In this document: in pieces, positions 1 through 64,000 of the stretch
How positions within the stretch are numbered: position 1 is the first letter of the stretch
Layout: every line of letters begins with the position of its first letter
Assembly (NCBI GenBank): GCA_017521405.1
Contig: JAFXCP010000012.1
Location: 1-64,000, forward strand
Length of the DNA: 64,000 bases
From: Akkermansia sp.
Lineage (GTDB): Bacteria; Verrucomicrobiota; Verrucomicrobiia; Verrucomicrobiales; Akkermansiaceae
Direction of reading: 5' to 3'
Notes under the pieces: model-generated
What the model was told of the DNA's origin: nothing
The model's input: only the letters and a program-made list of their open reading frames with translations
Database searches by the model: none
Translations under genes and position numbers: made by a program

Positions 1-870
1 CGGCGGCGCGATTTATGGGGGCGAGGACAGCACCATCACGCTGAGCAACAACGGCGAGGTGGAGTTCAGTGGGAATACGGCGGTCGGCAACCGCCAAGCC
101 TTCGGCGGCGCGATTTATGGGGGCGAGGACAGCACCATCACGCTGAGCAACAACGGCGAGGTGGAGTTCAGTGGGAATACGGCGGTCGACTCCTCCTACA
201 GATACGGCGGCGCGATTTATGGAGGCAGCTACAGCACCATCACGTTGAGCGACAACGGCGAGGTGAGCTTCAGCGGGAACTCGGCTGGCTTCTACGGCGG
301 CGCGATTTATGGGGGCGACTATAGCACCATCACGCTGAGTAACAACGACACGGTGAGCTTCAGCGAGAACGAGGCTTTCTCCGGCGGCTCCGGCGGCGCG
401 ATTTATGGAGGCTCCTCCAGCACCATTACGCTGAGCAACAACGGCGAGGTGGAGTTCAGTGGGAATACGGCGGTCGACTCCTCCTACAGATACGGCGGCA
501 CGATTTATGGAGGCTCCTCCAGCACCATCACGCTGAGCAACAACGGCACAGTGACCTTCAGCGGGAACACGGCTTCCTACGGCTCCGGCGGCGCGATTTA
601 TGGGGGGAGCTACAGCACCATCACGCTGAGCAACAACGGCACAGTGACCTTCAGCGGGAACACGGCTGGCTCCAACGGCAGAGGCGGCGCGATTTATGGG
701 GACACCATCACGCTGAGCGACAACGACACGGTCACTTTCAGCGGGAACAGGGCTTACTCCTACGGCGGCGCGATTTATGGATACACGACGCTGAGCAACA
801 ACGGCACGGTGACCTTCACCGGGAACACGGCTTCTTTCTACGGCGGCGCGATTCATTCTAACGGCACTCT
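1..870 (+). repeat. Tandem coding repeats, some copies near-identical at DNA level
   Basis: Positions 1-86 are repeated exactly at 103-188, an offset of 34 codons. About 80 bases near 132-210 recur near 422-500 with one or two changes (for example gcg becomes acg in the GGAI motif). Such close DNA identity favours slippage or recombination that changes copy number. Confidence 0.85.
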
Positions 871-2032
871 GTCCATCCGCAACAATGATTCCGTGGAATT
901 TGCGGGCAATGTGGAGAAATCCGGCTCTACTTATCGTCTGAGAAGCATTTATGCCTATGGTTCAGTTTCCCTTTCCGCAGCGGAGGGGAAGAGCATCATT
1001 TTCCGGGATACCATGTATAGCAGCAGCAGCGTGGAGTTGAATGCCGATTACGATGGTCTGAAGCAGAAGGGCGATATTCTCTTTACCGGTGCTACCACGG
1101 AAGCGGATTTGCTGGCGGCTAAGGAGAGTGCCGGCACGGCGGAGGAGATTCTGAATTCCCGCACCACGGAGGTGCTTGCGATGACGAATCTGTACGGCGG
1201 GCGCCTGCGTGTGGAGGATGGCGCGGTGTATCAAGGACAAGGTATCACTGTTCATGAGGGCTCGGAAGCCACGGTGCGGGTGAAGGATGCCACGCTGAAC
1301 CACAAGGGCTATAACCTGAGCTTCGCCTCCGGCACGGCACTGGAGGTGACAGGCAGCAGCACTATTAGCGGCAATGTGGTGCTGAATGATGGGGCCGCCA
1401 TGAGTGTGAGCGGCACGGCTGCTCTGGATGGGGGCTTGAGCTTGAAATCCGGTGCTACTGCGGCTTCGCTGGAAGGGGTGAGCCTGATTTCCGGCCAGGT
1501 GAGCGGCAATGGCGAATCCGCCCGCATGCAGGATGTGTGGATGGAGGGTGCCGGGGAGATTTACGGCATTACCGGGGTAGCGATGGAGAATGTGCATTTC
1601 TCCGCAGCACTGGCTACGCTGACGCTGACGAATGTGAGCTTCGATACGGATTGCTCCTTCTCCGTGGGTACGGGGGGGAGTATTATCCTTTCCGATGCTA
1701 CTTTACGCATTACTCTGCCGGAGGCAGGGGAGGGCGCCATTTACCGTGTGGATTTGAGCCATCTGTTCCAATGCACAGTGGAGGGTGATTTAACATTCGA
1801 CGTGGATACGGAGGCTTTGGTGGCCGCCGGGTACACGGGAGTGGAGCTGGATTTCGGCAGCGATGCGGATGAGGATTACAGCAATCTGACGCTGAGCATG
1901 GACGGTGCCACCTATGAGGGTACGGAGGGCAATGTGGCGAGCTTTGCTCTGCCGACGATTCCTGAGCCTTCCACGGCGACGCTGAGCCTGCTGGCACTGG
2001 CGGCGCTTGCCTCCCGCCGCCGGAGGGGCTGA
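1..2032 (+). CDS. PEP-CTERM surface protein with Pmp-like GGAI/FxxN repeats, 5' truncated
   Basis: The frame is open from the left window edge, so the true start lies outside. The visible part is about 676 residues. Roughly the first 290 are imperfect repeats of about 26-39 residues carrying GGAIYGG, then STITLSNNG, then FSGNTA. The GGAI and FxxN pairing is the hallmark of chlamydial polymorphic outer membrane proteins and predicts a right-handed beta-helix. The next 340 or so residues look like further beta-helix. The C-terminus is a PEP-CTERM tail: PEPS, a hydrophobic stretch and a final RRRR cluster. The protein is therefore probably exported and sorted by an exosortase-type system rather than by an autotransporter barrel. 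A terminator follows at once. Function (adhesion or matrix) is inferred only. Confidence 0.85.
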   Translation, partial: GGAIYGGEDSTITLSNNGEVEFSGNTAVGNRQAFGGAIYGGEDSTITLSNNGEVEFSGNTAVDSSYRYGGAIYGGSYSTITLSDNGEVSFSGNSAGFYGGAIYGGDYSTITLSNNDTVSFSENEAFSGGSGGAIYGGSSSTITLSNNGEVEFSGNTAVDSSYRYGGTIYGGSSSTITLSNNGTVTFSGNTASYGSGGAIYGGSYSTITLSNNGTVTFSGNTAGSNGRGGAIYGDTITLSDNDTVTFSGNRAYSYGGAIYGYTTLSNNGTVTFTGNTASFYGGAIHSNGTLSIRNNDSVEFAGNVEKSGSTYRLRSIYAYGSVSLSAAEGKSIIFRDTMYSSSSVELNADYDGLKQKGDILFTGATTEADLLAAKESAGTAEEILNSRTTEVLAMTNLYGGRLRVEDGAVYQGQGITVHEGSEATVRVKDATLNHKGYNLSFASGTALEVTGSSTISGNVVLNDGAAMSVSGTAALDGGLSLKSGATAASLEGVSLISGQVSGNGESARMQDVWMEGAGEIYGITGVAMENVHFSAALATLTLTNVSFDTDCSFSVGTGGSIILSDATLRITLPEAGEGAIYRVDLSHLFQCTVEGDLTFDVDTEALVAAGYTGVELDFGSDADEDYSNLTLSMDGATYEGTEGNVASFALPTIPEPSTATLSLLALAALASRRRRG

Positions 2033-2060
2033 GTCTGAAAAAGGACCAACTATTCTATCA

Positions 2061-2095
2061 ATCCCCATCCTGCGTTTGCTGGATGGGGATTTTTG
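2061..2095 (+). terminator. Intrinsic terminator of the PEP-CTERM gene
   Basis: A perfect 10-bp stem (atccccatcc / ggatggggat) with a 10-nt loop is followed by a short T run. Confidence 0.85.
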
Positions 2096-2100
2096 TTATC

Positions 2101-2139
2101 AAAGAAAAGGGAAGCTCCCGGGATGGGGAGCTTCCCTTT
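2101..2139 (-). terminator. Intrinsic terminator downstream of the first thioredoxin
   Basis: A 14-bp stem at 2106-2119 and 2126-2139 with a 6-nt loop runs on the minus strand into ttttcttt. It faces the terminator at 2061. Confidence 0.8.
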
Positions 2140-2164
2140 GAAAAAGAATCCACACAGGAGGAGC

Positions 2165-2485
2165 TTATGCCCGCACAGCGGCAATGAGTTTGTCCTTGGT
2201 GGTCATGCCGGTGATGGAGTTGGTTGCCTCGCCGTTTTTAAAGACGATGAGCGTGGGCAAGGAGCGGACGTTGTAACGGATGGCAAGGGCTTGCCCGGCG
2301 GGGGAGCCGGCATCCACTTTAACCACCTTGGCTTCTCCGGCCAGCGTGGCAGCCACCTGCTCCACGGCAGGCATCATCATCTTGCAGGTGCCGCACCAGG
2401 TGGCCCAGAAATCCACCAGAACGGGGATGGGGGACTGGAGAACTTCTGCTTCGAACGTGCTTTCTGTTACTTCTTTAAGTGCCAT
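2165..2485 (-). CDS. Thioredoxin-family protein, WCGTC active site
   Basis: A 106-residue single-domain thioredoxin. The active site WCGTCK (Cys31, Cys34) sits after the usual VLVDFWA strand, and the cis-Pro loop reads SLPT. I chose the ATG at 2485 (MALKEV) because it matches the family's length and the neighbouring paralogue's MALTFT start; an extension to 2530 would add residues from the preceding terminator. The role is thiol-disulfide exchange, probably cytoplasmic since no signal peptide is seen. Thr replaces the canonical Pro between the cysteines, which in this family usually changes redox potential. A terminator separates it from the next gene, so it is probably transcribed alone. Confidence 0.9.
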   Translation of the reverse strand: MALKEVTESTFEAEVLQSPIPVLVDFWATWCGTCKMMMPAVEQVAATLAGEAKVVKVDAGSPAGQALAIRYNVRSLPTLIVFKNGEATNSITGMTTKDKLIAAVRA

Positions 2486-2516
2486 ATGTTTTTCGGATGT
2501 TATGATGTTGAGCTTC

Positions 2517-2558
2517 GGAAAAAACGCCACCGGGAAGATGCTCTTACCGGTGGCGTTT
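2517..2558 (-). terminator. Intrinsic terminator between the two thioredoxins
   Basis: A 12-bp stem (2522-2533 / 2547-2558) runs on the minus strand into six T residues, ending transcription from the upstream thioredoxin. Confidence 0.8.
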
Positions 2559-2596
2559 GGTATAAGGGGGGGTATGCGTATTCCGGGGGAGCGAGC

Positions 2597-2920
2597 TTAG
2601 AGGCAGGCTTTCAGATGGGAAAGGATGTTATCCTTGGAGCTTGCACCTACCAAGGTTTCCACCACTTGCCCATTGCGGATAAAGAGCAAGGTGGGAATGG
2701 AGCGGATGTTGTACCGAGCACAGAGATTCTGTGTGGCATCCTCATCCACGTTCACCTTGCCCACTTTTGCCCGGCCTGCCATTTCCACTGCAATTTGATC
2801 CACAAGGGGGGAAATCGCTTTGCAGGGACCACACCAAGGAGCCCAGAAGTCCACAAGCACCGGAATGGGAGATTGCAGAACTTCTTCCTCGAAATTAGCG
2901 TCTGTAAAGGTTAATGCCAT
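2597..2920 (-). CDS. trxA: Thioredoxin
   Basis: A 107-residue classical thioredoxin with active site WCGPCK (Cys30, Cys33), an FWAPW lead-in and the SIPT cis-Pro loop. It is expected to be the general cytoplasmic disulfide reductant, recycled by thioredoxin reductase, which is not in this window. It is a paralogue of the gene at 2165 with near-identical [15 protein letters not shown] segments, so the pair looks like a tandem duplication that diverged at the active-site dipeptide. It lies 42 nt downstream of the Pro/Ala-rich gene and may share its transcript. Confidence 0.93.
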
Positions 2921-2962
2921 GGTGTGGGTTTGACGCGGCGCCGGAGGTCAACGTTGAAAAAA

Positions 2963-3721
2963 TTACTCTTCTTCTTCGTCAGCAGATTCTTCCTCGGTCT
3001 CCTCCTCGGAGTAGTCCTCGGAAGCACCGGCATCGGAGGAACCATCGGAGACCCAGCCGGTCAGCGGTTCGGAAACTCGGCCGAAGGTCTGGTCGATGGA
3101 GTACTGCTGCCAGCCAAAGACGAGCATGATGACGGCGGCAATCACCGCGCAGACGAGAAGCGTGGGGTGATCCTTCTTCTCCTCTTCTTCCTCGGGGAGG
3201 GGTTCTTCCACCTTCTTCTTCTTGAGCTTGGAGGGCTTGGAGAAACCGGCGGGCTTGGGAGATTTGGCAGGAGAGTTAGCCAAGGGTACAGTGGCCGCAG
3301 GCATGGCGGGAGCGCCTTCCTCCGCTGCGGGAGCTGCGGGCTTGGGAGCAGCAGGCTTGGGCGCAGAGGGACGAGTGGGCACCTGCAAAGGCATGGTCGG
3401 CGTCAGGCGCGGAGCGGCAGGCTTGGGAGCGGCAGGCGCACCGGGAGCCGCAGGAGCAGCAGGAGCCGCAGGAGCAGCAGGACGCGGAGCCAAGGGCACA
3501 GTGGCCGCAGGCTTAGGAGCAGAAGGAGGTACGGGAGCCGCAGGGCGCGGAGCCGTCGGCGGCATGGGAACCGTGGGAGCCGCAGGACGCGGGGCTCCGG
3601 GTGCCACAGGGGGCACCGGGCGCGGGGCTCCGGGGGCAGCAGGAGGAACAGGAACGGGACGGGGCGGCGTGGGAGGAAGAGGAGGTGTACTCATAACGTC
3701 AGTAAAGTCTATACCCGCCAT
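2963..3721 (-). CDS. Pro/Ala-rich single-span membrane protein, unknown function
   Basis: 252 residues. Residues 10-165 are almost entirely Pro, Ala, Arg and Val in loose P-R-P-A-A-P repeats. Then come a Lys/Glu-rich charged patch (166-185), one hydrophobic segment near 187-204, and a very acidic C-terminal tail (EEE and DE clusters). No signal peptide is seen, so the long Pro-rich arm is probably cytoplasmic with the acidic tail outside. The ATG at 3721 has gagga 9 nt upstream; a second Met at codon 10 is possible. No family is recognised. The low-complexity make-up limits inference, but the frame fits this gene order and codon bias better than the Arg-rich opposite strand. Confidence 0.7.
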   Translation of the reverse strand: MAGIDFTDVMSTPPLPPTPPRPVPVPPAAPGAPRPVPPVAPGAPRPAAPTVPMPPTAPRPAAPVPPSAPKPAATVPLAPRPAAPAAPAAPAAPGAPAAPKPAAPRLTPTMPLQVPTRPSAPKPAAPKPAAPAAEEGAPAMPAATVPLANSPAKSPKPAGFSKPSKLKKKKVEEPLPEEEEEKKDHPTLLVCAVIAAVIMLVFGWQQYSIDQTFGRVSEPLTGWVSDGSSDAGASEDYSEEETEEESADEEEE

Positions 3722-3804
3722 TGCGGATTTCCTCTATATTGCCATTTTTTTTGATTTTTGCAAGCGGAAAAGAAGCGCATGGTGTATTTTTTTCGCAAAG
3801 GTGC

Positions 3805-5910
3805 TTATAAAATGAAGCGTCCCGGCTTTTTGGGGGCATTTTCTCCGGCCCAGCGCTGGTAAAGAGCGGGTTTACCGCCGGGGGAATAGGGTTTCTGCCA
3901 GGAGTGATCCGGGCGGATGCCGAGGTTACGCAGGAGGCGGGCATCCAGCACTCTTGCAATTCTGAGTTCCTGCAGGCCTTTGTTAAGGGAACGCTGGTAT
4001 TCGGACAATCCCCCCACATACCGGAACGCGATAGTATACTCCACCCTGCAATACTGGTGCATATTCATCGCGTAGTCGATGAGGGATAGAGCCTTGGAAT
4101 GCTCGCCCTTCTGCATGCAGTGGGTAGCCCAATCCAAAAGATTGAGGGCGTACACCGTGGACCAATCAAACAGGCAGCTATCCTTCATACCATCCCCGGG
4201 ATAGGAACGGCGCAGCAGTTCATCGGCCTCTTCATATTTTCCGTTCAGCGAATACAGATTAGCGAGAGTGGCGAGGGCAAAAAATTGTCTGGGATTAGCC
4301 TGCACGGCAAGTTCCAGCATTTTTTGCTGCTCGGGGAAGAGTTTTTCGTTCATATGGGGCAAGCACATATACCGATTCGGCAGGGTGGCGCAGCTGTAAA
4401 GTTCCGCCACATCGCGGAGGATTTGCCGGGCTTTCCGGATATTCTCCTCCCCGCCAACGGAAATAAGGCGGTTCAATTCCCATTGCTGCCACCAGGGGAG
4501 ATAGTGTTTCATGGCGCCCCGGTACGCCAAAAACACAGTGGACAGGCACAGCAAAGCCAGCACGATACGGCCGCACAGCCCCTGCGCCTGAATGCGAACC
4601 ACATTCCCCGATGCGGAGGGAGCCCAATTTTTGAAGCTAAAAAGGTTCCCCCGCTCATGTGCATAGGGGGAAGCGAGTACCCCGCAGGCAAAGGCAGTCA
4701 TACCGGCTAAGGGGAAAGAATGCCATGGGAAATCCGTGCAGGCATAAGCCGCCATGCATGCCAGCACCAACAATGCAAGGCCGGAACGACGGCGATTTTC
4801 CGCACCTGCCGGCTCGGCGGATAAGGTGCCCCATGCGGCTATAACATGCGCTAAAAGGATGGTCACCACCAGCCCCACCCCCACTAGGCCGTAATCCATC
4901 CATGCCTGGAGGTATTCGTTATGGGCGTAATTCGGGGTAGCCCACTCATCGAAGTAGGGAACAATTTCCCACTGGGAAGCTCCGGTACCAAAGCCTATCA
5001 AACCGGCATCCGGAAGCTGGCGGCAGATAAACTTCCATATGTGGTAGCGCAGGTGGGAATCGACATCTTCGACAAAGAAGCGCGTAAGGCCTCCAAAAAG
5101 CCACCCCCATACGGCACAGCCCAAGGCTACCAGCATGCAAGCCATCAGCACATACGAAAAGGCAGAAAGGCGTTTCCCCTCGTACGAGCGCAAAACCATA
5201 TGCAGCCCCCACCCGATCAAAAGAGAAAGCGGTACCAGCAGGAAGGGAACGCGAGAGCGGCAAAAGAAGGCCAGCACCAAGGCCGCTACGCCCACCACCA
5301 CACCTAAACCGCGGGATAGCCGCGTTCTTTCCTTCTGCCAGCACGCAGAAAGCACAAGAAGCATTCCCAGTACCACAAACAAGGCACTGGCACAGTTCTT
5401 ATACACTAACAGCCCTACCGGGCGGGAATTGGTATAGGACAAGCCTTCCGCCGGACGCCCCGTCCACTCTATGGGTGCCCAAGGCTGCTGCATCAGGAAA
5501 AAGAAAAGGATATTCAGCAAAGCCGCCACGCCCACCAAACGCAGCAGCCATTTCCAATCATCTGCCCGAGCCACATAGACCCCGGCCATATAATACACAG
5601 CGCACCAAAGTACCAGTACCATCTCCCGCCCGGCTTCCACGCGGGAATAGCTCAACCCACTGCGAACAAGGAAATATCCGCCGGCAGCCAAGGAAAACCA
5701 CCCCAGCCAACGCATTTTCAGCAATTTGTTTCCCCGAACAATGCAGGCGAGCAAGCACAGGGCAACCAATACCATTCCTGCACTTACCGGGAAAGAGCTG
5801 TATGCCGTTCCATCCGTCATCCCCATGGAGGCAATCCACAGGATGGAGAGGAGGAAAGCAGCCAGCTTTCCTCCTAAAGACTCAGTCAGGCGTTTCGGAG
5901 AGGATTCCAT
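3805..5910 (-). CDS. O-antigen ligase/polymerase-like membrane protein with C-terminal TPRs
   Basis: 701 residues. About 12 hydrophobic segments fill residues 10-510. The loop around residue 330 carries YAHNEYLQAW, the H-N-E-Y-L motif of the Wzy_C (O-antigen ligase/polymerase) family. The last ~170 residues are helical and TPR-like (ALATLANLYSLNGKYEEADELL). The family joins or polymerises lipid-linked glycans at the inner membrane; the acceptor here is unknown and could be LPS or a glycoprotein. The ATG at 5910 is chosen because a promoter -10 box ends exactly 6 nt before it; longer readings would run through that promoter and into coaE-rho. Confidence 0.82.
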   Translation of the reverse strand: MESSPKRLTESLGGKLAAFLLSILWIASMGMTDGTAYSSFPVSAGMVLVALCLLACIVRGNKLLKMRWLGWFSLAAGGYFLVRSGLSYSRVEAGREMVLVLWCAVYYMAGVYVARADDWKWLLRLVGVAALLNILFFFLMQQPWAPIEWTGRPAEGLSYTNSRPVGLLVYKNCASALFVVLGMLLVLSACWQKERTRLSRGLGVVVGVAALVLAFFCRSRVPFLLVPLSLLIGWGLHMVLRSYEGKRLSAFSYVLMACMLVALGCAVWGWLFGGLTRFFVEDVDSHLRYHIWKFICRQLPDAGLIGFGTGASQWEIVPYFDEWATPNYAHNEYLQAWMDYGLVGVGLVVTILLAHVIAAWGTLSAEPAGAENRRRSGLALLVLACMAAYACTDFPWHSFPLAGMTAFACGVLASPYAHERGNLFSFKNWAPSASGNVVRIQAQGLCGRIVLALLCLSTVFLAYRGAMKHYLPWWQQWELNRLISVGGEENIRKARQILRDVAELYSCATLPNRYMCLPHMNEKLFPEQQKMLELAVQANPRQFFALATLANLYSLNGKYEEADELLRRSYPGDGMKDSCLFDWSTVYALNLLDWATHCMQKGEHSKALSLIDYAMNMHQYCRVEYTIAFRYVGGLSEYQRSLNKGLQELRIARVLDARLLRNLGIRPDHSWQKPYSPGGKPALYQRWAGENAPKKPGRFIL

Positions 5911-5916
5911 GTCGAG

Positions 5917-5945
5917 AACATAACATATGCGGCAAGACAAAGCAA
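5917..5945 (-). promoter_or_regulatory. Promoter of the ligase-like gene, leaderless
   Basis: Minus strand TTGCTT (5945-5940), 17-bp spacer, TATGTT (5922-5917), then 6 nt to the ATG at 5910. The predicted transcription start is the A of the ATG. Confidence 0.7.
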
Positions 5946-6000
5946 CGTCCATTCTTTCCCCCTGCCCCGAACTGACGAAAAAAGCGAACGCTCTTTCGGC

Positions 6001-6029
6001 TTGATGAATACAAACCCGCATGCTAGAAT
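6001..6029 (+). promoter_or_regulatory. Promoter of coaE-rho, leaderless
   Basis: TTGATG (6001-6006), 17-bp spacer, TAGAAT (6024-6029), then 7 nt to the ATG at 6037. No room remains for a Shine-Dalgarno site. Confidence 0.7.
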
Positions 6030-6036
6030 ACGCGCG

Positions 6037-7923
6037 ATGAAAGTCATCGTTGTAACAGGAGGCATCGCATCCGGCAAGTCCACCGTAATTGGAATGCTGA
6101 CGGAATTGGGGGGAGCCGGTGTGGAAGTTTTTGACTGCGATGCCGCCGTGGCAGAATTGCAGGAGAAGGGCAAACTCTCCCGGGATTTGGTAGCAGCTTT
6201 CGGAGCCGAAGCCCTGTGCGAGGATGGCAGCGTGAATAAGGATTTCCTCCGCTGTATCGTGCGCGAGGATGCCAATGGACGTGCTAAACTCAATGAGGTT
6301 GTGCATCCCAAGGTGGCTCAAATGTGTGCAGAGGCACAGGCTAAAGCTCGGCAACGCGGAGATGTGCATTGCTTCTTGGTGGATATTCCCCTCTATTACG
6401 AGAGTCCGGTGGACTTTTCCGCACACACCATCTGCGTGGTGGCCACAACGGAATCCACCCAGTTGGAAAGGCTGCAAAAGCGCGATGGCATTCCCCAAGA
6501 ACAAGCCACGGCCATGCTGCAAGCCCAGCTTCCCACCCAGCAGAAGGTGGATAAGGCAGATGTTGTGTTCTGGAACGAGGGGGACATGGCTTTCCTGCTC
6601 CGACAGGTGGAGCTTTTTTACAATACGGAACTGGCCGCAGAGGCAAAGGCCATGCACGCGCGTTCCCGTGTATACGATATGAACGCACTCCGCGCTCTGC
6701 CTCTGAACGATTTACAAAAAGAAGCCGCCGCCGTTGGTAAACGCGGCACCGATAGCCTGCCCAGAGCCCAACTGGTGGCAGAGCTGGTGGGGACTTATCT
6801 GCAGGAAGGCAGCAGTGCCATCCTCCATGGGGTGCTGGATGCCCAAGGTTTTCTCCGGGATGCTTCCCGCAGTTTCCGCCCGGGAGAGGACGACCCCAAA
6901 ATCCCCCAAGAGCTTATTCGCCAATACGGCATACGCCCGGGCAATGCCCTGCAAGTGCGCCTCCGCAAGAAAAACGGCAAAGGAAATACCGGACTCACGG
7001 CTGATGCCATTCTGGAAATTGAGGGCGTGCCGGCAGGAGAATATTCTGCACCGCAGGACTTTGAGCGCCTCACCGCCCTCATTCCCCGGGAGAGATTGAT
7101 GCTGGAGAATCCGGACCTCAAATTCCCGGCCATGCGGGTGCTGGACCTCATTACCCCATTGGGCAAAGGGCAGCGAGCCCTCGTGGTAGCACCACCGCGA
7201 GGCGGCAAAACAGTGCTGCTCAAAACTATGGCCAAAAGCCTGCGAGCCAATTATCCGAAGGCAGAGCTACTGGTGCTGCTGCTGGATGAACGCCCGGAAG
7301 AGGTGACCGATTTTGAGGAAACAGTGGATGTACCCGTCTATGCCTCCACCTTCGATGAACCCTCCAAACGCCATGCCCAGCTTAGCGATTTGGTTTTGGA
7401 GCGAGCCCGCCGCCTAGTGGAACGCGGAAAGGATGTCATCATCATGCTGGATTCGCTCACCCGTCTGGCGCGTGGCTATAATGCCAACCAGAGCGGAGGG
7501 CGCACTATGTCCGGCGGCTTAGGCTCTCAAGCACTGGAGAAACCCCGTAAATTCTTCGGAGCCGCACGCAATGTGGAAGAAGGCGGCAGCCTGACGATTA
7601 TCGCCACCTGTTTGGTGGAAACGGAATCCCGGATGGATGAAATCATCTTCGAGGAATTTAAGGGAACGGGCAATATGGAAATCCGGCTGGATAGAGAACT
7701 GTCGGAACGCCGTATTTACCCGGCCATTTCTATTCCCCAAAGCGGCACCCGAAATGATGACCGATTGTACCACCCGGACGAGATGACACGTATTCTGCAA
7801 GTACGCCGCCAGCTGGCGGCTCTGCCCGGCTGGGAAGGATTACAGCTCCTGCTGCACAACATATCCAAGACCCAGAACAACGCCGAGTTACTGCTGCGGG
7901 GGCTGGTAAACACCGGGCGCTAA
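6037..7923 (+). CDS. coaE-rho: Fused dephospho-CoA kinase and transcription termination factor Rho
   Basis: 628 residues in one uninterrupted frame. Residues 1-205 are a complete CoaE: P-loop GGIASGKS at 8-15, the FDCD acceptor motif, and VDIPLYYE. This domain phosphorylates dephospho-CoA, the last step of CoA synthesis. From about residue 213 a full Rho follows: the Rho N-terminal helical domain ([11 protein letters not shown]), an RNA-binding region, Walker A APPRGGKT at 385-392, [12 protein letters not shown] near 471, and the [11 protein letters not shown] and FKGTGN motifs. Rho is normally ~420 residues and CoaE ~200, so neither half is shortened. The upstream in-frame TTG at 6001 is the -35 box, hence the ATG at 6037. 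The stop overlaps the convergent comEC stop by 4 nt. Confidence 0.93.
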
Positions 7924-9965
7924 AAGCGTCGGTGTTCCCGTTCTCCTACCCTGATGACGCACACTCCGGGCGGCAGAGACATCCGATTCAGCGGGAGTTC
8001 CGCAGCAGAGGGCAGCAAAATAATCCTCCGAACACCACCCGGGAAGGAAAGTTCCTCGGCATCGAACACAGGCAGTACAGGATTTTTCCCCAGAATAAGC
8101 GTGTGTGCATTCTTGGCCTCCTGCGGCAGCGCAGCGTACGATAGATAGGAAGCATCCCCCACGTACAAAACACGCCTCCCGGCATATTCCCACAGCACAA
8201 TTCCGCAAAGATTAGCAGAATTTCGCGAGGGAATGTCCGCCGGCGCAGGGTAGAAGGTATACATTCCGGCTTGGGTACGGATGCGTACCCCCTCCGCAGG
8301 GAGGCGGGTTCCCCGCAGCACCTCCAGTGCCGGCCAGCGCTGCAGCAAAAGCTCCGCACCACCCGCAGAAGCCACGGTATCCCTTGGGCAAAACAGGACC
8401 GCCGGAGTAAAGCCTCCATGGAAGAGGATGGGCTCCGTGCTAAAACGTGCAGCACTCTCGGAGCCACTGTTTACCAGCACGCCGGGATTGCCCAGCATGG
8501 TGAAACTCTCCCCATAGCCCGTTCCCTGCACCACAAGGCATTCTGCAGCAGCCGGTCTTTCTGCGGGCAGGTAAGCATAAGGCAGATTTCCAAACCATGC
8601 GGCTACGGTCAATAACATCTCGGCCGAACGGCAAGCCACCCATTCCGCCACCGCACCCACCCACGGAATGCCGCTCACCAACAGCAAAATCAAACCACTG
8701 CTCATCACCACCGGCAGAAGGGGAGTAATAGCCAAGTTCGTCAGTATGCTGTTTGTGTTCGCCGTGTGGAAACTGAGCAAGGTGATGGGTACGGTAACCA
8801 GCCAAGCACTCACGGATACCAGAATCACACAGCGCAGGGAATAATCCGCCATGCTGAGACGGCGTTCCCATCGCGTATAGAACGCACGGGGGATATAACT
8901 ATCCGGCCCAAGCCAAGAAGACTCATCCATGCCATACCTCATGGTAAGGCATATCGCAGCATATGCCGAAAACGAAAGTTGAAAACCGGCATTAAACAGC
9001 TGATTCGGTGCCCATAATAGAATAAGCAGAGCCGCAAAGCTAAGCGTATTTACCCACGTAACACGCCGCCGGAAAATAGTACCCAGCATCAGCACTGCCA
9101 AGATGAGGTAAGAGCGGACGGCCGGAACAGAACACCCCGTCATCACCACATAAACACCTATGATAAGCAATACCAGCCAGCGGGAATAAGCGGGATGCAC
9201 ATGCAGCCGGCGAAATAGATACCAGAGCATTCCCCCCACCAAGGCCACATGCATACCGCTTACCGCAAAGGCATGCAGCGTACCACTACGGCGGAATCCC
9301 TCCATTGTGGAATCCTCCGCACTGCTTTTATCCCCCAGAACAAGAGCGCATAAAATCTGGCGAGCAGCATCCGATTCCGTACCCGGAGGCATCAGGCGGC
9401 GGCTCAGCTCAAAACGCATACGGTTTCCCCATTGGCGCAATCCGGCCACACTCCACAAAGGGCGCCCCAACTGCTCTCCGCTGATGTAATAGAGAGCAGC
9501 AACCACGCCAAGGCTCCGCAGCCAGCGCTGTTCATCAAAACAACCGGTGGGAGGGCTTGGCTCCGGCTCCTTCCACTGCGCCACGATGCACACATAATCT
9601 CCCGGGGTGTACAGTATGTTCTTTCCCCGAATCATCACCCGCTCTCGGCACCAGCCCTTATCTAAAATAAAGCCCCGTTCCAAGACCTGAGCCACCATTC
9701 CCTCCATCTGTAAAACATTTTCCTGCTCGGCCTTGCGGCAAAATGCCCGCCCCTGCTCCGCCTGCACATCCAAATAAAGCCACGATACAGCCCCGCATAA
9801 CAAAGCACAAACCAGCGTGCGCCATAAACGGCACACGCCACCCAAAAGAAAGGCACACCCCGCTAACCCATACCCCGCAGGAGCCAAGATGACTCCCACC
9901 ACAACCAACAGGGGAATGAGCAAAGGAGCGCCCTCCAGTCTCCGCTTAAGTCCATGTAAGCACAT
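7920..9965 (-). CDS. comEC: ComEC/Rec2 DNA-uptake channel with degenerate C-terminal MBL domain
   Basis: 681 residues: N-terminal membrane and OB-like region, then the competence domain with GTLHAFAVSGMHVAL and VMTGCSVPAVRSYL, both typical of ComEC, with about ten membrane spans. It would carry single-stranded DNA across the inner membrane. The last ~170 residues align in order with the metallo-beta-lactamase domain, but the metal-binding HxHxDH stretch reads CPRDTVAS and the usual DTG reads NSG; only VGDAS remains. The start ATG at 9965 overlaps the stop of the cysteine desulfurase gene (TAATG), which implies translational coupling. Confidence 0.88.
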   Translation of the reverse strand: MCLHGLKRRLEGAPLLIPLLVVVGVILAPAGYGLAGCAFLLGGVCRLWRTLVCALLCGAVSWLYLDVQAEQGRAFCRKAEQENVLQMEGMVAQVLERGFILDKGWCRERVMIRGKNILYTPGDYVCIVAQWKEPEPSPPTGCFDEQRWLRSLGVVAALYYISGEQLGRPLWSVAGLRQWGNRMRFELSRRLMPPGTESDAARQILCALVLGDKSSAEDSTMEGFRRSGTLHAFAVSGMHVALVGGMLWYLFRRLHVHPAYSRWLVLLIIGVYVVMTGCSVPAVRSYLILAVLMLGTIFRRRVTWVNTLSFAALLILLWAPNQLFNAGFQLSFSAYAAICLTMRYGMDESSWLGPDSYIPRAFYTRWERRLSMADYSLRCVILVSVSAWLVTVPITLLSFHTANTNSILTNLAITPLLPVVMSSGLILLLVSGIPWVGAVAEWVACRSAEMLLTVAAWFGNLPYAYLPAERPAAAECLVVQGTGYGESFTMLGNPGVLVNSGSESAARFSTEPILFHGGFTPAVLFCPRDTVASAGGAELLLQRWPALEVLRGTRLPAEGVRIRTQAGMYTFYPAPADIPSRNSANLCGIVLWEYAGRRVLYVGDASYLSYAALPQEAKNAHTLILGKNPVLPVFDAEELSFPGGVRRIILLPSAAELPLNRMSLPPGVCVIRVGEREHRRF

Positions 9966-11089
9966 TAGCGGTAAACCACCACCGGCCCCGTTATCGAAGA
10001 TTGAACGGAACGCAGTTTCCGAACAGCCTGAATAAATAATTGTGCGGCCTCCTCCACCTCCTGTGCCGTAGTGAGGCGACTTAAAGAAAGCCGCAAGCTC
10101 TCCCGTATATGAACATCCGGCATGCCCATGGCGCGCAAAACATGGCTGGGCTCCGGCTCCGCGCTTGTGCAGGCAGAGCCCGCAGAGCAAATAAGACCGG
10201 CCGGTTCCAACAGCAGGAAAAGTGATTCCGCAGTGCAGCCCGGAATCCGCATATTCAGCACATGCGGAAGCCGAGAAGCAGATGCGGCATTCTCCACCAC
10301 TACAATACCGGCTCCCCGCAGCATTTCTACAAAATTCTGCCGTAGGCTCGCCAGATGTGCATAGAGCTCCTGCGCTTGCAAAGCCAGCGCGGCTGCCTTG
10401 CCAAAGCCCACAATGCCCGCCACATTTTCCGTACCCGCACGCCTATAATCCTCCTGAGAGCCACCCAACATACAGGGGCGAAACTCCGTCCCCGTGCGGA
10501 TGTACAATGCCCCCACCCCTTTGGGACCATGCAGTTTATGGGCGGAAAGAGAGGCAAAAGAAACCGGAACATCCGCCAAACAAAGGGGTATCTTACCCGC
10601 CGCCTGCACCAAGTCTACATGTACCCGGGCTCCTGCCTCCTGTGCAGCCTGCGCCAGAGAACGCCCCGGCTGGAGTACGCCCGTCTCGTGATTAGCCCAA
10701 GCAAAACTGGCACCATCGCAGCCCGGCAAGCATTCCTTCCATTGGGGCAAATCCACCTGACCATTAGCCAGCACGCCGCAGATTAAGCCCTTCTCCCCGG
10801 CCGCACGCAACGTAGCCGGATGCTCCGTGGCAGGGACAAGCACCCGCCGAAATTGAGATAACGCCGTATTAGTGGCCTCCGTTCCACCGGAGGTAAAGAA
10901 AATTTCCCCTGCATGTACACCGATAAGTGCCGCGACTTGTTCCCGCGCCTCATCCAAGGCTCGGCGCACAGCTTTCGCCTGCCGATAAGCGGCAGACGGA
11001 TTGTAAAACTGCTCCCTAAGAAAAGGGAGCATGGCCTCCAGCACCTCCTCTGCCACCGGTGTAGTGGCATTATTATCCCAATATATCAT
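9965..11089 (-). CDS. Cysteine desulfurase (NifS/IscS family)
   Basis: 374 residues of the fold-type I PLP aminotransferase family. The PLP Schiff-base lysine is in SAHKLHGPKG (Lys185), the nucleophilic cysteine is in SAGSACTS (Cys307), and HETG precedes them. It removes sulfur from cysteine to feed Fe-S clusters and thiolated tRNA. No scaffold gene (iscU, sufBCD) is adjacent; instead the gene is 2 nt downstream of coaD and overlaps comEC. NifS and IscS cannot be separated from sequence alone here. Confidence 0.93.
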   Translation of the reverse strand: MIYWDNNATTPVAEEVLEAMLPFLREQFYNPSAAYRQAKAVRRALDEAREQVAALIGVHAGEIFFTSGGTEATNTALSQFRRVLVPATEHPATLRAAGEKGLICGVLANGQVDLPQWKECLPGCDGASFAWANHETGVLQPGRSLAQAAQEAGARVHVDLVQAAGKIPLCLADVPVSFASLSAHKLHGPKGVGALYIRTGTEFRPCMLGGSQEDYRRAGTENVAGIVGFGKAAALALQAQELYAHLASLRQNFVEMLRGAGIVVVENAASASRLPHVLNMRIPGCTAESLFLLLEPAGLICSAGSACTSAEPEPSHVLRAMGMPDVHIRESLRLSLSRLTTAQEVEEAAQLFIQAVRKLRSVQSSITGPVVVYR

Positions 11090-11091
11090 TC

Positions 11092-11598
11092 TTATTTCTC
11101 CTTGTTTGCAAGGGATGATACGGACTCATAAACGCAGGAGGGCACGCAGGCACGCACCCAACGCTCCCACCCGGGCTGCCCTATAAAACCACGCACCAAG
11201 GTGGAGGATACTTCCTCTAATTCTGATGGCGGCACCAAAAACAGAGTCTCTATCTCCGGCTCCATGCGCGCATTCATGCGCGCCATGGTCTTCTCGTACT
11301 CAAAATCGACTGTATTGCGAATCCCCCGCAGCAGGTGCGTGGCACCCACACTACGGGCATAATCCACTAAAAAACCCTGCGGCACCTCTGCCATCCGCAC
11401 GTGCGCCGGCATTTCCCGCAGGAGAGTCTCCATCAGCAAGCGCCGTTGTTCCGGCGGAAGGAAGCCCCGCTTTTCCGGATTCACCGCCAGCACCACCACT
11501 AATTCATCGAAAATAGCGGCCCCGCGGCGTATCATCCACAGGTGCCCATTGGTGGGAGGATCGAAACTTCCTGCATAGATTCCGATGCGCTTCTGCAT
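11092..11598 (-). CDS. coaD: Phosphopantetheine adenylyltransferase
   Basis: 168 residues. The nucleotidyltransferase motif GSFDPPTNGH near residues 9-18 and the LLRGIRNTVDFEYE stretch identify CoaD, the penultimate enzyme of CoA synthesis. The start at 11598 (MQKRIG) is preferred over 11634 because it gives the family length and its promoter -10 box ends 6 nt upstream. It heads the coaD-desulfurase-comEC operon. The next pathway step, CoaE, is fused to Rho 3.7 kb away on the other strand. Confidence 0.95.
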   Translation of the reverse strand: MQKRIGIYAGSFDPPTNGHLWMIRRGAAIFDELVVVLAVNPEKRGFLPPEQRRLLMETLLREMPAHVRMAEVPQGFLVDYARSVGATHLLRGIRNTVDFEYEKTMARMNARMEPEIETLFLVPPSELEEVSSTLVRGFIGQPGWERWVRACVPSCVYESVSSLANKEK

Positions 11599-11604
11599 GC
11601 ACAC

Positions 11605-11634
11605 ATGATACATCCCCGGGAGTCCCCCTGTCAA
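11605..11634 (-). promoter_or_regulatory. Promoter of the coaD operon, leaderless
   Basis: Minus strand TTGACA (11634-11629), 18-bp spacer, TATCAT (11610-11605), 6 nt to the ATG at 11598. Confidence 0.7.
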
Positions 11635-11697
11635 ACAGGAAAAAGCATGGCTCTATGACATAAGGGATATTTTCAAAAAAAGTGACGCATAGTTTGC

Positions 11698-11725
11698 TTG
11701 ACTTGATTTGAACTCAGGGTAAAAT
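11698..11725 (+). promoter_or_regulatory. Promoter of skp-lpxD
   Basis: TTGACT (11698-11703), 16-bp spacer, TAAAAT (11720-11725). The ATG at 11752 leaves a leader of about 20 nt. The sequence following the -35 box (gaactcag) recurs at the promoter at 50866. Confidence 0.75.
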
Positions 11726-11751
11726 GGTGCGGTATCAAACCTCACTTTATT

Positions 11752-12399
11752 ATGAAGTTCCCCATTATTACCACCGCTATCCTGTCTCTTTGCGCCTTTG
11801 CCGCCACTGCTCAAGCTGAAATGAAGGTTGTCTCCGTCAACGTTCAGGAACTCTACACCAAGTTCTACAAACGATTCGATACGGAAACAGCCCTGCAGAA
11901 GCAGCTCGGCACCATTAAGGCCGATGTGAAAGTTCGTGAGGACAAGCTCCGCGCCATTCAGGGGGAACTGGAAAAGATTAAGAACAAGTACGACTCCAGC
12001 CTCTCCGATGCCGCCGTTTCCAAGCTCCGCGAGCAGTACCAGGCCAAGGGCAACGAGCTGAAAGCCGCCGAGCAGGAATTGCGCGATTTCGTACAGCGCC
12101 GCGAAGTGGCCTTCCGCGAGCTTCGCAACCGCGAAATGCGCCTGCTTGTTGAGGATGTACGCAACGCCATCAATACCGTGGCTCAGCAAAGCAATGCAGA
12201 CATCGTGCTGGATGCCGGTGCCCTCTCTCCCCAGCCCCAGATTGGCATTGGCACGCAGGTGTTCCCCTACATCAAAAAGGACTACGACATGACGCCCGAG
12301 GTACTCAAGCAGCTCAATGCCGGCGCCCCCAAGGGCTTCGACCCCGATGCTGAACTTCAGCGCCTGTACGGGCCGAAGAAGGACGATCAGGCCAAGTAA
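11752..12399 (+). CDS. OmpH/Skp-family periplasmic chaperone
   Basis: 215 residues with a signal peptide (likely cut after AQA, residue 22). A long charged coiled coil covers residues ~45-145 (ALQKQLGTIKADVKVRE onward), and a short beta segment with NADIVLDAGA is typical of Skp. Skp trimers hold unfolded outer-membrane proteins in the periplasm. Placement 67 nt upstream of lpxD matches the skp-lpxD order of many Gram-negative bacteria; the bamA that often precedes it is absent here. The C-terminal ~45 residues extend past the usual Skp core. Confidence 0.88.
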   Translation: MKFPIITTAILSLCAFAATAQAEMKVVSVNVQELYTKFYKRFDTETALQKQLGTIKADVKVREDKLRAIQGELEKIKNKYDSSLSDAAVSKLREQYQAKGNELKAAEQELRDFVQRREVAFRELRNREMRLLVEDVRNAINTVAQQSNADIVLDAGALSPQPQIGIGTQVFPYIKKDYDMTPEVLKQLNAGAPKGFDPDAELQRLYGPKKDDQAK

Positions 12400-12466
12400 A
12401 CTTCACCGGGAATCGGGAGTTGCCCCGATTCCCACCCCACCTTTATCCCCCCGATTAGAGCCAGCC

Positions 12467-13540
12467 ATGAATCTTTCTCTCTCAGACATTGCACGGCTCA
12501 CCGGAGGCAAGCTCATCAAAGAGACTCCGGAGATTAGCATCTCCGGAGTCAATACTTTGGCAGATGCCTGCTCCGGTGATGCTTCCTTCCTCGGTAACGA
12601 GAAGTATTTTAATGACTTCCTCGGCACCAAAGCCGGAGTTGTACTAGTACCCCCGGCTCTTCCTGAATACCCGGAAGGAGTGGCCTTTGTGGAGGTGGAG
12701 AATCCCTCTCTGGCCTTCAACGCCTTGGTGGAACACTTCATGAAGGCGGCTACGGATTTCACCCCCGGCATTCACCCCACTGCCGTGGTGGATCCCAGTG
12801 CAAAGCTGAATCCGGATAAAGTTCGCATCGCAGCAGGAGCCGTTATTGAGGCCGATGTGGAAATTGGCGATGGCTCGGACATTGGTCCCGGCTGCGTCAT
12901 CAACAAAGCAGTTACCATCGGCCGCGATTGCAAGTTCTACGCACGTGTTGTCGTACGCGAACGCTGCATCATCGGCAACAATGTTGTTATCCAGCCCGGA
13001 GCCGTTATCGGCGCAGATGGCTTTGGCTTCCTCCTTAACAAGGAAACCGGCCGCTACGATACGGTGGATCAAGTGGGTATCGTTGTCATTGAGGACCATG
13101 TGGACATCGGAGCTAACACCACGATTGACCGCGCCCGCTTTGGCCGTACCATCATCGGAGAAGGCACTAAAATTGACAACCAAATCCAAATCGGCCACAA
13201 CTGCGTAGTGGGCAAACACACAGTAATGTGTGCCCAAAGCGGTGTGGCCGGAAGTACCAAGATTGGTGATTATGTGACGGTGGCCGCACAGGTGGGCATC
13301 ACAGGTCACATCAAGATTGGAGATAAGGCCGTAATGGCAGCCCGTTCGGGTGTGATTGCGGATTTGGAAGGGGGTAAGGTATACTGGGGCGCCCCTGCAG
13401 TACCCTTTGGCGAGGCTCGCAAGCAATTTGCCGCCATCCGCCGCCTGCCGGAAGCCTTTAAAGAGCTTAACGCCCTCAAGAAAAAGGCGGAGGAAATTCA
13501 AGAACTCATCAACCAAGCGCTCAACGAGCAGCAAGGCTGA
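12467..13540 (+). CDS. lpxD: UDP-3-O-acylglucosamine N-acyltransferase
   Basis: 357 residues. The N-terminal domain (residues 1-100) binds the uridine of the substrate. It is followed by a left-handed beta-helix of hexapeptide repeats (IGDGSDIGPGCVI, IGHNCVVGK) and a C-terminal helix. The NQIQIGHN segment holds the catalytic His of the family. The enzyme adds the second acyl chain in lipid A synthesis in the cytoplasm, so this organism makes LPS. The start at 12467 (MNLSLSD) fits the family. Confidence 0.96.
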   Translation: MNLSLSDIARLTGGKLIKETPEISISGVNTLADACSGDASFLGNEKYFNDFLGTKAGVVLVPPALPEYPEGVAFVEVENPSLAFNALVEHFMKAATDFTPGIHPTAVVDPSAKLNPDKVRIAAGAVIEADVEIGDGSDIGPGCVINKAVTIGRDCKFYARVVVRERCIIGNNVVIQPGAVIGADGFGFLLNKETGRYDTVDQVGIVVIEDHVDIGANTTIDRARFGRTIIGEGTKIDNQIQIGHNCVVGKHTVMCAQSGVAGSTKIGDYVTVAAQVGITGHIKIGDKAVMAARSGVIADLEGGKVYWGAPAVPFGEARKQFAAIRRLPEAFKELNALKKKAEEIQELINQALNEQQG

Positions 13541-13565
13541 GTTCCCGCTTATACTCATCATTAAA

Positions 13566-13599
13566 GAAAAGCCCCCGATACCGGGGGCTTTTCTTTTTT
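13566..13599. terminator. Bidirectional intrinsic terminator after lpxD
   Basis: A 12-bp stem (13566-13577 / 13582-13593) with loop atac is followed by a T run. It serves lpxD and, less ideally, the convergent minus-strand genes. Confidence 0.85.
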
Positions 13600-13889
13600 C
13601 AGCAATCTTTTTTCAGTGCCTGCTCCACCAGCGCCTGCAAGGGAGCCAAATCGTAGGCATCGGCCCATTTTTTCAGCTCCTTGCCCGTATAGGAGGAAAG
13701 ACCATCCGCCGTAAGCTGGCGAGCCAGCACACCGGCCGGTATCAGCATGCATAGCGTATCCGCATCCGCCATGTAACCCGGTTTGACCTCTCCGCTGCGA
13801 GTCATCACAATACCATCGCAGGGAGACATTGAATTCTGAGCAATGATGGCCGCACTAAGGGCCTCCTGAGATATCGTCCATTCGTTCAT
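13599..13889 (-). CDS. Small protein overlapping a symporter gene, unknown
   Basis: 96 residues, soluble, no membrane segment, starting MNEWTISQEAL. Its ATG overlaps the stop of the upstream sodium symporter gene by 4 nt (ATGA), so it is probably co-translated with it. The middle (KPGYMADADTLCMLIPAGVLARQL) and the C-terminal helix look like a compact fold. I recognise no family. The context allows a regulator or accessory of the transporter, but this is only inference. Confidence 0.65.
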   Translation of the reverse strand: MNEWTISQEALSAAIIAQNSMSPCDGIVMTRSGEVKPGYMADADTLCMLIPAGVLARQLTADGLSSYTGKELKKWADAYDLAPLQALVEQALKKDC

Positions 13890-15475
13890 GATTGAGAGGA
13901 ATCGGGGGTTCTGAAACAACAGCCTACCACAAAAGTAACTAATGTACCAATCGTGACACGCCAGGGGAAAGCTATGGCCGGAATAATTTCTTGGCGACCG
14001 CAAATCTCCAAAAACGCCACCACGGCAAATCCGGCCAGCATAGCCAGCACATTCCCCCAATCGTTTCCGCGATTACGAGTCAGCATGCCAAGGAGAAATA
14101 CACCCAGCAAAGAGCCATAGGTATAGCCGAAAATTCCCAGCGCAATCGGGAGAATACGTACTGTGGGGTCCATTACGCTGTACCAAGCCGTTATAGCGCC
14201 CACCACAATGAGCAACGCTGCAAAGAGGACAGTTAACCAACGCACGGCACGCAGCATTTGCCGCTCCGTAGCACGGGGATTAAATACATCCCGATACCAA
14301 TCTCGCGTAGCAGTGGTGGCCAGTGCATTCAACGCCGTGGAGAGAGAGCCCATAGCCGTGGCCAACAAGGCTGCCACCAGCAGACCGCGAATGCCCGCAG
14401 GAAGGTAATGGATGATAAAATAGGGGAAAATTTCTATCTGCTTTGCGGGGGGGGTAATCCCATTTACGCTAAAGTAGACAAACAACAGCATGCCACAGGA
14501 AAGGAAAACGAGTACAATGGGTATATCCAACACACCGGAAAGAATTACCGCACGAGTACCGGTTCGGCTGTCCTTGGCCGCCAGCATGCGCTGCACCATA
14601 TCCTGATCCGTGCCATGGGTTGCCATCGTGAGGAAAGTGGCTCCCAAAAAGGCTGTCCACAGGGTATATTCACTTCCCAGGATATTGCGAACATCTTCCA
14701 CAAAACCCTTCCCCGTGAGGCCGAAATCAAACACCTTTCCCGGCTGCAAATTCTTAACTCCGCAGGGGTTATAGGAAGTATCCCCCAGCGTGCGGCAAAT
14801 CGTAGCCCATGCCTCTCCCACGCTGCCATCCCCCTTGATGCTGACGAAGAGCAGCACAAGCGTAGTCACCACCGAAACAGCTAAAATAGAGGCCTGCAAC
14901 ACATCCGTCCACACCACGGCTTTCAAGCCACCCAAGGTGGTGTATATGGCAGTCACAATGGTGATGAAGGTGAGCGCAAGCAGGTAAATTACCACGGTTT
15001 CTGCCGGGGTGGCTACCTCGTTTCCCGTGGCAAACATGTAGGCGATGACCAGCAAAATACCCGCAAAAAAAAGACGGGTTCCGCTGGCTAATACGCGGCT
15101 GATAAGGAAGGTGATGCTTGCCCAGCGGCGCGTTGTAACACCAAAACGTTTCTCCAAATACTCATAGATGGATATAACATTATAATGGTAATACGGCTTA
15201 AGAAATAGACGCCCCACGATGATGCGCCCCAGCAAAGTGCCTATTCCCAACTGAACATAGGTAAAATTGCGCAGAGCAAAGCCCTCCCCCGGAGTCCCGA
15301 GGAAGGTGGCGGCACTAATCTCCGCAGCAATGATGGAGGCTAAAATAGCCCACCAAGGCATGCTGCGATTACCCAAGGCATAGCTCTCCAAGCTGTCCTG
15401 CTTTCGCCCGGCATAAAGTCCGATGGCGAAAATTGCACAAAAATAGGCTATGACAACGAGAAAATCTGCGTACAT
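13886..15475 (-). CDS. Sodium:solute symporter (SSS family)
   Basis: 529 residues with about 13 hydrophobic spans in the LeuT-like SSS order. Typical family segments are SLESYALGNRSMPWW after span 1, EISAATFLGTPGEGF, and TIVTAIYTTLGGLKAVVWTD. The protein imports a small solute with sodium. The overall style is near the SGLT/sialic-acid branch, but the substrate cannot be read from the sequence. It overlaps the small gene at 13599 by 4 nt. Confidence 0.9.
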   Translation of the reverse strand: MYADFLVVIAYFCAIFAIGLYAGRKQDSLESYALGNRSMPWWAILASIIAAEISAATFLGTPGEGFALRNFTYVQLGIGTLLGRIIVGRLFLKPYYHYNVISIYEYLEKRFGVTTRRWASITFLISRVLASGTRLFFAGILLVIAYMFATGNEVATPAETVVIYLLALTFITIVTAIYTTLGGLKAVVWTDVLQASILAVSVVTTLVLLFVSIKGDGSVGEAWATICRTLGDTSYNPCGVKNLQPGKVFDFGLTGKGFVEDVRNILGSEYTLWTAFLGATFLTMATHGTDQDMVQRMLAAKDSRTGTRAVILSGVLDIPIVLVFLSCGMLLFVYFSVNGITPPAKQIEIFPYFIIHYLPAGIRGLLVAALLATAMGSLSTALNALATTATRDWYRDVFNPRATERQMLRAVRWLTVLFAALLIVVGAITAWYSVMDPTVRILPIALGIFGYTYGSLLGVFLLGMLTRNRGNDWGNVLAMLAGFAVVAFLEICGRQEIIPAIAFPWRVTIGTLVTFVVGCCFRTPDSSQS

Positions 15476-15557
15476 GGAAAGGGAAAAATGCCGACGGCAG
15501 ACAATCCGAAAGCCTGCCGCCGGTAGGGAATGGGTGAATGTATCAGAGCCTTATCCT

Positions 15558-17171
15558 TTAGCCCTGCTTTCCTTCCAACGCCGCAGCGACCAGCCCGGAG
15601 AAGAGCGGGTGCGGAGCATTCGGGCGGCTCTGGAATTCGGGGTGGTATTGGCAGGCAATGAAGAAGGGATGTGAGGGAAGTTCCACCACTTCCACCAAAC
15701 CATGCTCATCGTTCACGGCGGAGATTACCAAGCCGGCTTTCTCCACTTCTTCGCGATAAGCGGCGTTAAACTCATAACGGTGGCGGTGGCGTTCGGAGAT
15801 AATCTCCTTGCCCTCGTACAAACGGCTGCAAAGAGTACCCGCGGTCACATGGGCGGGGTAAGCACCCAAGCGCATGGTGGCTCCCATGTTCTCAATGTGC
15901 TTCTGCTCCTCTTGCAGGCAGATGACGGGGGCGCTGCTTTCCTTGTTGAATTCGGAGGAGTTAGCATCCGCATGTCCCAGTACGTTTCGCGCATATTCGA
16001 TAACAGCTACCTGCATGCCAAGGCAAATACCCAAGAAGGGGATATTATTCTCGCGAGCATATTGCACGGCCTTAATCTTGCCTTCCACACCGCGATCGCC
16101 AAAACCACCCGGCACCAAAATGCCGTCTACCTTGCCAATCATCGTAGCACAATCGCCCGCTTCCAGAGCTTCGGCATCCACTCGCACCACTTCCACGCGG
16201 CAATCGTTCGCAGCTCCGGCATGGGTAAAACTCTCGTAAATTGATTTATACGCATCCTGCAAGGATATATATTTGCCCACCACGGCAATGCGTACACTGT
16301 GGGAGGGGTGAATCACTCGCCCCACGAATTTCTGCCAATCATCCATCTTGGGCTTAGGCACGGTAATACCCAGCACCTGAGTCACGATGCGATCCACGCG
16401 GTCGCGCCCCAAATCTATCGGGCATTCGTAAATGGAGTGCTTCACATCGCAGAAGGCCACCACATTGCTGGCGGGAACGTTGCAGAACATTGCAATCTTG
16501 CGTTTCTCATCCTCCGTCAGATTATCCATCTCCGTGCGGCAAACAATCATATCCGGCTGGATACCGATTTCCCGCAATTTAGCCACACTCTGCTGCGTGG
16601 GTTTGGTCTTTGTTTCTCCTGCGGCTTTAATGTAAGGCAAAAGTGTTACATGGATGAAACAGCAGTTATGGCGCCCTACTTCCAGCGCAAACTGGCGCAA
16701 GGCTTCCAAGAAGAGGAAGCCCTCAATATCGCCCACGGTACCACCGATTTCCGTGATGATGACATCGCACTCCTTGTTCTTTTCCGTCAGGTCGTACAAG
16801 CGCTGTTTAATCTCATCCGTCACATGCGGAATATACTGTACCGTCTTGCCGAGGTAATCACCACGGCGCTCCTTTTCCAGCACATGCTCAAACACCTTAC
16901 CACTGGTCAGGTTATTCAGGCGGGACAGTTGGCAGTGAACAAAGCGCTCGTAATGCCCCAAGTCCAAATCCGTTTCCGCACCATCGTTCAGCACATAAAC
17001 CTCACCATGCTGGTAGGGGCTCATGGTACCAGGGTCGATGTTCAAATAGGGGTCAAATTTCTGCATGGTCACTTCCAGACCGCAATGCTCCAGCAGCGTC
17101 CCGATGGATGCTGCTGCAAGCCCCTTACCGAGAGAGGATACAACACCGCCTGTTACAAAGATGTATTTCAT
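15558..17171 (-). CDS. pyrG: CTP synthase
   Basis: 537 residues, the usual length. The N-terminal synthetase domain starts [17 protein letters not shown] and contains [19 protein letters not shown]. The C-terminal glutamine amidotransferase domain has FLGICLGMQ with the catalytic Cys and a late PEFQSRP. It converts UTP to CTP with glutamine and ATP. It is transcribed alone from a promoter at 17198. Confidence 0.98.
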
Positions 17172-17197
17172 GGTTTCTGTTTTGTGTGGTCTGCTTT

Positions 17198-17226
17198 AGA
17201 ATATCAAAATCCAGCGCCTCTGTCGA
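17198..17226 (-). promoter_or_regulatory. Promoter of pyrG
   Basis: Minus strand TCGACA (17226-17221), 17-bp spacer, TATTCT (17203-17198), then 26 nt to the ATG. Confidence 0.6.
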
Positions 17227-17308
17227 GTCTTTGCTGCGGAGTAGCACCTTCCCCCGGCTTTCAACGCACCACATAACCCACTATAAACCATTACTTTATA
17301 TTTTATTC

Positions 17309-17336
17309 TTGCAAACCTTCCCAAAAAAGCTATACT
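17309..17336 (+). promoter_or_regulatory. Probable promoter of the winged-helix gene
   Basis: TTGCAA (17309-17314), 16-bp spacer, TATACT (17331-17336) in an AT-rich stretch 21 nt before the TTG start. Confidence 0.5.
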
Positions 17337-17357
17337 TTATTAACCCTATTTATTAAG

Positions 17358-18251
17358 TTGACTCAGGAACGCACAGAGAAACGCATACTGCGCTACATGA
17401 AAGCAAAGGGGAGTGCCACCCGCCCGGAGTTGGCGAGAGCATTAGGCATCAGCTTGGTACGGATAAACGCCTTAGTATCTCGATTAAGCCGGAAGGGAAT
17501 GCTCAAAGCAACCGGGGAAAAGCCCTCCCGAGGAGGGCGCCCGAGCCGGGTATACACCTACCAAGCGGGGTATGGAATGGTAGCTCATTTTCAGGCGGAG
17601 AGCGAGCCTCCCCATTTTTTAGCGGGGCGGCTGGAATGGCTGGATATGGAAGGGAGGCTGCTCGGGAAAGAAAGTGCGCGTTTTACCCTGCTGCACAAGG
17701 AAAGTCTGGATGCTTGGATAGAGAGGAAAAAAGACCTCCGGCTGCATGGCATATGTCTCACGCTACCGAGCGGAGGAGTGGAATGGGAGCAGGCACTGAA
17801 GGAACATTTGAGAGAACGGTACAAATGCCCGGTACAACACATTAGCACAGCAGCAGCCCTATGCCCAAGGAAGGAAAAAAGCCTCGCCCTGCATTTTCGG
17901 CAAGGGAAAAACCCACAGGGAGCCCATTACCAAGGAGGAAAGATTCTGGAATGCGGGGTGCTGCATCTTCTCCCCGCCCTTGTCCCCTGGGAGCGGGTGG
18001 ATTATGATGACCACACGCAGGTGGAGGAAATGGTGGCACTCTTGCTGCAATCTCTCACCTGCTGCATGGCTCCGGAACAAATTTACCTTTTCGGCGATTT
18101 TTGGACAGAGCGGCTTGAAAAGCGAATTCGTTACAACATAGGCATCAAACTGCAACGGCTAAGCGTGAAACCGAAACTGCATTTCCGGCATATGGACCGG
18201 CAAAGTGCTGACACCGCACTGCGGCGCGCCTGCATCGATTTCAGTTCTTAA
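17358..18251 (+). CDS. Winged-helix transcriptional regulator, ROK-repressor-like
   Basis: 297 residues. The N-terminal ~60 form a winged helix (RTEKRILRYMKAKGSATRPELA, then RPSRVY wing) as in NagC/Mlc-type ROK repressors. The rest keeps a ROK-like order of segments (LPALVPWERVDYDDHTQVEEM) but no clear ATP-binding or zinc-binding CXCGXXGCXE motif, so the sugar-kinase fold is probably degenerate. TTG at 17358 is preferred because the ATG at 17397 would delete helix 1; no good Shine-Dalgarno is seen. The gene's 3' end overlaps the convergent kinase gene by 11 nt. Confidence 0.6.
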   Translation: MTQERTEKRILRYMKAKGSATRPELARALGISLVRINALVSRLSRKGMLKATGEKPSRGGRPSRVYTYQAGYGMVAHFQAESEPPHFLAGRLEWLDMEGRLLGKESARFTLLHKESLDAWIERKKDLRLHGICLTLPSGGVEWEQALKEHLRERYKCPVQHISTAAALCPRKEKSLALHFRQGKNPQGAHYQGGKILECGVLHLLPALVPWERVDYDDHTQVEEMVALLLQSLTCCMAPEQIYLFGDFWTERLEKRIRYNIGIKLQRLSVKPKLHFRHMDRQSADTALRRACIDFSS

Positions 18252-20706
18252 GGGTTGATTCACCTGAGTGCTGCAGGTGGTTTCTTCTATTTCGGTGGAA
18301 GCGAGCTCTGCGTTCCCGCATCTCCCGCATGCGGTCCCGCAATTCCAGAAGGCGCTGCTCATCCATACTTTGCAGGAGCAGGCGAATTTCCGCTTCCTGC
18401 TGGGAGCGGTCTTGCTCTGCATGGGGATGCATAGCCACTAGGAGCGCCAATCGTTCTCGCATTTCCGGGGTAAAATCCGCTCGGCTGGTCAGCAAAGCCA
18501 GCACCCCCAATGTTTGCTCGTTTTCCAGAGCAGCATCCTCCTCGTACCCATACCGGGAAAGGGCCGAGGTGTAGCGATCCCGGGAAGCAATGTAGAGCAT
18601 TAAAAGCTCGGAATTTCCCGGGGAATCCGCCAAAAGCTCCCGGGCATAAGAGGCAGCTTGCCGGAACTGCTCCAAGGATTCGGAAGCATTCCGCCGGGAG
18701 CGAGCCCGCGGCGGCGCAAGAGACAGCTCCACATAAGCACGGCGGAACACGGCATCGTTAGGTTCCTCCCGGAGGTACTGCTCCACCAACTCCTGAGCAG
18801 AGCCTCCCTCCGGCAACAACATCCGGCGTACGGAGCCATACGGAACCCTCAGCAACATATCCACATACATATGCCTAGCCTGCCTGTGCGCGGGATTTTC
18901 CTCCAGCAGAGAACGCATCAATTTGGCCGCCTGTTCCAAAGATTGCCTGCGCTCCTGCTGTCCCGCTCGTTTCTTGGGGTGTTTCGGGGCGGGTAAACGA
19001 TGCTGCATCCATATATTCCCCTGCCCCAGCATGCGTAGTGCAAGCACACGCTCTAAGCGCAATTCAAACGGCTCCTGCTTATCCGCTCGGCTCATAAAGT
19101 CCAGAAGAAGCTCCTGCGCCCGCGTACGCTTAGAAGCATCGTCCTGCATAAGCAAAGCCATGGCCAAGCCATTTATCACCCGAGCAGCGTCCAAGGAATC
19201 CGCCTCCAGCAGCTCCAATGCGCGGGAGAAATACAATTCCGCCGTAACCGCATCCCCGGAGCGGAGAGCAATAGTAGCCAGAGTACGGCTGGCGGATGCC
19301 ATCTTATCGTCCCCCTCCTCCGCTTGGGCGGAGATGGCCTCATAATAAGGCATCAGCTCCTGCAACAGCCGCACATCCGCCTGCGTGGGTTGCCAGAGAG
19401 AATGCCCCTCCCCGTGGCGGTTAATCATACTATCAAAAATCCGGCGGAGGGAAGATTCTGCAATACGAGCATTATGCTCCGCTAAGAGCCTCTGCTCATT
19501 CTCGCTTACCAAAGAGCGATGCACTTTCACATAGCCTACACTAATGCTGGCCCACAGTAACAACACCAGCAATACAGCCGCATGGCTCCATAATGCCAAA
19601 GCCGGATGGCGCCGTACCCACATGCTATACCGCCGCAACTGCGAGGCAGGCCGGGCCTGCACGGGTATGCCCCTCAGGTAGCGGCGCAAATCCTCCGCCA
19701 TGGCGGCCATGGATACATAGCGCTCCTCCGGGGCATAGGAAATGCTCTTATTGATAATGGCTCCCAGCTCCCCTTCGTTTTTAAGCGGCGGCAAAGGATG
19801 GTGGCAAATACGATGGATGAGAGTACCCGGTTCCGACTCTCGGAAAGCGGGGCGATTCGTCAGCAGCTCATACAGCGTCACCCCAAGGCTATATTGGTCG
19901 CCCGCAAAAGAATTGATTCCCTGCATCAGGCGTTCCGGTGCCATATAACGGAGCGTACCATCGTGGCTCTGCGTCACCAGAGGAGCAGCCTCTCCGTTAT
20001 TCAGCACCGTAGCCAAACCAAAATCCCCTACGGAAAGCACTCCATCCCCCGATAAAAGGAGATTCCCGGGTTTCACATCCCTATGTAAAACACCGCAAGA
20101 ATGAGCATAAGCCAAGGCGTCCGCCGCCTGCAGGCCCACGCGGGCAATCGCTTCCTCCATCGGCAGACCCGGAAAAGCCTTGCGAATACAGGAGGGCGTC
20201 ACCCCTTGTCCATGGACAAGGCTCATCACATAATAGCGATAATCCCCCTCTTGCCCGGCTCCGAATACCTCCACAATATTCGTATGGCGCAAGCCGGCAA
20301 TCACGCGAGACTCATTTTCAAAAGCCTCACAATGGCGGCTATCCGCATTCCACGAAGGGGAAAGAATTTTAACAGCAACTTCCCGATGCAGAGACTCCTG
20401 CATAGCTCGGAAAACCGTTCCCATGCCGCCGGAGCCTATACGCTCCAGCAATCGATAGCCCCCCAAAAACTCCGGAAAAGCCGCAGTGGTGGCACTAGTC
20501 GGCCTCGTAGACTGTCCCAAGCCTTCCATAGCGACCAATGCAGGCAAAAGCTCCCGCAAATCAGCGCTGCAATCCTCGTGCAGTGCAGCAAAATCCTCCA
20601 CGGACACAGATTCCCCCCGGCGAAGCATGTCCAGAAAAAGCTCGGCGAGCTCGGCCACCTTCTCCTCCGAATCGGCAGGCGGATGTTTTTCCGCGGAATC
20701 AGGCAT
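18241..20706 (-). CDS. Transmembrane Ser/Thr protein kinase with C-terminal helical repeats
   Basis: 821 residues. Residues ~1-80 are the acidic leader common to PVC kinases (RGESVSVEDFAALHEDC...LRELLPAL). The kinase domain (~85-350) has GSGGMGTV, VAVKIL with the ATP lysine, HRDVKPGNLLL, GDFGLA and GTLRYMAPERL, so all catalytic residues are present. One membrane span near 380-400 (AAVLLVLLLWASISVGYV) is followed by ~420 residues of TPR-like helices, probably periplasmic. The ATG at 20706 overlaps the sigma-factor stop by 8 nt, so the two are coupled. Confidence 0.9.
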   Translation of the reverse strand: MPDSAEKHPPADSEEKVAELAELFLDMLRRGESVSVEDFAALHEDCSADLRELLPALVAMEGLGQSTRPTSATTAAFPEFLGGYRLLERIGSGGMGTVFRAMQESLHREVAVKILSPSWNADSRHCEAFENESRVIAGLRHTNIVEVFGAGQEGDYRYYVMSLVHGQGVTPSCIRKAFPGLPMEEAIARVGLQAADALAYAHSCGVLHRDVKPGNLLLSGDGVLSVGDFGLATVLNNGEAAPLVTQSHDGTLRYMAPERLMQGINSFAGDQYSLGVTLYELLTNRPAFRESEPGTLIHRICHHPLPPLKNEGELGAIINKSISYAPEERYVSMAAMAEDLRRYLRGIPVQARPASQLRRYSMWVRRHPALALWSHAAVLLVLLLWASISVGYVKVHRSLVSENEQRLLAEHNARIAESSLRRIFDSMINRHGEGHSLWQPTQADVRLLQELMPYYEAISAQAEEGDDKMASASRTLATIALRSGDAVTAELYFSRALELLEADSLDAARVINGLAMALLMQDDASKRTRAQELLLDFMSRADKQEPFELRLERVLALRMLGQGNIWMQHRLPAPKHPKKRAGQQERRQSLEQAAKLMRSLLEENPAHRQARHMYVDMLLRVPYGSVRRMLLPEGGSAQELVEQYLREEPNDAVFRRAYVELSLAPPRARSRRNASESLEQFRQAASYARELLADSPGNSELLMLYIASRDRYTSALSRYGYEEDAALENEQTLGVLALLTSRADFTPEMRERLALLVAMHPHAEQDRSQQEAEIRLLLQSMDEQRLLELRDRMREMRERRARFHRNRRNHLQHSGESTLKN

Positions 20707-21277
20707 AGGGATTCTCAAGGCAAACCAACTCCTGAAAGCGTTTCAAGGCACGCACATAGCGAATACTTGCAGCCTTGGGTTCAATTCCGAGTACAGCCGC
20801 ACATTCCGCATTGCTCAACTCCTCAAAATGGCGTAACTCCAGAATTTCCCTATCACGCGCACTCAATGCTGCCAGCACACGCCGAGCCATAGCTTGGCGT
20901 TCCAATTTTTCCAAATGCGTACGAGGACTGGAAATAGTATCCGCAAAATGAGCCCAGGCGTCCACTTCTGCACCGGCCTCCGGGCTGCACTCCTTCATAG
21001 CATCCCGCATACCGGCACCCAAGTGGCGGCGTTCCATATCCGCCAAAGTCTGTAAAGCCACCCGGCGGAATTTCACATAAAGAGGCACCTCCGGCTCTGC
21101 CCGGAGAAAAGCCATGCGCTTACCGCAAGCCAAATACGTTTCCTGCAACAAATCCTCCGCACTCAAGCGGCGTTGCAAAACGGAAGGCATCTTATAGCTC
21201 AGCAGCTGCAGCAGGCGTTCCCGGTGGGGAAGCCACGCCTCTGCCAGCCACAGGTTTTCCGGGGGGTACTGTTCCAT
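20699..21277 (-). CDS. ECF-type RNA polymerase sigma factor partnered with a kinase
   Basis: 192 residues with region 2 (RRLSAEDLLQETYLACGK) and region 4 (LSARDREILELRHFEELSNAECAAVLG). No anti-sigma gene is beside it; the overlapping gene is a membrane Ser/Thr kinase, an arrangement known for ECF groups of Planctomycetes and relatives in which phosphorylation or direct binding controls sigma activity. An aggag site 8 nt before the ATG supports the start. It lies 60 nt downstream of gpsA and may be read from the plsY operon. Confidence 0.88.
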   Translation of the reverse strand: MEQYPPENLWLAEAWLPHRERLLQLLSYKMPSVLQRRLSAEDLLQETYLACGKRMAFLRAEPEVPLYVKFRRVALQTLADMERRHLGAGMRDAMKECSPEAGAEVDAWAHFADTISSPRTHLEKLERQAMARRVLAALSARDREILELRHFEELSNAECAAVLGIEPKAASIRYVRALKRFQELVCLENPYA

Positions 21278-21337
21278 GGTCTATCTCTCCTGCACATGAA
21301 GAACGTAACCGGAGGAACAAAATCTACCCGGGAAACA

Positions 21338-22351
21338 TCAAACACTAACATTTTCTTCGCGCAAATCGCGCTGCATCAGCTCTTGCAAAGCCTGCTTAGC
21401 CGGCTTACCATTGTAGAGGATTTCGTACATGGCATCCGTAATAGGAGTGCGTACGCCTAAGCGACGTGCAAGCTGGTACGTAGAAAGCGTATTGGGAATT
21501 CCCTCCACCACTTGGCCAATGCGCTTCTGGCACTCATCCATCGGCACTCCGGCAGCAATCATGCGCCCGGCCGTCAGGTTCCGGCTATGCTCGGAATAGC
21601 AGGTTACCACCAAATCCCCCATGCCGGAAAGCCCCATGAATGTATCCATGCGCCCTCCGCGAGCCATACCAATGCGGGTCATCTCTCCCAAGCCGCGAGT
21701 AGCCAAGGCTGCCCGGGCATTATCTCCCAGCCCCATACCTGCACAAATGCCGCTTGCCAGAGCAAAAACATTCTTAACGGCACCACCCAATTGCATGCTC
21801 ACCACATCCGTAGTCGTGTAAATACGCAGGAAATCCGTGCTCATGTACTTCTGCACAGCTGTGGCAATCTCAATATCCTCGAATCCGATCAACGTCAGGC
21901 TGGGAAGTCCCAGTACGATGTCTTCCGCATGATTCGGACCGGAGAGCGCCCCCACAGGATAAGGCACCACACTGGCAAGAATCTCGCTCATTAACAGGTT
22001 TGTGTCCTTCTCGATACCCTTGGTGCAGCTCAGAATCACCGCATCCGGAGACAAACCTACCATGGCCAAATTCTGAGCCACATTGCGAAGCACCACACTG
22101 GGCACCACCACGATAACGAGATCGGAACCGGCCACATCCGCCCAATCACTCGTCACCTTCACATGCGGCGGAAGCGGTTTAGCCCCCTCAATGGCCACAA
22201 GACTGTGGCGCGTTTCGCGAATGGTAGCCGCCTCGGATTCAAGATAAGTCCAAAGCACCACCTCGTTGCCATTCTGAGCGGCGGTAAAGGCAAGAGCCGT
22301 ACCCCATGCACCCGCACCAATCACAGCAGTTTTCTTAAACGAACGTTCCAT
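21338..22351 (-). CDS. gpsA: Glycerol-3-phosphate dehydrogenase [NAD(P)+]
   Basis: 337 residues. The N-terminal Rossmann motif GAGAWGTALA, GPNHAEDIVLGLPSL and the VKNVFALASGICAGMGLGDNARAAL segment containing the catalytic Lys identify GpsA. It makes sn-glycerol-3-phosphate from dihydroxyacetone phosphate for phospholipids. It is 17 nt downstream of plsY, the acyltransferase that uses its product, forming a clear lipid operon. Confidence 0.97.
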   Translation of the reverse strand: MERSFKKTAVIGAGAWGTALAFTAAQNGNEVVLWTYLESEAATIRETRHSLVAIEGAKPLPPHVKVTSDWADVAGSDLVIVVVPSVVLRNVAQNLAMVGLSPDAVILSCTKGIEKDTNLLMSEILASVVPYPVGALSGPNHAEDIVLGLPSLTLIGFEDIEIATAVQKYMSTDFLRIYTTTDVVSMQLGGAVKNVFALASGICAGMGLGDNARAALATRGLGEMTRIGMARGGRMDTFMGLSGMGDLVVTCYSEHSRNLTAGRMIAAGVPMDECQKRIGQVVEGIPNTLSTYQLARRLGVRTPITDAMYEILYNGKPAKQALQELMQRDLREENVSV

Positions 22352-22368
22352 AATATGAGAGAGAAAAA

Positions 22369-23013
22369 TTATTTTTTAGAAAAAGCCTTAGGTTCCGTGC
22401 CCCGGTATAGGCGAACTATGTTCGCACGGTGCAAATAGACCACCAGCACAAAAATGATGAACAGAACCAGCAGGAGCAAATAATCCGCACGGGAAAAAGC
22501 ACCATCCGCTACACCGTACTCATACCCGGCGGCAAGCAGCATCGCCACACCGGCCAGCATGCTGGAAAGTGAAACATAGCGCGTGCATATCATGCTCAGA
22601 ATCCATGCCGACAAGGCAGATACCCCGATAATGGGGGAAAGCGCTATCAGGCAGCCGCCGGTGGTAGCCACCCCTTTACCTCCCTTAAACCCAAGAAAAC
22701 AGGTATATGTGTGCCCCAGAATCAACGCAAAAAACACCCCCAGCATCCATCCCATTTGCTCCGGATTAAAAATGGTGGCATCGCCTCCCAGCTGGTTTTT
22801 CACATAAAGCAAGGGCAGGAACCCTTTGAGAAAATCCATCGCAAAAACGGGAATCCCCCATTTCTTGCCTAAAACGCGCACCGCATTCGTGGCACCGATG
22901 TTTCCGGAGCCATGTTCCCGCAAGTCAATACCATTGAGGCGCCCGGCTATATAGCCAAACGGCACAGAACCAATCAGGTAAGCGGCTGCAATATACAAAA
23001 GATGCTCTACCAT
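22369..23013 (-). CDS. plsY: Acyl-phosphate:glycerol-3-phosphate acyltransferase
   Basis: 214 residues, five to seven membrane spans. The three PlsY motifs are visible: GSVPFGYIAGRL, GSGNIGATNAVRVLG, and GFKGGKGVAT. It transfers the first acyl group to glycerol-3-phosphate. The ATG at 23013 is chosen since the -10 box lies just upstream; the longer frame to 23082 would contain the promoter. Confidence 0.96.
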   Translation of the reverse strand: MVEHLLYIAAAYLIGSVPFGYIAGRLNGIDLREHGSGNIGATNAVRVLGKKWGIPVFAMDFLKGFLPLLYVKNQLGGDATIFNPEQMGWMLGVFFALILGHTYTCFLGFKGGKGVATTGGCLIALSPIIGVSALSAWILSMICTRYVSLSSMLAGVAMLLAAGYEYGVADGAFSRADYLLLLVLFIIFVLVVYLHRANIVRLYRGTEPKAFSKK

Positions 23014-23021
23014 GTGCGTCC

Positions 23022-23050
23022 AGTATACTCTCTTTCTCGGATGTTGGCAA
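23022..23050 (-). promoter_or_regulatory. Promoter of plsY-gpsA
   Basis: Minus strand TTGCCA (23050-23045), 17-bp spacer, TATACT (23027-23022), 8 nt to the ATG at 23013. Confidence 0.7.
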
Positions 23051-23078
23051 CAGATTTCTGTGGCCTTCCGGCCATAAT

Positions 23079-23402
23079 TCAATTAAGATTCTGCACCAGT
23101 AGTTCCGCCGCCAGTCGCACACACTGCTGGCAAGGCACGCGGTTTTCCCCCTTGAGCTGGCGGCAAGTAGTCGCCCCATGGGTAGCACAAAACGACTCGG
23201 CCAGCACAGTAGACAATTGCGGAGCCACTTGCTGTGCACCATACAAAGCTCCGCAAGTGCCCTCCGGGGCGCGTCCTCCGCCGCACGCCGCCATTGCTTC
23301 CACCAAATCATCCCGCCCGAAAGCTGCACAAATCGTCTGGGCACAATTATACATGTACGGAGGCTGCCGGAAGGTAGCCAATGCTTGTTCGACTCGTTCC
23401 AT
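23079..23402 (-). CDS. Small Cys-rich protein of the C_GCAxxG_C_C type
   Basis: 107 residues with nine cysteines in an order like the C_GCAxxG_C_C family of putative redox-active proteins: NCAQTICAAF, AACGGGRAPEGTCGAL, FCATHGATTCRQL and PCQQCVRLA. The family has no settled function; Fe-S or other metal binding is suspected. No signal peptide, so cytoplasmic. It has its own promoter, back-to-back with that of the metallophosphoesterase. Confidence 0.78.
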   Translation of the reverse strand: MERVEQALATFRQPPYMYNCAQTICAAFGRDDLVEAMAACGGGRAPEGTCGALYGAQQVAPQLSTVLAESFCATHGATTCRQLKGENRVPCQQCVRLAAELLVQNLN

Positions 23403-23411
23403 AACAGCATC

Positions 23412-23473
23412 ATGCTAGCACAGAATATAATCCGTGTCAAGGACTTGACAGGACAGAAACAAAGCATTAGACT
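23412..23473. promoter_or_regulatory. Back-to-back divergent promoters with a palindromic -35 core
   Basis: Minus strand: TTGACA (23440-23435), 17-bp spacer, TAGCAT (23417-23412), 9 nt to the ATG at 23402. Plus strand: TTGACA (23445-23450), 17-bp spacer, TAGACT (23468-23473), 16 nt to the ATG at 23490. The two -35 boxes form a perfect inverted repeat, TGTCAAG-GA-CTTGACA, at 23435-23450. Confidence 0.75.
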
Positions 23474-23489
23474 CCGTTCCGCGACAACC

Positions 23490-24638
23490 ATGCTCACCAT
23501 CCTCACTCTTTTCTGCCTTTTTCTGAGCAGCTATGTATATCTGCGGGCTGTGCTTCCCCTACCATGCAGCAAGGGCATTAAAGTATTGCTGGGCATTCTT
23601 CTTGTAATCATCGCCTTTAAGTTTCATCTTTTGTATTTGTGGGAGGGGAAAAGCCTATTTTCACCGAACTTACCGAGTTGGGTTGTACTACCGGGCGTAT
23701 GGCTGCACACCGGTTTGATATTCTACTGCTTCTGCCTGCTTCTGCTGGATATCTTTTATATTCTTATCCGGCTACCGGCATGGGCATGCAAGAGAAAGAT
23801 GACATTTCCGAGCGGCCGTATTCGGAACCTAGTAAACCTTGCGCTTCTCGTCTTTCTTTTGGGAAGCGTGGGATATGGCGTGTACCGGGCCGTACAGCTT
23901 CCGGAAGTGCGCTATATGGACATCTCCCTGCCCAAACTCCCAGCCCGGAACAAGCCCCTTCGTCTTGCCGTACTGAGCGATTTGCATGCGGACAGCACAA
24001 AATCCGCTGCTTTTTTCCGGGAAATCGTACAGCGAACCAACGCCCTCAAGCCGGATCTCATCCTCATCTGCGGCGATTTTGTGGACGGTGGAGTGGAGCG
24101 TCTGGCTCCGGTGCTGGCACCACTGGCACACCTGCAATCCGGCTATGGCACCTATGCCGTGGCCGGGAATCACGATTACTTCTCCGGCTATGGGGATTGG
24201 AAAGCCTACCTGCAAGGAATAGGCATTCGCTTTCTGGATAATGAACACATCCTCACCTGCGGAGGGCAACTGGTTCTTGCCGGTGTAACAGACCCGGCCG
24301 CCCGGAGAGCGGGCTACACTCTGCCAAGTGCCGTGCGAGCTTTGGAAAACGCTCCGGAACATTTGCCCCGCATCCTCCTTGCCCACCAGCCCAAGCTCTT
24401 CCCCTACGCCGTTCTCTGCGGAGTGGACCTGCAAATCTCCGGGCACACGCACGGCGGCATGGCTCCGGGGCTGCGCCAGCTTGTGGCGCTCTTTAACGGC
24501 GGCTACGTTTCCGGATTATACCAACACGGAGATGCACGGCTCTACGTTTCCAACGGCACAAGCCTTTGGACAGGTATGGCCATAAGACTGAACACCCCGG
24601 CAGAAATCACCCTCATTACCCTGCGGGGTGAAAGCTAA
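23490..24638 (+). CDS. Membrane-anchored metallophosphoesterase (YkuE/YaeI-like)
   Basis: 382 residues. About four hydrophobic spans occupy residues 1-135. The calcineurin-like domain follows with DLHAD (Asp164, His166), GDFVDGG, GNHDYF and SGHTHGG, so the full two-metal site is present. Relatives with this architecture include YkuE and the lipid A precursor enzyme-like YaeI group, which act at the membrane on phospho-substrates; the substrate here is unknown. The ATG at 23490 is fixed by the promoter at 23445-23473. Confidence 0.88.
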   Translation: MLTILTLFCLFLSSYVYLRAVLPLPCSKGIKVLLGILLVIIAFKFHLLYLWEGKSLFSPNLPSWVVLPGVWLHTGLIFYCFCLLLLDIFYILIRLPAWACKRKMTFPSGRIRNLVNLALLVFLLGSVGYGVYRAVQLPEVRYMDISLPKLPARNKPLRLAVLSDLHADSTKSAAFFREIVQRTNALKPDLILICGDFVDGGVERLAPVLAPLAHLQSGYGTYAVAGNHDYFSGYGDWKAYLQGIGIRFLDNEHILTCGGQLVLAGVTDPAARRAGYTLPSAVRALENAPEHLPRILLAHQPKLFPYAVLCGVDLQISGHTHGGMAPGLRQLVALFNGGYVSGLYQHGDARLYVSNGTSLWTGMAIRLNTPAEITLITLRGES

Positions 24639-24675
24639 ACCGGGTTCTGCTGTCAGCATTTTGCTCGGATTGCGC

Positions 24676-24704
24676 TTGAAAAAAAACGGCATTGGGTGTA
24701 TAAG
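24676..24704 (+). promoter_or_regulatory. Promoter of gltX operon, leaderless
   Basis: TTGAAA (24676-24681), 17-bp spacer, TATAAG (24699-24704), 6 nt to the ATG at 24711. The predicted +1 is the A of the ATG. Confidence 0.72.
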
Positions 24705-24710
24705 GCGCGC

Positions 24711-26066
24711 ATGTCTACGCCTGTACGCACACGCTTTGCCCCCTCCCCCACCGGTTACCTGCACATCGGGGGAGCCCGCACCGCTCTGTTTAACTACCTC
24801 TTTACCCGTAAAATGGGGGGTACCTTTGTCCTCCGCATAGAGGATACGGACCAGGAGCGCCATGTGGAAGACGCCATGAAGGCCATCTTTACCGGCATGA
24901 GCTGGCTGGGGCTGGACTGGGACGAAGGCGAGGGCAAAGGCGGCAATTATGCCCCATACTTCCAAAGCCAGCGCAAGGATATATACGACCGCTACTTCCA
25001 AAAGCTCGTAGACATGGGCCGCGTGTACGAGTGCCCGGCGCCCAACAAACGCGATAAAAACGGCGATGAAATCCCCGGCACAAGCGAAGGCACCGTGTGG
25101 CGCTTCCGCTTCAAGCGTGAGGGAGTCATGACCTTGCATGACATGGTTTGCGGCGATATTTCCGTGGATTACAACAACGTGGACAACACGCCGGACATGG
25201 TAGTTAAACGCACGGATGGTTCCTATATCTTCCATCTGGTAAACGTGGTGGATGACATCGAGATGAAAATCACCCACGTCATCCGCGGAGAGGACCACAT
25301 CATGAACACCTTTAAGCACTTGCAGCTTTTCGATGCCTTTGGAGTGGAACCTCCGGTGTATGCCCACATCCCGCTCATCCAAAACCCGGATGGTTCCAAG
25401 ATGAGCAAACGTGATGTAGGTGCCCAGCTGGGCAACTACCCGGAGGAGGGCTTCCTGCCGGACGCCGTGGTCAACTTTATCGCCTTGCTGGGCTGGAGTC
25501 CCAAGAGTGATGAGGAGGTTTTCTCCAAGGAAGAACTCATCCGGCTTTTCTCGCTGGAAAACGTAAACCGCGCCGCCGCCAAGTTCGACATCACCAAATG
25601 CAAGTGGATGAACCAGCAGCACATTATGCGCCTGGCTCCGGAAAAGTTTGTGGAGCTTTCCCTGCCTTTCTGTCTGCAAGCCGGGTTGGAGGATACAGCC
25701 CAGCTGCGGGCTCTCATCCCGGCCGTCCAAACTAAGGTGCAACTGCTCAGTGAAGTTCCGGCATGGGTAAAGTGGCTGCAAGTTCTGGAATACGAGGAGG
25801 AATCCATGGCCAAGCTGCAGGAAAATGCCGGGGAAATGCTCAAACTCTTTGCCGCAGCCGCACGCGAGCTGCCGGAATGGAACGGCGAAGCTGCCATGCA
25901 GCTGGTAAAACCCATGACCAAAGCACACGGAGTCAAGGTGGGAGCCATGATGTTCCCCCTGCGTATGGCGCTGACCGGCTGCCACGCGGGGCCCGGTATC
26001 GATGTGGTCATGCAGACGCTCGGCCGCGAGGAAGTGCTGCGCCGCATTGAGATATTCCCCTGCTGA
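24711..26066 (+). CDS. gltX: Glutamyl-tRNA synthetase
   Basis: 451 residues. The class I signatures are PSPTGYLHIGGAR (HIGH-type) near residues 11-23 and SKMSKRD (KMSKS-type). The catalytic domain and a helical anticodon-binding domain are both present. It charges tRNA-Glu, and in many bacteria tRNA-Gln too. The GTG at 24696 lies inside the -10 spacer region, so the ATG at 24711 is the start. queA follows after 18 nt. Confidence 0.96.
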   Translation: MSTPVRTRFAPSPTGYLHIGGARTALFNYLFTRKMGGTFVLRIEDTDQERHVEDAMKAIFTGMSWLGLDWDEGEGKGGNYAPYFQSQRKDIYDRYFQKLVDMGRVYECPAPNKRDKNGDEIPGTSEGTVWRFRFKREGVMTLHDMVCGDISVDYNNVDNTPDMVVKRTDGSYIFHLVNVVDDIEMKITHVIRGEDHIMNTFKHLQLFDAFGVEPPVYAHIPLIQNPDGSKMSKRDVGAQLGNYPEEGFLPDAVVNFIALLGWSPKSDEEVFSKEELIRLFSLENVNRAAAKFDITKCKWMNQQHIMRLAPEKFVELSLPFCLQAGLEDTAQLRALIPAVQTKVQLLSEVPAWVKWLQVLEYEEESMAKLQENAGEMLKLFAAAARELPEWNGEAAMQLVKPMTKAHGVKVGAMMFPLRMALTGCHAGPGIDVVMQTLGREEVLRRIEIFPC

Positions 26067-26084
26067 TTCTGCTGCTCCGCCACC

Positions 26085-27062
26085 ATGCGCACCACCGATT
26101 TCGACTATATCCTGCCGGAAGAACTGATTGCCGACCGCCCCCTGCCGGAGCGTTCTGCCAGCCGCATGCTGGTGGTACACCGGGATACAGGACTTATTGA
26201 ACACCGGCACTTCTCCGACATTTTGGAATATGTGCGCCCGGGGGATCACTTTGTATTGAACGATACAAAGGTGGTTCCCGCGCGCTACTTCAGCAACGAT
26301 GGAAGCATCGAACTCGTGCGGGCGGGGCTGGCTCAGGAATTGGTATGGAAGTGCCTTGTACGCCCCGGTAAAAAAATGAAAATCGGGCGCACTGTACAGG
26401 TAGGCGATGCCACAGGAACAGTCGAATCCATAGATGATGAAGGGTACCGTTACATTCGCTGGGATAAAATGGTGGACGAGGATACCCACGGGCGCCTCGC
26501 ACTCCCCCATTACATGAATCGAGAGAGCGACCCCAGCGATAAAGAACGCTACCAAACCATTTACGCCGCCCACGAGGGTGCCATTGCCGCTCCCACGGCA
26601 GGTCTGCATTTTACCCCGAGCATCCTCCAAGCTATTCCCCACAGCTTTGTAACCCTCCATGTGGGCGTGGGCACATTCCGCCCCGTCAAGGTAGAACAAG
26701 TGGAGGACCACCACATGCACCGGGAGAGCTTTTGCATGCCGGAAGCCACTGCCGCAGCCATCGAAGCAGCACAAAGAGTCATCGCCGTGGGAACTACCAG
26801 TGTACGCGTCCTGGAAACACTGGCCACACGCCATGGGCGCCCCCTGCCCCCCGGCTGCGGAGATACAGACATCTTTATCTACCCCGGCTACGAGTACAAA
26901 GTAACAAATGCCCTGCTAACAAACTTCCACCTGCCGCAGAGTACCCTCATCATGCTCGTATGTGCCTTTGCCGGTAAAGAACTCATTATGGAGGCATACC
27001 GCCAAGCCGTGGAGCTGCGTTACCGCTTCTTCTCATACGGCGATTGTATGCTGATACTTTAA
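26085..27062 (+). CDS. queA: S-adenosylmethionine:tRNA ribosyltransferase-isomerase
   Basis: 325 residues, close to the usual ~350. It begins MRTTDFDYILPEELIA; family stretches include LNDTKVVPAR, APTAGLHFTP and LHVGVGTFRPVK. It transfers the ribosyl part of SAM onto preQ1 in tRNA to give epoxyqueuosine. It is in the gltX operon, a sensible pairing of tRNA functions. Confidence 0.97.
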   Translation: MRTTDFDYILPEELIADRPLPERSASRMLVVHRDTGLIEHRHFSDILEYVRPGDHFVLNDTKVVPARYFSNDGSIELVRAGLAQELVWKCLVRPGKKMKIGRTVQVGDATGTVESIDDEGYRYIRWDKMVDEDTHGRLALPHYMNRESDPSDKERYQTIYAAHEGAIAAPTAGLHFTPSILQAIPHSFVTLHVGVGTFRPVKVEQVEDHHMHRESFCMPEATAAAIEAAQRVIAVGTTSVRVLETLATRHGRPLPPGCGDTDIFIYPGYEYKVTNALLTNFHLPQSTLIMLVCAFAGKELIMEAYRQAVELRYRFFSYGDCMLIL

Positions 27063-27069
27063 GACCACC

Positions 27070-27879
27070 ATGCTCAACGGCATATCACAGGAGCTACTAC
27101 TGGGTGGCGGCATGTCCCTCTTGGCCGGGTTAAGCACCGGCATCGGTGCAGCAGCAGCCCTGTTTTTAAAACGCTCGGACACACGTTTCCTCACCTTTGC
27201 CTTGGGTGCCAGCGCAGGGGTAATGGTGTACATTTCCTTCATGGAACTCATGCCGGAAGCCACACACATGCTGGAGAAAAACGGGCAAGCCACATGGCCC
27301 GGCACGCTTTCATTTTTTGCAGGAATGGCCTTAGCCTGTTTGATTGACCGCTGCATCCCCGAAGATGAAAACCCACACGAGGTACGCGAAGCCGGACTGC
27401 TGCAAATGGAACACGCCCCCGGCCAGTTTTCCGGCTCCGCCGGCATCCGCCGCTCCGCACTGCTATTCACACTGGCCATCGCCATCCACAACTTTCCGGA
27501 AGGAATCGCTACAGTAGCCGCAGCCTTCGATTCCCCGGAAATTGCCACATCCGTAGCACTGGCCGTCGCCATTCATAACATTCCGGAAGGAATGGCCGTG
27601 GCTCTGCCCCTGCTGTATGGCACCGGCAACCGCCGCAAAGCCTTTGGCTGGGCCACACTTTCCGGCTTAGCAGAACCGCTGGGCGCACTGGTAGCCATGC
27701 TCATTCTGCTCCCCTTCCTGAGCCCCACACTCCTAGCCACCCTCTTTGCCGGAGTGGCGGGCATTATGGTTTACATTTCCTTTGATGAACTTTTGCCTAT
27801 GGCAGAACGCTGGGGACACCACCACCTTTCCATTTACGGAGTGGCAGCAGGTATGCTCATTATGGCACTCGTCCTGTAA
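27070..27879 (+). CDS. zupT: ZIP-family metal transporter (ZupT-like)
   Basis: 269 residues, eight predicted spans. The metal-site motifs HNFPEG (span IV) and HNIPEG (span V) are both intact, as is SFMELMPEA. It imports zinc and possibly iron or manganese across the inner membrane. It lies 7 nt after queA. Its stop is 4 nt from the convergent hemC stop, with no clear terminator between them. Confidence 0.93.
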   Translation: MLNGISQELLLGGGMSLLAGLSTGIGAAAALFLKRSDTRFLTFALGASAGVMVYISFMELMPEATHMLEKNGQATWPGTLSFFAGMALACLIDRCIPEDENPHEVREAGLLQMEHAPGQFSGSAGIRRSALLFTLAIAIHNFPEGIATVAAAFDSPEIATSVALAVAIHNIPEGMAVALPLLYGTGNRRKAFGWATLSGLAEPLGALVAMLILLPFLSPTLLATLFAGVAGIMVYISFDELLPMAERWGHHHLSIYGVAAGMLIMALVL

Positions 27880-27883
27880 AAAA

Positions 27884-28819
27884 TTACAGCTGCTGCTGCA
27901 AAACGGCGTGAGCGCGAGCCGCCACGGACTCCGGCGGCTCCCCACTCCCCCCCGCCACTTGCACGCGAAGGCAATCTCCCGGGCGGCGGTAATACACCAC
28001 AGATAAGGAAATCCCGCCCTCCGGGGTACAAAGAGCATAGCCCCCAACAGGCACCGAACAATCCGCCTGCAACAAACGCAAAAACTCCCGCTCACACCGA
28101 ATGCAAAGCGAGGTCGGCACATCATTTACCGCCGAAACCAAAGCACATGCCTCGGCATCATCCCGGCGCGTTTCCAGCGCAATGGCACCCTGCCCCAAAG
28201 CTGGCGCAAATTCATCCGGAGACAGGATTTCCACCCCTAGGCGACAGCCATCCACCACGATTTCCTCACGACCATATCCCAAACGATTCAATCCGGCACG
28301 AGCCAACAGCGTACCCTGCACCTCCGGGTTTTCCACCAGCTTCCGCAAACGTGTAGCCACATTCCCACGCACCGGCACCGTATCCACAAGCCCCTGCCAG
28401 CGGCTATGCACCAAATGCATACGGCGTACACTCCCCGTAGCCACAGTAGCACCGGCAGCCCACTCCACCCCCGGCTTGTACACCAGAGCATCCCGAATAT
28501 CCTCCCGGGGCAATACGGCGGCCAAGCAAAAACGAGCATCCAGCACCCCCGGCATATCCTTTAAACTATGCACGGCGCAATCAATCTCTCCCGCAGCAAG
28601 GGCCTCCTCAATCGTTGCGATGAATACCCCCTTATCCCCGGTTCCCGTGGCAGCATTAACCTGATGCAGCGGAATATCCGTACGTTGGTCCCCCGGTGTG
28701 GAAATCACAATATATTCACACTGCAAGCCGGGATGCACCTGCTGCAAAGCTGCTATGGCCAAACGGGTTTGAGCCAAAGCCAGCTCACTGCCACGTGTAC
28801 CGATTCGGAGAGTCCTCAT
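27884..28819 (-). CDS. hemC: Porphobilinogen deaminase
   Basis: 311 residues. It begins MRTLRIGTRGSELALAQ; HSLKDMP, RGNVATRLRKL and the dipyrromethane-cofactor cysteine in LQADCSVPVGG (Cys254) are all seen. It joins four porphobilinogens into hydroxymethylbilane for tetrapyrrole synthesis. No other hem gene is in the window. The transcript is predicted leaderless. Confidence 0.97.
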   Translation of the reverse strand: MRTLRIGTRGSELALAQTRLAIAALQQVHPGLQCEYIVISTPGDQRTDIPLHQVNAATGTGDKGVFIATIEEALAAGEIDCAVHSLKDMPGVLDARFCLAAVLPREDIRDALVYKPGVEWAAGATVATGSVRRMHLVHSRWQGLVDTVPVRGNVATRLRKLVENPEVQGTLLARAGLNRLGYGREEIVVDGCRLGVEILSPDEFAPALGQGAIALETRRDDAEACALVSAVNDVPTSLCIRCEREFLRLLQADCSVPVGGYALCTPEGGISLSVVYYRRPGDCLRVQVAGGSGEPPESVAARAHAVLQQQL

Positions 28820-28825
28820 GCAGGG

Positions 28826-28854
28826 ATTCTATCGCAGCCCCTCCCGGCGTGCAA
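28826..28854 (-). promoter_or_regulatory. Promoter of hemC, leaderless
   Basis: Minus strand TTGCAC (28854-28849), 17-bp spacer, TAGAAT (28831-28826), 6 nt to the ATG at 28819. Confidence 0.72.
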
Positions 28855-28873
28855 GGGCGAATTGCGGCAACAC

Positions 28874-29185
28874 TCACCGCCGATGGCGATGATGCCCCGA
28901 ATGCGGACCTTGCGGTCTATGCCCCCCCCTGTGATGGCGGCGCGGAGGAGGCGGAACCGGGGGATGGCAATGGTGCCGATGCCGATGGACATAGGGCGGG
29001 CACGGATAGGCACAGCGCGGCGAACACACGGGAACAGGCGGAGGAGGAGGCGGTAAAACTTGCGGGCACACCGGCACCACAGGAACAGGTGGCGGCAAGG
29101 GAACTCCCACGCCCACATTCAGTACCACATCCGCATATACGATTCCGGCACCATATAACAGCAAACTACACCATATTGCTCTCAT
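28874..29185 (-). CDS. Small secreted Pro/His/Arg-rich protein, unknown
   Basis: 103 residues. A short signal-like N-terminus (MRAIWCSLLLYGAGIVYA) is followed by a Pro-rich stretch, four or five Cys, and a C-terminal third of His, Arg, Pro and Gly. The opposite strand is also open over much of this stretch, but lacks a plausible protein. Metal binding by the His cluster is possible, not shown. No family recognised; the low complexity lowers confidence that it is a gene. Confidence 0.5.
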   Translation of the reverse strand: MRAIWCSLLLYGAGIVYADVVLNVGVGVPLPPPVPVVPVCPQVLPPPPPPVPVCSPRCAYPCPPYVHRHRHHCHPPVPPPPRRHHRGGHRPQGPHSGHHRHRR

Positions 29186-29252
29186 GCAAATATAGGCGCA
29201 TCACATGCCCGTTTTTATTCGAGCCGCAGCCCGGGGAAGGCACAGTTTGGCG

Positions 29253-29281
29253 TTGACTTGGCAGTATAGGGGTGGTACGCT
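29253..29281 (+). promoter_or_regulatory. Promoter of nadA, leaderless
   Basis: TTGACT (29253-29258), 17-bp spacer, TACGCT (29276-29281), 6 nt to the ATG at 29288. Confidence 0.68.
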
Positions 29282-29287
29282 CACTCC

Positions 29288-30223
29288 ATGTCCAACAACG
29301 CAGGCCTGAAAGAGCAAATTCTGCAACTTAAGAAAGAACGCAACGCCATCATTCTGGCGCATAGTTACCAGCGGCCGGAAATTCAGGATATTGCCGACTT
29401 TGTGGGGGACTCTCTGGCCTTGGCCCGCAAAGCTCAGGAGGCAGAATGCGATACCATCGTTTTCTGCGGTGTGCATTTTATGGCAGAAACAGCCTGCATT
29501 CTCAACCCCACGCGCAAAGTACTGCTCCCGGATTTAAATGCAGCCTGCTCGCTGGAAGCTTCCTGCCCGGCGGAGGAGTTAGCCGATTTCCTGCAAAAAA
29601 ACAGGGACAAGAATTACTACGTGGTGGCTTATGTAAACTGCTCCATTGGAGTAAAGGCTCTGGCAGACGTGATAGTAACCAGTGGTAACTCCCAACGCAT
29701 TATTGAAACAGCACCTACGAATCGCCCCATCCTCTTTGTGCCAGATCGTAACCTTGGGGCATGGACGGCCGCCCGCACCGGGCGGGAAATGGTACTCTGG
29801 AATGGAGCCTGCCATGTTCACGAACGCTTTACGAGGGACCAAATTCTGGCCATGAAGGAAAAATACCCGCAAGCAGCCGTTGTGTGCCACCCCGAGTGCC
29901 AAGAACCCATCCGTCTGCTGGCCGACCACATTTGCTCCACGGAAAAGATGATTCCCTACTGCCGAGAAAGTGCCGGCAATAGCTTCATCATCGTCACGGA
30001 AACAGGCATTCTGCACCGCCTCCGAAAGCTGGTTCCCGGCAAGGAATTCATTCCCGTCACCATGGGCCAATGCTCCTGTGCAGAATGCGAATACATGAAG
30101 CTCAACACCTTGGAAAAACTCCGCAACTGTCTGCGGGATATGCAGCCCGAAGTAAAGGTGGAAGCATCCCTGCGGCAGAAAGCGGAAAAGCCCCTACTGC
30201 GCATGCTGGAGCTTTCCCTTTGA
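29288..30223 (+). CDS. nadA: Quinolinate synthase A
   Basis: 311 residues. The three conserved Fe-S cysteines are seen in NAACSLEA (Cys87), CHPEC (Cys204) and CAECEYMKLN (Cys267), along with VAYVNCS and HPECQEP. It condenses iminoaspartate with dihydroxyacetone phosphate to quinolinate for NAD synthesis, using a [4Fe-4S] cluster. nadB and nadC are not in the window. Confidence 0.97.
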   Translation: MSNNAGLKEQILQLKKERNAIILAHSYQRPEIQDIADFVGDSLALARKAQEAECDTIVFCGVHFMAETACILNPTRKVLLPDLNAACSLEASCPAEELADFLQKNRDKNYYVVAYVNCSIGVKALADVIVTSGNSQRIIETAPTNRPILFVPDRNLGAWTAARTGREMVLWNGACHVHERFTRDQILAMKEKYPQAAVVCHPECQEPIRLLADHICSTEKMIPYCRESAGNSFIIVTETGILHRLRKLVPGKEFIPVTMGQCSCAECEYMKLNTLEKLRNCLRDMQPEVKVEASLRQKAEKPLLRMLELSL

Positions 30224-30262
30224 GATGTAAAGGAGTAAGCATTCCGCCCCCCTCCCGAATCC

Positions 30263-31261
30263 ATGAATCTTGCTCCCCATATTCTGGCTCACGGCAACTG
30301 GATTTCCACAGAGGAATTCATGGAGCTGGCTCTGTACGATGATTTGGGCGGGTATTACAACAGCAATATCACAAATATCGGCTTCCGGGGGGATTTCTCC
30401 ACCACCGCCACCATGAGCGACCTGCTTGCCCGCAGGCTTGTGCAACAGTGGAAACAAGCCTGCGATGCCGCAGGCTGCCGCCTTCCCTTTATCGAAATTG
30501 GCGGAGGCAATGGCGACCTCGCCATGGGCATTGCGCGTACTCTGGGCTTCTTCGGCCGCATGCAAGCACGCTACTACATGGTGGACCGCGCTCGCGCACT
30601 GCGCTCCTTACAACAAATGGTAGGAGGAAATTTTGTGCGTGTGTACCCGGAAATGGAAGCCGCATTGAAGCATGCCCGAGGACGCGCCTTCATCTTCTGC
30701 AATGAACTGCCGGATGCCTTCCCGGCTCGCCAGTTTGTGTACCAGAAGCAAGAATGGCTAGAACTGGGCTTCGCGGTGGAAGAGGGGCGAATTATCCGCG
30801 CAGCGGCTCGGCGCCCCCTTCCGGCTTCCTCTGCCTTTACCCGCTGGGCCAAAGAAGGGCAAATTATCGAAGTACACGAGAGCTACCACAAATGGTATGC
30901 CAACTGGCAACAACACTGGCACTGCGGCTGCTTTGTGACCATCGACTACGGAGAACTCAATGAAACGCTCTACCACCGCCGCCCTCAAGGCACCCTGCGG
31001 GGATACAAAGCGCACCAGCTCCTCTCTGTGGAGGAGTTACCCGCACTAGCCGGGCATTGCGATATTACCGCCGATGTCAACTTTACGGACTTGCAGGAAT
31101 TAGCCAAGCGCTGCGTGGGGGATGTTATCCAATATACCAGCCAGCACGATTACCTGAAAGCTCTGGCAGACCCCGCCTCTGCGGCGGACAGACACCTCAT
31201 CGCCGTCCCCGGAGCCGGAGACCACTTCAACGTTCTCATCCAGCAACGCTTTGATGCCTGA
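30263..31261 (+). CDS. SAM-dependent methyltransferase, MidA/NDUFAF7-like
   Basis: 332 residues. Segments typical of the COG1565 family are GDFSTTATMSDLLARRL near the N-terminus, a SAM-binding IEIGGGNGDLA motif (usually EIGAGxG), NELPDAFP, and VTIDYGELN. The mitochondrial member NDUFAF7 methylates an arginine of complex I; bacterial targets are not established. It lies 39 nt after nadA, probably on its transcript. Confidence 0.82.
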   Translation: MNLAPHILAHGNWISTEEFMELALYDDLGGYYNSNITNIGFRGDFSTTATMSDLLARRLVQQWKQACDAAGCRLPFIEIGGGNGDLAMGIARTLGFFGRMQARYYMVDRARALRSLQQMVGGNFVRVYPEMEAALKHARGRAFIFCNELPDAFPARQFVYQKQEWLELGFAVEEGRIIRAAARRPLPASSAFTRWAKEGQIIEVHESYHKWYANWQQHWHCGCFVTIDYGELNETLYHRRPQGTLRGYKAHQLLSVEELPALAGHCDITADVNFTDLQELAKRCVGDVIQYTSQHDYLKALADPASAADRHLIAVPGAGDHFNVLIQQRFDA

Positions 31262-31266
31262 AAGGC

Positions 31267-31470
31267 TCAATCTGAGAAGTACGCGCTGCGGTAATCACCA
31301 TTCTTGGCATCCACCTCTTCAGTGGCTTCCTCTTGGTGCCAAGCCACAATTTTGCGGAAATGGGCAAACAAGAAACCGCAGCCGCAGATAACACTATGGC
31401 AACACACAAAGACTTGAATAGAGAACGGATAGCTGTCATCGCCAAAACCTCGGGGGTACACATGACACAT
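31267..31470 (-). CDS. Possible small membrane protein, unknown
   Basis: 67 residues, MCHVYPRGFG, then a hydrophobic Cys-rich span (FSIQVFVCCHSVICGCGFLF) and a charged tail ending YRSAYFSD. GGAG lies 3 nt before the ATG, and the codon choices resemble neighbouring genes. A different minus-strand frame here gives a signal-peptide-like start (MTAIRSLFK) that then loses coding character, so either this small protein or a frameshifted remnant is possible. Otherwise the 31262-31597 gap holds only the purE promoter. Confidence 0.4.
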   Translation of the reverse strand: MCHVYPRGFGDDSYPFSIQVFVCCHSVICGCGFLFAHFRKIVAWHQEEATEEVDAKNGDYRSAYFSD

Positions 31471-31558
31471 AAACTCCACATTTCCAAGCACAAAAACAAT
31501 TCTTAAATGTTTAACCCTGTTCCGCTGTATTGATACCCTGCGGAAACATGCTTTTTGC

Positions 31559-31587
31559 TTGCCTGCCTGCCCCCCACATGCTACACT
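31559..31587 (+). promoter_or_regulatory. Promoter of the purE-pyrB operon, very short leader
   Basis: TTGCCT (31559-31564), 17-bp spacer, TACACT (31582-31587), 10 nt to the ATG at 31598. Confidence 0.65.
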
Positions 31588-31597
31588 ATGCGGTAGC

Positions 31598-32005
31598 ATG
31601 AAAGTTATCACCATCTACGGCAGCAAGAGCGACCTTCCCTTCATGGAACCGGCACGCACATACTTCCAAGAACAAAACGTGGAACACGAGGAAGTTATCT
31701 ACTCCGCGCACCGAGATTTACCCGCCCTCATCTCTTATTTGGAAGAACTTGAGAAGAGCAACACCAAAGCTGTACTTCTTTGCGTAGCAGGGCTTTCTGC
31801 TGCGCTCCCCGGGGTGGTAGTGATGAATACTAAGCTGCCTGTTATCGGGGTTCCTGTTCCCTGTGGTCCGCTCAATGGGGTGGATGCGCTTCTGGCCATT
31901 TCCCAGCTGCCGGGTGGAGTACCGGCCACCACGGTGGGGCTGCACAAAAAAACCCCGATTAATGCAGCCATGGCGGCACACCGCATTATCCAGCTGGCAG
32001 AATAA
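31598..32005 (+). CDS. purE: N5-carboxyaminoimidazole ribonucleotide mutase (PurE family)
   Basis: 135 residues, slightly short for PurE. The substrate-binding GSKSDLPFME, SAHRDLP, LCVAGLSAALPGVV and PVIGVPVPCGPLNGVDALL segments follow the PurE order. The usual AGGAAHLPG reads AGLSAALPG, so the His of that motif is absent, which leaves class and activity less certain. It would move CO2 within the imidazole intermediate of purine synthesis. It heads an operon otherwise devoted to pyrimidine and glycan genes. Confidence 0.85.
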   Translation: MKVITIYGSKSDLPFMEPARTYFQEQNVEHEEVIYSAHRDLPALISYLEELEKSNTKAVLLCVAGLSAALPGVVVMNTKLPVIGVPVPCGPLNGVDALLAISQLPGGVPATTVGLHKKTPINAAMAAHRIIQLAE

Positions 32006-32041
32006 CCCGCCTCACAGCGTTTGAATTCCTCCCTCTCTTCC

Positions 32042-32965
32042 ATGAACACCCCCAAAGATTTACTGACCATTGAAGCCCTGAGCGATGAGGATATCCACAG
32101 CATTCTGGACCGCACCGCCGAGATGAAGGCCATCTTTACGGGCAGACAAAACAGTAATGTGCTGGCAGGACGTTCCGTACTAACCCTCTTTTACGAGCCC
32201 AGCACCCGCACTCGTTCCTCCTTCGAATTAGCGGCGCGAAAACTCAGTGCCGATGTGACCACCTTCTCCGTAGCCACGTCCTCCGTGGTAAAAGGAGAAA
32301 GCGTACACGATACTATTGATACGCTTATGAGCATGCACATGGATTACATCATTGTGCGCCATAAGAACAGCGGCATCCCCGGAGTTATTGCCAAGCACTG
32401 CAAGGCTTCCGTTATCAACGCCGGGGATGGGGCACACGCACACCCCAGCCAAGCATTCTTGGACGCCTTTACCCTGCGGGAAAAATTCGATTCCTTGGCG
32501 GGCAAACGCATCGTCATCGTAGGGGATATCCTGCACAGCCGTGTAGCGCGTTCCACCAGCTTGATGATGCAAAGGCTGGGAGCAAGCGTGGCCTATATGG
32601 GGCCGGGCTCTCTGGTTCCCACCACGGCGCACACCGGCATTCCCCGTTTCACGGATTGGGACACAGTGTTTGAGTGGCACCCGGACGTTGTGTACCTGCT
32701 ACGTGTGCAAAACGAACGCATGGATTCCCCCTTCTTCCCTGCGGCGGATTACCACCAAGCCTTCGGCGTAACGGAAGAGCGGCTTCTCCGTCTGGATGCC
32801 ATGGATGCTTGCATTATGCACCCCGGTCCCGTAAACCGTGGAGTAGAGCTTTGCGATGCTGCCATGGACTACCGTAACAACCTCGTATGCAACCAAGTGG
32901 AAAACGGTGTTGCCGCCCGCATGAGCATCCTTTCCTATCTCCATCCCTCCACACTGTCGTTATGA
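32042..32965 (+). CDS. pyrB: Aspartate carbamoyltransferase catalytic chain
   Basis: 307 residues. The carbamoyl-phosphate motif FYEPSTRTRSSFE, GAHAHPSQA, and the C-terminal MHPGPVNRGVE are intact. It commits aspartate to pyrimidine synthesis. No regulatory pyrI is adjacent. Instead its stop overlaps by 4 nt (ATGA) a dihydroorotase-like gene that lacks catalytic residues, as in class A aspartate carbamoyltransferase complexes. Confidence 0.97.
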   Translation: MNTPKDLLTIEALSDEDIHSILDRTAEMKAIFTGRQNSNVLAGRSVLTLFYEPSTRTRSSFELAARKLSADVTTFSVATSSVVKGESVHDTIDTLMSMHMDYIIVRHKNSGIPGVIAKHCKASVINAGDGAHAHPSQAFLDAFTLREKFDSLAGKRIVIVGDILHSRVARSTSLMMQRLGASVAYMGPGSLVPTTAHTGIPRFTDWDTVFEWHPDVVYLLRVQNERMDSPFFPAADYHQAFGVTEERLLRLDAMDACIMHPGPVNRGVELCDAAMDYRNNLVCNQVENGVAARMSILSYLHPSTLSL

Positions 32966-34251
32966 CCAGCACCTACATTTTGAATGCCACATGGGCTCCC
33001 ACCGGGGAGGTGTTTGATTTGAGGCTTACCCCGGGCAGCAGCCACTGCGTGGCTGAGCTGGGCGGCATCACTATCCGGGACGCTAAAGTATACCCCTCCG
33101 GCAAGATGTCCATTCCCACCGGGGCAACCCGTGTGATTGATGCCACGGGCAAACTCTTCCTCCCCGCCTTGTTCGATATGCACGCCAAGGTGGAAATTGC
33201 CGGCCGCAGCAAGCGCGAATCCGTAAGCCGCACCGGGCAGGCAGCCATTCAAGGCGGCGTGTGGGGTATGCTCGTCATGCCTACGGCGGGATTTGTCTTC
33301 GACAATGCAGCCACGCTCGACAGCTTCCAAGATGCTGTTTCGCAACGCTCTGCGGCAGAGATGTTCCCGGCAGGATGCATCTCTCTGGGCATGGAGGGCA
33401 CGCAGCAGGCCCCTTACAACACCTTGGCCGCGCGCGGAGTCTCTATTCTGAGCGATGGCGGAGCGCCCCCTACCGACCTCCTCATGCTGCACAGAGCCAT
33501 GAAGTATGCAGCAGAACTGGGACTCACCTTTGCTATTCGCGGGGATGTGCCGGCTCTTTCTGCAGGCACCTGCATCCATCCCGGTACAACGGCCTACAAA
33601 CTCGGTCTGCGCTCCACCCCACCCTGTGCGGAAGAAATCGGCATAGAAACCATCATCCGCTTAGCACAGGACGCCGGGGCTGCGCTGCACATCCAAACCG
33701 TCAGCACCGCCAAGGGAGTGGAAAGCATCCGCAGAGCGAAAGCCGCCGGCTGCCGCATCACAGCAGAAGTTGCCTTGCACCACCTTATCTATACCCACGA
33801 GAACATAGGTGATTATGACACCAACTTTAAAACCGTCCCCCCGCTGCGTGAACAAGCAGATGCAGACGCCCTGCTGGCCGGCCTGAAGGATGGCACCATC
33901 GATTGCATCGTTTCCGACCACACCCCATGCCCGCCTTTTGATAAGAAGCAGGATTTCTCCACAGCTCCGCAGGGGATGACGGCTTTGGACTACTTCCTCC
34001 CCCAGTTGTACAGCAAGCTGGTAGCCACCGGGAAACTCACTTGGGAAGAATTGGTACGTACCTGTTGCCTAAATCCCTGCCGTATTGCCGGGCCGGAGAT
34101 AGACGAGGAAGAGCCGGATGGCATCCCCCTGCTCTTATTCGACCCCCAAACCACCGGAACTATCTCCGCAGCCTCTCTTCCCAGCGGCACAATTAACACG
34201 CCTCTTCTTGGGCAAACTATTTGTGGTACGGTTACACTTCCCCTTCAATAA
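32962..34251 (+). CDS. pyrC': Dihydroorotase-like protein, probably non-catalytic (PyrC')
   Basis: 429 residues of the amidohydrolase family, clearly dihydroorotase by order (MPTAG, EVALHHLIY, VSDHTPC). Key positions have changed: the metal motif HxHxR reads HAKVE, the substrate Asn of MPNT is Thr, and HVST reads TVST. Only some metal ligands remain (EVALHHL, SDH). In Pseudomonas such a PyrC' is inactive and holds PyrB in a dodecamer; the ATGA overlap with pyrB suggests the same role here. A true dihydroorotase should lie elsewhere in the genome. Confidence 0.88.
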   Translation: MTSTYILNATWAPTGEVFDLRLTPGSSHCVAELGGITIRDAKVYPSGKMSIPTGATRVIDATGKLFLPALFDMHAKVEIAGRSKRESVSRTGQAAIQGGVWGMLVMPTAGFVFDNAATLDSFQDAVSQRSAAEMFPAGCISLGMEGTQQAPYNTLAARGVSILSDGGAPPTDLLMLHRAMKYAAELGLTFAIRGDVPALSAGTCIHPGTTAYKLGLRSTPPCAEEIGIETIIRLAQDAGAALHIQTVSTAKGVESIRRAKAAGCRITAEVALHHLIYTHENIGDYDTNFKTVPPLREQADADALLAGLKDGTIDCIVSDHTPCPPFDKKQDFSTAPQGMTALDYFLPQLYSKLVATGKLTWEELVRTCCLNPCRIAGPEIDEEEPDGIPLLLFDPQTTGTISAASLPSGTINTPLLGQTICGTVTLPLQ

Positions 34252-34271
34252 ATCCCCCTTTATCTGCACCC

Positions 34272-35210
34272 ATGGTTATCTACATTATCAGTGATGGTAA
34301 AAACGGACATCTCTCTCAGACGAGAGGCTTGGCCTACGCCATTGAGGAACAGCTTGCCCAAAAACATCCCGGTAAAGAGTTCCGTTGCCACGAGCTGAAC
34401 ATCTCCTCCCTCGGGTGGTTTTCCAAGCTCTTTTACAAAGGTGAATCCGGGCTTCCCCGGCCGGATTTAGTGCTTTGTGCAGGCCATAGCACCCATTTGG
34501 CAGCACTGAGCGTAGCCCGGCATTATGCCTGTCCCTGCATGGTCTGCATGCGCCCCAGCCTACCGGCCGGTATGTTTGACTTATGCATTACCCCCCGGCA
34601 TGATCTTCCCGATGGCTTCCTAGGGAACGCCAAAATTTTCCCCACTAATGGGGCAATTAACGGCATTCACCCCCAACCGGATGTCCCCAAGACCGAAACG
34701 CTCATCCTCATCGGTGGTCCCAGCAAAAGTTACAAGTGGGATGAGGAGGAAGTGCTAACCCAACTTTCCAGCATTACCAGTGTCTCCACCACCCCCATGG
34801 TGCTGACCACTTCCCGCCGAACCCCGGCGGATTTTGTAGCAGATGTCAGCAAAGCCTGCCCGAGCATCCGTGTAGTGCCTGTGGAGGAAACCGCCCCCGG
34901 CTGGGTGGCCGAGCATCTTTCCAAAGCGAAAGAAGTGTGGGTAACGCAGGACAGCGTTTCCATGGTATACGAGGCGCTTTCTAGCGGTGCACCCGTGGGC
35001 ATTCTGGAAATGCCCCCCAAGGAAGGCCCCCACAAGCCGGATTCCTCCCGCATTGCGCGAGGGCTCAACATGCTTATCAGCGACGGAAGCGTGTGCCGGT
35101 TTACTGAATGGGCCAAGACGCATACCATACCCCAAGCCAAGGAGCCCCTCAACGAAGCCGCCCGGGCTGCCGCCTACATTCTGGAACACTTCCCCAAATT
35201 ACTGTCATGA
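34272..35210 (+). CDS. ELM1/GtrOC1-like putative glycosyltransferase
   Basis: 312 residues. Start MVIYIISDGKNGH; segments PDLVLCAGHSTHL, CITPRHD, LIGGPSKSYKWDEE and VTQDSVSMVYEALSSGAPVG match the mitochondrial fission ELM1-like family (DUF1022), whose fold resembles GT-B glycosyltransferases. Bacterial members sit beside LPS or capsule genes. Here it starts 20 nt after the PyrC' gene and overlaps the next glycosyltransferase by 4 nt, so a role in surface glycans is inferred. Confidence 0.82.
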   Translation: MVIYIISDGKNGHLSQTRGLAYAIEEQLAQKHPGKEFRCHELNISSLGWFSKLFYKGESGLPRPDLVLCAGHSTHLAALSVARHYACPCMVCMRPSLPAGMFDLCITPRHDLPDGFLGNAKIFPTNGAINGIHPQPDVPKTETLILIGGPSKSYKWDEEEVLTQLSSITSVSTTPMVLTTSRRTPADFVADVSKACPSIRVVPVEETAPGWVAEHLSKAKEVWVTQDSVSMVYEALSSGAPVGILEMPPKEGPHKPDSSRIARGLNMLISDGSVCRFTEWAKTHTIPQAKEPLNEAARAAAYILEHFPKLLS

Positions 35211-36322
35211 AAATCATGCACATGTTACCCTCCCTCTCCTCGGGAGGCGTGGAACAAGTGGTTTTAGAGCTTTGCGAAGGGCTCTGCGCCCATCATACAG
35301 AAAATGTAGTTGTTTCCGCCGGGGGAAGCATGGTTCCGGCTATTGAGGCCACAGGAGCCCGGCACATCACAAGCTCCGTAGGCAAGAAAAGCCTCAAAAC
35401 CCTCCTGCAAATCGGCCGCATGGCCAAGCTCCTGCGGGAGGAGAAACCGGATATTCTGCATCTTCACTCCCGCGTTCCGGCATGGGTGGGCTATCTGGCC
35501 TGCCGCAGGCTGAAAGCAAAGGAACGGCCAGCCATCGTCACCAGCTTTCACGGCTTCCACTCTGTGAATGCCTACTCGGCTATCATGGCTAAGGGAGATG
35601 CCGTTATCGCTGTTTCCCGATGCATGCGAGAGCATATTCTGGAAAACTACACGCAAACTCCGCAAGAAAGCATCGTAGTCATCCCGAATTCCGTAGATAC
35701 CACCCAGCATTTCCCGGAATATCAGCCCACTAAAGAATGGCTGGCTTCTTGGAGAAAGGCGCATCCGGAGCTGGAGGACAGGTACACCCTCTGCTTGCCC
35801 GGGCGCATTACGCGGCTTAAAGGAGCAACGCACCTGCCGATTATTTTGGAAAATCTGCATCGCAAGGGCATTCCGGCGCATGCCGTCATCGTAGGGGAAA
35901 CCAAAAAAGGCAAAGAATCCTTCCGGGACGAAGTCGTTGCAGCCCTCAAGGAGAAAGGCATGGAATCCTATGTTACATGGACAGGGCACCGCACGGATTT
36001 AAGAGATATCCTCTGCGTGTGCGATGTGACGCTCTCCCTCACCCTCCAGCCGGAATCCTTTGGCAAAACCACATTGGACGCACTCTCCCTGGGGCGCCCG
36101 GTGGCAGGCTATGAACACGGCGGTGTGGGCGAGCAGCTCGAACTCTTCCTGCCCCAAGGCATGGTACCGGCATGCCAAGCGGAAGCTATGGCAGATAAGC
36201 TGGCCGAATGGTACCAGTATGGTTGCCCCACGCCCCAGCCTTCCGTACCACCGCCCTATCGGCGGGAAAACATGATTAAGGCCCATTTGGATTTGTACCG
36301 CAAACTCAAGCCCGGAGTATGA
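35207..36322 (+). CDS. GT4-family glycosyltransferase
   Basis: 371 residues, GT-B fold. The N-terminal domain has LSSGGVEQVVLEL; the C-terminal nucleotide-sugar domain has LPGRITRLKGATHL and PESFGKTTLDALSLGRPVAG, corresponding to the E-x7-E motif with Asp at the second position. It transfers a sugar from a nucleotide donor, target unknown. It overlaps both neighbours by 4 nt. The next gene is its diverged tandem copy. Confidence 0.88.
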   Translation: MKIMHMLPSLSSGGVEQVVLELCEGLCAHHTENVVVSAGGSMVPAIEATGARHITSSVGKKSLKTLLQIGRMAKLLREEKPDILHLHSRVPAWVGYLACRRLKAKERPAIVTSFHGFHSVNAYSAIMAKGDAVIAVSRCMREHILENYTQTPQESIVVIPNSVDTTQHFPEYQPTKEWLASWRKAHPELEDRYTLCLPGRITRLKGATHLPIILENLHRKGIPAHAVIVGETKKGKESFRDEVVAALKEKGMESYVTWTGHRTDLRDILCVCDVTLSLTLQPESFGKTTLDALSLGRPVAGYEHGGVGEQLELFLPQGMVPACQAEAMADKLAEWYQYGCPTPQPSVPPPYRRENMIKAHLDLYRKLKPGV

Positions 36323-37437
36323 TGCTGCTGCACATCAGCCCGTATTTACACCCGGGCAGCACCAGCCAGCTGGCGGCGGATTTGGCCAGCGGGTTGCAGT
36401 TTCATCATACTCTGGAAAACACTGTACTCTCCCCCTCCAACTCACTCGTTGGGCGCATGGTGTCCGCCCAAGTGCAACACGGCATCTTTACCGCAGACAA
36501 ATCCTTCCCGACCCGAAGACACAAAAACCAACTCCTGCAATGGCTGGACAAAACCCTGCCGGATGTCATCCTTGCTTATGACCTACGCAGCATTGAATTA
36601 GCCCACCAATGCCTCAAATCTCTGCCGGGGCACCAGCAAGCCAACATCATTGGTATTCTGGCAAATCATAGCTCCCTGCAAGGGAACCCTGAGGCTTTGC
36701 AACTGTGCCACACCTTAATTGTTCCCACCCGACACATGCGGGAAGTTCTGCGGCACCACTGCGGCGTAAATGGTGAGAGCCTCCGCATCAGCGTCATACC
36801 ACTGGGAATTAACACGGCCCTTTGCTATCCGACCTACAAGCCGGCGGAAGTCTGGCTGGAGGAATGGAGGAGGAAACACCCCTACTCCCCGGGGACACTC
36901 ACCCTCTGCATTCCCTGCCGCCTCTCACCCTCCAGCGGATTGGAAGATTTGGCAACCATACTCCCTATTCTTCACAAAGCCGGCATCCAGACGCACGTTT
37001 ACATCGTGGGGGATACCACAACAGCCGATGCCCACTACATCCACCAATTACGGCGGGACTTCAAAGCAGCCCGGCTTACATCCCAGATTACATGGCTAGG
37101 AACGCGGGGAGATTTGAGGGACATCATGTGTGCATGCGATATATGCCTCTCTCTGGCGCCACGCCCCGCATGCCATCACCAAGCTGCACTGGAAGCTCTT
37201 TCCCTTGGTCGCCCCCTTGCCGGATACGACCACGGAGCTGTGGGAGAACTACTGGAAGCCTTCCTCCCGGAGGGAAAAGTTAACCCCGGAGATGCCGCAG
37301 CCATGGCAGACACCCTTACCCAATGGGCAACCTACCGCCCGGATCCCTACCAAGGAATCCCTTACCCCTATCGCTTTTCCGATACTCTGGCCAGCGTGGC
37401 GGAAATATGTCTCACCCAAAAATATCCCACCAAGTAA
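36319..37437 (+). CDS. Diverged GT4-like paralogue of the preceding gene
   Basis: 372 residues, colinear with the upstream glycosyltransferase (ALSLGRPLAGYDHGAVGE versus ALSLGRPVAGYEHGGVGE; both have TRGDLRDI or TDLRDI segments). In this copy the E-x7-E region reads PACHHQAALE, so the first Glu is lost, and the N-terminal GGVEQ loop is changed to GSTSQL. It may have altered specificity or be a non-catalytic partner. Start overlaps the previous stop (ATGATG). No terminator is obvious before the next promoter. Confidence 0.8.
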   Translation: MMLLHISPYLHPGSTSQLAADLASGLQFHHTLENTVLSPSNSLVGRMVSAQVQHGIFTADKSFPTRRHKNQLLQWLDKTLPDVILAYDLRSIELAHQCLKSLPGHQQANIIGILANHSSLQGNPEALQLCHTLIVPTRHMREVLRHHCGVNGESLRISVIPLGINTALCYPTYKPAEVWLEEWRRKHPYSPGTLTLCIPCRLSPSSGLEDLATILPILHKAGIQTHVYIVGDTTTADAHYIHQLRRDFKAARLTSQITWLGTRGDLRDIMCACDICLSLAPRPACHHQAALEALSLGRPLAGYDHGAVGELLEAFLPEGKVNPGDAAAMADTLTQWATYRPDPYQGIPYPYRFSDTLASVAEICLTQKYPTK

Positions 37438-37441
37438 AGCC

Positions 37442-37470
37442 TTGACCCCACCTTTCATAACTGATAAAAT
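37442..37470 (+). promoter_or_regulatory. Promoter of the Cys-less thioredoxin-like gene
   Basis: TTGACC (37442-37447), 17-bp spacer, TAAAAT (37465-37470), 10 nt to the ATG at 37481. Confidence 0.72.
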
Positions 37471-37480
37471 ACCTGCCTAT

Positions 37481-38149
37481 ATGATGAAACGTATTCTTTT
37501 CTCAATCTCTCTCTCCCTTTCTGTTTTGGTAACAGGGCTGCCTGCAGTAATGGCTCAGGACTCCGGGGAGGGGCTCTCCAAGCGCGAACAACGCAAACTG
37601 GAACGCGAAGCCAAGCGCAATGCTAAGAAGAAGAAAAAATCCGGCGAGGACGAGGATGATAAAGACAAAAAGAAAAAAAAGAAAAAAGCCGATAAACGTG
37701 CCGTCATCAAAGCAATCAAAGACTTGGATTTGCTGGACGGCAAAGTAGGCAACGGCAAGTACTTCATGTATGCCCAGGTTGATTCCCTCAGCACGGAAAG
37801 CAATGATTTTGTAGATGAACTTAATAAAAAACAGAAGGACTACAAACGCGCCGGAGCCGGAATCCTCCTCATCTGCCACACTGCCACCAAGGAAGAAACC
37901 AACGAATTCCTGAAGAGAAGAAGAAATAAAATCGGAGCCATTATGGCCTCAGATAAAATGCTGGGAGAAACACTCCCCGGGTATTCCCTCAATAGCAGCA
38001 CGCCTAACGTCACCATTGTAGATGGTACGGGCAAAGTGATTACCAGCGGCTCGGCCTCCGCCGCGCAAGCTTGGCTGGACGAACAAACCGGCGGCAGCAA
38101 GAAGACAGAAACAACTGAAGAAGAGAACTCTCCTTCCGGAGAAGAATAA
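37481..38149 (+). CDS. Exported thioredoxin-like protein lacking both active-site cysteines
   Basis: 222 residues. A signal peptide (cut near AVMAQ, residue 25) is followed by a very Lys-rich charged region (31-73), then a thioredoxin-like domain. It is a paralogue of the exported thioredoxin at 50905: IKDLDLL and KYFMYAQVD align with IKDIDFL and YYIYLSSAS. The WCRPC of that protein aligns with LSTES here, so both Cys are Ser (residues 104, 107). It therefore cannot do thiol exchange at that site; a binding or scaffold role is possible. The acidic C-terminal tail is disordered-looking. Confidence 0.75.
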   Translation: MMKRILFSISLSLSVLVTGLPAVMAQDSGEGLSKREQRKLEREAKRNAKKKKKSGEDEDDKDKKKKKKKADKRAVIKAIKDLDLLDGKVGNGKYFMYAQVDSLSTESNDFVDELNKKQKDYKRAGAGILLICHTATKEETNEFLKRRRNKIGAIMASDKMLGETLPGYSLNSSTPNVTIVDGTGKVITSGSASAAQAWLDEQTGGSKKTETTEEENSPSGEE

Positions 38150-38156
38150 CCCCATC

Positions 38157-38678
38157 ATGAAAGAAACCCTTATTGACCTGAAAGAACGCCGCAGCTGCCG
38201 CAAATACGAAGCCAGACAAGTGGCGGAGGAAGATTTGCAGGCCGTGCTGGAAGTAGGCACCTATGCCCCCACCGGCCATGGCTCCCAATCCCCCCGCATG
38301 GTCGTAGTGCAAGAGCCGGCACTCATTCGGAAGCTCTCAGCCCTCAATGCCGAGGTGATGGGCACCACCCGGGATCCCTTTTATGGGGCTCCCACAGCTA
38401 TTGTGGTGTTCGAGGACACCGCCAATCCCACCGGGCACGAAGACGCCTGCATGGTAATGGCCAACCTGTTGAATGCCGCCCACGCTGTGGGACTTGGTTC
38501 CTGCTGGATTAACCGTGGCCGCCAAATGTTCGAGCTGCCCGGAGCCGCCGGCATCCTCGAATCCTGGGGGCTGGAACCCCAAATGGCCGGGCTGGCCATT
38601 TGCATTCTGGGCTATCCCGCAGAAGGTGGCATAGCCCCGGCTAAACCCCGCAAAGATAACTACATTATCCGCCTTTAA
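38157..38678 (+). CDS. Nitroreductase-family flavoprotein
   Basis: 173 residues. ERRSCRKYEARQV is the FMN-binding N-terminal motif; YAPTGHGSQSPRMVVV and GLGSCWINRGRQ complete the usual pattern. The family uses FMN and NAD(P)H to reduce nitro compounds, quinones or flavins; the natural substrate is not deducible. It lies 7 nt after the thioredoxin-like gene and is followed by a terminator. Confidence 0.9.
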   Translation: MKETLIDLKERRSCRKYEARQVAEEDLQAVLEVGTYAPTGHGSQSPRMVVVQEPALIRKLSALNAEVMGTTRDPFYGAPTAIVVFEDTANPTGHEDACMVMANLLNAAHAVGLGSCWINRGRQMFELPGAAGILESWGLEPQMAGLAICILGYPAEGGIAPAKPRKDNYIIRL

Positions 38679-38703
38679 GCAAAGTTCCTCTTTTCCCCCC
38701 CAA

Positions 38704-38741
38704 AAAAACGAGCAGCGGAATCTCTTCCACTGCTCGTTTTT
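38704..38741. terminator. Bidirectional intrinsic terminator
   Basis: A 12-bp stem (38704-38715 / 38730-38741) with A and T runs on its flanks lies between the convergent nitroreductase and ankyrin genes. Confidence 0.85.
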
Positions 38742-38757
38742 GGTGTAGGGATTATTT

Positions 38758-39321
38758 TTAGCGCGCACCGGCAGCCTGCAACATGCGAGCCACCTCCATA
38801 TGCCCTTCCTCCCGGGCTTTCATGAGCGCAGTTTCCCCATCATCATCGCGGGCATTTACCTCGGCTCCGGCGGCAAGCAGAAGCTTCACCACCTCCACAT
38901 CGCCATTATCGGCAGCCTCCATGAGCGCCGTGTTCCCATCATCGTCCTGCTGGTTCACATTTGCCCCGGCGGCAAGCAGGAGTTTTACCGTTTCCACGCT
39001 ACGGCTATCAGCCGCCTGAATCAAAGCCGTCTCACCATCCTCATCCTGCTGGTTCACATTTGCCCCGGCCGCAAGAAGCAAGCGCACAATCTCGGCACGA
39101 CCTTTTTCCGCAGCCTCCATCAGCGCAGTAGAACCATCATTATCCTGCATATTGACCGATGCTCCGGCGGCAAGTAAACGTTTTACTGTGGCTACATCCC
39201 CCCACTCGGCAGCATGCATCAAAGGCGTCTCGCCCTCTCTATTGGCTGCATTTACATCGGGCTGCTGCGCGGCGGCAACACCGCACCCGGCTATTACTAT
39301 GGCTACCAGTATTTTTTTCAT
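38758..39321 (-). CDS. Exported ankyrin-repeat protein, possible lipoprotein
   Basis: 187 residues from the third of three adjacent ATGs (39327, 39324, 39321); aaggag lies 9 nt upstream of this one and 6 from the middle one. The N-terminus ends VAIVIAGCG, which fits a lipobox (I-A-G-C), so it may be lipidated. Five ankyrin repeats follow (NxxDxDGxTALMEAAxxG...VKLLLAAGANVN), nearly identical to each other. A protein-binding role at the cell envelope is likely; partner unknown. Confidence 0.85.
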   Translation of the reverse strand: MKKILVAIVIAGCGVAAAQQPDVNAANREGETPLMHAAEWGDVATVKRLLAAGASVNMQDNDGSTALMEAAEKGRAEIVRLLLAAGANVNQQDEDGETALIQAADSRSVETVKLLLAAGANVNQQDDDGNTALMEAADNGDVEVVKLLLAAGAEVNARDDDGETALMKAREEGHMEVARMLQAAGAR

Positions 39322-39502
39322 CATCATCGTCTCCTTTTCTATGGGTTGAATTATCTTCGGATGGCGACTCCCCGCCCTTCCTTAGCTCCAGAGTAACAAG
39401 GACTCCCTACCAAGGCAACAAAAAAAATCCAACAAGACACACTTTTTTCCTACAATTTATATATGATAATTCTATAAAAAGCCATAATTCGGAGCTACAG
39501 GC

Positions 39503-39531
39503 TTGCGAATGAGAAAGAAATATGCTAGCCT
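39503..39531 (+). promoter_or_regulatory. Promoter of the second ECF sigma factor
   Basis: TTGCGA (39503-39508), 17-bp spacer, TAGCCT (39526-39531), 10 nt to the ATG at 39542. The rest of the 39328-39541 gap is AT-rich with nothing else recognisable. Confidence 0.6.
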
Positions 39532-39541
39532 GTATGTACAC

Positions 39542-40207
39542 ATGCACACCCCCTCCACCAATCCCCCGCCCACGGACGGCGAGCTGGAACAGCTTGCCGC
39601 GCGTACGCGGCGCAGTCTCATCATGCGCCTGGGGGACTGGAGGGACCAGCGGAGCTGGGATGAGTTTTACCGCACCTACTGGCGTTTGATATACTCCGTA
39701 GCTATACAAGCCGGACTGCGGGAGGACGAAGCCTGGGACGTGGTGCAGGAAACCATTCTGACCATAGCCAAGCAAAGCCTTAAGGGTAGTTACGACCCGG
39801 AACGCGGCTCCTTCAAGATGTGGCTGTGGAATGTAACCCGCTGGCGCATTAACGACCAATTCCGGCACCGCAACAAAAACAAAACAACCGAGGACAGCCA
39901 TGCCGTCTTGGAAAACATAGCGGACGCCGGGGGCACCGATTTTGATGCCTTATGGGAACGAGAGTGGCAAGAGAATCTGATGAAAGCCGCTTTAGAACGC
40001 GTCAAAATGAAAGTGGCTCCCAAGCAATTCCAGATTTTTGATTACAACGTGCTACGCGGGATGAGTGCCAACGAAGTGCGCCAAAAGCTGGGAGTAAGCA
40101 TCGCCCAAGTCTACCTTGCAAAACACCGTGTAGGGGGGGCACTTAAAAAAGAAATTGGCTATTTACGAGCGCAAGAAAACAGCGAGCCATCCCAGCCTGC
40201 GGAATAA
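39542..40207 (+). CDS. ECF-type RNA polymerase sigma factor
   Basis: 221 residues. Region 2 is DEAWDVVQETILTIAKQ with the WLWNVTRWRINDQFRHR DNA-melting helix, and region 4 is GMSANEVRQKLGVSIAQVYLAKHRV. The N-terminal ~25 residues are extra. No anti-sigma factor is next to it; the next genes are a DUF-type protein, a tail-anchored protein and an RND efflux operon, which could be targets. The start at 39542 follows from the -10 box. Confidence 0.87.
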   Translation: MHTPSTNPPPTDGELEQLAARTRRSLIMRLGDWRDQRSWDEFYRTYWRLIYSVAIQAGLREDEAWDVVQETILTIAKQSLKGSYDPERGSFKMWLWNVTRWRINDQFRHRNKNKTTEDSHAVLENIADAGGTDFDALWEREWQENLMKAALERVKMKVAPKQFQIFDYNVLRGMSANEVRQKLGVSIAQVYLAKHRVGGALKKEIGYLRAQENSEPSQPAE

Positions 40208-40242
40208 CACGATTTTTTAACTCCTGTGAACGTGTTTTCAGC

Positions 40243-40271
40243 TTGCAAGGGCATAAGACATTGCCTATACT
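40243..40271 (+). promoter_or_regulatory. Promoter of the gene at 40279, leaderless
   Basis: TTGCAA (40243-40248), 17-bp spacer, TATACT (40266-40271), 7 nt to the ATG at 40279. Confidence 0.75.
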
Positions 40272-40278
40272 TTCGCGC

Positions 40279-40854
40279 ATGGAATGGAACGACCACTTCA
40301 TGAGTCTCTTCCGGGAAGCAGCAGAGCGCTATATCTCCAGCCCTCAGTCCGCCCCGGAACGCTTCTACCTACCGGAAGAACAGGTCTTTCTGAAAAGCAT
40401 TGGTTACCAACCTGCAGAAATGCACGGCTATGTGCGTGAATACGTCACCAAAGGAGCCCCAACCCCCAGCACGGCACTGCTCATAGCCTCCGTACGCCGC
40501 TCCTTCTTCCTTACGGCACAGCGTGGAATGTCCGGCAATGCTAAACCGCTCCGCGCCGGAGATTTACCAGCAGAAAACGAGGAATTTCAGGAAATTGCCT
40601 ATCTTCCGCGCATTATCCGCAAAGCGGAAGCCAAGCTCTTCGGCATATTGGATTCGGATTTGATGTATGGCGATGAGAAGGACTTGGAGTTTTTGAAAAC
40701 CCATGGCAACATTCACCCGGCAGATTTCCTGCAAATGGCAGCATCCGCCCGCAGCGACCGGCAAAAACTCGTAGCCGCCGTGCTGAATGCCATGCGAAAC
40801 AATGGCGAGGTTCTCCCCGGTGCCACCCCCGAGGACCAAAAGACCCTTCTGTAA
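40279..40854 (+). CDS. DUF5069-like protein, unknown function
   Basis: 191 residues, soluble. It begins MEWNDHFMSLFREAAERY. The stretch LPRIIRKAEAKLFGILDSDLMYG followed by FLKTHGNIHPADFL resembles, from memory, the DUF5069 family seen in Verrucomicrobia, whose function is not known. No catalytic motif is evident. It has its own leaderless promoter directly after the ECF sigma gene and stands 17 nt before the next gene. Confidence 0.75.
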   Translation: MEWNDHFMSLFREAAERYISSPQSAPERFYLPEEQVFLKSIGYQPAEMHGYVREYVTKGAPTPSTALLIASVRRSFFLTAQRGMSGNAKPLRAGDLPAENEEFQEIAYLPRIIRKAEAKLFGILDSDLMYGDEKDLEFLKTHGNIHPADFLQMAASARSDRQKLVAAVLNAMRNNGEVLPGATPEDQKTLL

Positions 40855-40871
40855 GCACTGCCCTGCCTGCT

Positions 40872-41294
40872 ATGTCCAGTTCTCCCCAAAGTCCCGCCCC
40901 GGAAGCCGGTACAGAGGCTCAAAGAAAAGCTCTGGATGAAATGTCGGCACAATTGGTAACAAAGTTACACCAAATGATTCGGGAGCAGGAGCAGCGTGTG
41001 CAAGCCTTCGCCGCAGAATACAACACAACCTTGCCCGGGGTCTCCCCAACACCGATTACCCCGGAGGAAACGAATCCGGCATACAAGCGCCCGCAACCTC
41101 CGCCTTTGGTTACTCGTATCCCGGAGGAAAACCAATCGACATCCGTGCAGTGGGAAGAATACCCCCAATCGACAGAACACACCCCGGAAGCAACAGAGGA
41201 AGAAGGAAAAGAGCAACCGCAAGAATCCATCGGCGCTATTCCCATCCTCTTCATCATCGTAGCCATCTTCATCCTCCTGCGTTCTTGCAGTTAA
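40872..41294 (+). CDS. Small tail-anchored protein, unknown
   Basis: 140 residues. Residues ~14-52 form a charged helix with coiled-coil character (ALDEMSAQLVTKLHQMIREQ). A Pro/Glu-rich linker follows, then one C-terminal hydrophobic span (IPILFIIVAIFILL) ending RSCS. With no signal peptide, the bulk should face the cytoplasm. No family recognised. It sits 23 nt before the fused adaptor gene, so it may be part of the efflux operon. Confidence 0.75.
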   Translation: MSSSPQSPAPEAGTEAQRKALDEMSAQLVTKLHQMIREQEQRVQAFAAEYNTTLPGVSPTPITPEETNPAYKRPQPPPLVTRIPEENQSTSVQWEEYPQSTEHTPEATEEEGKEQPQESIGAIPILFIIVAIFILLRSCS

Positions 41295-41317
41295 CGCATA
41301 TCCCCCCCCTTATACAT

Positions 41318-44257
41318 ATGAGCAAAACTACACTAATTGCCCTAGCACTAGGCATCGGCACCATGGGGCTCACCATGGTAGCCTGCACCGACAGCAGCGC
41401 CGATACCGCCACCACTCAGGCAGCCACCCCCTCCATCAAAGTATTCCCGCTTATCCGGCAGGAAGTTACGGACTACGGAGAGTGGTTCGGCTACCTGCGC
41501 GGACAACAGGATACGGACATCCGGCCCCGTATTTCCGGCTTCCTCATTTCCCAAGAATACAAAGATGGCACCCACGTCAAAGCCGGTGATATTCTCTTCC
41601 GAATCGACCCGGAGCTTTATGCCGCAGAACTGGAACGAGCTAAAGCAAACCTTCAGGCAGCAGAAGCCGCACTCATTGCTGCGGAAGCCTCCGCTAAAAA
41701 AGCGGATATGGACGTGGCGAGATACAGCCAACTCGTCAAAACAAGTGCCGTGTCCGAAAAAGACCTCACCGATGCCCAGCAAACCCAGAAAATGGCCAAG
41801 GCTCAGGTGGATGTCTGCAAAGCCAATGTGGAGCAAAACAAAGCCGCCGTTAACAACGCACAAATCAACTTAGACTACACCATCATTCGCGCACCTTATG
41901 ATGGCATCGTAGGTGCGGCAAAGGCTTCCCAAGGAGAATTAGTAAGCCCGGCCACCGTGCTGACCAACATAGCCTTGGTAGACCCCATCCGCGTGGATTT
42001 TTCCATTAGCGGGAACTACCTTGTCAGCAGCAACATCGGCAAACAAACCGGCGAGCATTCTTCCTTTGAACTGGTTATGGAAGACGGCAGCCAATACGAA
42101 CATCCCGGGCGCATCGTCTCCATGGAAAGCCAACTCACGGACTCCGGACTGCTGAATATTGAAGGCGCCATTCCCAACCCTTCCCGCCTGCTCCGCGCCG
42201 GCATGCCCGTGCGCGTACGAGTGCCGTTAAAAACCAAGCCTGCCTTTCTGGTACACAAGGATGCCATCCGCACCGTACTGCTTAACAGCTTTATCGTTGT
42301 GGTGGATAAGAAAAACATCCCCCACATGGTGCCGGTGAATGTGGGAGGGGAATACACCGTAACAGTAACGGAGGCCGATGGCTTTAACTCCGAGCAAACA
42401 TTGGTATCCGTGCAGGATTACGATATTCCCCTTGCAGAGCGCCTCAAAGCATTCGGCATAGAATCCCCGGAAGAGGCACTCATCGTAACGGACCGTGAAA
42501 ACAGTATGTTTGCGGTTACAACCTCCTCCGCCAATAGCCGTTTACCCCAGGATGCCACCCCCGGCACTATCAAAACGGAGGCTTTTTCCTTCCGCCCGGC
42601 GCCTCTGCCCGCAGTAGCCGCTGCCCAAGCAAAACAACAGCAAGCCGGCTCCGTGCAAGCATCCACGGCAAAAGCCACCCTGCCCCCCTTCCCGGTTAAA
42701 GTTCGTAACATGCTCCAGCAGGATGTCTCCGTGCAGGAAACTTGGTACGGACACCTGCGCGGGGTGGAAGAAACAGACATTCGCCCCCGAGTGAGCGGAT
42801 TCCTCATTAGCCAAAACTTTAAGGATGGAGCATTGGTAAAGAAGGGGGATATACTCTTCCAAATTGACCCTGCCCCTTACAAAGCAGATTTAGATAAGGC
42901 ACTTGCCAACCTTGCTGCGGCAGAAGCCTCAAAGGAACAAGCCGCCGCACAGCTGGAAATGAGCCGAATTAACTACGAGCGATACCGAAAGCTCAGCACT
43001 GCCACACCGGGAGCCATTTCCGACAAAACCGTAACAGACGCCGCCACCGCCGTCGAAACAAGTGAAGCGGATTTGAGAAAAGCTAAAGCCGCTGTGGCAC
43101 AAAGCGAAGCTGCCGTTAAGCAAGCTAAAATCAACCTGAGCTACACCACCATCACCGCACCCTTCGATGGCAGAATCGGTATTCGCAAGCCCTCCATCGG
43201 TGCTCTGGTGAGCCCGGAAGATGCCCAACCACTGGTTACGCTCTCCTCCGTCCACCCCATGCGTGTGGATTTTGATATGAGTGGTAAAGCCACTCTGGCC
43301 GGTATTGCCACCTACCGCCAAAAAGTAGCCGCAGGCAAACAGGACCAAAAGGGGGAATTTGAAATCATCCTCGAAAACGGAGCCGTTTACCCGCACCTTG
43401 GTCGCGTTATCACCGCAGACAACTCCATCAACACCACTACCGGCACGCTCAAAGTCATCGGGCAGGTGGACAATGCGGACGCAGAGCTTCGCAGCGGCAT
43501 GCCCGTGCGGGTTCGTGCCGATTTGACGCCCATCCGGCATGCATGCCTTGTCCCGGCACGCGCACCGCTCAATGCCAAAGGGATGGATTTGGTTATCCTG
43601 CTGAAACCGGATAACACACCGGCCATGCTCCCTATTACCAAGGGGCCACTTGTCACCATCCCCGTTGCAAACCCGGACGGCAAGGAAATCGTGCAACCCA
43701 TGCAGGTTATCGATGCAGATCGAGCCTCTGTGGGCGCCCTCATGCTGGCCAAGGCAAAGGCACCCAGTCTGGAAGCTCTTGTGCTGGGGGGCGCAAAAGT
43801 GAAAGATTGGGGAGAATTCCTCCTCCGGCAAGCCGGTGTATCCAGCTATAAAGAACTGCTGGAGAAGCAACAAGGCACATCCCTTACAGAAGAAGATTTG
43901 GCGAACTCCGGGGCTGCAAACTGGGGCGAGCTGCTGCTGCGCTACAATGCTGCCCGCACCTTCCGCGCCATGGCTCTCAAAATGGCCGAGGCTCAGGATG
44001 AGCTAGACCTCATCGCCCGAGGGCAAGGTTGCAACAGCGTGATGGAAATGGTACTGAAAGGCATGGGCTTCGAGAATCCTGCCAACACCCCTGTGGTGGT
44101 GGAAGGCTCCTTGATGGCAGCCCAGAGCTTCGCAGCAAACTCTGCCGCCGGAGCCGATGTCAACAAACTGACTCCCACTCCCTTTATCTACACACCCACC
44201 AAGACGGTGGAACCCTCCGTTACCGCGCAGCCGGAATCCACGAATAATGCCAAGTAA
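41318..44257 (+). CDS. Tandem-fused RND periplasmic adaptor (two AcrA-type units in one chain)
   Basis: 979 residues, about 2.5 times a normal adaptor. A lipobox-like MVAC gives lipidation at Cys23. Unit 1 (~38-430) and unit 2 (~457-800) each contain barrel, lipoyl and alpha-hairpin parts: TDIRPRISGFLISQ and TDIRPRVSGFLISQ, then AGDILFRIDP and KGDILFQIDP, then YTIIRAPYDG and YTTITAPFDG. The RLS outer-factor-binding pattern is canonical in unit 1 (RYSQLVKTSAVS); unit 2 has two extra residues (RYRKL...AIS). A ~170-residue helical tail follows. The pump gene is 29 nt downstream. No outer-membrane TolC gene is present in the window. Confidence 0.92.
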   Translation: MSKTTLIALALGIGTMGLTMVACTDSSADTATTQAATPSIKVFPLIRQEVTDYGEWFGYLRGQQDTDIRPRISGFLISQEYKDGTHVKAGDILFRIDPELYAAELERAKANLQAAEAALIAAEASAKKADMDVARYSQLVKTSAVSEKDLTDAQQTQKMAKAQVDVCKANVEQNKAAVNNAQINLDYTIIRAPYDGIVGAAKASQGELVSPATVLTNIALVDPIRVDFSISGNYLVSSNIGKQTGEHSSFELVMEDGSQYEHPGRIVSMESQLTDSGLLNIEGAIPNPSRLLRAGMPVRVRVPLKTKPAFLVHKDAIRTVLLNSFIVVVDKKNIPHMVPVNVGGEYTVTVTEADGFNSEQTLVSVQDYDIPLAERLKAFGIESPEEALIVTDRENSMFAVTTSSANSRLPQDATPGTIKTEAFSFRPAPLPAVAAAQAKQQQAGSVQASTAKATLPPFPVKVRNMLQQDVSVQETWYGHLRGVEETDIRPRVSGFLISQNFKDGALVKKGDILFQIDPAPYKADLDKALANLAAAEASKEQAAAQLEMSRINYERYRKLSTATPGAISDKTVTDAATAVETSEADLRKAKAAVAQSEAAVKQAKINLSYTTITAPFDGRIGIRKPSIGALVSPEDAQPLVTLSSVHPMRVDFDMSGKATLAGIATYRQKVAAGKQDQKGEFEIILENGAVYPHLGRVITADNSINTTTGTLKVIGQVDNADAELRSGMPVRVRADLTPIRHACLVPARAPLNAKGMDLVILLKPDNTPAMLPITKGPLVTIPVANPDGKEIVQPMQVIDADRASVGALMLAKAKAPSLEALVLGGAKVKDWGEFLLRQAGVSSYKELLEKQQGTSLTEEDLANSGAANWGELLLRYNAARTFRAMALKMAEAQDELDLIARGQGCNSVMEMVLKGMGFENPANTPVVVEGSLMAAQSFAANSAAGADVNKLTPTPFIYTPTKTVEPSVTAQPESTNNAK

Positions 44258-44286
44258 GCTATTCACAATCAACAAATACACCGCAT

Positions 44287-47200
44287 ATGTCCCCGTTTTT
44301 CATTAAACACCCCATCATTGCCGGCGTTATCTCCATCGTGACCACGCTGCTGGGCATCATCTGCATGATGGCTCTGCCCATCTCGCAGTACCCGGATATT
44401 ACCCCGGTCACCATCCAGATGAGTGCCACATACCCCGGTGCTAATGCTCAGGAAGTGGCGGATGCCGTCGCCACACCCATTGAGCTGCAGCTCTCCGGCA
44501 TTGAAAAGATGGATTACATGAACTCCACCTCCAGTAACAATGGCTCATGCAGTATCAACGTTGTTTTCGAGGCGGGTTCCAACGCGAATACCAACCAACA
44601 GAATACCTACATGCGATACAGCCAGGCAACCAGCCAGCTTCCCACCACCGTATCGCAAATGGGCATCACCATCAAGCAGTCCTCCGGTCTGCCGCTCATG
44701 CTGTATGCACTCGATTCCCCGGAAGGTTTCTTCAAACCCACGGCTCTTACAGGCTATGCCTACCTGAACCTAGTGGACCCGGTTAAGCGAGTCAAAGGCG
44801 TGGGCGATGTGATGGTCTTCGGCGGGCGATTCTCCGTCCGCATCTGGCTGGACACGGAAAAAATGGCTCAAAAAGGCATTTCCGTAAGCGAGGTGTATAA
44901 TGCCGTGAGCACCCAAAATGCCATTAATCCCGGTGGTGCAGTGGGTGCAGAACCCATGCCGGATGGGCAGGAATTCACCTACACTATCCGCAACAAAGGC
45001 CGCGTGGAATCCGTGGAGGAATTCGGGGACATCATCGTACGCCAGCAGGGCACTCAGGCCGTGCGTCTGCGGGATATTGCCCAATTTGAACTTGGCTCCC
45101 AGAGTTACTCTCTGGCGGGTCGCGTCAATGGGCGCCCCGGCACCGTTTTGGCCGTATATCAGGCGGCTAATTCCAATGCTATCGAAACCGTGAATAACCT
45201 CAAAAAACTCTTTGCAGAAAAAGAAAAAGTAATGCCGGAAGGCATGCGCGGTTTTGTGGCACTGGATACCACTACCACCGTGCGAGATTCCATCACGGAG
45301 ATTATTCACACACTGGTAGAGGCACTTGTGCTGGTGGCCATTGTGGTATTCGTATTCCTGCAAGGGTGGCGTGCCACACTCATTCCGCTGATTGCCGTAC
45401 CGGTATCCCTCATAACGACTTTCTGCTTCTTCCCGGTACTGGGCTTCACACTCAACACGATTTGCCTTCTGGGCATGGTACTGGCCATTGGTCTCGTAGT
45501 GGACGATGCTATCGTGGTGGTGGAAGCCGTGGAATCGCACATGGAAAAAGGCATGACGCCGCGCCAAGCTACCTTTGCCGCCATGAAGGAGGTAAGCGGT
45601 CCAGTGGTGGCCATTGCCCTCGTACTCGCGGCCGTGTTCCTTCCCTCCGTGCTTCTTCCGGGCATCACCGGCACCCTCTTCCAGCAGTTTGCTGTTACGA
45701 TTGCTATTTCCATGCTCATCTCCGCATTCAACGCACTTACCCTTTCTCCGGCCTTATCGGCGTTGATGCTCAAACCTAAAGCAGAGCACAAATCTCTACT
45801 AACTCCTCTTTACAACCTCTTCAACAAAAGCTACGATGCCGTAGCGGAGGTATTTGCCAAAATGTGCGGATTCCTCTGCCGCCACCTCGTCATAGCCATG
45901 GGTGGACTGGCACTGCTGTGTGCCGCTATTATTCCGGTAGCAAAGCAGGTCCCCGGCGGATTCCTCCCCTCGGAGGACCAAGGCTTCCTGCTGGGCGGTG
46001 TCATTATGAAACCGGGTGTTTCCCTGCAACGCCTCACCGAGCAGGTGAAAACCGTGGAAAACGTCATCCTCTCCGACCCTACTACGGAATTTGGTGTTTC
46101 CATCATCGGTATGAACATCATCATCGGCGTGCAAACCACGAACGCCATTTCCTTCTTCTGCTGCCTCAAGCCTTATGCAGACCGCCCGGTGATGGAAAAT
46201 GGAGAAATTCCGACAGCTGATGATGTGCAGAAACGCATTTCTGCCAAACTGGCCATGAGCGGCGTGGATGGTGTCTCCTTCCTTGTAAGCCCGCCGGCCA
46301 TTCCCGGTGTAGGTACAGGCAATGATATTTCCTTTGTGCTGGAAGACCTCGAAGGCCAGGGCGTAGCAGCTCTCTACGAGCAGGTGGTACGCCTGGAACG
46401 CGAGCTGATGAAGCACCCGGCCATAGCAAAGGCTTCCGACATGATGCTGCCGCAGGTGCCGCAAAAAAGCATCGCCATTGATAAGGACAAGTGCTTGGCC
46501 CAGGGCGTGGATTACTCAGCGGCTAATGCCCTGCTGCAATGCTTCAACGGCTCCAGCTTTGTGAACTATTACACGCAATTCGGTCAGCAGTGGCAAGTAT
46601 ACTTGCAGGCTCAGGGCCGCAGCCGTGCCAACACAGACCAAATTGCCAACTTCTATGTAACCAACTCCAAGGGTGAATCCGTGCCGATGAGCACACTCAC
46701 CACCATTAAGGACATTGCAGATACGGAATTCGTATACCATGTGAACAACTACAACTCCGGCCGAATCTCCGTTACTCCCGCAGAGGGCTATTCCACCGCT
46801 CAGGCAATGGCCGCAGTGGAAGAAGTTTTCGCCCAAACTATGGATACCACCAAGTTCGCCATGGAATACATCGACATGAGCTTCCAGGAGAAGAAGGTTC
46901 AGGATGGCTTGGGACTGGGCGCCATCTTCACCCTCTCCGGCATATTTGCCTTCCTCATCATGGCCGCTCTGTATGAGAAATGGACCCTGCCCTTGGCCAT
47001 TTTCCTTTCCGTACCGGTAGCTGTGCTGGGAGCCTTCCTCGGGCTGTGGATGTTTGGCATGGATCTTAACCTCTATGCACAGATTGGTCTGGTAATGCTG
47101 GTAGGGCTGGCAGCTAAGAATGCCATTCTCATTGTAGAATTCGCCGTGCTGCAAATGGAGCGCGGTAAGAGTCTGATGGAGGCGGCCGTTATTGCAGCAC

Positions 47201-47481
47201 GTATGCGCCTGCGCCCGATTCTGATGACCTCCTTCGCATTCATTCTGGGCTGCGTACCATTAGTCACTGCGGAGGGGTCCGGTGCGCTGGCGCGCAACTC
47301 CATCGGCGTGGTGGTAGTCATCGGCATGAGCATTGCCACAGCAGTGGGCGTCTTCTTCATCCCGCCTGCATTTGTATTTATCATGAAACTCTTCCGCTCC
47401 AAGGTTGAAAAAGCCCACCACGGAGAAGACCCGGACGAAGTGCTGGCCTACGAACGTTTGGCCGCCGAGGAAAATGAATAA
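44287..47481 (+). CDS. RND multidrug efflux transporter (HAE1/AcrB family)
   Basis: 1064 residues, 12 spans in the AcrB order with two large periplasmic loops. The proton-relay aspartates are in GLVVDDAIVV (Asp406, Asp407) and the paired Lys in GLAAKNAILIV (Lys944). ISQYPDITP near residue 33 is the HAE1 signature. It exports hydrophobic or amphipathic compounds using the proton gradient as a trimer with the adaptor encoded upstream. Substrates are unknown; bile salts would suit a gut habitat (inference). Confidence 0.95.
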   Translation: MSPFFIKHPIIAGVISIVTTLLGIICMMALPISQYPDITPVTIQMSATYPGANAQEVADAVATPIELQLSGIEKMDYMNSTSSNNGSCSINVVFEAGSNANTNQQNTYMRYSQATSQLPTTVSQMGITIKQSSGLPLMLYALDSPEGFFKPTALTGYAYLNLVDPVKRVKGVGDVMVFGGRFSVRIWLDTEKMAQKGISVSEVYNAVSTQNAINPGGAVGAEPMPDGQEFTYTIRNKGRVESVEEFGDIIVRQQGTQAVRLRDIAQFELGSQSYSLAGRVNGRPGTVLAVYQAANSNAIETVNNLKKLFAEKEKVMPEGMRGFVALDTTTTVRDSITEIIHTLVEALVLVAIVVFVFLQGWRATLIPLIAVPVSLITTFCFFPVLGFTLNTICLLGMVLAIGLVVDDAIVVVEAVESHMEKGMTPRQATFAAMKEVSGPVVAIALVLAAVFLPSVLLPGITGTLFQQFAVTIAISMLISAFNALTLSPALSALMLKPKAEHKSLLTPLYNLFNKSYDAVAEVFAKMCGFLCRHLVIAMGGLALLCAAIIPVAKQVPGGFLPSEDQGFLLGGVIMKPGVSLQRLTEQVKTVENVILSDPTTEFGVSIIGMNIIIGVQTTNAISFFCCLKPYADRPVMENGEIPTADDVQKRISAKLAMSGVDGVSFLVSPPAIPGVGTGNDISFVLEDLEGQGVAALYEQVVRLERELMKHPAIAKASDMMLPQVPQKSIAIDKDKCLAQGVDYSAANALLQCFNGSSFVNYYTQFGQQWQVYLQAQGRSRANTDQIANFYVTNSKGESVPMSTLTTIKDIADTEFVYHVNNYNSGRISVTPAEGYSTAQAMAAVEEVFAQTMDTTKFAMEYIDMSFQEKKVQDGLGLGAIFTLSGIFAFLIMAALYEKWTLPLAIFLSVPVAVLGAFLGLWMFGMDLNLYAQIGLVMLVGLAAKNAILIVEFAVLQMERGKSLMEAAVIAARMRLRPILMTSFAFILGCVPLVTAEGSGALARNSIGVVVVIGMSIATAVGVFFIPPAFVFIMKLFRSKVEKAHHGEDPDEVLAYERLAAEENE

Positions 47482-47504
47482 TTCCCTACTGCTTTTCCGC
47501 ACCC

Positions 47505-47537
47505 GAAAGCCCGCCTCCCGGCGGGCTTTCATTCTTT
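47505..47537 (+). terminator. Intrinsic terminator after the RND operon
   Basis: An 11-bp stem (47505-47515 / 47520-47530) with a tccc loop, then attcttt. Confidence 0.75.
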
Positions 47538-47542
47538 CAGGC

Positions 47543-47571
47543 TTGCAACACCATTAAGTTTCATGTAATAT
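47543..47571 (+). promoter_or_regulatory. Promoter of parE
   Basis: TTGCAA (47543-47548), 17-bp spacer, TAATAT (47566-47571), 11 nt to the ATG at 47583. Confidence 0.7.
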
Positions 47572-47582
47572 AGCAACATTCC

Positions 47583-49436
47583 ATGGAAGGCGAGTATACG
47601 GAGGACGACATTCAAACGCTGGACTGGCGGGAACACATCCGCCTGCGCCCGGGCATGTACATTGGCAAACTGGGCGATGGCTCCATGCCGGACGATGGCT
47701 TGTACGTGCTGCTTAAGGAAGTAGTGGATAATTCCATCGATGAATTCGTCATGGGCGTAGGTAAGAAAATCCTCATCACCATTACCAAGGAGGGGCTCTG
47801 TGAAATTCGGGATTACGGGCGTGGCATTCCGCTGGGGAAACTGTATGAATGCGCCGCCAAAATCAACACCGGCGGCAAGTACGATGGCGAGGCATTCAAA
47901 AAATCCGTAGGGCTCAATGGTGTGGGCATCAAAGCCGTCAACGCCCTCTCGGAAACATTTGAAATACAAGCCTACCGCGAAGGGCAAACCCGGCGTATCC
48001 TCTTCCGCCAAGGGGAAATAGTGCCGGGCTCGGACTGCACAGAGAATACTGACCAGCCGGACGGCACACGAGTGGCCTTTATGGTAGACCGCAGCATTTT
48101 CGCGGCGGATGCCACATTCAACATGCAGTTTGTGGAGCGCATGTGCCGCTACTATTGCTACCTGAACACCGGACTCATCATCAATCTGAATGGGCGTAAC
48201 ATTTCCTCCCGTAATGGCTTGCTCGACCTGCTGAAAGAGGAAATGAAGGAAGAACCGCTTTACGCCCCCATTCACCTGAGCGGGGACGATATCGAAGTAT
48301 CCATTACCCATGGGGACGAGTTCGGAGAATCTTACTACTCCTTTGTGAACGGCCAGCACACCACCATGGGAGGAACCCACCAAGCAGCCTTCCGAGAAGC
48401 CATCGTCAAAACCCTCCAAGGCTATTTCAAAAAAACTTACGAAGGCTCCGACATACGCTCCGGCATCCAGGCTGCCATCAGCATCAAAGTCATCGAGCCG
48501 GTGTTTGAATCCCAAACCAAAACAAAGTTGGGCAGTAACACCATGGGACCCGGTAAAGAAACCATCCGCACCTTTGTGCTGAATTTCCTTACCCGGGAAT
48601 TGGACAACTACCTGCACCGCCACCCGGAAATCGGGGAGGCCATGGAGGAAAAAATTAAAGAGAGCGAAAAGACGCGTAAGGAAGTGGCCGGAGTAACCGG
48701 TAAAGTGGCCAAAGAACGCGCTAAAAAAGCAAAAATTCACACCCGCAAGCTGCGCGATTGCCGCGTACATTTCGACACCAAGCACAAACGAGCTAAGGAC
48801 ACCATGCTCTTTATCACGGAGGGCGATTCCGCCTCCGGCTCCATCACCACGGCACGCGATGCGGAAACGCAAGCAGTGTTCTCCCTGCGCGGAAAGCCGG
48901 CCAATAGCTTTGGGATGAACCGTGCTGCCCTCTTCGAAGAAAAACGCAACGAAGAATTGGATTTTCTGCACCTTGCGCTCAATATTGACCGCAGCATGGA
49001 TGATTTGCGCTACAACAAAGTCATCATCGCAACGGATGCGGATGTGGATGGCATGCACATCCGACTGCTACTGCTCACCTTCTTCATCCAATACTTCCCG
49101 GATCTTATCCGCGAAGGGCATTTGTACATCTTGCAAACACCGCTCTTCCGCGTACGTAATAAACAGAAAACCCTCTACTGCTACTCCGAGCTGGAGCGAG
49201 ACCACGCCGTTCGCGAGCTGGGCAAAAATCCGGAAATAACACGATTCAAAGGATTGGGCGAAATCTCCCCGGCAGAATTTAAAAACTTCATTGGAGATGA
49301 CATACGCCTGGAGGAAGTAACACTGGAAAATGCCCACAATCTTAAGGAAATCCTCCGTTTCTATATGGGCGATAATACAGATGACCGCCGCCAATACATT
49401 GTGAACAATCTCCGCATCGAGGAGGATTTAGCCTAA
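47583..49436 (+). CDS. parE: Type IIA topoisomerase subunit B (ParE-like)
   Basis: 617 residues, the ParE length rather than the ~800 of GyrB. GHKL ATPase motifs are [10 protein letters not shown] and [13 protein letters not shown] with QTKTKLGS; the TOPRIM domain has EGDSASGS and DADVDGMH. The usual PLRGK reads [10 protein letters not shown]. The subunit binds ATP and drives strand passage with ParC/GyrA, which is not adjacent here. GyrB of a short type cannot be fully excluded. Confidence 0.9.
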
Positions 49437-49471
49437 GCTTTTTCCACACAATTCATTACGCCACCACCATC

Positions 49472-50158
49472 ATGAAAACACTCATCATAGCACGTCATGG
49501 GAACACCTTTGCCAAGGGTGAAACTCCCACCCGAGTCGGTTGCCACACGGATCTCCCCCTTGTAGAAGAGGAGCGCGGACGCGGCATCGGCCTGTATCTC
49601 AAAAAACTGGGACTGGTTCCCACCCGCATTCTGGCCGCTCCGCTCAAGCGCACTATGGGTACAGCCGCCCTAGCCGCAGAAGCCGCCGGATGCTCCTGCC
49701 CCGTGGAGCCGGACCACCGCTTCATCGAGGTGGATTACGGTCCGGATGAAAACAAAACGGAGGAGCAGGTGAAAGCCCGCTTAGGGGCTTTGGCCGCACA
49801 GCAAGAAGGCATTGACCCTACCACACTTAGCGCAGAGGAACTGGATGCCAAGGGCGAGGCAATTATTGAGCAGTGGAACGCAGATGCCACAGTACCCCCG
49901 GGCTGGAAGGTAGATGTGCAGCAAATCCGCGATAACTGGATGAGCTTGGCCGCCGAGGTAAATGAGGGCGATATTATGCTCTGCGTATCCTCCAACGGCA
50001 CGATTCGCTTCGCCCCGGTCATCACCGGAGATTATGCCGCCTTCTGTGCAGAATACGATATCAAAGTGGCCACGGGGGGTGTATGTATCTTCACTTCGGA
50101 GGACGGCATTACTTGGACCTGCCAAGAGTGGGGCACCAAAGCTTTCAAGAAAATCTAA
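49472..50158 (+). CDS. Histidine phosphatase-superfamily protein lacking the second catalytic His
   Basis: 228 residues. The phosphoglycerate-mutase-like start [12 protein letters not shown] supplies the phospho-acceptor His9, and [12 protein letters not shown] and FIEVDYG give the phosphate-binding Arg and the acid. However, the second His of the usual SHGG motif is replaced: the segment reads CVSSNGTIR (Ser174, Asn175). Activity may be weak or altered. It lies 35 nt after parE. The N-terminal ARHGNT would otherwise suggest a 2,3-bisphosphoglycerate-dependent mutase relative. Confidence 0.82.
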
Positions 50159-50175
50159 CCCATTCAATATTCAAT

Positions 50176-50598
50176 ATGATTAAGAAAATCAAACCGGCAT
50201 GGATTGACGAATTTAAGAAATTCGCACTCAAAGGAAACGTGGTCGATATGGCCATTGGTGTCATCATTGGCGGAGCGTTCGGCAAAATTGTCACCTCCTT
50301 AGTGAAGGATATCATTATGCCCGCCATATCCATGCTTACCGGGGATACCAAAAACCTGGCGGAAATGAGCTATGCTCTCAGCACAGAGAAAGGGGCTCCA
50401 GTGATTAAATATGGTGTATTCTGCCAAACGGTACTGGATTTTCTCATTATCGCGCTTACAATTTTCTGGGCAGTACGCCTTGTGTGTAAACTTCGGGCTA
50501 AGAAAGAAGAGCCGGCACCGCCCCCTCCTGCCCCGGCACCCACGCCGGAGGACATCCTGCTGCTGCGGGAAATTCGTGATGCCCTTACTAAGAAGTGA
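50176..50598 (+). CDS. mscL: Large-conductance mechanosensitive channel
   Basis: 140 residues. The N-terminal amphipathic helix and TM1 are clear ([24 protein letters not shown]), followed by TM2 ([15 protein letters not shown]) and a C-terminal helix with an extra Pro-rich linker. It opens under membrane tension to release solutes in osmotic downshock. The ATG at 50176 is 17 nt after the previous stop. The downstream HU-like gene overlaps its stop by 4 nt. Confidence 0.95.
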
Positions 50599-50888
50599 AC
50601 AAGAAGCAACTCATAGCCCGGGTGCAGCGTTATATGGGCCCCGGAGCAACCCGCAACACCGCCTCCGCAGCAGTGGAGGCGGTGCTTGCGTCCGTACTCG
50701 CTGCGGTGAAAGAGGACAAAAAATTGTATATTGCCCACTTTGGCACCTTCCATACAGAGAGGAGCAATGCCCGCAGAGGATACAACCTTGCCACCGGATG
50801 CATCCAAAACCTGCCCCCCAAAAAACACCTCAGATTCCGCCCTTCTGCTCATTTTTTGCCTGAGCTTGACTCGAACTCAGATGTGTGA
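50595..50888 (+). CDS. HU/IHF-family DNA-binding protein
   Basis: 97 residues with a GTG start overlapping the mscL stop (GTGA). It begins [11 protein letters not shown], then a helix pair and [19 protein letters not shown], the HU body and beta-arm entry. The arm is shorter than normal, and the late [14 protein letters not shown] matches the closing strand and helix of HU. The C-terminal nine residues lie over the promoter of the next gene. It is unusual to find an HU-type gene coupled to mscL. Confidence 0.78.
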
Positions 50889-50894
50889 TAAATT
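50866..50894 (+). promoter_or_regulatory. Promoter of the exported thioredoxin, inside the HU-like gene end
   Basis: TTGACT (50866-50871), 17-bp spacer, TAAATT (50889-50894), 10 nt to the ATG at 50905. It overlaps the HU-like stop codon (50886-50888). Confidence 0.75.
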
Positions 50895-50904
50895 CATAGC
50901 CGTT

Positions 50905-51540
50905 ATGAAGAATTTTATTTTCACCATTGGGGTACTGGCATCCGCCACAGCCGGTCTCAACTTCGCCCAAACACCCTCCTTTAACGACTTTGTTAACGAG
51001 GCCGATCAAGTCATGAAGGATACTATTGCCGCCGGTGAGAGCCTCGTCTCCGGCACAAAAGGCAAAACCTCTAATGCGGTAGCAAATACAAAAAACAAGG
51101 CTGAAAAAGAAATTGCTCAAATTGCCCCGAAGCAGCCCGCAGTTTCTCAGGTGATTAAGGATATCGATTTCCTTAATGCTCAACCCGATTTAGGGGCGGA
51201 TTATTACATCTACCTCTCCTCTGCCAGCTGGTGCAGACCCTGCCGCATGATTATGCCTGATATTGTCAAAGCATATCCGGAGATGAAAAAGCACAAGGTA
51301 GAAATCATCCTGCTGGGATGCGACCGCACAGAAAATGCAGCAAAAGCCTATGTGAAAAAATACAATGCCGAATTTCCGCTGCTCTGGATAATGAGCCCGG
51401 ACGTTGCCAAACTGCCTGCTTTTACACCACCACCCACCATTCCGCGTATCATTATCGTTTCCAAGGATGGAGACCGTCTCCACGAAGGACCGGGGGCTCA
51501 CATCCTTAATTGGAAAGATTACACCATCAAAAAGAAATAA
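50905..51540 (+). CDS. Exported thioredoxin-like protein (WCRPC)
   Basis: 211 residues. A signal peptide ends near FAQ (residue 22). A polar Lys/Ala region follows, then a thioredoxin fold with SASWCRPCRMIMP (Cys110, Cys113) and the cis-Pro loop in TIPRIIIV. It should act in the periplasm on disulfides. It is paralogous to the Cys-less protein at 37481. The start is fixed at 50905 because the earlier ATG at 50881 lies within the promoter. A strong terminator follows. Confidence 0.87.
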   Translation: MKNFIFTIGVLASATAGLNFAQTPSFNDFVNEADQVMKDTIAAGESLVSGTKGKTSNAVANTKNKAEKEIAQIAPKQPAVSQVIKDIDFLNAQPDLGADYYIYLSSASWCRPCRMIMPDIVKAYPEMKKHKVEIILLGCDRTENAAKAYVKKYNAEFPLLWIMSPDVAKLPAFTPPPTIPRIIIVSKDGDRLHEGPGAHILNWKDYTIKKK

Positions 51541-51564
51541 AACCTTTTGTTGAGTTTCAACAAC

Positions 51565-51604
51565 GAAGAAGCACCCTCTCTGTTGGGAGGGTGCTTCTTC
51601 TTTT
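51565..51604 (+). terminator. Intrinsic terminator
   Basis: A 14-bp stem (51565-51578 / 51587-51600), 8-nt loop and a T run. Confidence 0.9.
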
Positions 51605-51666
51605 AAATGAGAAAGCTTTACGATTGCAAATACAACTTAATTTGCTAGAAGCGTACGAATAAGAAT

Positions 51667-52144
51667 ATGAAATTTTCTCACATTTTTCTGGCTTCCGCAC
51701 TGCCAATCAGCACCCTGCAAGCCGCTGTCGAATTCCCCGGCAAACATCCCGGCAAAGCAGAAGCGCAGGTATCCAATGGTATCGGCACCATTGGAAACAA
51801 GCTCTTCACTGCTACATTCCGCAAAAGTGGGAGCGGAGTCGTATTCGGAGGAATGAAAACGGCCAGCGGCAATTCGATGGATACGCCGCAATTCCGACGA
51901 CGAGGAGAAACCCCTGCACAGTAGCCTACGGGAAATTCTGGATGTACCTCCGGGAGTGAAATGCAAAGTGGCTTTCCGCAACTCATTCAGCGACCAACGA
52001 ACACTTCTCGGTCTTATCGGCGAAGACATCAGCGTGGACAAGAGCATAGAAATTACCCTTAAACCCTTTGAAGTTATTGTTCTTGAGGGTAAGTGCGCCT
52101 TGGAAAAGGACAAGAAGAAGAAAAAAAAGAAGAAGAAGGCGTAA
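51667..52144 (+). pseudogene. Remnant of a large secreted protein with its middle deleted
   Basis: The first frame from 51667 gives a signal peptide and the start of a mature exported protein (ISTLQAAVEFPGKHPGK ... VVFGGMKTASGNSM), then soon stops at 51924. From about 51890 a +1-shifted frame reads NSDDEEKPLHSSLREILDVPPG and ends with a typical glycosidase-like closing strand (LKPFEVIVLEG) and a Lys tail at 52144. Together they look like the two ends of one long protein, likely a glycoside hydrolase, joined by an internal deletion near 51885-51895 that also shifted the frame. A weak promoter (TTGCAA 51624-51629, TAGAAG 51646-51651) precedes it. Confidence 0.65.
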
Positions 52145-52183
52145 AAGAAACATAATGCGGCTTGGCACATACGCGACTCCTGC

Positions 52184-52212
52184 TTGACCAAGTTCAGGGG
52201 GCATGCTAGGAT
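52184..52212 (+). promoter_or_regulatory. Promoter of the repeat lipoprotein
   Basis: TTGACC (52184-52189), 17-bp spacer, TAGGAT (52207-52212), 9 nt to the ATG at 52222. Confidence 0.72.
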
Positions 52213-52221
52213 GAGTGCAGC

Positions 52222-52956
52222 ATGAAAGATTTTATCCTAAAGGGCAGTCTCTGCTCCGTATTAGCACTCGTTTGCTCGTGTGCAACAGCTCCGATTCATC
52301 AATCAAACACGGCAGAGGAGCTTACCGCTATGGACGCATTCCAAAGACAATGGAAGGCTGCCGATGCTGCTTATATTTCCCAAAATCAACCAATCGTCAC
52401 ATCACCCACAGAGGATGATGCACAAACACCTGTGCAGGAGGAGCAAAGCCTTATTTCCCAAAACCAACCGGAAGTAGAAGCCCCTGCACCGGAGGAAAAG
52501 CCGCAGGAAGAAGGTATTGCCACCCAAAAACAGCCGGAAGTAGAAGCCCCTGCACCGGAGGAAAAGCCGCAGGAAGAAGGTATTGCCACTCAAAACCAAC
52601 CGGAAGTTCCCGCGCTGCTCTCTACACGGCGCAAGTTGCAGCCTGAGGCCTCAGCCCAAGAACCTGCTACCATAAGCCCCACAGAAGAACAAAGCAAGGC
52701 AGCCTTGCAACTGTTAAACACACCGGCCACCTCTCAACCAAATACGAAACACATTTCAAAACCAGAAACAGAGGCTCCGCTTCCGGGCAATGGGCGTCCG
52801 CTCCTCCGTGCGTATATGCGCCCGGAGGAAGCTTCAAGCACTCACGATGCTGAAGCACCCCAGCCCAACAGCGTGGAATTGCGGGGACTGCGCTCCCCGG
52901 AAATGCCGAACTCATTGCCCATGAATATCGACGGAAAATTGCTGCACCAAAACTAA
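52222..52956 (+). CDS. Repeat-containing lipoprotein, unknown
   Basis: 244 residues. The N-terminus ends LALVCSC, a lipobox-like site, so it is probably lipidated at Cys20. The rest is hydrophilic, rich in Glu, Pro, Gln and Ala, with a 22-residue unit (QNQPEVEAPAPEE, then KPQEEGIAT) repeated twice plus a six-residue start of a third. A disordered stalk or tether is likely. No family recognised. It runs 9 nt before the RNA methyltransferase gene. Confidence 0.75.
   Translation: MKDFILKGSLCSVLALVCSCATAPIHQSNTAEELTAMDAFQRQWKAADAAYISQNQPIVTSPTEDDAQTPVQEEQSLISQNQPEVEAPAPEEKPQEEGIATQKQPEVEAPAPEEKPQEEGIATQNQPEVPALLSTRRKLQPEASAQEPATISPTEEQSKAALQLLNTPATSQPNTKHISKPETEAPLPGNGRPLLRAYMRPEEASSTHDAEAPQPNSVELRGLRSPEMPNSLPMNIDGKLLHQN
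52459..52608 (+). repeat. 66-bp tandem repeat inside the lipoprotein gene
   Basis: Copies at 52459-52524 and 52525-52590, almost identical, and a partial third to about 52608. All keep the reading frame. Confidence 0.88.
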
Positions 52957-52965
52957 ACCCCGCCC

Positions 52966-54192
52966 ATGGATACACCACCTCGTAAATTTGTGCCCACGCC
53001 GTTCGCCTACCATCAGGAAATTGAACTTGAGATTGAGAATCTCTCAAATCAGGGGCATGGTGTAGGCCGGGTGGATAATTGGGTTGTCTTTGTGCCTTTT
53101 TCTCTGCCCGGGGAAAGGGTGAAGGTTCGCATCTATAAGAACGAGAAAAACTGCTCGCATGCAGATTTGCTGGAGGTTCTCACCCCATCCCCACACAGAG
53201 TCACCCCGCAATGCCCGGTATTCGGCTATTGCGGAGGCTGCCAATACCAGCATTTGGACTATGCTTCCCAACTGGAATGGAAAACGGCGCAAGTGGCCGA
53301 CCTTTTGCGACTGCAAGCGGGATTAGAACTTCCCGTGCGCCCCGCTATCGCCTCCCCGCGCACCTACGGATACCGCTCTAAAATTACCCCTCATTTCCAC
53401 AAGCCCAAGGATGCCAAAATGGGGAATATCGGCTTCCTGAGAACGGGTTCTCGCAGCGAGGTGTGCGATGTGAAGCAATGCCCCATCGCCATGGAGGAAA
53501 TTAACTTAGCACTTCCTCTGCTTCGTAAATCCGTACAGCAAGCAGCCGCACAATACAAGCGCGGTGCCACCCTGCTTATGCGTGTGAGTGAGGGCAGCGT
53601 CATCACTAATAACAATGCAGTATGCACCGAGAATGTAGGCGAGCTCACGTTCAATTTCCTCGCGGGGGATTTCTTCCAAAATAATCCTTATATTTTGCCC
53701 GAGTTTACCGGCTATGTGGCTCGCCAAGCCTGCGCCGAAGGCGCTCGCTACTTGGTGGATGCGTACTGTGGCAGCGGGCTCTTTGCACTCACCCTTGCGC
53801 CCCACTTTGAAAAAGTGCTGGGGGTGGAAGTAAGTGAAACAAGTGCCGACTGGGCCAGAGCTAACGCCAGGAGCAACGGTATTACCCATGCTTCTTTCTT
53901 GGCGGCCAGCGCAGAGGCCATTTTTGAGCAGGTGGATTTCCCGGCAAAGGAAAGTGCAGTGGTGATTGACCCGCCCCGCAAGGGCTGTGATATGGCTTTC
54001 CTCAACCAGCTCTTTGCCTTTGGCCCTGCTCGTGTGGTTTATGTTTCCTGCAACCCGGCCACACAAATTCGAGATTTAGCAGAATTTGATAAAGCCGGCT
54101 ACGAGGTGGTAGAGGTTCAACCCTTTGATTTGTTCCCCCAAACCAAACATTTGGAATGTGTGGCTACACTCCGCAAAAAAATAAATCCATGA
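52966..54192 (+). CDS. RNA m5U methyltransferase, TrmA/RlmC/RlmD family
   Basis: 408 residues. A TRAM domain lies at ~15-75 (IENLSNQGHGVGRVDN). The Fe-S cysteines are CPVFGYCGGCQYQH plus a later VKQCP. The SAM domain has DAYCGSGLFAL, and the catalytic parts DPPRKG and VSCNPAT. It methylates uridine-5 in rRNA or tRNA; the Fe-S cluster and TRAM domain fit RlmD-type enzymes best, but the exact site is undetermined. Its stop overlaps the next gene by 4 nt. Confidence 0.92.
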   Translation: MDTPPRKFVPTPFAYHQEIELEIENLSNQGHGVGRVDNWVVFVPFSLPGERVKVRIYKNEKNCSHADLLEVLTPSPHRVTPQCPVFGYCGGCQYQHLDYASQLEWKTAQVADLLRLQAGLELPVRPAIASPRTYGYRSKITPHFHKPKDAKMGNIGFLRTGSRSEVCDVKQCPIAMEEINLALPLLRKSVQQAAAQYKRGATLLMRVSEGSVITNNNAVCTENVGELTFNFLAGDFFQNNPYILPEFTGYVARQACAEGARYLVDAYCGSGLFALTLAPHFEKVLGVEVSETSADWARANARSNGITHASFLAASAEAIFEQVDFPAKESAVVIDPPRKGCDMAFLNQLFAFGPARVVYVSCNPATQIRDLAEFDKAGYEVVEVQPFDLFPQTKHLECVATLRKKINP

Positions 54193-54572
54193 ATTCCCCC
54201 TACCCTCAGAATAGACTTAGCCGTAGTGCAGAGGACTATTTAGAAGCTATCGGTACTCTCTGCAAAATACATGGTCAAGCTCTAGTGAGCGATGTGGCCC
54301 AAATGCTCAACGTGAAGAAGCCAAGCGTAACGGCTGCCGTTCACCAACTGGCAGAGGCCGGATATGTGGACTACAAGCCTTACGCTCCCATTATCCTCAC
54401 GGAGAAAGGAAAATTACACGCAGAAAGCGTTATCCGAGCCCACCAAACCCTCATGCGCTTCCTGCGAGAAAAAGCAGGGCTCAGCCCGGAACGAGCTGAT
54501 GAGGTGGCATGCCTTATGGAACACCACCTGACTGATGCCGAGATTGACACCATTGCCAAGACTCTTTCTTGA
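54189..54572 (+). CDS. DtxR/MntR-family metal-dependent repressor, short form
   Basis: 127 residues, the winged-helix and dimerisation domains without the SH3-like domain, as in MntR. It begins RSAEDYLEAI (MntR-like Asp and Glu ligands), has VSDVAQMLNVKKPSVTAAVHQL as the recognition helix, RAHQTL with a ligand His, and EVACLMEHHL. The last motif has Cys where MntR has Glu, as DtxR does. It therefore mixes the ligands of Mn- and Fe-sensing types, so metal preference is uncertain. Confidence 0.9.
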   Translation: MNSPYPQNRLSRSAEDYLEAIGTLCKIHGQALVSDVAQMLNVKKPSVTAAVHQLAEAGYVDYKPYAPIILTEKGKLHAESVIRAHQTLMRFLREKAGLSPERADEVACLMEHHLTDAEIDTIAKTLS

Positions 54573-54607
54573 ACAGGATGTATCCCTCCAACATCTGAAT
54601 TCTTTAT

Positions 54608-55348
54608 ATGAACGAACGCCGCCTCACCGTTACCCAAGCCCTCATCATTGTCAACGTCGTTGTCTTTGTGGTGGGGCTCATGGTGCAAAAGGATGCCCTG
54701 CTGGGCATTCCTTTCCCCGGAGCGGATAAAACTCCCATTTTTGATATTCTTTGTGCATACAGCTGGTTTACCTGCTTTATGGAAGGGCAGCTCTGGCGGC
54801 TTGTGACCTACCAGTTTGTCCATGCCAATTTGGGACACATTTTCTTCAACATGTGGGCTCTCTACTTCTTTGGTCCGGCGGTGGAGCACGCCATGGGCCC
54901 CCGCCGCTTTTTGCTCTTTTACGCCGTGTGTGGTATAGCAGGAGCCCTCTGCTCCTCCGCGCTCGCGGAGATGAACCTCTACACTTCTATTCCCAATACA
55001 ATACAGAATATTGCCATTTGTAACCAATTAGCCGCCTTTGCCGGATATAACGGTACTGTGGAAACATGGCAGATGATTCCGCTGGTGGGAGCTTCCGCCT
55101 CCATTTACGGTGTGATGGTGGCTTGCGCCTTCATGTACCCGGATGCTCGCATTTCCCTGCTTTTCCCGCCCGTCACTCTGCGGATGCGTACTTTTGCTCT
55201 CATTATTCTCGGCATTGCAGCAGCAGCAATTCTTTTCAACGTAACCAATGCCGGCGGCGAAGCCGGTCATCTGGGAGGTCTGCTCATGGGTGCTCTTATT
55301 ATGACAATTTGGCGGTGGCGTCTGCGCCGTAGAGGGTACGATGTATGA
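54608..55348 (+). CDS. Rhomboid-family intramembrane serine protease
   Basis: 246 residues, six or seven spans. HANLGHIFFNMWALYFFG contains the conserved HxxxN; VGASASIYG holds the catalytic Ser (GxSx); EAGHLGGLLMG carries the catalytic His. It cleaves membrane proteins inside the bilayer; substrates are unknown. The loop between spans is extended (residues ~115-150). Its stop overlaps the next gene by 4 nt. Confidence 0.93.
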   Translation: MNERRLTVTQALIIVNVVVFVVGLMVQKDALLGIPFPGADKTPIFDILCAYSWFTCFMEGQLWRLVTYQFVHANLGHIFFNMWALYFFGPAVEHAMGPRRFLLFYAVCGIAGALCSSALAEMNLYTSIPNTIQNIAICNQLAAFAGYNGTVETWQMIPLVGASASIYGVMVACAFMYPDARISLLFPPVTLRMRTFALIILGIAAAAILFNVTNAGGEAGHLGGLLMGALIMTIWRWRLRRRGYDV

Positions 55349-56037
55349 CGGCTTTATTTGACATGGATGGAACTCTGTTTGCCGGAGATTCCCAACTGCG
55401 ATTTGCAAGGTGGATTCTGAAGCGGCATGGCTGGCGGCGGCTATACCTTCTCTGGCTGCTTCCCATGGGTATCCTTCGGGGTTTGCACATCATTAACACG
55501 GAGTGCATGAAGAGAGCCTTCCTAGCCTATGCGTGGAGGATGCCTAAGGAGGAGTTATTGCAAGAATGCCGCCAATTTGTAGAGCAGGAAATTCTTCCGG
55601 CGCTCTATCCCTGCGTGCTGAATAAACTGCGCCAACACCAAGCGGCACAGGATACCACAGTGCTTTGCTCCGCCTCTCCGGATTGGTGGACGCAGATGGT
55701 GGGTAACGCACTGGGATTTACTCACACCATCGGCACGCCTACTACTCTGGGAAGCAGAGTGCCTCTCATGCCAGCCATTCCCGCCCCCGGGAATAACAAA
55801 GGGCATAACAAATTGATTCGCCTCCGGCAGCAACTCCAGATAAACCGAGCCGATATTTGCTACACCGATAGTGCAGCAGACTTGCCCATGCTTGCCATCT
55901 CTGCCCATGCGGTACTTGTGAATCCGAAGGACACACTGGCACGCCAATTCCCCGAAGCCGAGGTTCTGACTCCGAAAAAAGGCTTTCGCCCGGCAGTCTT
56001 TGCCTTAGGATGTTTGCTTGGGGCAAATTGGAAATAA
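55345..56037 (+). CDS. HAD-superfamily phosphatase (HAD-IB, SerB-like)
   Basis: 230 residues. Motif I is FDMDGTLFAGDS with nucleophile Asp and acid Asp, motif II is LCSASPDWW, and motif IV is YTDSAADLPML. The Lys of motif III is in NKGHNKL. The family includes phosphoserine phosphatase and lipid-phosphate phosphatases; the substrate is not clear. Start overlaps the rhomboid stop (ATGA). Confidence 0.9.
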   Translation: MTALFDMDGTLFAGDSQLRFARWILKRHGWRRLYLLWLLPMGILRGLHIINTECMKRAFLAYAWRMPKEELLQECRQFVEQEILPALYPCVLNKLRQHQAAQDTTVLCSASPDWWTQMVGNALGFTHTIGTPTTLGSRVPLMPAIPAPGNNKGHNKLIRLRQQLQINRADICYTDSAADLPMLAISAHAVLVNPKDTLARQFPEAEVLTPKKGFRPAVFALGCLLGANWK

Positions 56038-56041
56038 TGGA

Positions 56042-58606
56042 TTAACGCAGCAGCTGCTCCGCACTGGCTTCCTTCACGCTAACAGGAACAGTGATTCTGG
56101 GAAGTCCCTCCGCCTTAATTGTGACGACCGCGTCCCCGGATTCTCCGCGTTTGGCGCGAACAATCGCCAGAATTCGCCCATTAAAGAAGCTCTGTGCCAT
56201 ATCCTTCATGCAGGTATGATCAATGGGATTGCCATTGCAAAATCCCACCAGCTCTGCAGGCCCCTCAATAGAAAAAGAAACCTTACGACTATCCGTGGGT
56301 ACCACATTGCCCTTCTTATCCACTAAGGACAGTTCGATATGGGACAGGTCGCGGGCATCCCCCAGAATTTCGCTACGATCCACCTCCGCCTTTACCTTGG
56401 CAGAAGAACCCGTTGTAACGCGCTGAGCCGTAGCCCAGCGCCGACCATTCTTCTTCACCACCACCTTCACGGTACCGGGGGTGTAAACCGTTTCTTCCCA
56501 AGTAAAGCGGTATAGGTTTTTACTGATGGTTTGCCCGCCCTGAGAAAAGGTATCCCCCGCCCCCCTGCGGCGCACTCCCTGGCTTTTGCCATTGATGAAA
56601 AGCTCCGCCTCATCCCCGGAGGTATATACCATAATGGGAGTTACCTCTCCCTCTCTCCCCTTCCAATTCCAATGGGGAAGTATATGTGCAAACTTTTTAT
56701 TCGGATTCCACTGGCTCTTATACAGGTAGTAAATATCCTTGGGGAAACCGGCAAGGTCGATAAGTCCAAAGTAGGAACTGCGGCTGGGAGCCTTATTACC
56801 CATTTCCTTCAGCTTTTGCATGGCTTTGGCCTTCTCCTCCTCGGATACACCGATGAAGTTACCGATATTGGAAGCATCCTGATTGTACGGAGTGGGTTCC
56901 CCGATGTAGTCAAACCCCGTCCACACGTATTCACCCGCCACATCCGGAGCTTTCGTATGCGCCAACATTTCCGCATCCGGACAATAGCCCCAGCCCGGTG
57001 CAGATAAACCATAGGAGCTTACCTGAAAATAACGAGCCCCATCCCCTACACCCCACCCCAGCGGGAAGAAATAAGTATCGCGAGTACTCACGCATGAACA
57101 TGTTTCCGAGGCATAGTAAGGCATCTTCGGATGCACTTGCCGAAAGTGTGGGTATGTACTCGGCTTATAGTTAAAGCCATACACATCCATCGTATTGGCG
57201 AAGCCATTCCGATAGGCACCACCATCGTTGCAGCCCACCGTATAAGGGCGAGTGAGGTCGTATTTCTTAAACTCATCACGCAGAGCGGCACCCACAGCAT
57301 GCCCCTCCTTATGGCGCGCTTCATCACGATTTCCCTGCTCCGGGATTTCATTACCGCCACTCCATGCAATAATGCAGGGGTGGTTGCGGTCTCTCAGCAC
57401 GAAGTTACGCACGTCCTTCTGCCACCATTTAGGCCAAAAACGATGGTATCCGTTCACCTTATCATATTTTTGGAATTTCCAAATATCGAACAACTCATCT
57501 ATCACCAAGATACCATGCTTATCGCACAAATCCAGCACCTCAGGTGCAGGGGGATTATGAGTCATACGGATAGAGTTGCACCCCATTTCTTTGAGCTTTT
57601 CAATCTTGCGCTCATAGCCGCGAGCATGGAAGGCCGCACCGAGTGCGCCAAGGTCGTGGTGTTCGCAAACGCCTTTCAACTGCACACGCTTACCATTCAG
57701 GAAGAAACCTTCCTTGCGCCACTCCACTTCGCGCACGCCGAAAGACGTTTCGTGAGAATCGATTTCCTCTTCCCCGTGAGTTACCGTTGTAACCAAGTTA
57801 TACAGATATGGTCGTTCGCAGCTCCACAAGCGGGGTTTATTGATTTTGAGAATCTGGCGTACAGTGCGGGACTTGCCCGGGCGAAGCTTCAGTTTAACAG
57901 GTTTGGCCTTGTACTTGCCCACCTTTTGGCTTACCACCAGCTCCACTGTTTTCTTGCCGGTATTTTCCAACGTGGTTTCCACCTTAACCGTTGCCACAGC
58001 CTTGCTTACGCTGGGAGTTGTGACGTAGGTGGGCCATTGGGCGAGGTGAACAGCCCCCGTTTTCTCCAGCCAAACATGACGATAAATCCCCGCCCCGGGA
58101 TACCAGCGCGTAGAACTTGGTTTGTTACTGGCCTGCACTGCCACTAAATTCTTCTTTCCCGGCAGCAGAAAAGGAGTAATATCCACGCGGAAAGAATTGT
58201 AGCCGTAGGCCCATTCCCCGGCGAACTTACCATTCACATACACTTTGGGGCATGACATGACGCCCTCGAAATCGAGGTAATAGCGCTCTGCCTCCGCATC
58301 AAATTCCGCAGGTACATCGAACAACTTGCGATACCAGCCTATGCCGTTCCATGGGAGCTTACCCGTTTCGTTAGGCTCACTCATCAGGAAGGGGCTCTCA
58401 ATAGCCCAATCGTGGGGCAACTGAACAAGCCTGTAATCCGAATCATCAAATTCCGGCTGTGCAGGCTCCTCCGTATTTCCCGGGGATGAGTACTTGTAAT
58501 ATTTGAATTTCCACCCGAAATCAAACGTTTCTCGCTGTGCCGCATACGCGCACTCCATGCAAAATACCAGCAGAAGCAAAAGAGAGAAAATCTGGCTTTT
58601 CTTCAT
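56042..58606 (-). CDS. Secreted GH2 beta-galactosidase-type glycosidase
   Basis: 854 residues from the ATG at 58606 (an upstream TTG at 58612 is less likely). The signal peptide ends ...CAYAAQ. The GH2 sugar-binding jelly roll, immunoglobulin-like and TIM-barrel domains follow: SIRMTHNPPAP, WSGGNEIPEQ with the acid/base Glu420, and YYASETCS with nucleophile Glu501. The C-terminal part has a DUF4982-like SGDEAELFINGKSQG and a Big-type domain. It likely removes terminal beta-galactose from host glycans. Paralogue of the next gene. Confidence 0.93.
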   Translation of the reverse strand: MKKSQIFSLLLLLVFCMECAYAAQRETFDFGWKFKYYKYSSPGNTEEPAQPEFDDSDYRLVQLPHDWAIESPFLMSEPNETGKLPWNGIGWYRKLFDVPAEFDAEAERYYLDFEGVMSCPKVYVNGKFAGEWAYGYNSFRVDITPFLLPGKKNLVAVQASNKPSSTRWYPGAGIYRHVWLEKTGAVHLAQWPTYVTTPSVSKAVATVKVETTLENTGKKTVELVVSQKVGKYKAKPVKLKLRPGKSRTVRQILKINKPRLWSCERPYLYNLVTTVTHGEEEIDSHETSFGVREVEWRKEGFFLNGKRVQLKGVCEHHDLGALGAAFHARGYERKIEKLKEMGCNSIRMTHNPPAPEVLDLCDKHGILVIDELFDIWKFQKYDKVNGYHRFWPKWWQKDVRNFVLRDRNHPCIIAWSGGNEIPEQGNRDEARHKEGHAVGAALRDEFKKYDLTRPYTVGCNDGGAYRNGFANTMDVYGFNYKPSTYPHFRQVHPKMPYYASETCSCVSTRDTYFFPLGWGVGDGARYFQVSSYGLSAPGWGYCPDAEMLAHTKAPDVAGEYVWTGFDYIGEPTPYNQDASNIGNFIGVSEEEKAKAMQKLKEMGNKAPSRSSYFGLIDLAGFPKDIYYLYKSQWNPNKKFAHILPHWNWKGREGEVTPIMVYTSGDEAELFINGKSQGVRRRGAGDTFSQGGQTISKNLYRFTWEETVYTPGTVKVVVKKNGRRWATAQRVTTGSSAKVKAEVDRSEILGDARDLSHIELSLVDKKGNVVPTDSRKVSFSIEGPAELVGFCNGNPIDHTCMKDMAQSFFNGRILAIVRAKRGESGDAVVTIKAEGLPRITVPVSVKEASAEQLLR

Positions 58607-58668
58607 AAACAAAACAGGATGCTACCAATATTATGCATACTCTACCATTTTGCCTATGGGAGGACAAG

Positions 58669-58699
58669 AAAAAAACCACCCGCCGTAAGCGGCGGGTGG
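58669..58699 (-). terminator. Intrinsic terminator between the two GH2 genes
   Basis: A 10-bp stem (58676-58685 / 58690-58699), loop taag; on the minus strand it is followed by seven T residues. The two genes are therefore separately ended. Confidence 0.88.
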
Positions 58700-58728
58700 C
58701 TATAAAGACAGGCTACGAGCAAATGGCC

Positions 58729-61701
58729 TTACTTCTTCATCTGCTCTTTCGTGGGCTGCACCACGAAAACAGGAAGTTTCTTCTCCGGCAAGCCCTCTGC
58801 TTTAATCGTCACCGTTGCAGTACCATGGGCACCGCGTTTGCCACGCACGATGGCCAAAATACGCCCATTGAAGAAGTGCTGATTCAGAGACTGCAAACAG
58901 GTGTGATCTATGGGATTACCATTGCAGAAGCCGACCAAATCTGCGGGACCTTCGATAGAGAACTCCACTTTGCGGCTATCCGTGGGCACCACGTTACCGG
59001 AAGCATCGGTAAGAGCCAACTCCAGGTGGGCAATATCACGTGCATCGCCCAAAATCGTTTGCCGATCCACCTGAGCACTCACAGCAGCGGATTCTCCGGT
59101 GGTAACACGCTTAGCCGTAGCCCACGGCTGTCCGTTCTTGCGGACAACTACCTCAACAACCCCCGGCTCGTACACCACATCCTCCCAGACAAAGCGGTAT
59201 TGGTTCTTACTTACGGCCAAACTCTTATCCTTTTGCACGAAGGTGCCGCCCTCTCCACGACGGCGAACACCTTGGCTCTTGCCATTGATGAAGAGTTCCG
59301 CCTCGTCTCCGGAGGTAAATACCATAACGGGGGTATTCTGGCCTTCTCGCCCGGCCCAGTTCCAATGGGGGAGAATGTGTGCAAACTTCTTTTCCGGGTT
59401 CCACTGGCTCTGATAGAGGTAATACACATCCTTGGGGAAGCCGGCCAAATCGATAAGACCGAAGTACGAACTACGGCTGGGAGCCTTATTGCCCATTGCC
59501 CGCAGCTGCTCCATGGCTTTAGCTTTCTCCTCCGCAGATGCGCCTATAAAGTTGCCAATGTTGGAAGCATCCTGATTATAGGGCGTGGGTTCTCCCAGAT
59601 AGTCAAACCCGGTCCACACATATTCACCGGCCAAATCCGGCGCTTTGGTGTGAGCATTCATCTCGATATCCGGGCTGCAGCCCCAGCCTGTGGACGAAAG
59701 AGCATACGAGCTAACCTGAAAATAGCGGGCACCATCTCCCACCTTCCACCCCATTGGGAAGAAATAAGTGTCGCGAGTACTCACCGTAGAGCAGGTTTCT
59801 GAACCGTAATAAGGCATCATCGGATGTTTCTGCCGGAACTTAGCATACAGATGCGGCTTGTAATTAAAGCCATACACATCCATTGTTTCCGAAAATCCGG
59901 AGGTAAAAGCGCTCATATCGTTACACCCCACCGTGTAAGGGCGGGTCGTATCGTACTTACGGAACTCGTCTCTCAAAGCAGAGGAGATAGCCTGCCCCTC
60001 CAGACGGCGCTCCATACGGGAATGCCCCTGCTCCGGCACTTCATTACCGCCACTCCATGCAATAATGCAGGGATGGTTGCGATCTCTCCGCACAAAGTTG
60101 CTCACATCTTTCTGCCACCATTTCGGCCAGTAGAGGTGGTATCCGTTCACCTTGTCATACTTCTGGTTCTTCCAAATGTCAAAAAGCTCATCGATGACAA
60201 GAATACCATGTTTATCGCACAAATCCAACACTTCCGGCGCGGGAGGGTTATGAGTCATACGGATAGAGTTACACCCCATCTCCTTCAATTTCTCAATCTT
60301 ACGCTCGTAACCGCGAGCGTGGAATGCCGCACCCAGAGCGCCTAAATCGTGGTGTTCGCATACACCTTTGAGGCGAACTTTTTCCCCATTGAGGTAGAAG
60401 CCATCCTTGCGCCACTCCACTTGGCGCACACCAAAGCTCGTCTGCTTTTCATCTGCGGTTTTCCCATTCACCAGCATGGTGGTATTCACGGCATAAAGCT
60501 GCGGATTTTCACAGCTCCAAAGGCGCGGCGCAGGAATGCGAATTTCCTGCTCCACAGTACCTTCCGTATGCGGGGCAAGGGTGATGGTGGTAGACTCCGC
60601 CTTAATTCCCTCCAGCTCCTGCTGCACGGTGATTTCCGCCGGTTCGTCCCCGGTGTTGCAAATCGTAGTCTGCACGCGAACTAAGGCATAGTCCTTCGTA
60701 ATTTCCGGCGTAGTCACATACACCGGCCACTGAGCCAGATGTATGGGGCCTGTCTTTTCGAGCCAGACATGGCGATAAATACCTGCCCCCGGGTACCAAC
60801 GTGTGGAAAGCGGCAAATTGCTGGCCATAACGGCTACCAAATTCTCCTCCCCGGCCTTAAGGAAGGGTGTGATATCTACCCGGAAAGAATTGTAGCCATA
60901 TGCCCATTCACCGGCAAATTGACCATTCACATACACCTTTGGGCACGACATTACACCGTCAAAGTCCAAATAATAACGCTCCTTAGCCGAATCAAAATCC
61001 GCAGGCACGGCAAAATGCTTTCGATACCACCCCCACCCGTTCCATGGCAACTTGCCGGTTTCATTGGGCTCTTTCATCAGGAATGGGCTTTCCACAGCCC
61101 AGTCATGAGGCAGCTGTACTTCCTTGAATCCCTTTTCGCTGTATCCGGGGCGAGCCGGCACATAAGCATCATCCCCGCGCTGCACGTAAAGAGCCTCATC
61201 GTTCACACCTGTAAACATCACCTCTCGAATGCTTGCCCACTGGCGAATATGAGTGCCGCGCACCGTCAGCTTAAGCACATCCAACGGTTTCCCCCCGGTA
61301 TTGATTACGGTAGCAGCCTGATGCCCCACGCGAAAACGCCGCACTTCTTTCGCGCCATTGCTGTAAATCTCCGCCTCAACATCGAAATTATTTCGCATCT
61401 CCCAATAAATAACCAACAACTTCACAGGATCCTTAAATCCGGGTCGTACCACAAAAGTATGCCCGGGGGCTTGATTCGGAGCGCACCAACGAGTCATCAA
61501 ATTCCCATCCACAGCAAGAGATGCGGCATGCGTACCCTGATGTCCGTCAGAATAAGCAGGGGAACCTTCCTCTGCCGGATCATGAGCACCAAAATACTTA
61601 AATTTCCAGCCAAAATCAAACGTTTCCCGCTGAGCAGCAGATGCATCTGCCATACACAACGCCAGTAGAGGAAGCAAATATCGGGATTTCATCATACTCA
61701 T
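58729..61701 (-). CDS. Secreted GH2 beta-galactosidase with an inserted F5/8-type domain
   Basis: 990 residues, signal peptide ending SAAQ. The body is a close paralogue of the gene at 56042: acid/base Glu554 in WSGGNEVPEQ, nucleophile Glu635 in YYGSETCS, same spacing of 81. Just after WKFKYFGAHD about 120 residues are inserted, reading as a discoidin/F5/8 type C (CBM32-like) domain (SLAVDGNLMTRWCAP ... WEMRNNFDVEAEIYSNG ... WASIREVMFTG). The start of 61701 has aggt 6 nt upstream; the Met at 61695 or 61692 is possible. It probably binds and trims host glycans, such as mucin. Confidence 0.93.
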   Translation of the reverse strand: MSMMKSRYLLPLLALCMADASAAQRETFDFGWKFKYFGAHDPAEEGSPAYSDGHQGTHAASLAVDGNLMTRWCAPNQAPGHTFVVRPGFKDPVKLLVIYWEMRNNFDVEAEIYSNGAKEVRRFRVGHQAATVINTGGKPLDVLKLTVRGTHIRQWASIREVMFTGVNDEALYVQRGDDAYVPARPGYSEKGFKEVQLPHDWAVESPFLMKEPNETGKLPWNGWGWYRKHFAVPADFDSAKERYYLDFDGVMSCPKVYVNGQFAGEWAYGYNSFRVDITPFLKAGEENLVAVMASNLPLSTRWYPGAGIYRHVWLEKTGPIHLAQWPVYVTTPEITKDYALVRVQTTICNTGDEPAEITVQQELEGIKAESTTITLAPHTEGTVEQEIRIPAPRLWSCENPQLYAVNTTMLVNGKTADEKQTSFGVRQVEWRKDGFYLNGEKVRLKGVCEHHDLGALGAAFHARGYERKIEKLKEMGCNSIRMTHNPPAPEVLDLCDKHGILVIDELFDIWKNQKYDKVNGYHLYWPKWWQKDVSNFVRRDRNHPCIIAWSGGNEVPEQGHSRMERRLEGQAISSALRDEFRKYDTTRPYTVGCNDMSAFTSGFSETMDVYGFNYKPHLYAKFRQKHPMMPYYGSETCSTVSTRDTYFFPMGWKVGDGARYFQVSSYALSSTGWGCSPDIEMNAHTKAPDLAGEYVWTGFDYLGEPTPYNQDASNIGNFIGASAEEKAKAMEQLRAMGNKAPSRSSYFGLIDLAGFPKDVYYLYQSQWNPEKKFAHILPHWNWAGREGQNTPVMVFTSGDEAELFINGKSQGVRRRGEGGTFVQKDKSLAVSKNQYRFVWEDVVYEPGVVEVVVRKNGQPWATAKRVTTGESAAVSAQVDRQTILGDARDIAHLELALTDASGNVVPTDSRKVEFSIEGPADLVGFCNGNPIDHTCLQSLNQHFFNGRILAIVRGKRGAHGTATVTIKAEGLPEKKLPVFVVQPTKEQMKK

Positions 61702-61811
61702 AAATACCTATTTCAAAAAAAAAATCTTTCGGTACTTCTACCATTTTTTTCCTTACTATACAAGAAAAAAGTCAGGAACTGCTTTTTTGCACCACATGGC
61801 GGATATTTTGC

Positions 61812-61840
61812 TTTCAAGAATGAGCGACTCGCTGTATACT
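61812..61840 (+). promoter_or_regulatory. Probable argG promoter
   Basis: TTTCAA (61812-61817), 17-bp spacer, TATACT (61835-61840). The leader before the ATG at 61884 is about 37 nt, longer than most in the window. An inverted repeat, gtatactgtggcagtac, spans it and could be an operator. Confidence 0.5.
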
Positions 61841-61883
61841 GTGGCAGTACACAGCTCCAACCGCTGATGTATCTTCCACAATA

Positions 61884-63170
<1,287 letters not shown>

Positions 63171-63186
63171 GAAATCTTGTTTTACA

Positions 63187-63218
63187 GCTGCTCCAGAGAA
63201 TTTCTGGAGCAGCTTTTT
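63187..63218 (+). terminator. Intrinsic terminator of argG
   Basis: An 11-bp stem (63187-63197 / 63203-63213) with a 5-nt loop, followed by five T residues. Confidence 0.92.
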
Positions 63219-63228
63219 ATAGATTTCC

Positions 63229-64000
63229 ATGAAGCCCAAAATTGCCATATTGTCCAACATAGCCGTCTGGAATATACGTCCGGAAATTCCCCGGAACCAA
63301 GTCCACGACATGCCATGGCTGTACGCTTTTCACAAAGCATTACAGATGCAGGACATTTACGAAATCCATTGGATTACACAAAACAAATACATACCTAGGG
63401 CTATACACTTTGAAGAACAGGGGCAGCATTTCCATGTCCTACCCAAAGCGAGATTGATGATTGGTCTGTACACCATGTATGCACATGACCGATATGTCAC
63501 AGCCAGAGAGTTGAGAAAAATCCAGCCGGATTTAGTTCACACATGGGGAACCGAGGATTGCTATGGATTATGTGGCAAGGATTTCAAGGGTAAATGGCTC
63601 CACTCGGTACAAGGGCTTTTGAATGCGTGTGTGGAATACGCCCCCATGGGCAAGTTCTTTTCCATACACCGATATTATGAACCGCAGGTACTCCGGAAAG
63701 CAAACTTTATTACCACCGAATCCCAATGGGCAGCAGAAAGAGTATGCGACACGGCGCCCCGTCCTGATATCAAAATTTGGGATTATGCCGTAGAGGAACA
63801 GTTCTTCCGAATCCAAAGAAATCTGGCCCCATCTCCTACCTGCCTATACTGTGGCTCTGATTCCCAAATCAAAAATATCCAAACTGCCGTAGCAGCATTT
63901 TCCTCGCCGGAATTATCGCACGTTAAGCTTTTACTTGCAGGAGTCTCCCCCGAGCAGCATCCGGAGTATCCCGCCAACGTGATTGCTCTTGGGAAAAAGA
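63229..64000 (+). CDS. Glycosyltransferase (GT4-like), truncated by window end
   Basis: The frame from the ATG at 63229 stays open to the right edge (257 codons). It begins MKPKIAILSNIAVWNI. Later segments read LRKIQPDLVHTWGTEDCYG, KWLHSVQGLL, and CLYCGSDSQIKNIQTAVAAF, which follow the GT-B order of N-terminal acceptor domain and the start of the nucleotide-sugar domain. The C-terminal donor motif is beyond the window. The gene sits 12 nt after the argG terminator, so its own promoter is unclear. Donor and acceptor are unknown. Confidence 0.78.
   Translation, partial: MKPKIAILSNIAVWNIRPEIPRNQVHDMPWLYAFHKALQMQDIYEIHWITQNKYIPRAIHFEEQGQHFHVLPKARLMIGLYTMYAHDRYVTARELRKIQPDLVHTWGTEDCYGLCGKDFKGKWLHSVQGLLNACVEYAPMGKFFSIHRYYEPQVLRKANFITTESQWAAERVCDTAPRPDIKIWDYAVEEQFFRIQRNLAPSPTCLYCGSDSQIKNIQTAVAAFSSPELSHVKLLLAGVSPEQHPEYPANVIALGKK

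Follow-up and report, generated by a model that had tools for sequence, protein, structure and literature searches.

Two adaptor units in one 979-residue chain adjoining an AcrB-type RND pump in Akkermansia

Crosslinks, engineered fusions and TriABC have so far been the basis for judging how many adaptors an RND pump carries and whether adjacent ones have unlike roles. In the stretch of Akkermansia sp. DNA analysed here (64,000 nucleotides, hereafter the window), two adaptor units appear to be encoded as one chain directly before a pump gene. The locus raises the question of whether this fusion is genuine and maintained, and how such a chain might be arranged around the pump. The main features of the gene are:

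41318-44257, + strand: fused adaptor ORF, ATG start, 979 aa, two complete AcrA-type adaptor units
41318..41386, + strand: signal peptide up to candidate lipidated Cys23 (hydrophobic start followed by Cys, assigned by eye)
41423..42592, + strand: adaptor unit 1, residues 36-425, membrane-proximal domain included (TIGR01730, AF2 model, structure alignments)
42593..42682, + strand: inter-unit linker, residues 426-455, Ala/Gln/Pro-rich, without a signal peptide (alignment, pLDDT)
42683..43717, + strand: adaptor unit 2, residues 456-800
43718..44089, + strand: 13-residue helical repeat insertion (residues 801-924) within unit 2's membrane-proximal domain
44090..44257, + strand: final strand and C terminus of unit 2 (residues 925-979), plus stop
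44287..47481, + strand: AcrB-type (HAE1) RND pump, 1064 aa (PF00873, TIGR00915)

The initial annotation had read two adaptor units in a single frame with recurring TDIRPR-type and GDILF-type landmarks, and our analysis confirmed both points. The frame contains no internal stop, and the RND_mfp model TIGR01730 matches the chain in two stretches with 358 bits (curated cut-off 94.9), whereas single AcrA/MexA-type adaptors of this family carry one unit per chain. Aligned over 345 positions, the units show 40% identity (E 1e-67), and the landmarks TDIRPRISGFLISQ and GDILFRIDP of unit 1 recur as TDIRPRVSGFLISQ and GDILFQIDP in unit 2. Each half matches the adaptor family and fold, with beta-barrel, lipoyl, hairpin and membrane-proximal domains. 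The AF2 model places strands and helices of unit 1 over residues 40-422, and a MacA and an AcrA chain align to residues 36..419 and 36..426, respectively. The model of the whole chain has a pTM of 0.64, which leaves the position of one unit relative to the other uncertain. Inspection by eye located a lipoprotein-like signal at the N-terminal start only and none before unit 2; a Cys at residues 18-31 behind a hydrophobic start, by eye a lipid anchor, is found in 30 of 30 homologues.

The claim that the chain ends in a helical tail of about 170 residues had to be abandoned, as most of this region is an insertion within unit 2. The insertion (about residues 801-924) sits between two strands of the membrane-proximal domain and is followed by one strand and a short C-terminal part, which is partly common to single adaptors of the genus. 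It repeats with a period of 13 residues (z 11.4 against column shuffles) and consists of short helices in the predicted models. Neither a convincing Pfam family nor a solved fold was found for it, and it was absent from the single adaptors of the genus that we compared. Among the 49 homologues, the span corresponding to residues 796-925 of the window's chain measures 126-131 residues in 39, 95-107 in five and 22-29 in the other five.

Most of the genus, including many Akkermansia species from animal guts, retains the 979-residue fusion, well beyond chance. Of 77 genomes from the genus (taken to be Akkermansia), 54, its own included, matched the adaptor at E <= 1e-90, and the listed matches contain no internal stops. 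The match in genome G093 is partial, covering residues 11-682 within a frame of 700 residues. In G069 the second half alone exceeds the threshold, and the frame is 1,071 residues long. The 55 loci that we drew from genome contigs comprise 49 fused adaptors, four single adaptors (L105-L108) and two weak matches (L109 and L110). The 49 named fused loci come from various samples, among them goat, sheep, cattle, water buffalo, deer, rabbit and horse; 48 have an uninterrupted frame from Met to stop, and the frame of the remaining one (L094) is cut by the contig end. Because the fusion recurs in so many genomes and in loci from such varied samples, we reject an assembly artefact, and artefacts of assembly or sequencing have next to no probability as an explanation of the fusion. 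A survey with the 979-residue profile detected no fusion outside the genus among 288 Verrucomicrobiota genomes, 265 of them from outside, with up to two candidates scored per genome at E <= 1e-50, a setting that remoter doubles could escape. Beyond the genus, five unusually long frames (L163-L167) were rejected as fusions; each holds only one adaptor domain.

The adjoining pump is AcrB-type, as had been proposed: it scores 909 bits against PF00873 and 947.1 bits against TIGR00915 (cut-off 940.35), with 8zxs as its best solved relative. It contains GLVVDDAIV, AAKNAIL and LRPILMT and thereby the proton-relay Asp pair, placed by alignment with 8zxs, and the Lys and Arg, placed by eye (the roles of these residues are described in the available part of PMC8277102). 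The pump gene follows the fused adaptor in 47 of the 49 named loci.

The two halves differ most clearly at the tips of their hairpins:

41612..41875, + strand: unit 1 alpha-hairpin, residues 99-186 (AF2 helices 99-141 and 147-186)
41720..41755, + strand: unit 1 docking tip R135/L139/S146, canonical RxxxLxxxxxxS
42872..43141, + strand: unit 2 alpha-hairpin, residues 519-608 (AF2 helices 519-562 and 569-608)
42980..43021, + strand: unit 2 altered docking tip R555/L559/S568, two extra residues

RxxxLxxxxxxS is the adaptor tip motif (PMC3391258, in excerpt), although it is not universal among adaptors (PMC4446572, likewise in excerpt). As the initial annotation had noted, unit 1 keeps this spacing (+4, +11) and unit 2 has two extra residues (+4, +13). 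In unit 1 the strict pattern is found in 41 of 49 homologues and absent in eight, and the three letters are present in 48. In unit 2 the +13 spacing is found in 46 of 49, the tip Arg is invariant (49/49), and a scan of the hairpin in every register detected RxxxLxxxxxxS in a single homologue. Judged from these alignments, the asymmetry of the docking tips is real and conserved. The L or S position of unit 2 is altered in 14 of 49 homologues, and this tip may be decaying; the retained spacing and the invariant Arg look like constraint instead. In the fold model both hairpins jointly superpose on outer-membrane-factor protomers, a match to be read with the knowledge that helical bundles readily yield high Z scores.

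The same genome also carries a 715-aa fused adaptor (contig C20), overlooked in the initial annotation, which likewise has two adaptor units per chain and adjoins another RND pump. The two fused adaptors share 25-29% identity, and the 715-residue fusion is a separate lineage; the joining of adaptors arose twice in the genus. The 715-residue adaptor lacks the insertion and, by eye, a lipobox Cys. A survey with its profile found no fusion outside the genus among 387 Verrucomicrobiota genomes (363 from outside; at E <= 1e-75, with as many as three candidates scored), and here too remoter doubles could escape. Within this family (own C20, L039 and L111-L140), an any-register scan detected RxxxLxxxxxxS in both halves, 28 of 28 each, and an altered tip in the first half was therefore rejected. 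Fusion alone does not bring tip asymmetry, since both tips of the 715-residue adaptor are canonical. Lineages without fusions have single canonical adaptors adjoining related pumps. A quick tree of the 979-chain halves (F1, F2), the 715-chain halves (Ta, Tb) and single adaptors (S) left the deep forks unresolved. The careful tree drew on 18 of the 30 fused loci and 14 of the 30 tandem ones, without the long-branched first half of the C20 adaptor (ownC20a). In it F2 branches outside (S, F1), weakly supported (75/85), and Ta joins Tb (96/70). Trees constrained to F1+F2 or Ta+Tb were not rejected, and both beat the quick tree (p-AU 0.853 and 0.851). On these supports and constraint tests, duplication within the gene is likely for the 715-residue chain and possible for the 979-residue chain.

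We favour the reading, with a probability of about 0.68, that the chain is a covalent hetero-dimer of unlike adaptors, with three chains per pump trimer and halves specialised for unlike channel grooves. The gene product would be one lipid-anchored periplasmic protein, a covalent dimer of unlike AcrA-type adaptors, and the trimer of the adjoining pump would be ringed by three such chains instead of six individual adaptors. Together the chains would form a six-hairpin funnel docking onto an outer-membrane channel whose gene lies elsewhere in the genome. A single chain would fix the 1:1 ratio and the alternating order of the units, and each half could therefore specialise. The standard RLS tip of unit 1 and the lengthened tip of unit 2 would probably face the two unlike grooves of the three-fold channel; this groove assignment is the weakest step. 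The 13-residue helix array would add a layer near the pump in the membrane-proximal domain of unit 2, where it probably contacts the pump, a neighbouring chain or something else periplasmic. A stronger version, which we regard as possible but tentative, holds that the hetero-dimer is obligate with labour divided at one groove per half, and that the array is a new pump-side short-repeat fold. The funnel would then be trimeric, with two hairpins from every chain, and so share its architecture with the channel it contacts, and the array would have grown from one C-terminal helix of single adaptors; if so, the symmetric-tipped second fusion would be a natural control.

The tips can also be read otherwise. 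The asymmetry might be unrelated to grooves and reflect drift after duplication or selection on pump contacts, which we consider unlikely though deserving of weight. The 715-residue adaptor, fused without asymmetry, fits such an account and counts against the favoured reading too, as it indicates that unlike tips are not required by fusion; specialisation of unit 2 towards the pump is plausible because its membrane-proximal domain holds the large insertion. It is harder to reconcile this account with an invariant Arg and a +13 spacing kept by 46 of the 49 homologues. The same two observations, together with the hairpin length that unit 2 maintains in the AF2 model, speak against docking by unit 1 alone with the unit 2 hairpin as a spacer, an improbable arrangement that would leave effectively three docking adaptors, even though the RLS pattern is missing from unit 2 of 48 of the 49 homologues and the L or S residue there is changed in 14.

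Another alternative is that the chain is a precursor, cut in the linker after export into two free adaptors, matched exactly 1:1, that would function as TriA and TriB do. The linker is flexible, Ala/Gln/Pro-rich, poorly predicted at residues 442-447 (low pLDDT) and variable in length and sequence among species, as such a reading would have it. However, cleavage would deprive unit 2 of its membrane anchor, the linker alignment shows by eye no conserved cleavage motif, and the covalent link is kept in two separate lineages; we regard processing as quite improbable.

Fused adaptors, natural and engineered, are already known in DSY0927, an engineered AcrA and the tandem chain of 6vej, precedents absent from the initial annotation, and this RND version is a new variation. 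In the literature searched, which covered few subscription papers, we recognised no description of a naturally occurring RND double adaptor from Akkermansia. Chain P of PDB entry 6vej has two adaptor stretches in one chain; we take the entry to be TriABC and the chain to be an engineered fusion, as its length and molecule name also indicate. The engineered tandem AcrA reportedly has identical halves. It is a covalent adaptor dimer made in the laboratory (Xu et al. 2011a, cited in PMC4446572, seen in excerpt), whereas the 979-residue adaptor is natural and its halves are unlike. DSY0927 of Desulfitobacterium hafniense is a natural fused dimeric adaptor (excerpts of PMC4338810 and PMC4446572) and similarly combines two different units in one chain. 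Its partner is an ABC-type transporter in a Gram-positive organism, not an RND pump in a Gram-negative one, and its first half is described in the accessible part of PMC4338810 as lacking a coiled coil, whereas both halves of the 979-residue adaptor have hairpins; a further difference is that most of a genus retains the 979-residue fusion. TriABC-OpmH of Pseudomonas aeruginosa resembles our system in pairing two unlike adaptors with one RND pump. TriA and TriB are 36% identical (PMC4338810, in excerpt), compared with 40% for the two units here, and are encoded in nature by separate genes (PMC8277102, in excerpt) rather than in a single frame.

The fusions offer a natural test of adaptor count and arrangement around the pump. 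A natural dimer with unlike tips, a fusion with like tips and single relatives make the trimer-of-dimers model directly testable, and the 979-residue adaptor provides one chain type in fixed order whose tips can be changed singly. If the model holds, the 13-residue helical array is a new structural element.

The contig of the window carries no gene for an outer-membrane channel. The genome encodes three outer-membrane factors, of which one adjoins the pump on contig C26, one lies near the end of contig C1 and one adjoins a MacAB-type ABC set (named by eye); nothing clearly resembling a VG[L/A] tip motif was seen in the three. For A. muciniphila, a bile-induced RND set has been described (PMC7671984, in excerpt). 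Two further genes precede the fused adaptor:

40276..40854, + strand: family-less upstream neighbour, 192 aa from an internal ATG or 203 aa from a TTG
40872..41294, + strand: 140-aa protein directly upstream, with one C-terminal hydrophobic segment by eye

Neither product has a match in Pfam or NCBIfam. Upstream of the fused gene, tblastn matches to the first were found in 43 of the 49 named loci and to the second in 35.

The window, part of a 1.99-Mb genome, has an open reading frame at 41318-44257 that encodes 979 residues without a stop. The NCBIfam model RND_mfp matches this chain at two places (358 bits), and across 345 positions the units share 40% identity (E 1e-67). This bears out the initial annotation, which had read two adaptor units in one frame next to an AcrB-type pump:

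41318-44257, forward strand, fused adaptor of 979 residues
44287-47481, AcrB-type pump, 29 bases after the adaptor gene

The pump contains the proton-relay Asp pair, Lys and Arg, residues whose roles are described in PMC8277102. A candidate lipidation Cys follows the hydrophobic start at residue 18-31 in all 30 aligned homologues of the adaptor; no signal peptide is visible before unit 2, and a linker of about 30 residues stands in its place.

Comparison of homologues shows that the 979-residue fusion is real and conserved in the genus. It was matched in 54 of 77 genomes of that genus, own included (E <= 1e-90), and no internal stop was found among the matches listed. In G093 the match is incomplete, spanning residues 11-682 of the chain within a 700-residue frame, and in G069 the second half alone exceeded the threshold, within a 1,071-residue frame. 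Some of the 23 non-matching genomes are near-complete single-contig assemblies (2.7-3.5 Mb); given that completeness, the fusion is truly missing from these. In at least one of the 23, G095, another search returned a partial match, and here the absence may reflect an assembly gap. Among the 49 named loci with the fusion, 48 have an uninterrupted frame from Met to stop and one is cut by a contig end. A frame with a pump-like beginning starts 10-58 bases past the adaptor stop in 47 (one of these cut by a contig end), the remaining two ending too early downstream to judge. Nearly all are labeled Akkermansia or Akkermansiaceae, except loci L077 and L088, and on this basis the genus is taken to be Akkermansia. 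The loci come from goat, sheep, cattle, water buffalo, deer, rabbit, horse, and other samples.

The initial annotation had also noted that unit 1 keeps the spacing of the outer-factor docking motif RLS, RxxxLxxxxxxS (given in PMC3391258), whereas unit 2 carries two extra residues. By aligned position, this difference recurs: strict spacing is found in 41/49 for unit 1 versus 1/49 for unit 2, where the third position lies at +13 in 46/49. All three letters are kept in 48/49 and 35/49, respectively, and the Arg of unit 2 in 49/49. An any-register hairpin scan returned the same 41/49 and 1/49, the latter being close to chance, as 47 of 2450 shuffled unit-2 hairpins contain the pattern. Single adaptors of the genus have it in 15/15 and 5/5 cases, and a more distant one, on C20a, does not. 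At locus L038 (3581-6506), a 371-aa single adaptor without RLS precedes a 566-residue frame with a lipoprotein-like start, with no pump between.

A second double adaptor, adjoining another RND pump, can serve as a control for the tip asymmetry:

G000:C20:47015-49159 (own genome), reverse strand, double adaptor of 715 residues (loci L039, L111)

Its units are 35.5% identical, and no lipobox Cys was seen by eye in the own-genome copy. Among 37 genus genomes (E <= 1e-60), 32 match beyond one half and five match the first half only; these five have frames of 379-537, and a single adaptor adjoins the corresponding pump in all of them. Two of 30 loci, L138 (G031) and L140 (G030), have one in-frame TAG within the gene and were left out of the tip count. 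An altered first tip was ruled out by the any-register scan, which found RxxxLxxxxxxS at both tips in 28/28 loci. Unlike tips are therefore not brought by fusion itself, and the like tips of the 715-residue chain speak against over-reading the asymmetry of the 979-residue one.

In a careful tree of 84 adaptor units, each of the four half-groups occupies one side of a branch. Branches with 100/100 support divide the two fusions into separate regions of the tree, each of which also contains single adaptors; the fusions thus arose independently. The halves of the 715-residue chain are likely sisters (96/70), and those of the 979-residue chain may be; the AU test gives p 0.85 for both pairs. Pumps with the 979-residue fusion group in a single clade (18 rows, SH-aLRT 100) around which single-adaptor pumps branch, which makes one adaptor per gene the probable older state.

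The 695-residue chain of PDB 6vej, with adaptor matches at residues 44-322 and 381-546, is presumably an engineered TriA-TriB fusion. DSY0927 is a natural fused adaptor that lacks the coiled coil in its first half and belongs to a Gram-positive ABC-type transporter (PMC4338810), TriABC combines one RND pump with two unlike adaptors (PMC4338810, PMC13328181), and a tandem AcrA construct is cited in PMC4446572. In searches of a literature library that lacks most subscription papers, we recognized no report of this natural RND double adaptor, and we thus count it as a variant of known fused or paired adaptors that is itself new.

Directly 5' of the fused gene, at 40243-41294, lie two short genes of 192/203 and 140 aa, with homologues upstream in 43/49 and 35/49 loci. 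Their products match no Pfam or NCBIfam family, the 140-aa protein has a single, C-terminal hydrophobic segment, and both are possibly pump accessories. Further upstream, 39503-40207 encodes a protein that Pfam assigns to sigma-70 region 2 (30 bits), with a tblastn match in only 2/49 named loci, and 38758-39327 (reverse strand) a secreted-looking 189-aa protein made up of ankyrin-like repeats by eye. Elsewhere in the genome, locus L181 (G000:C7:69500-78000) holds a row of MacA-type adaptor, ABC ATPase, and permease (by eye) with an outer-membrane factor (Pfam).
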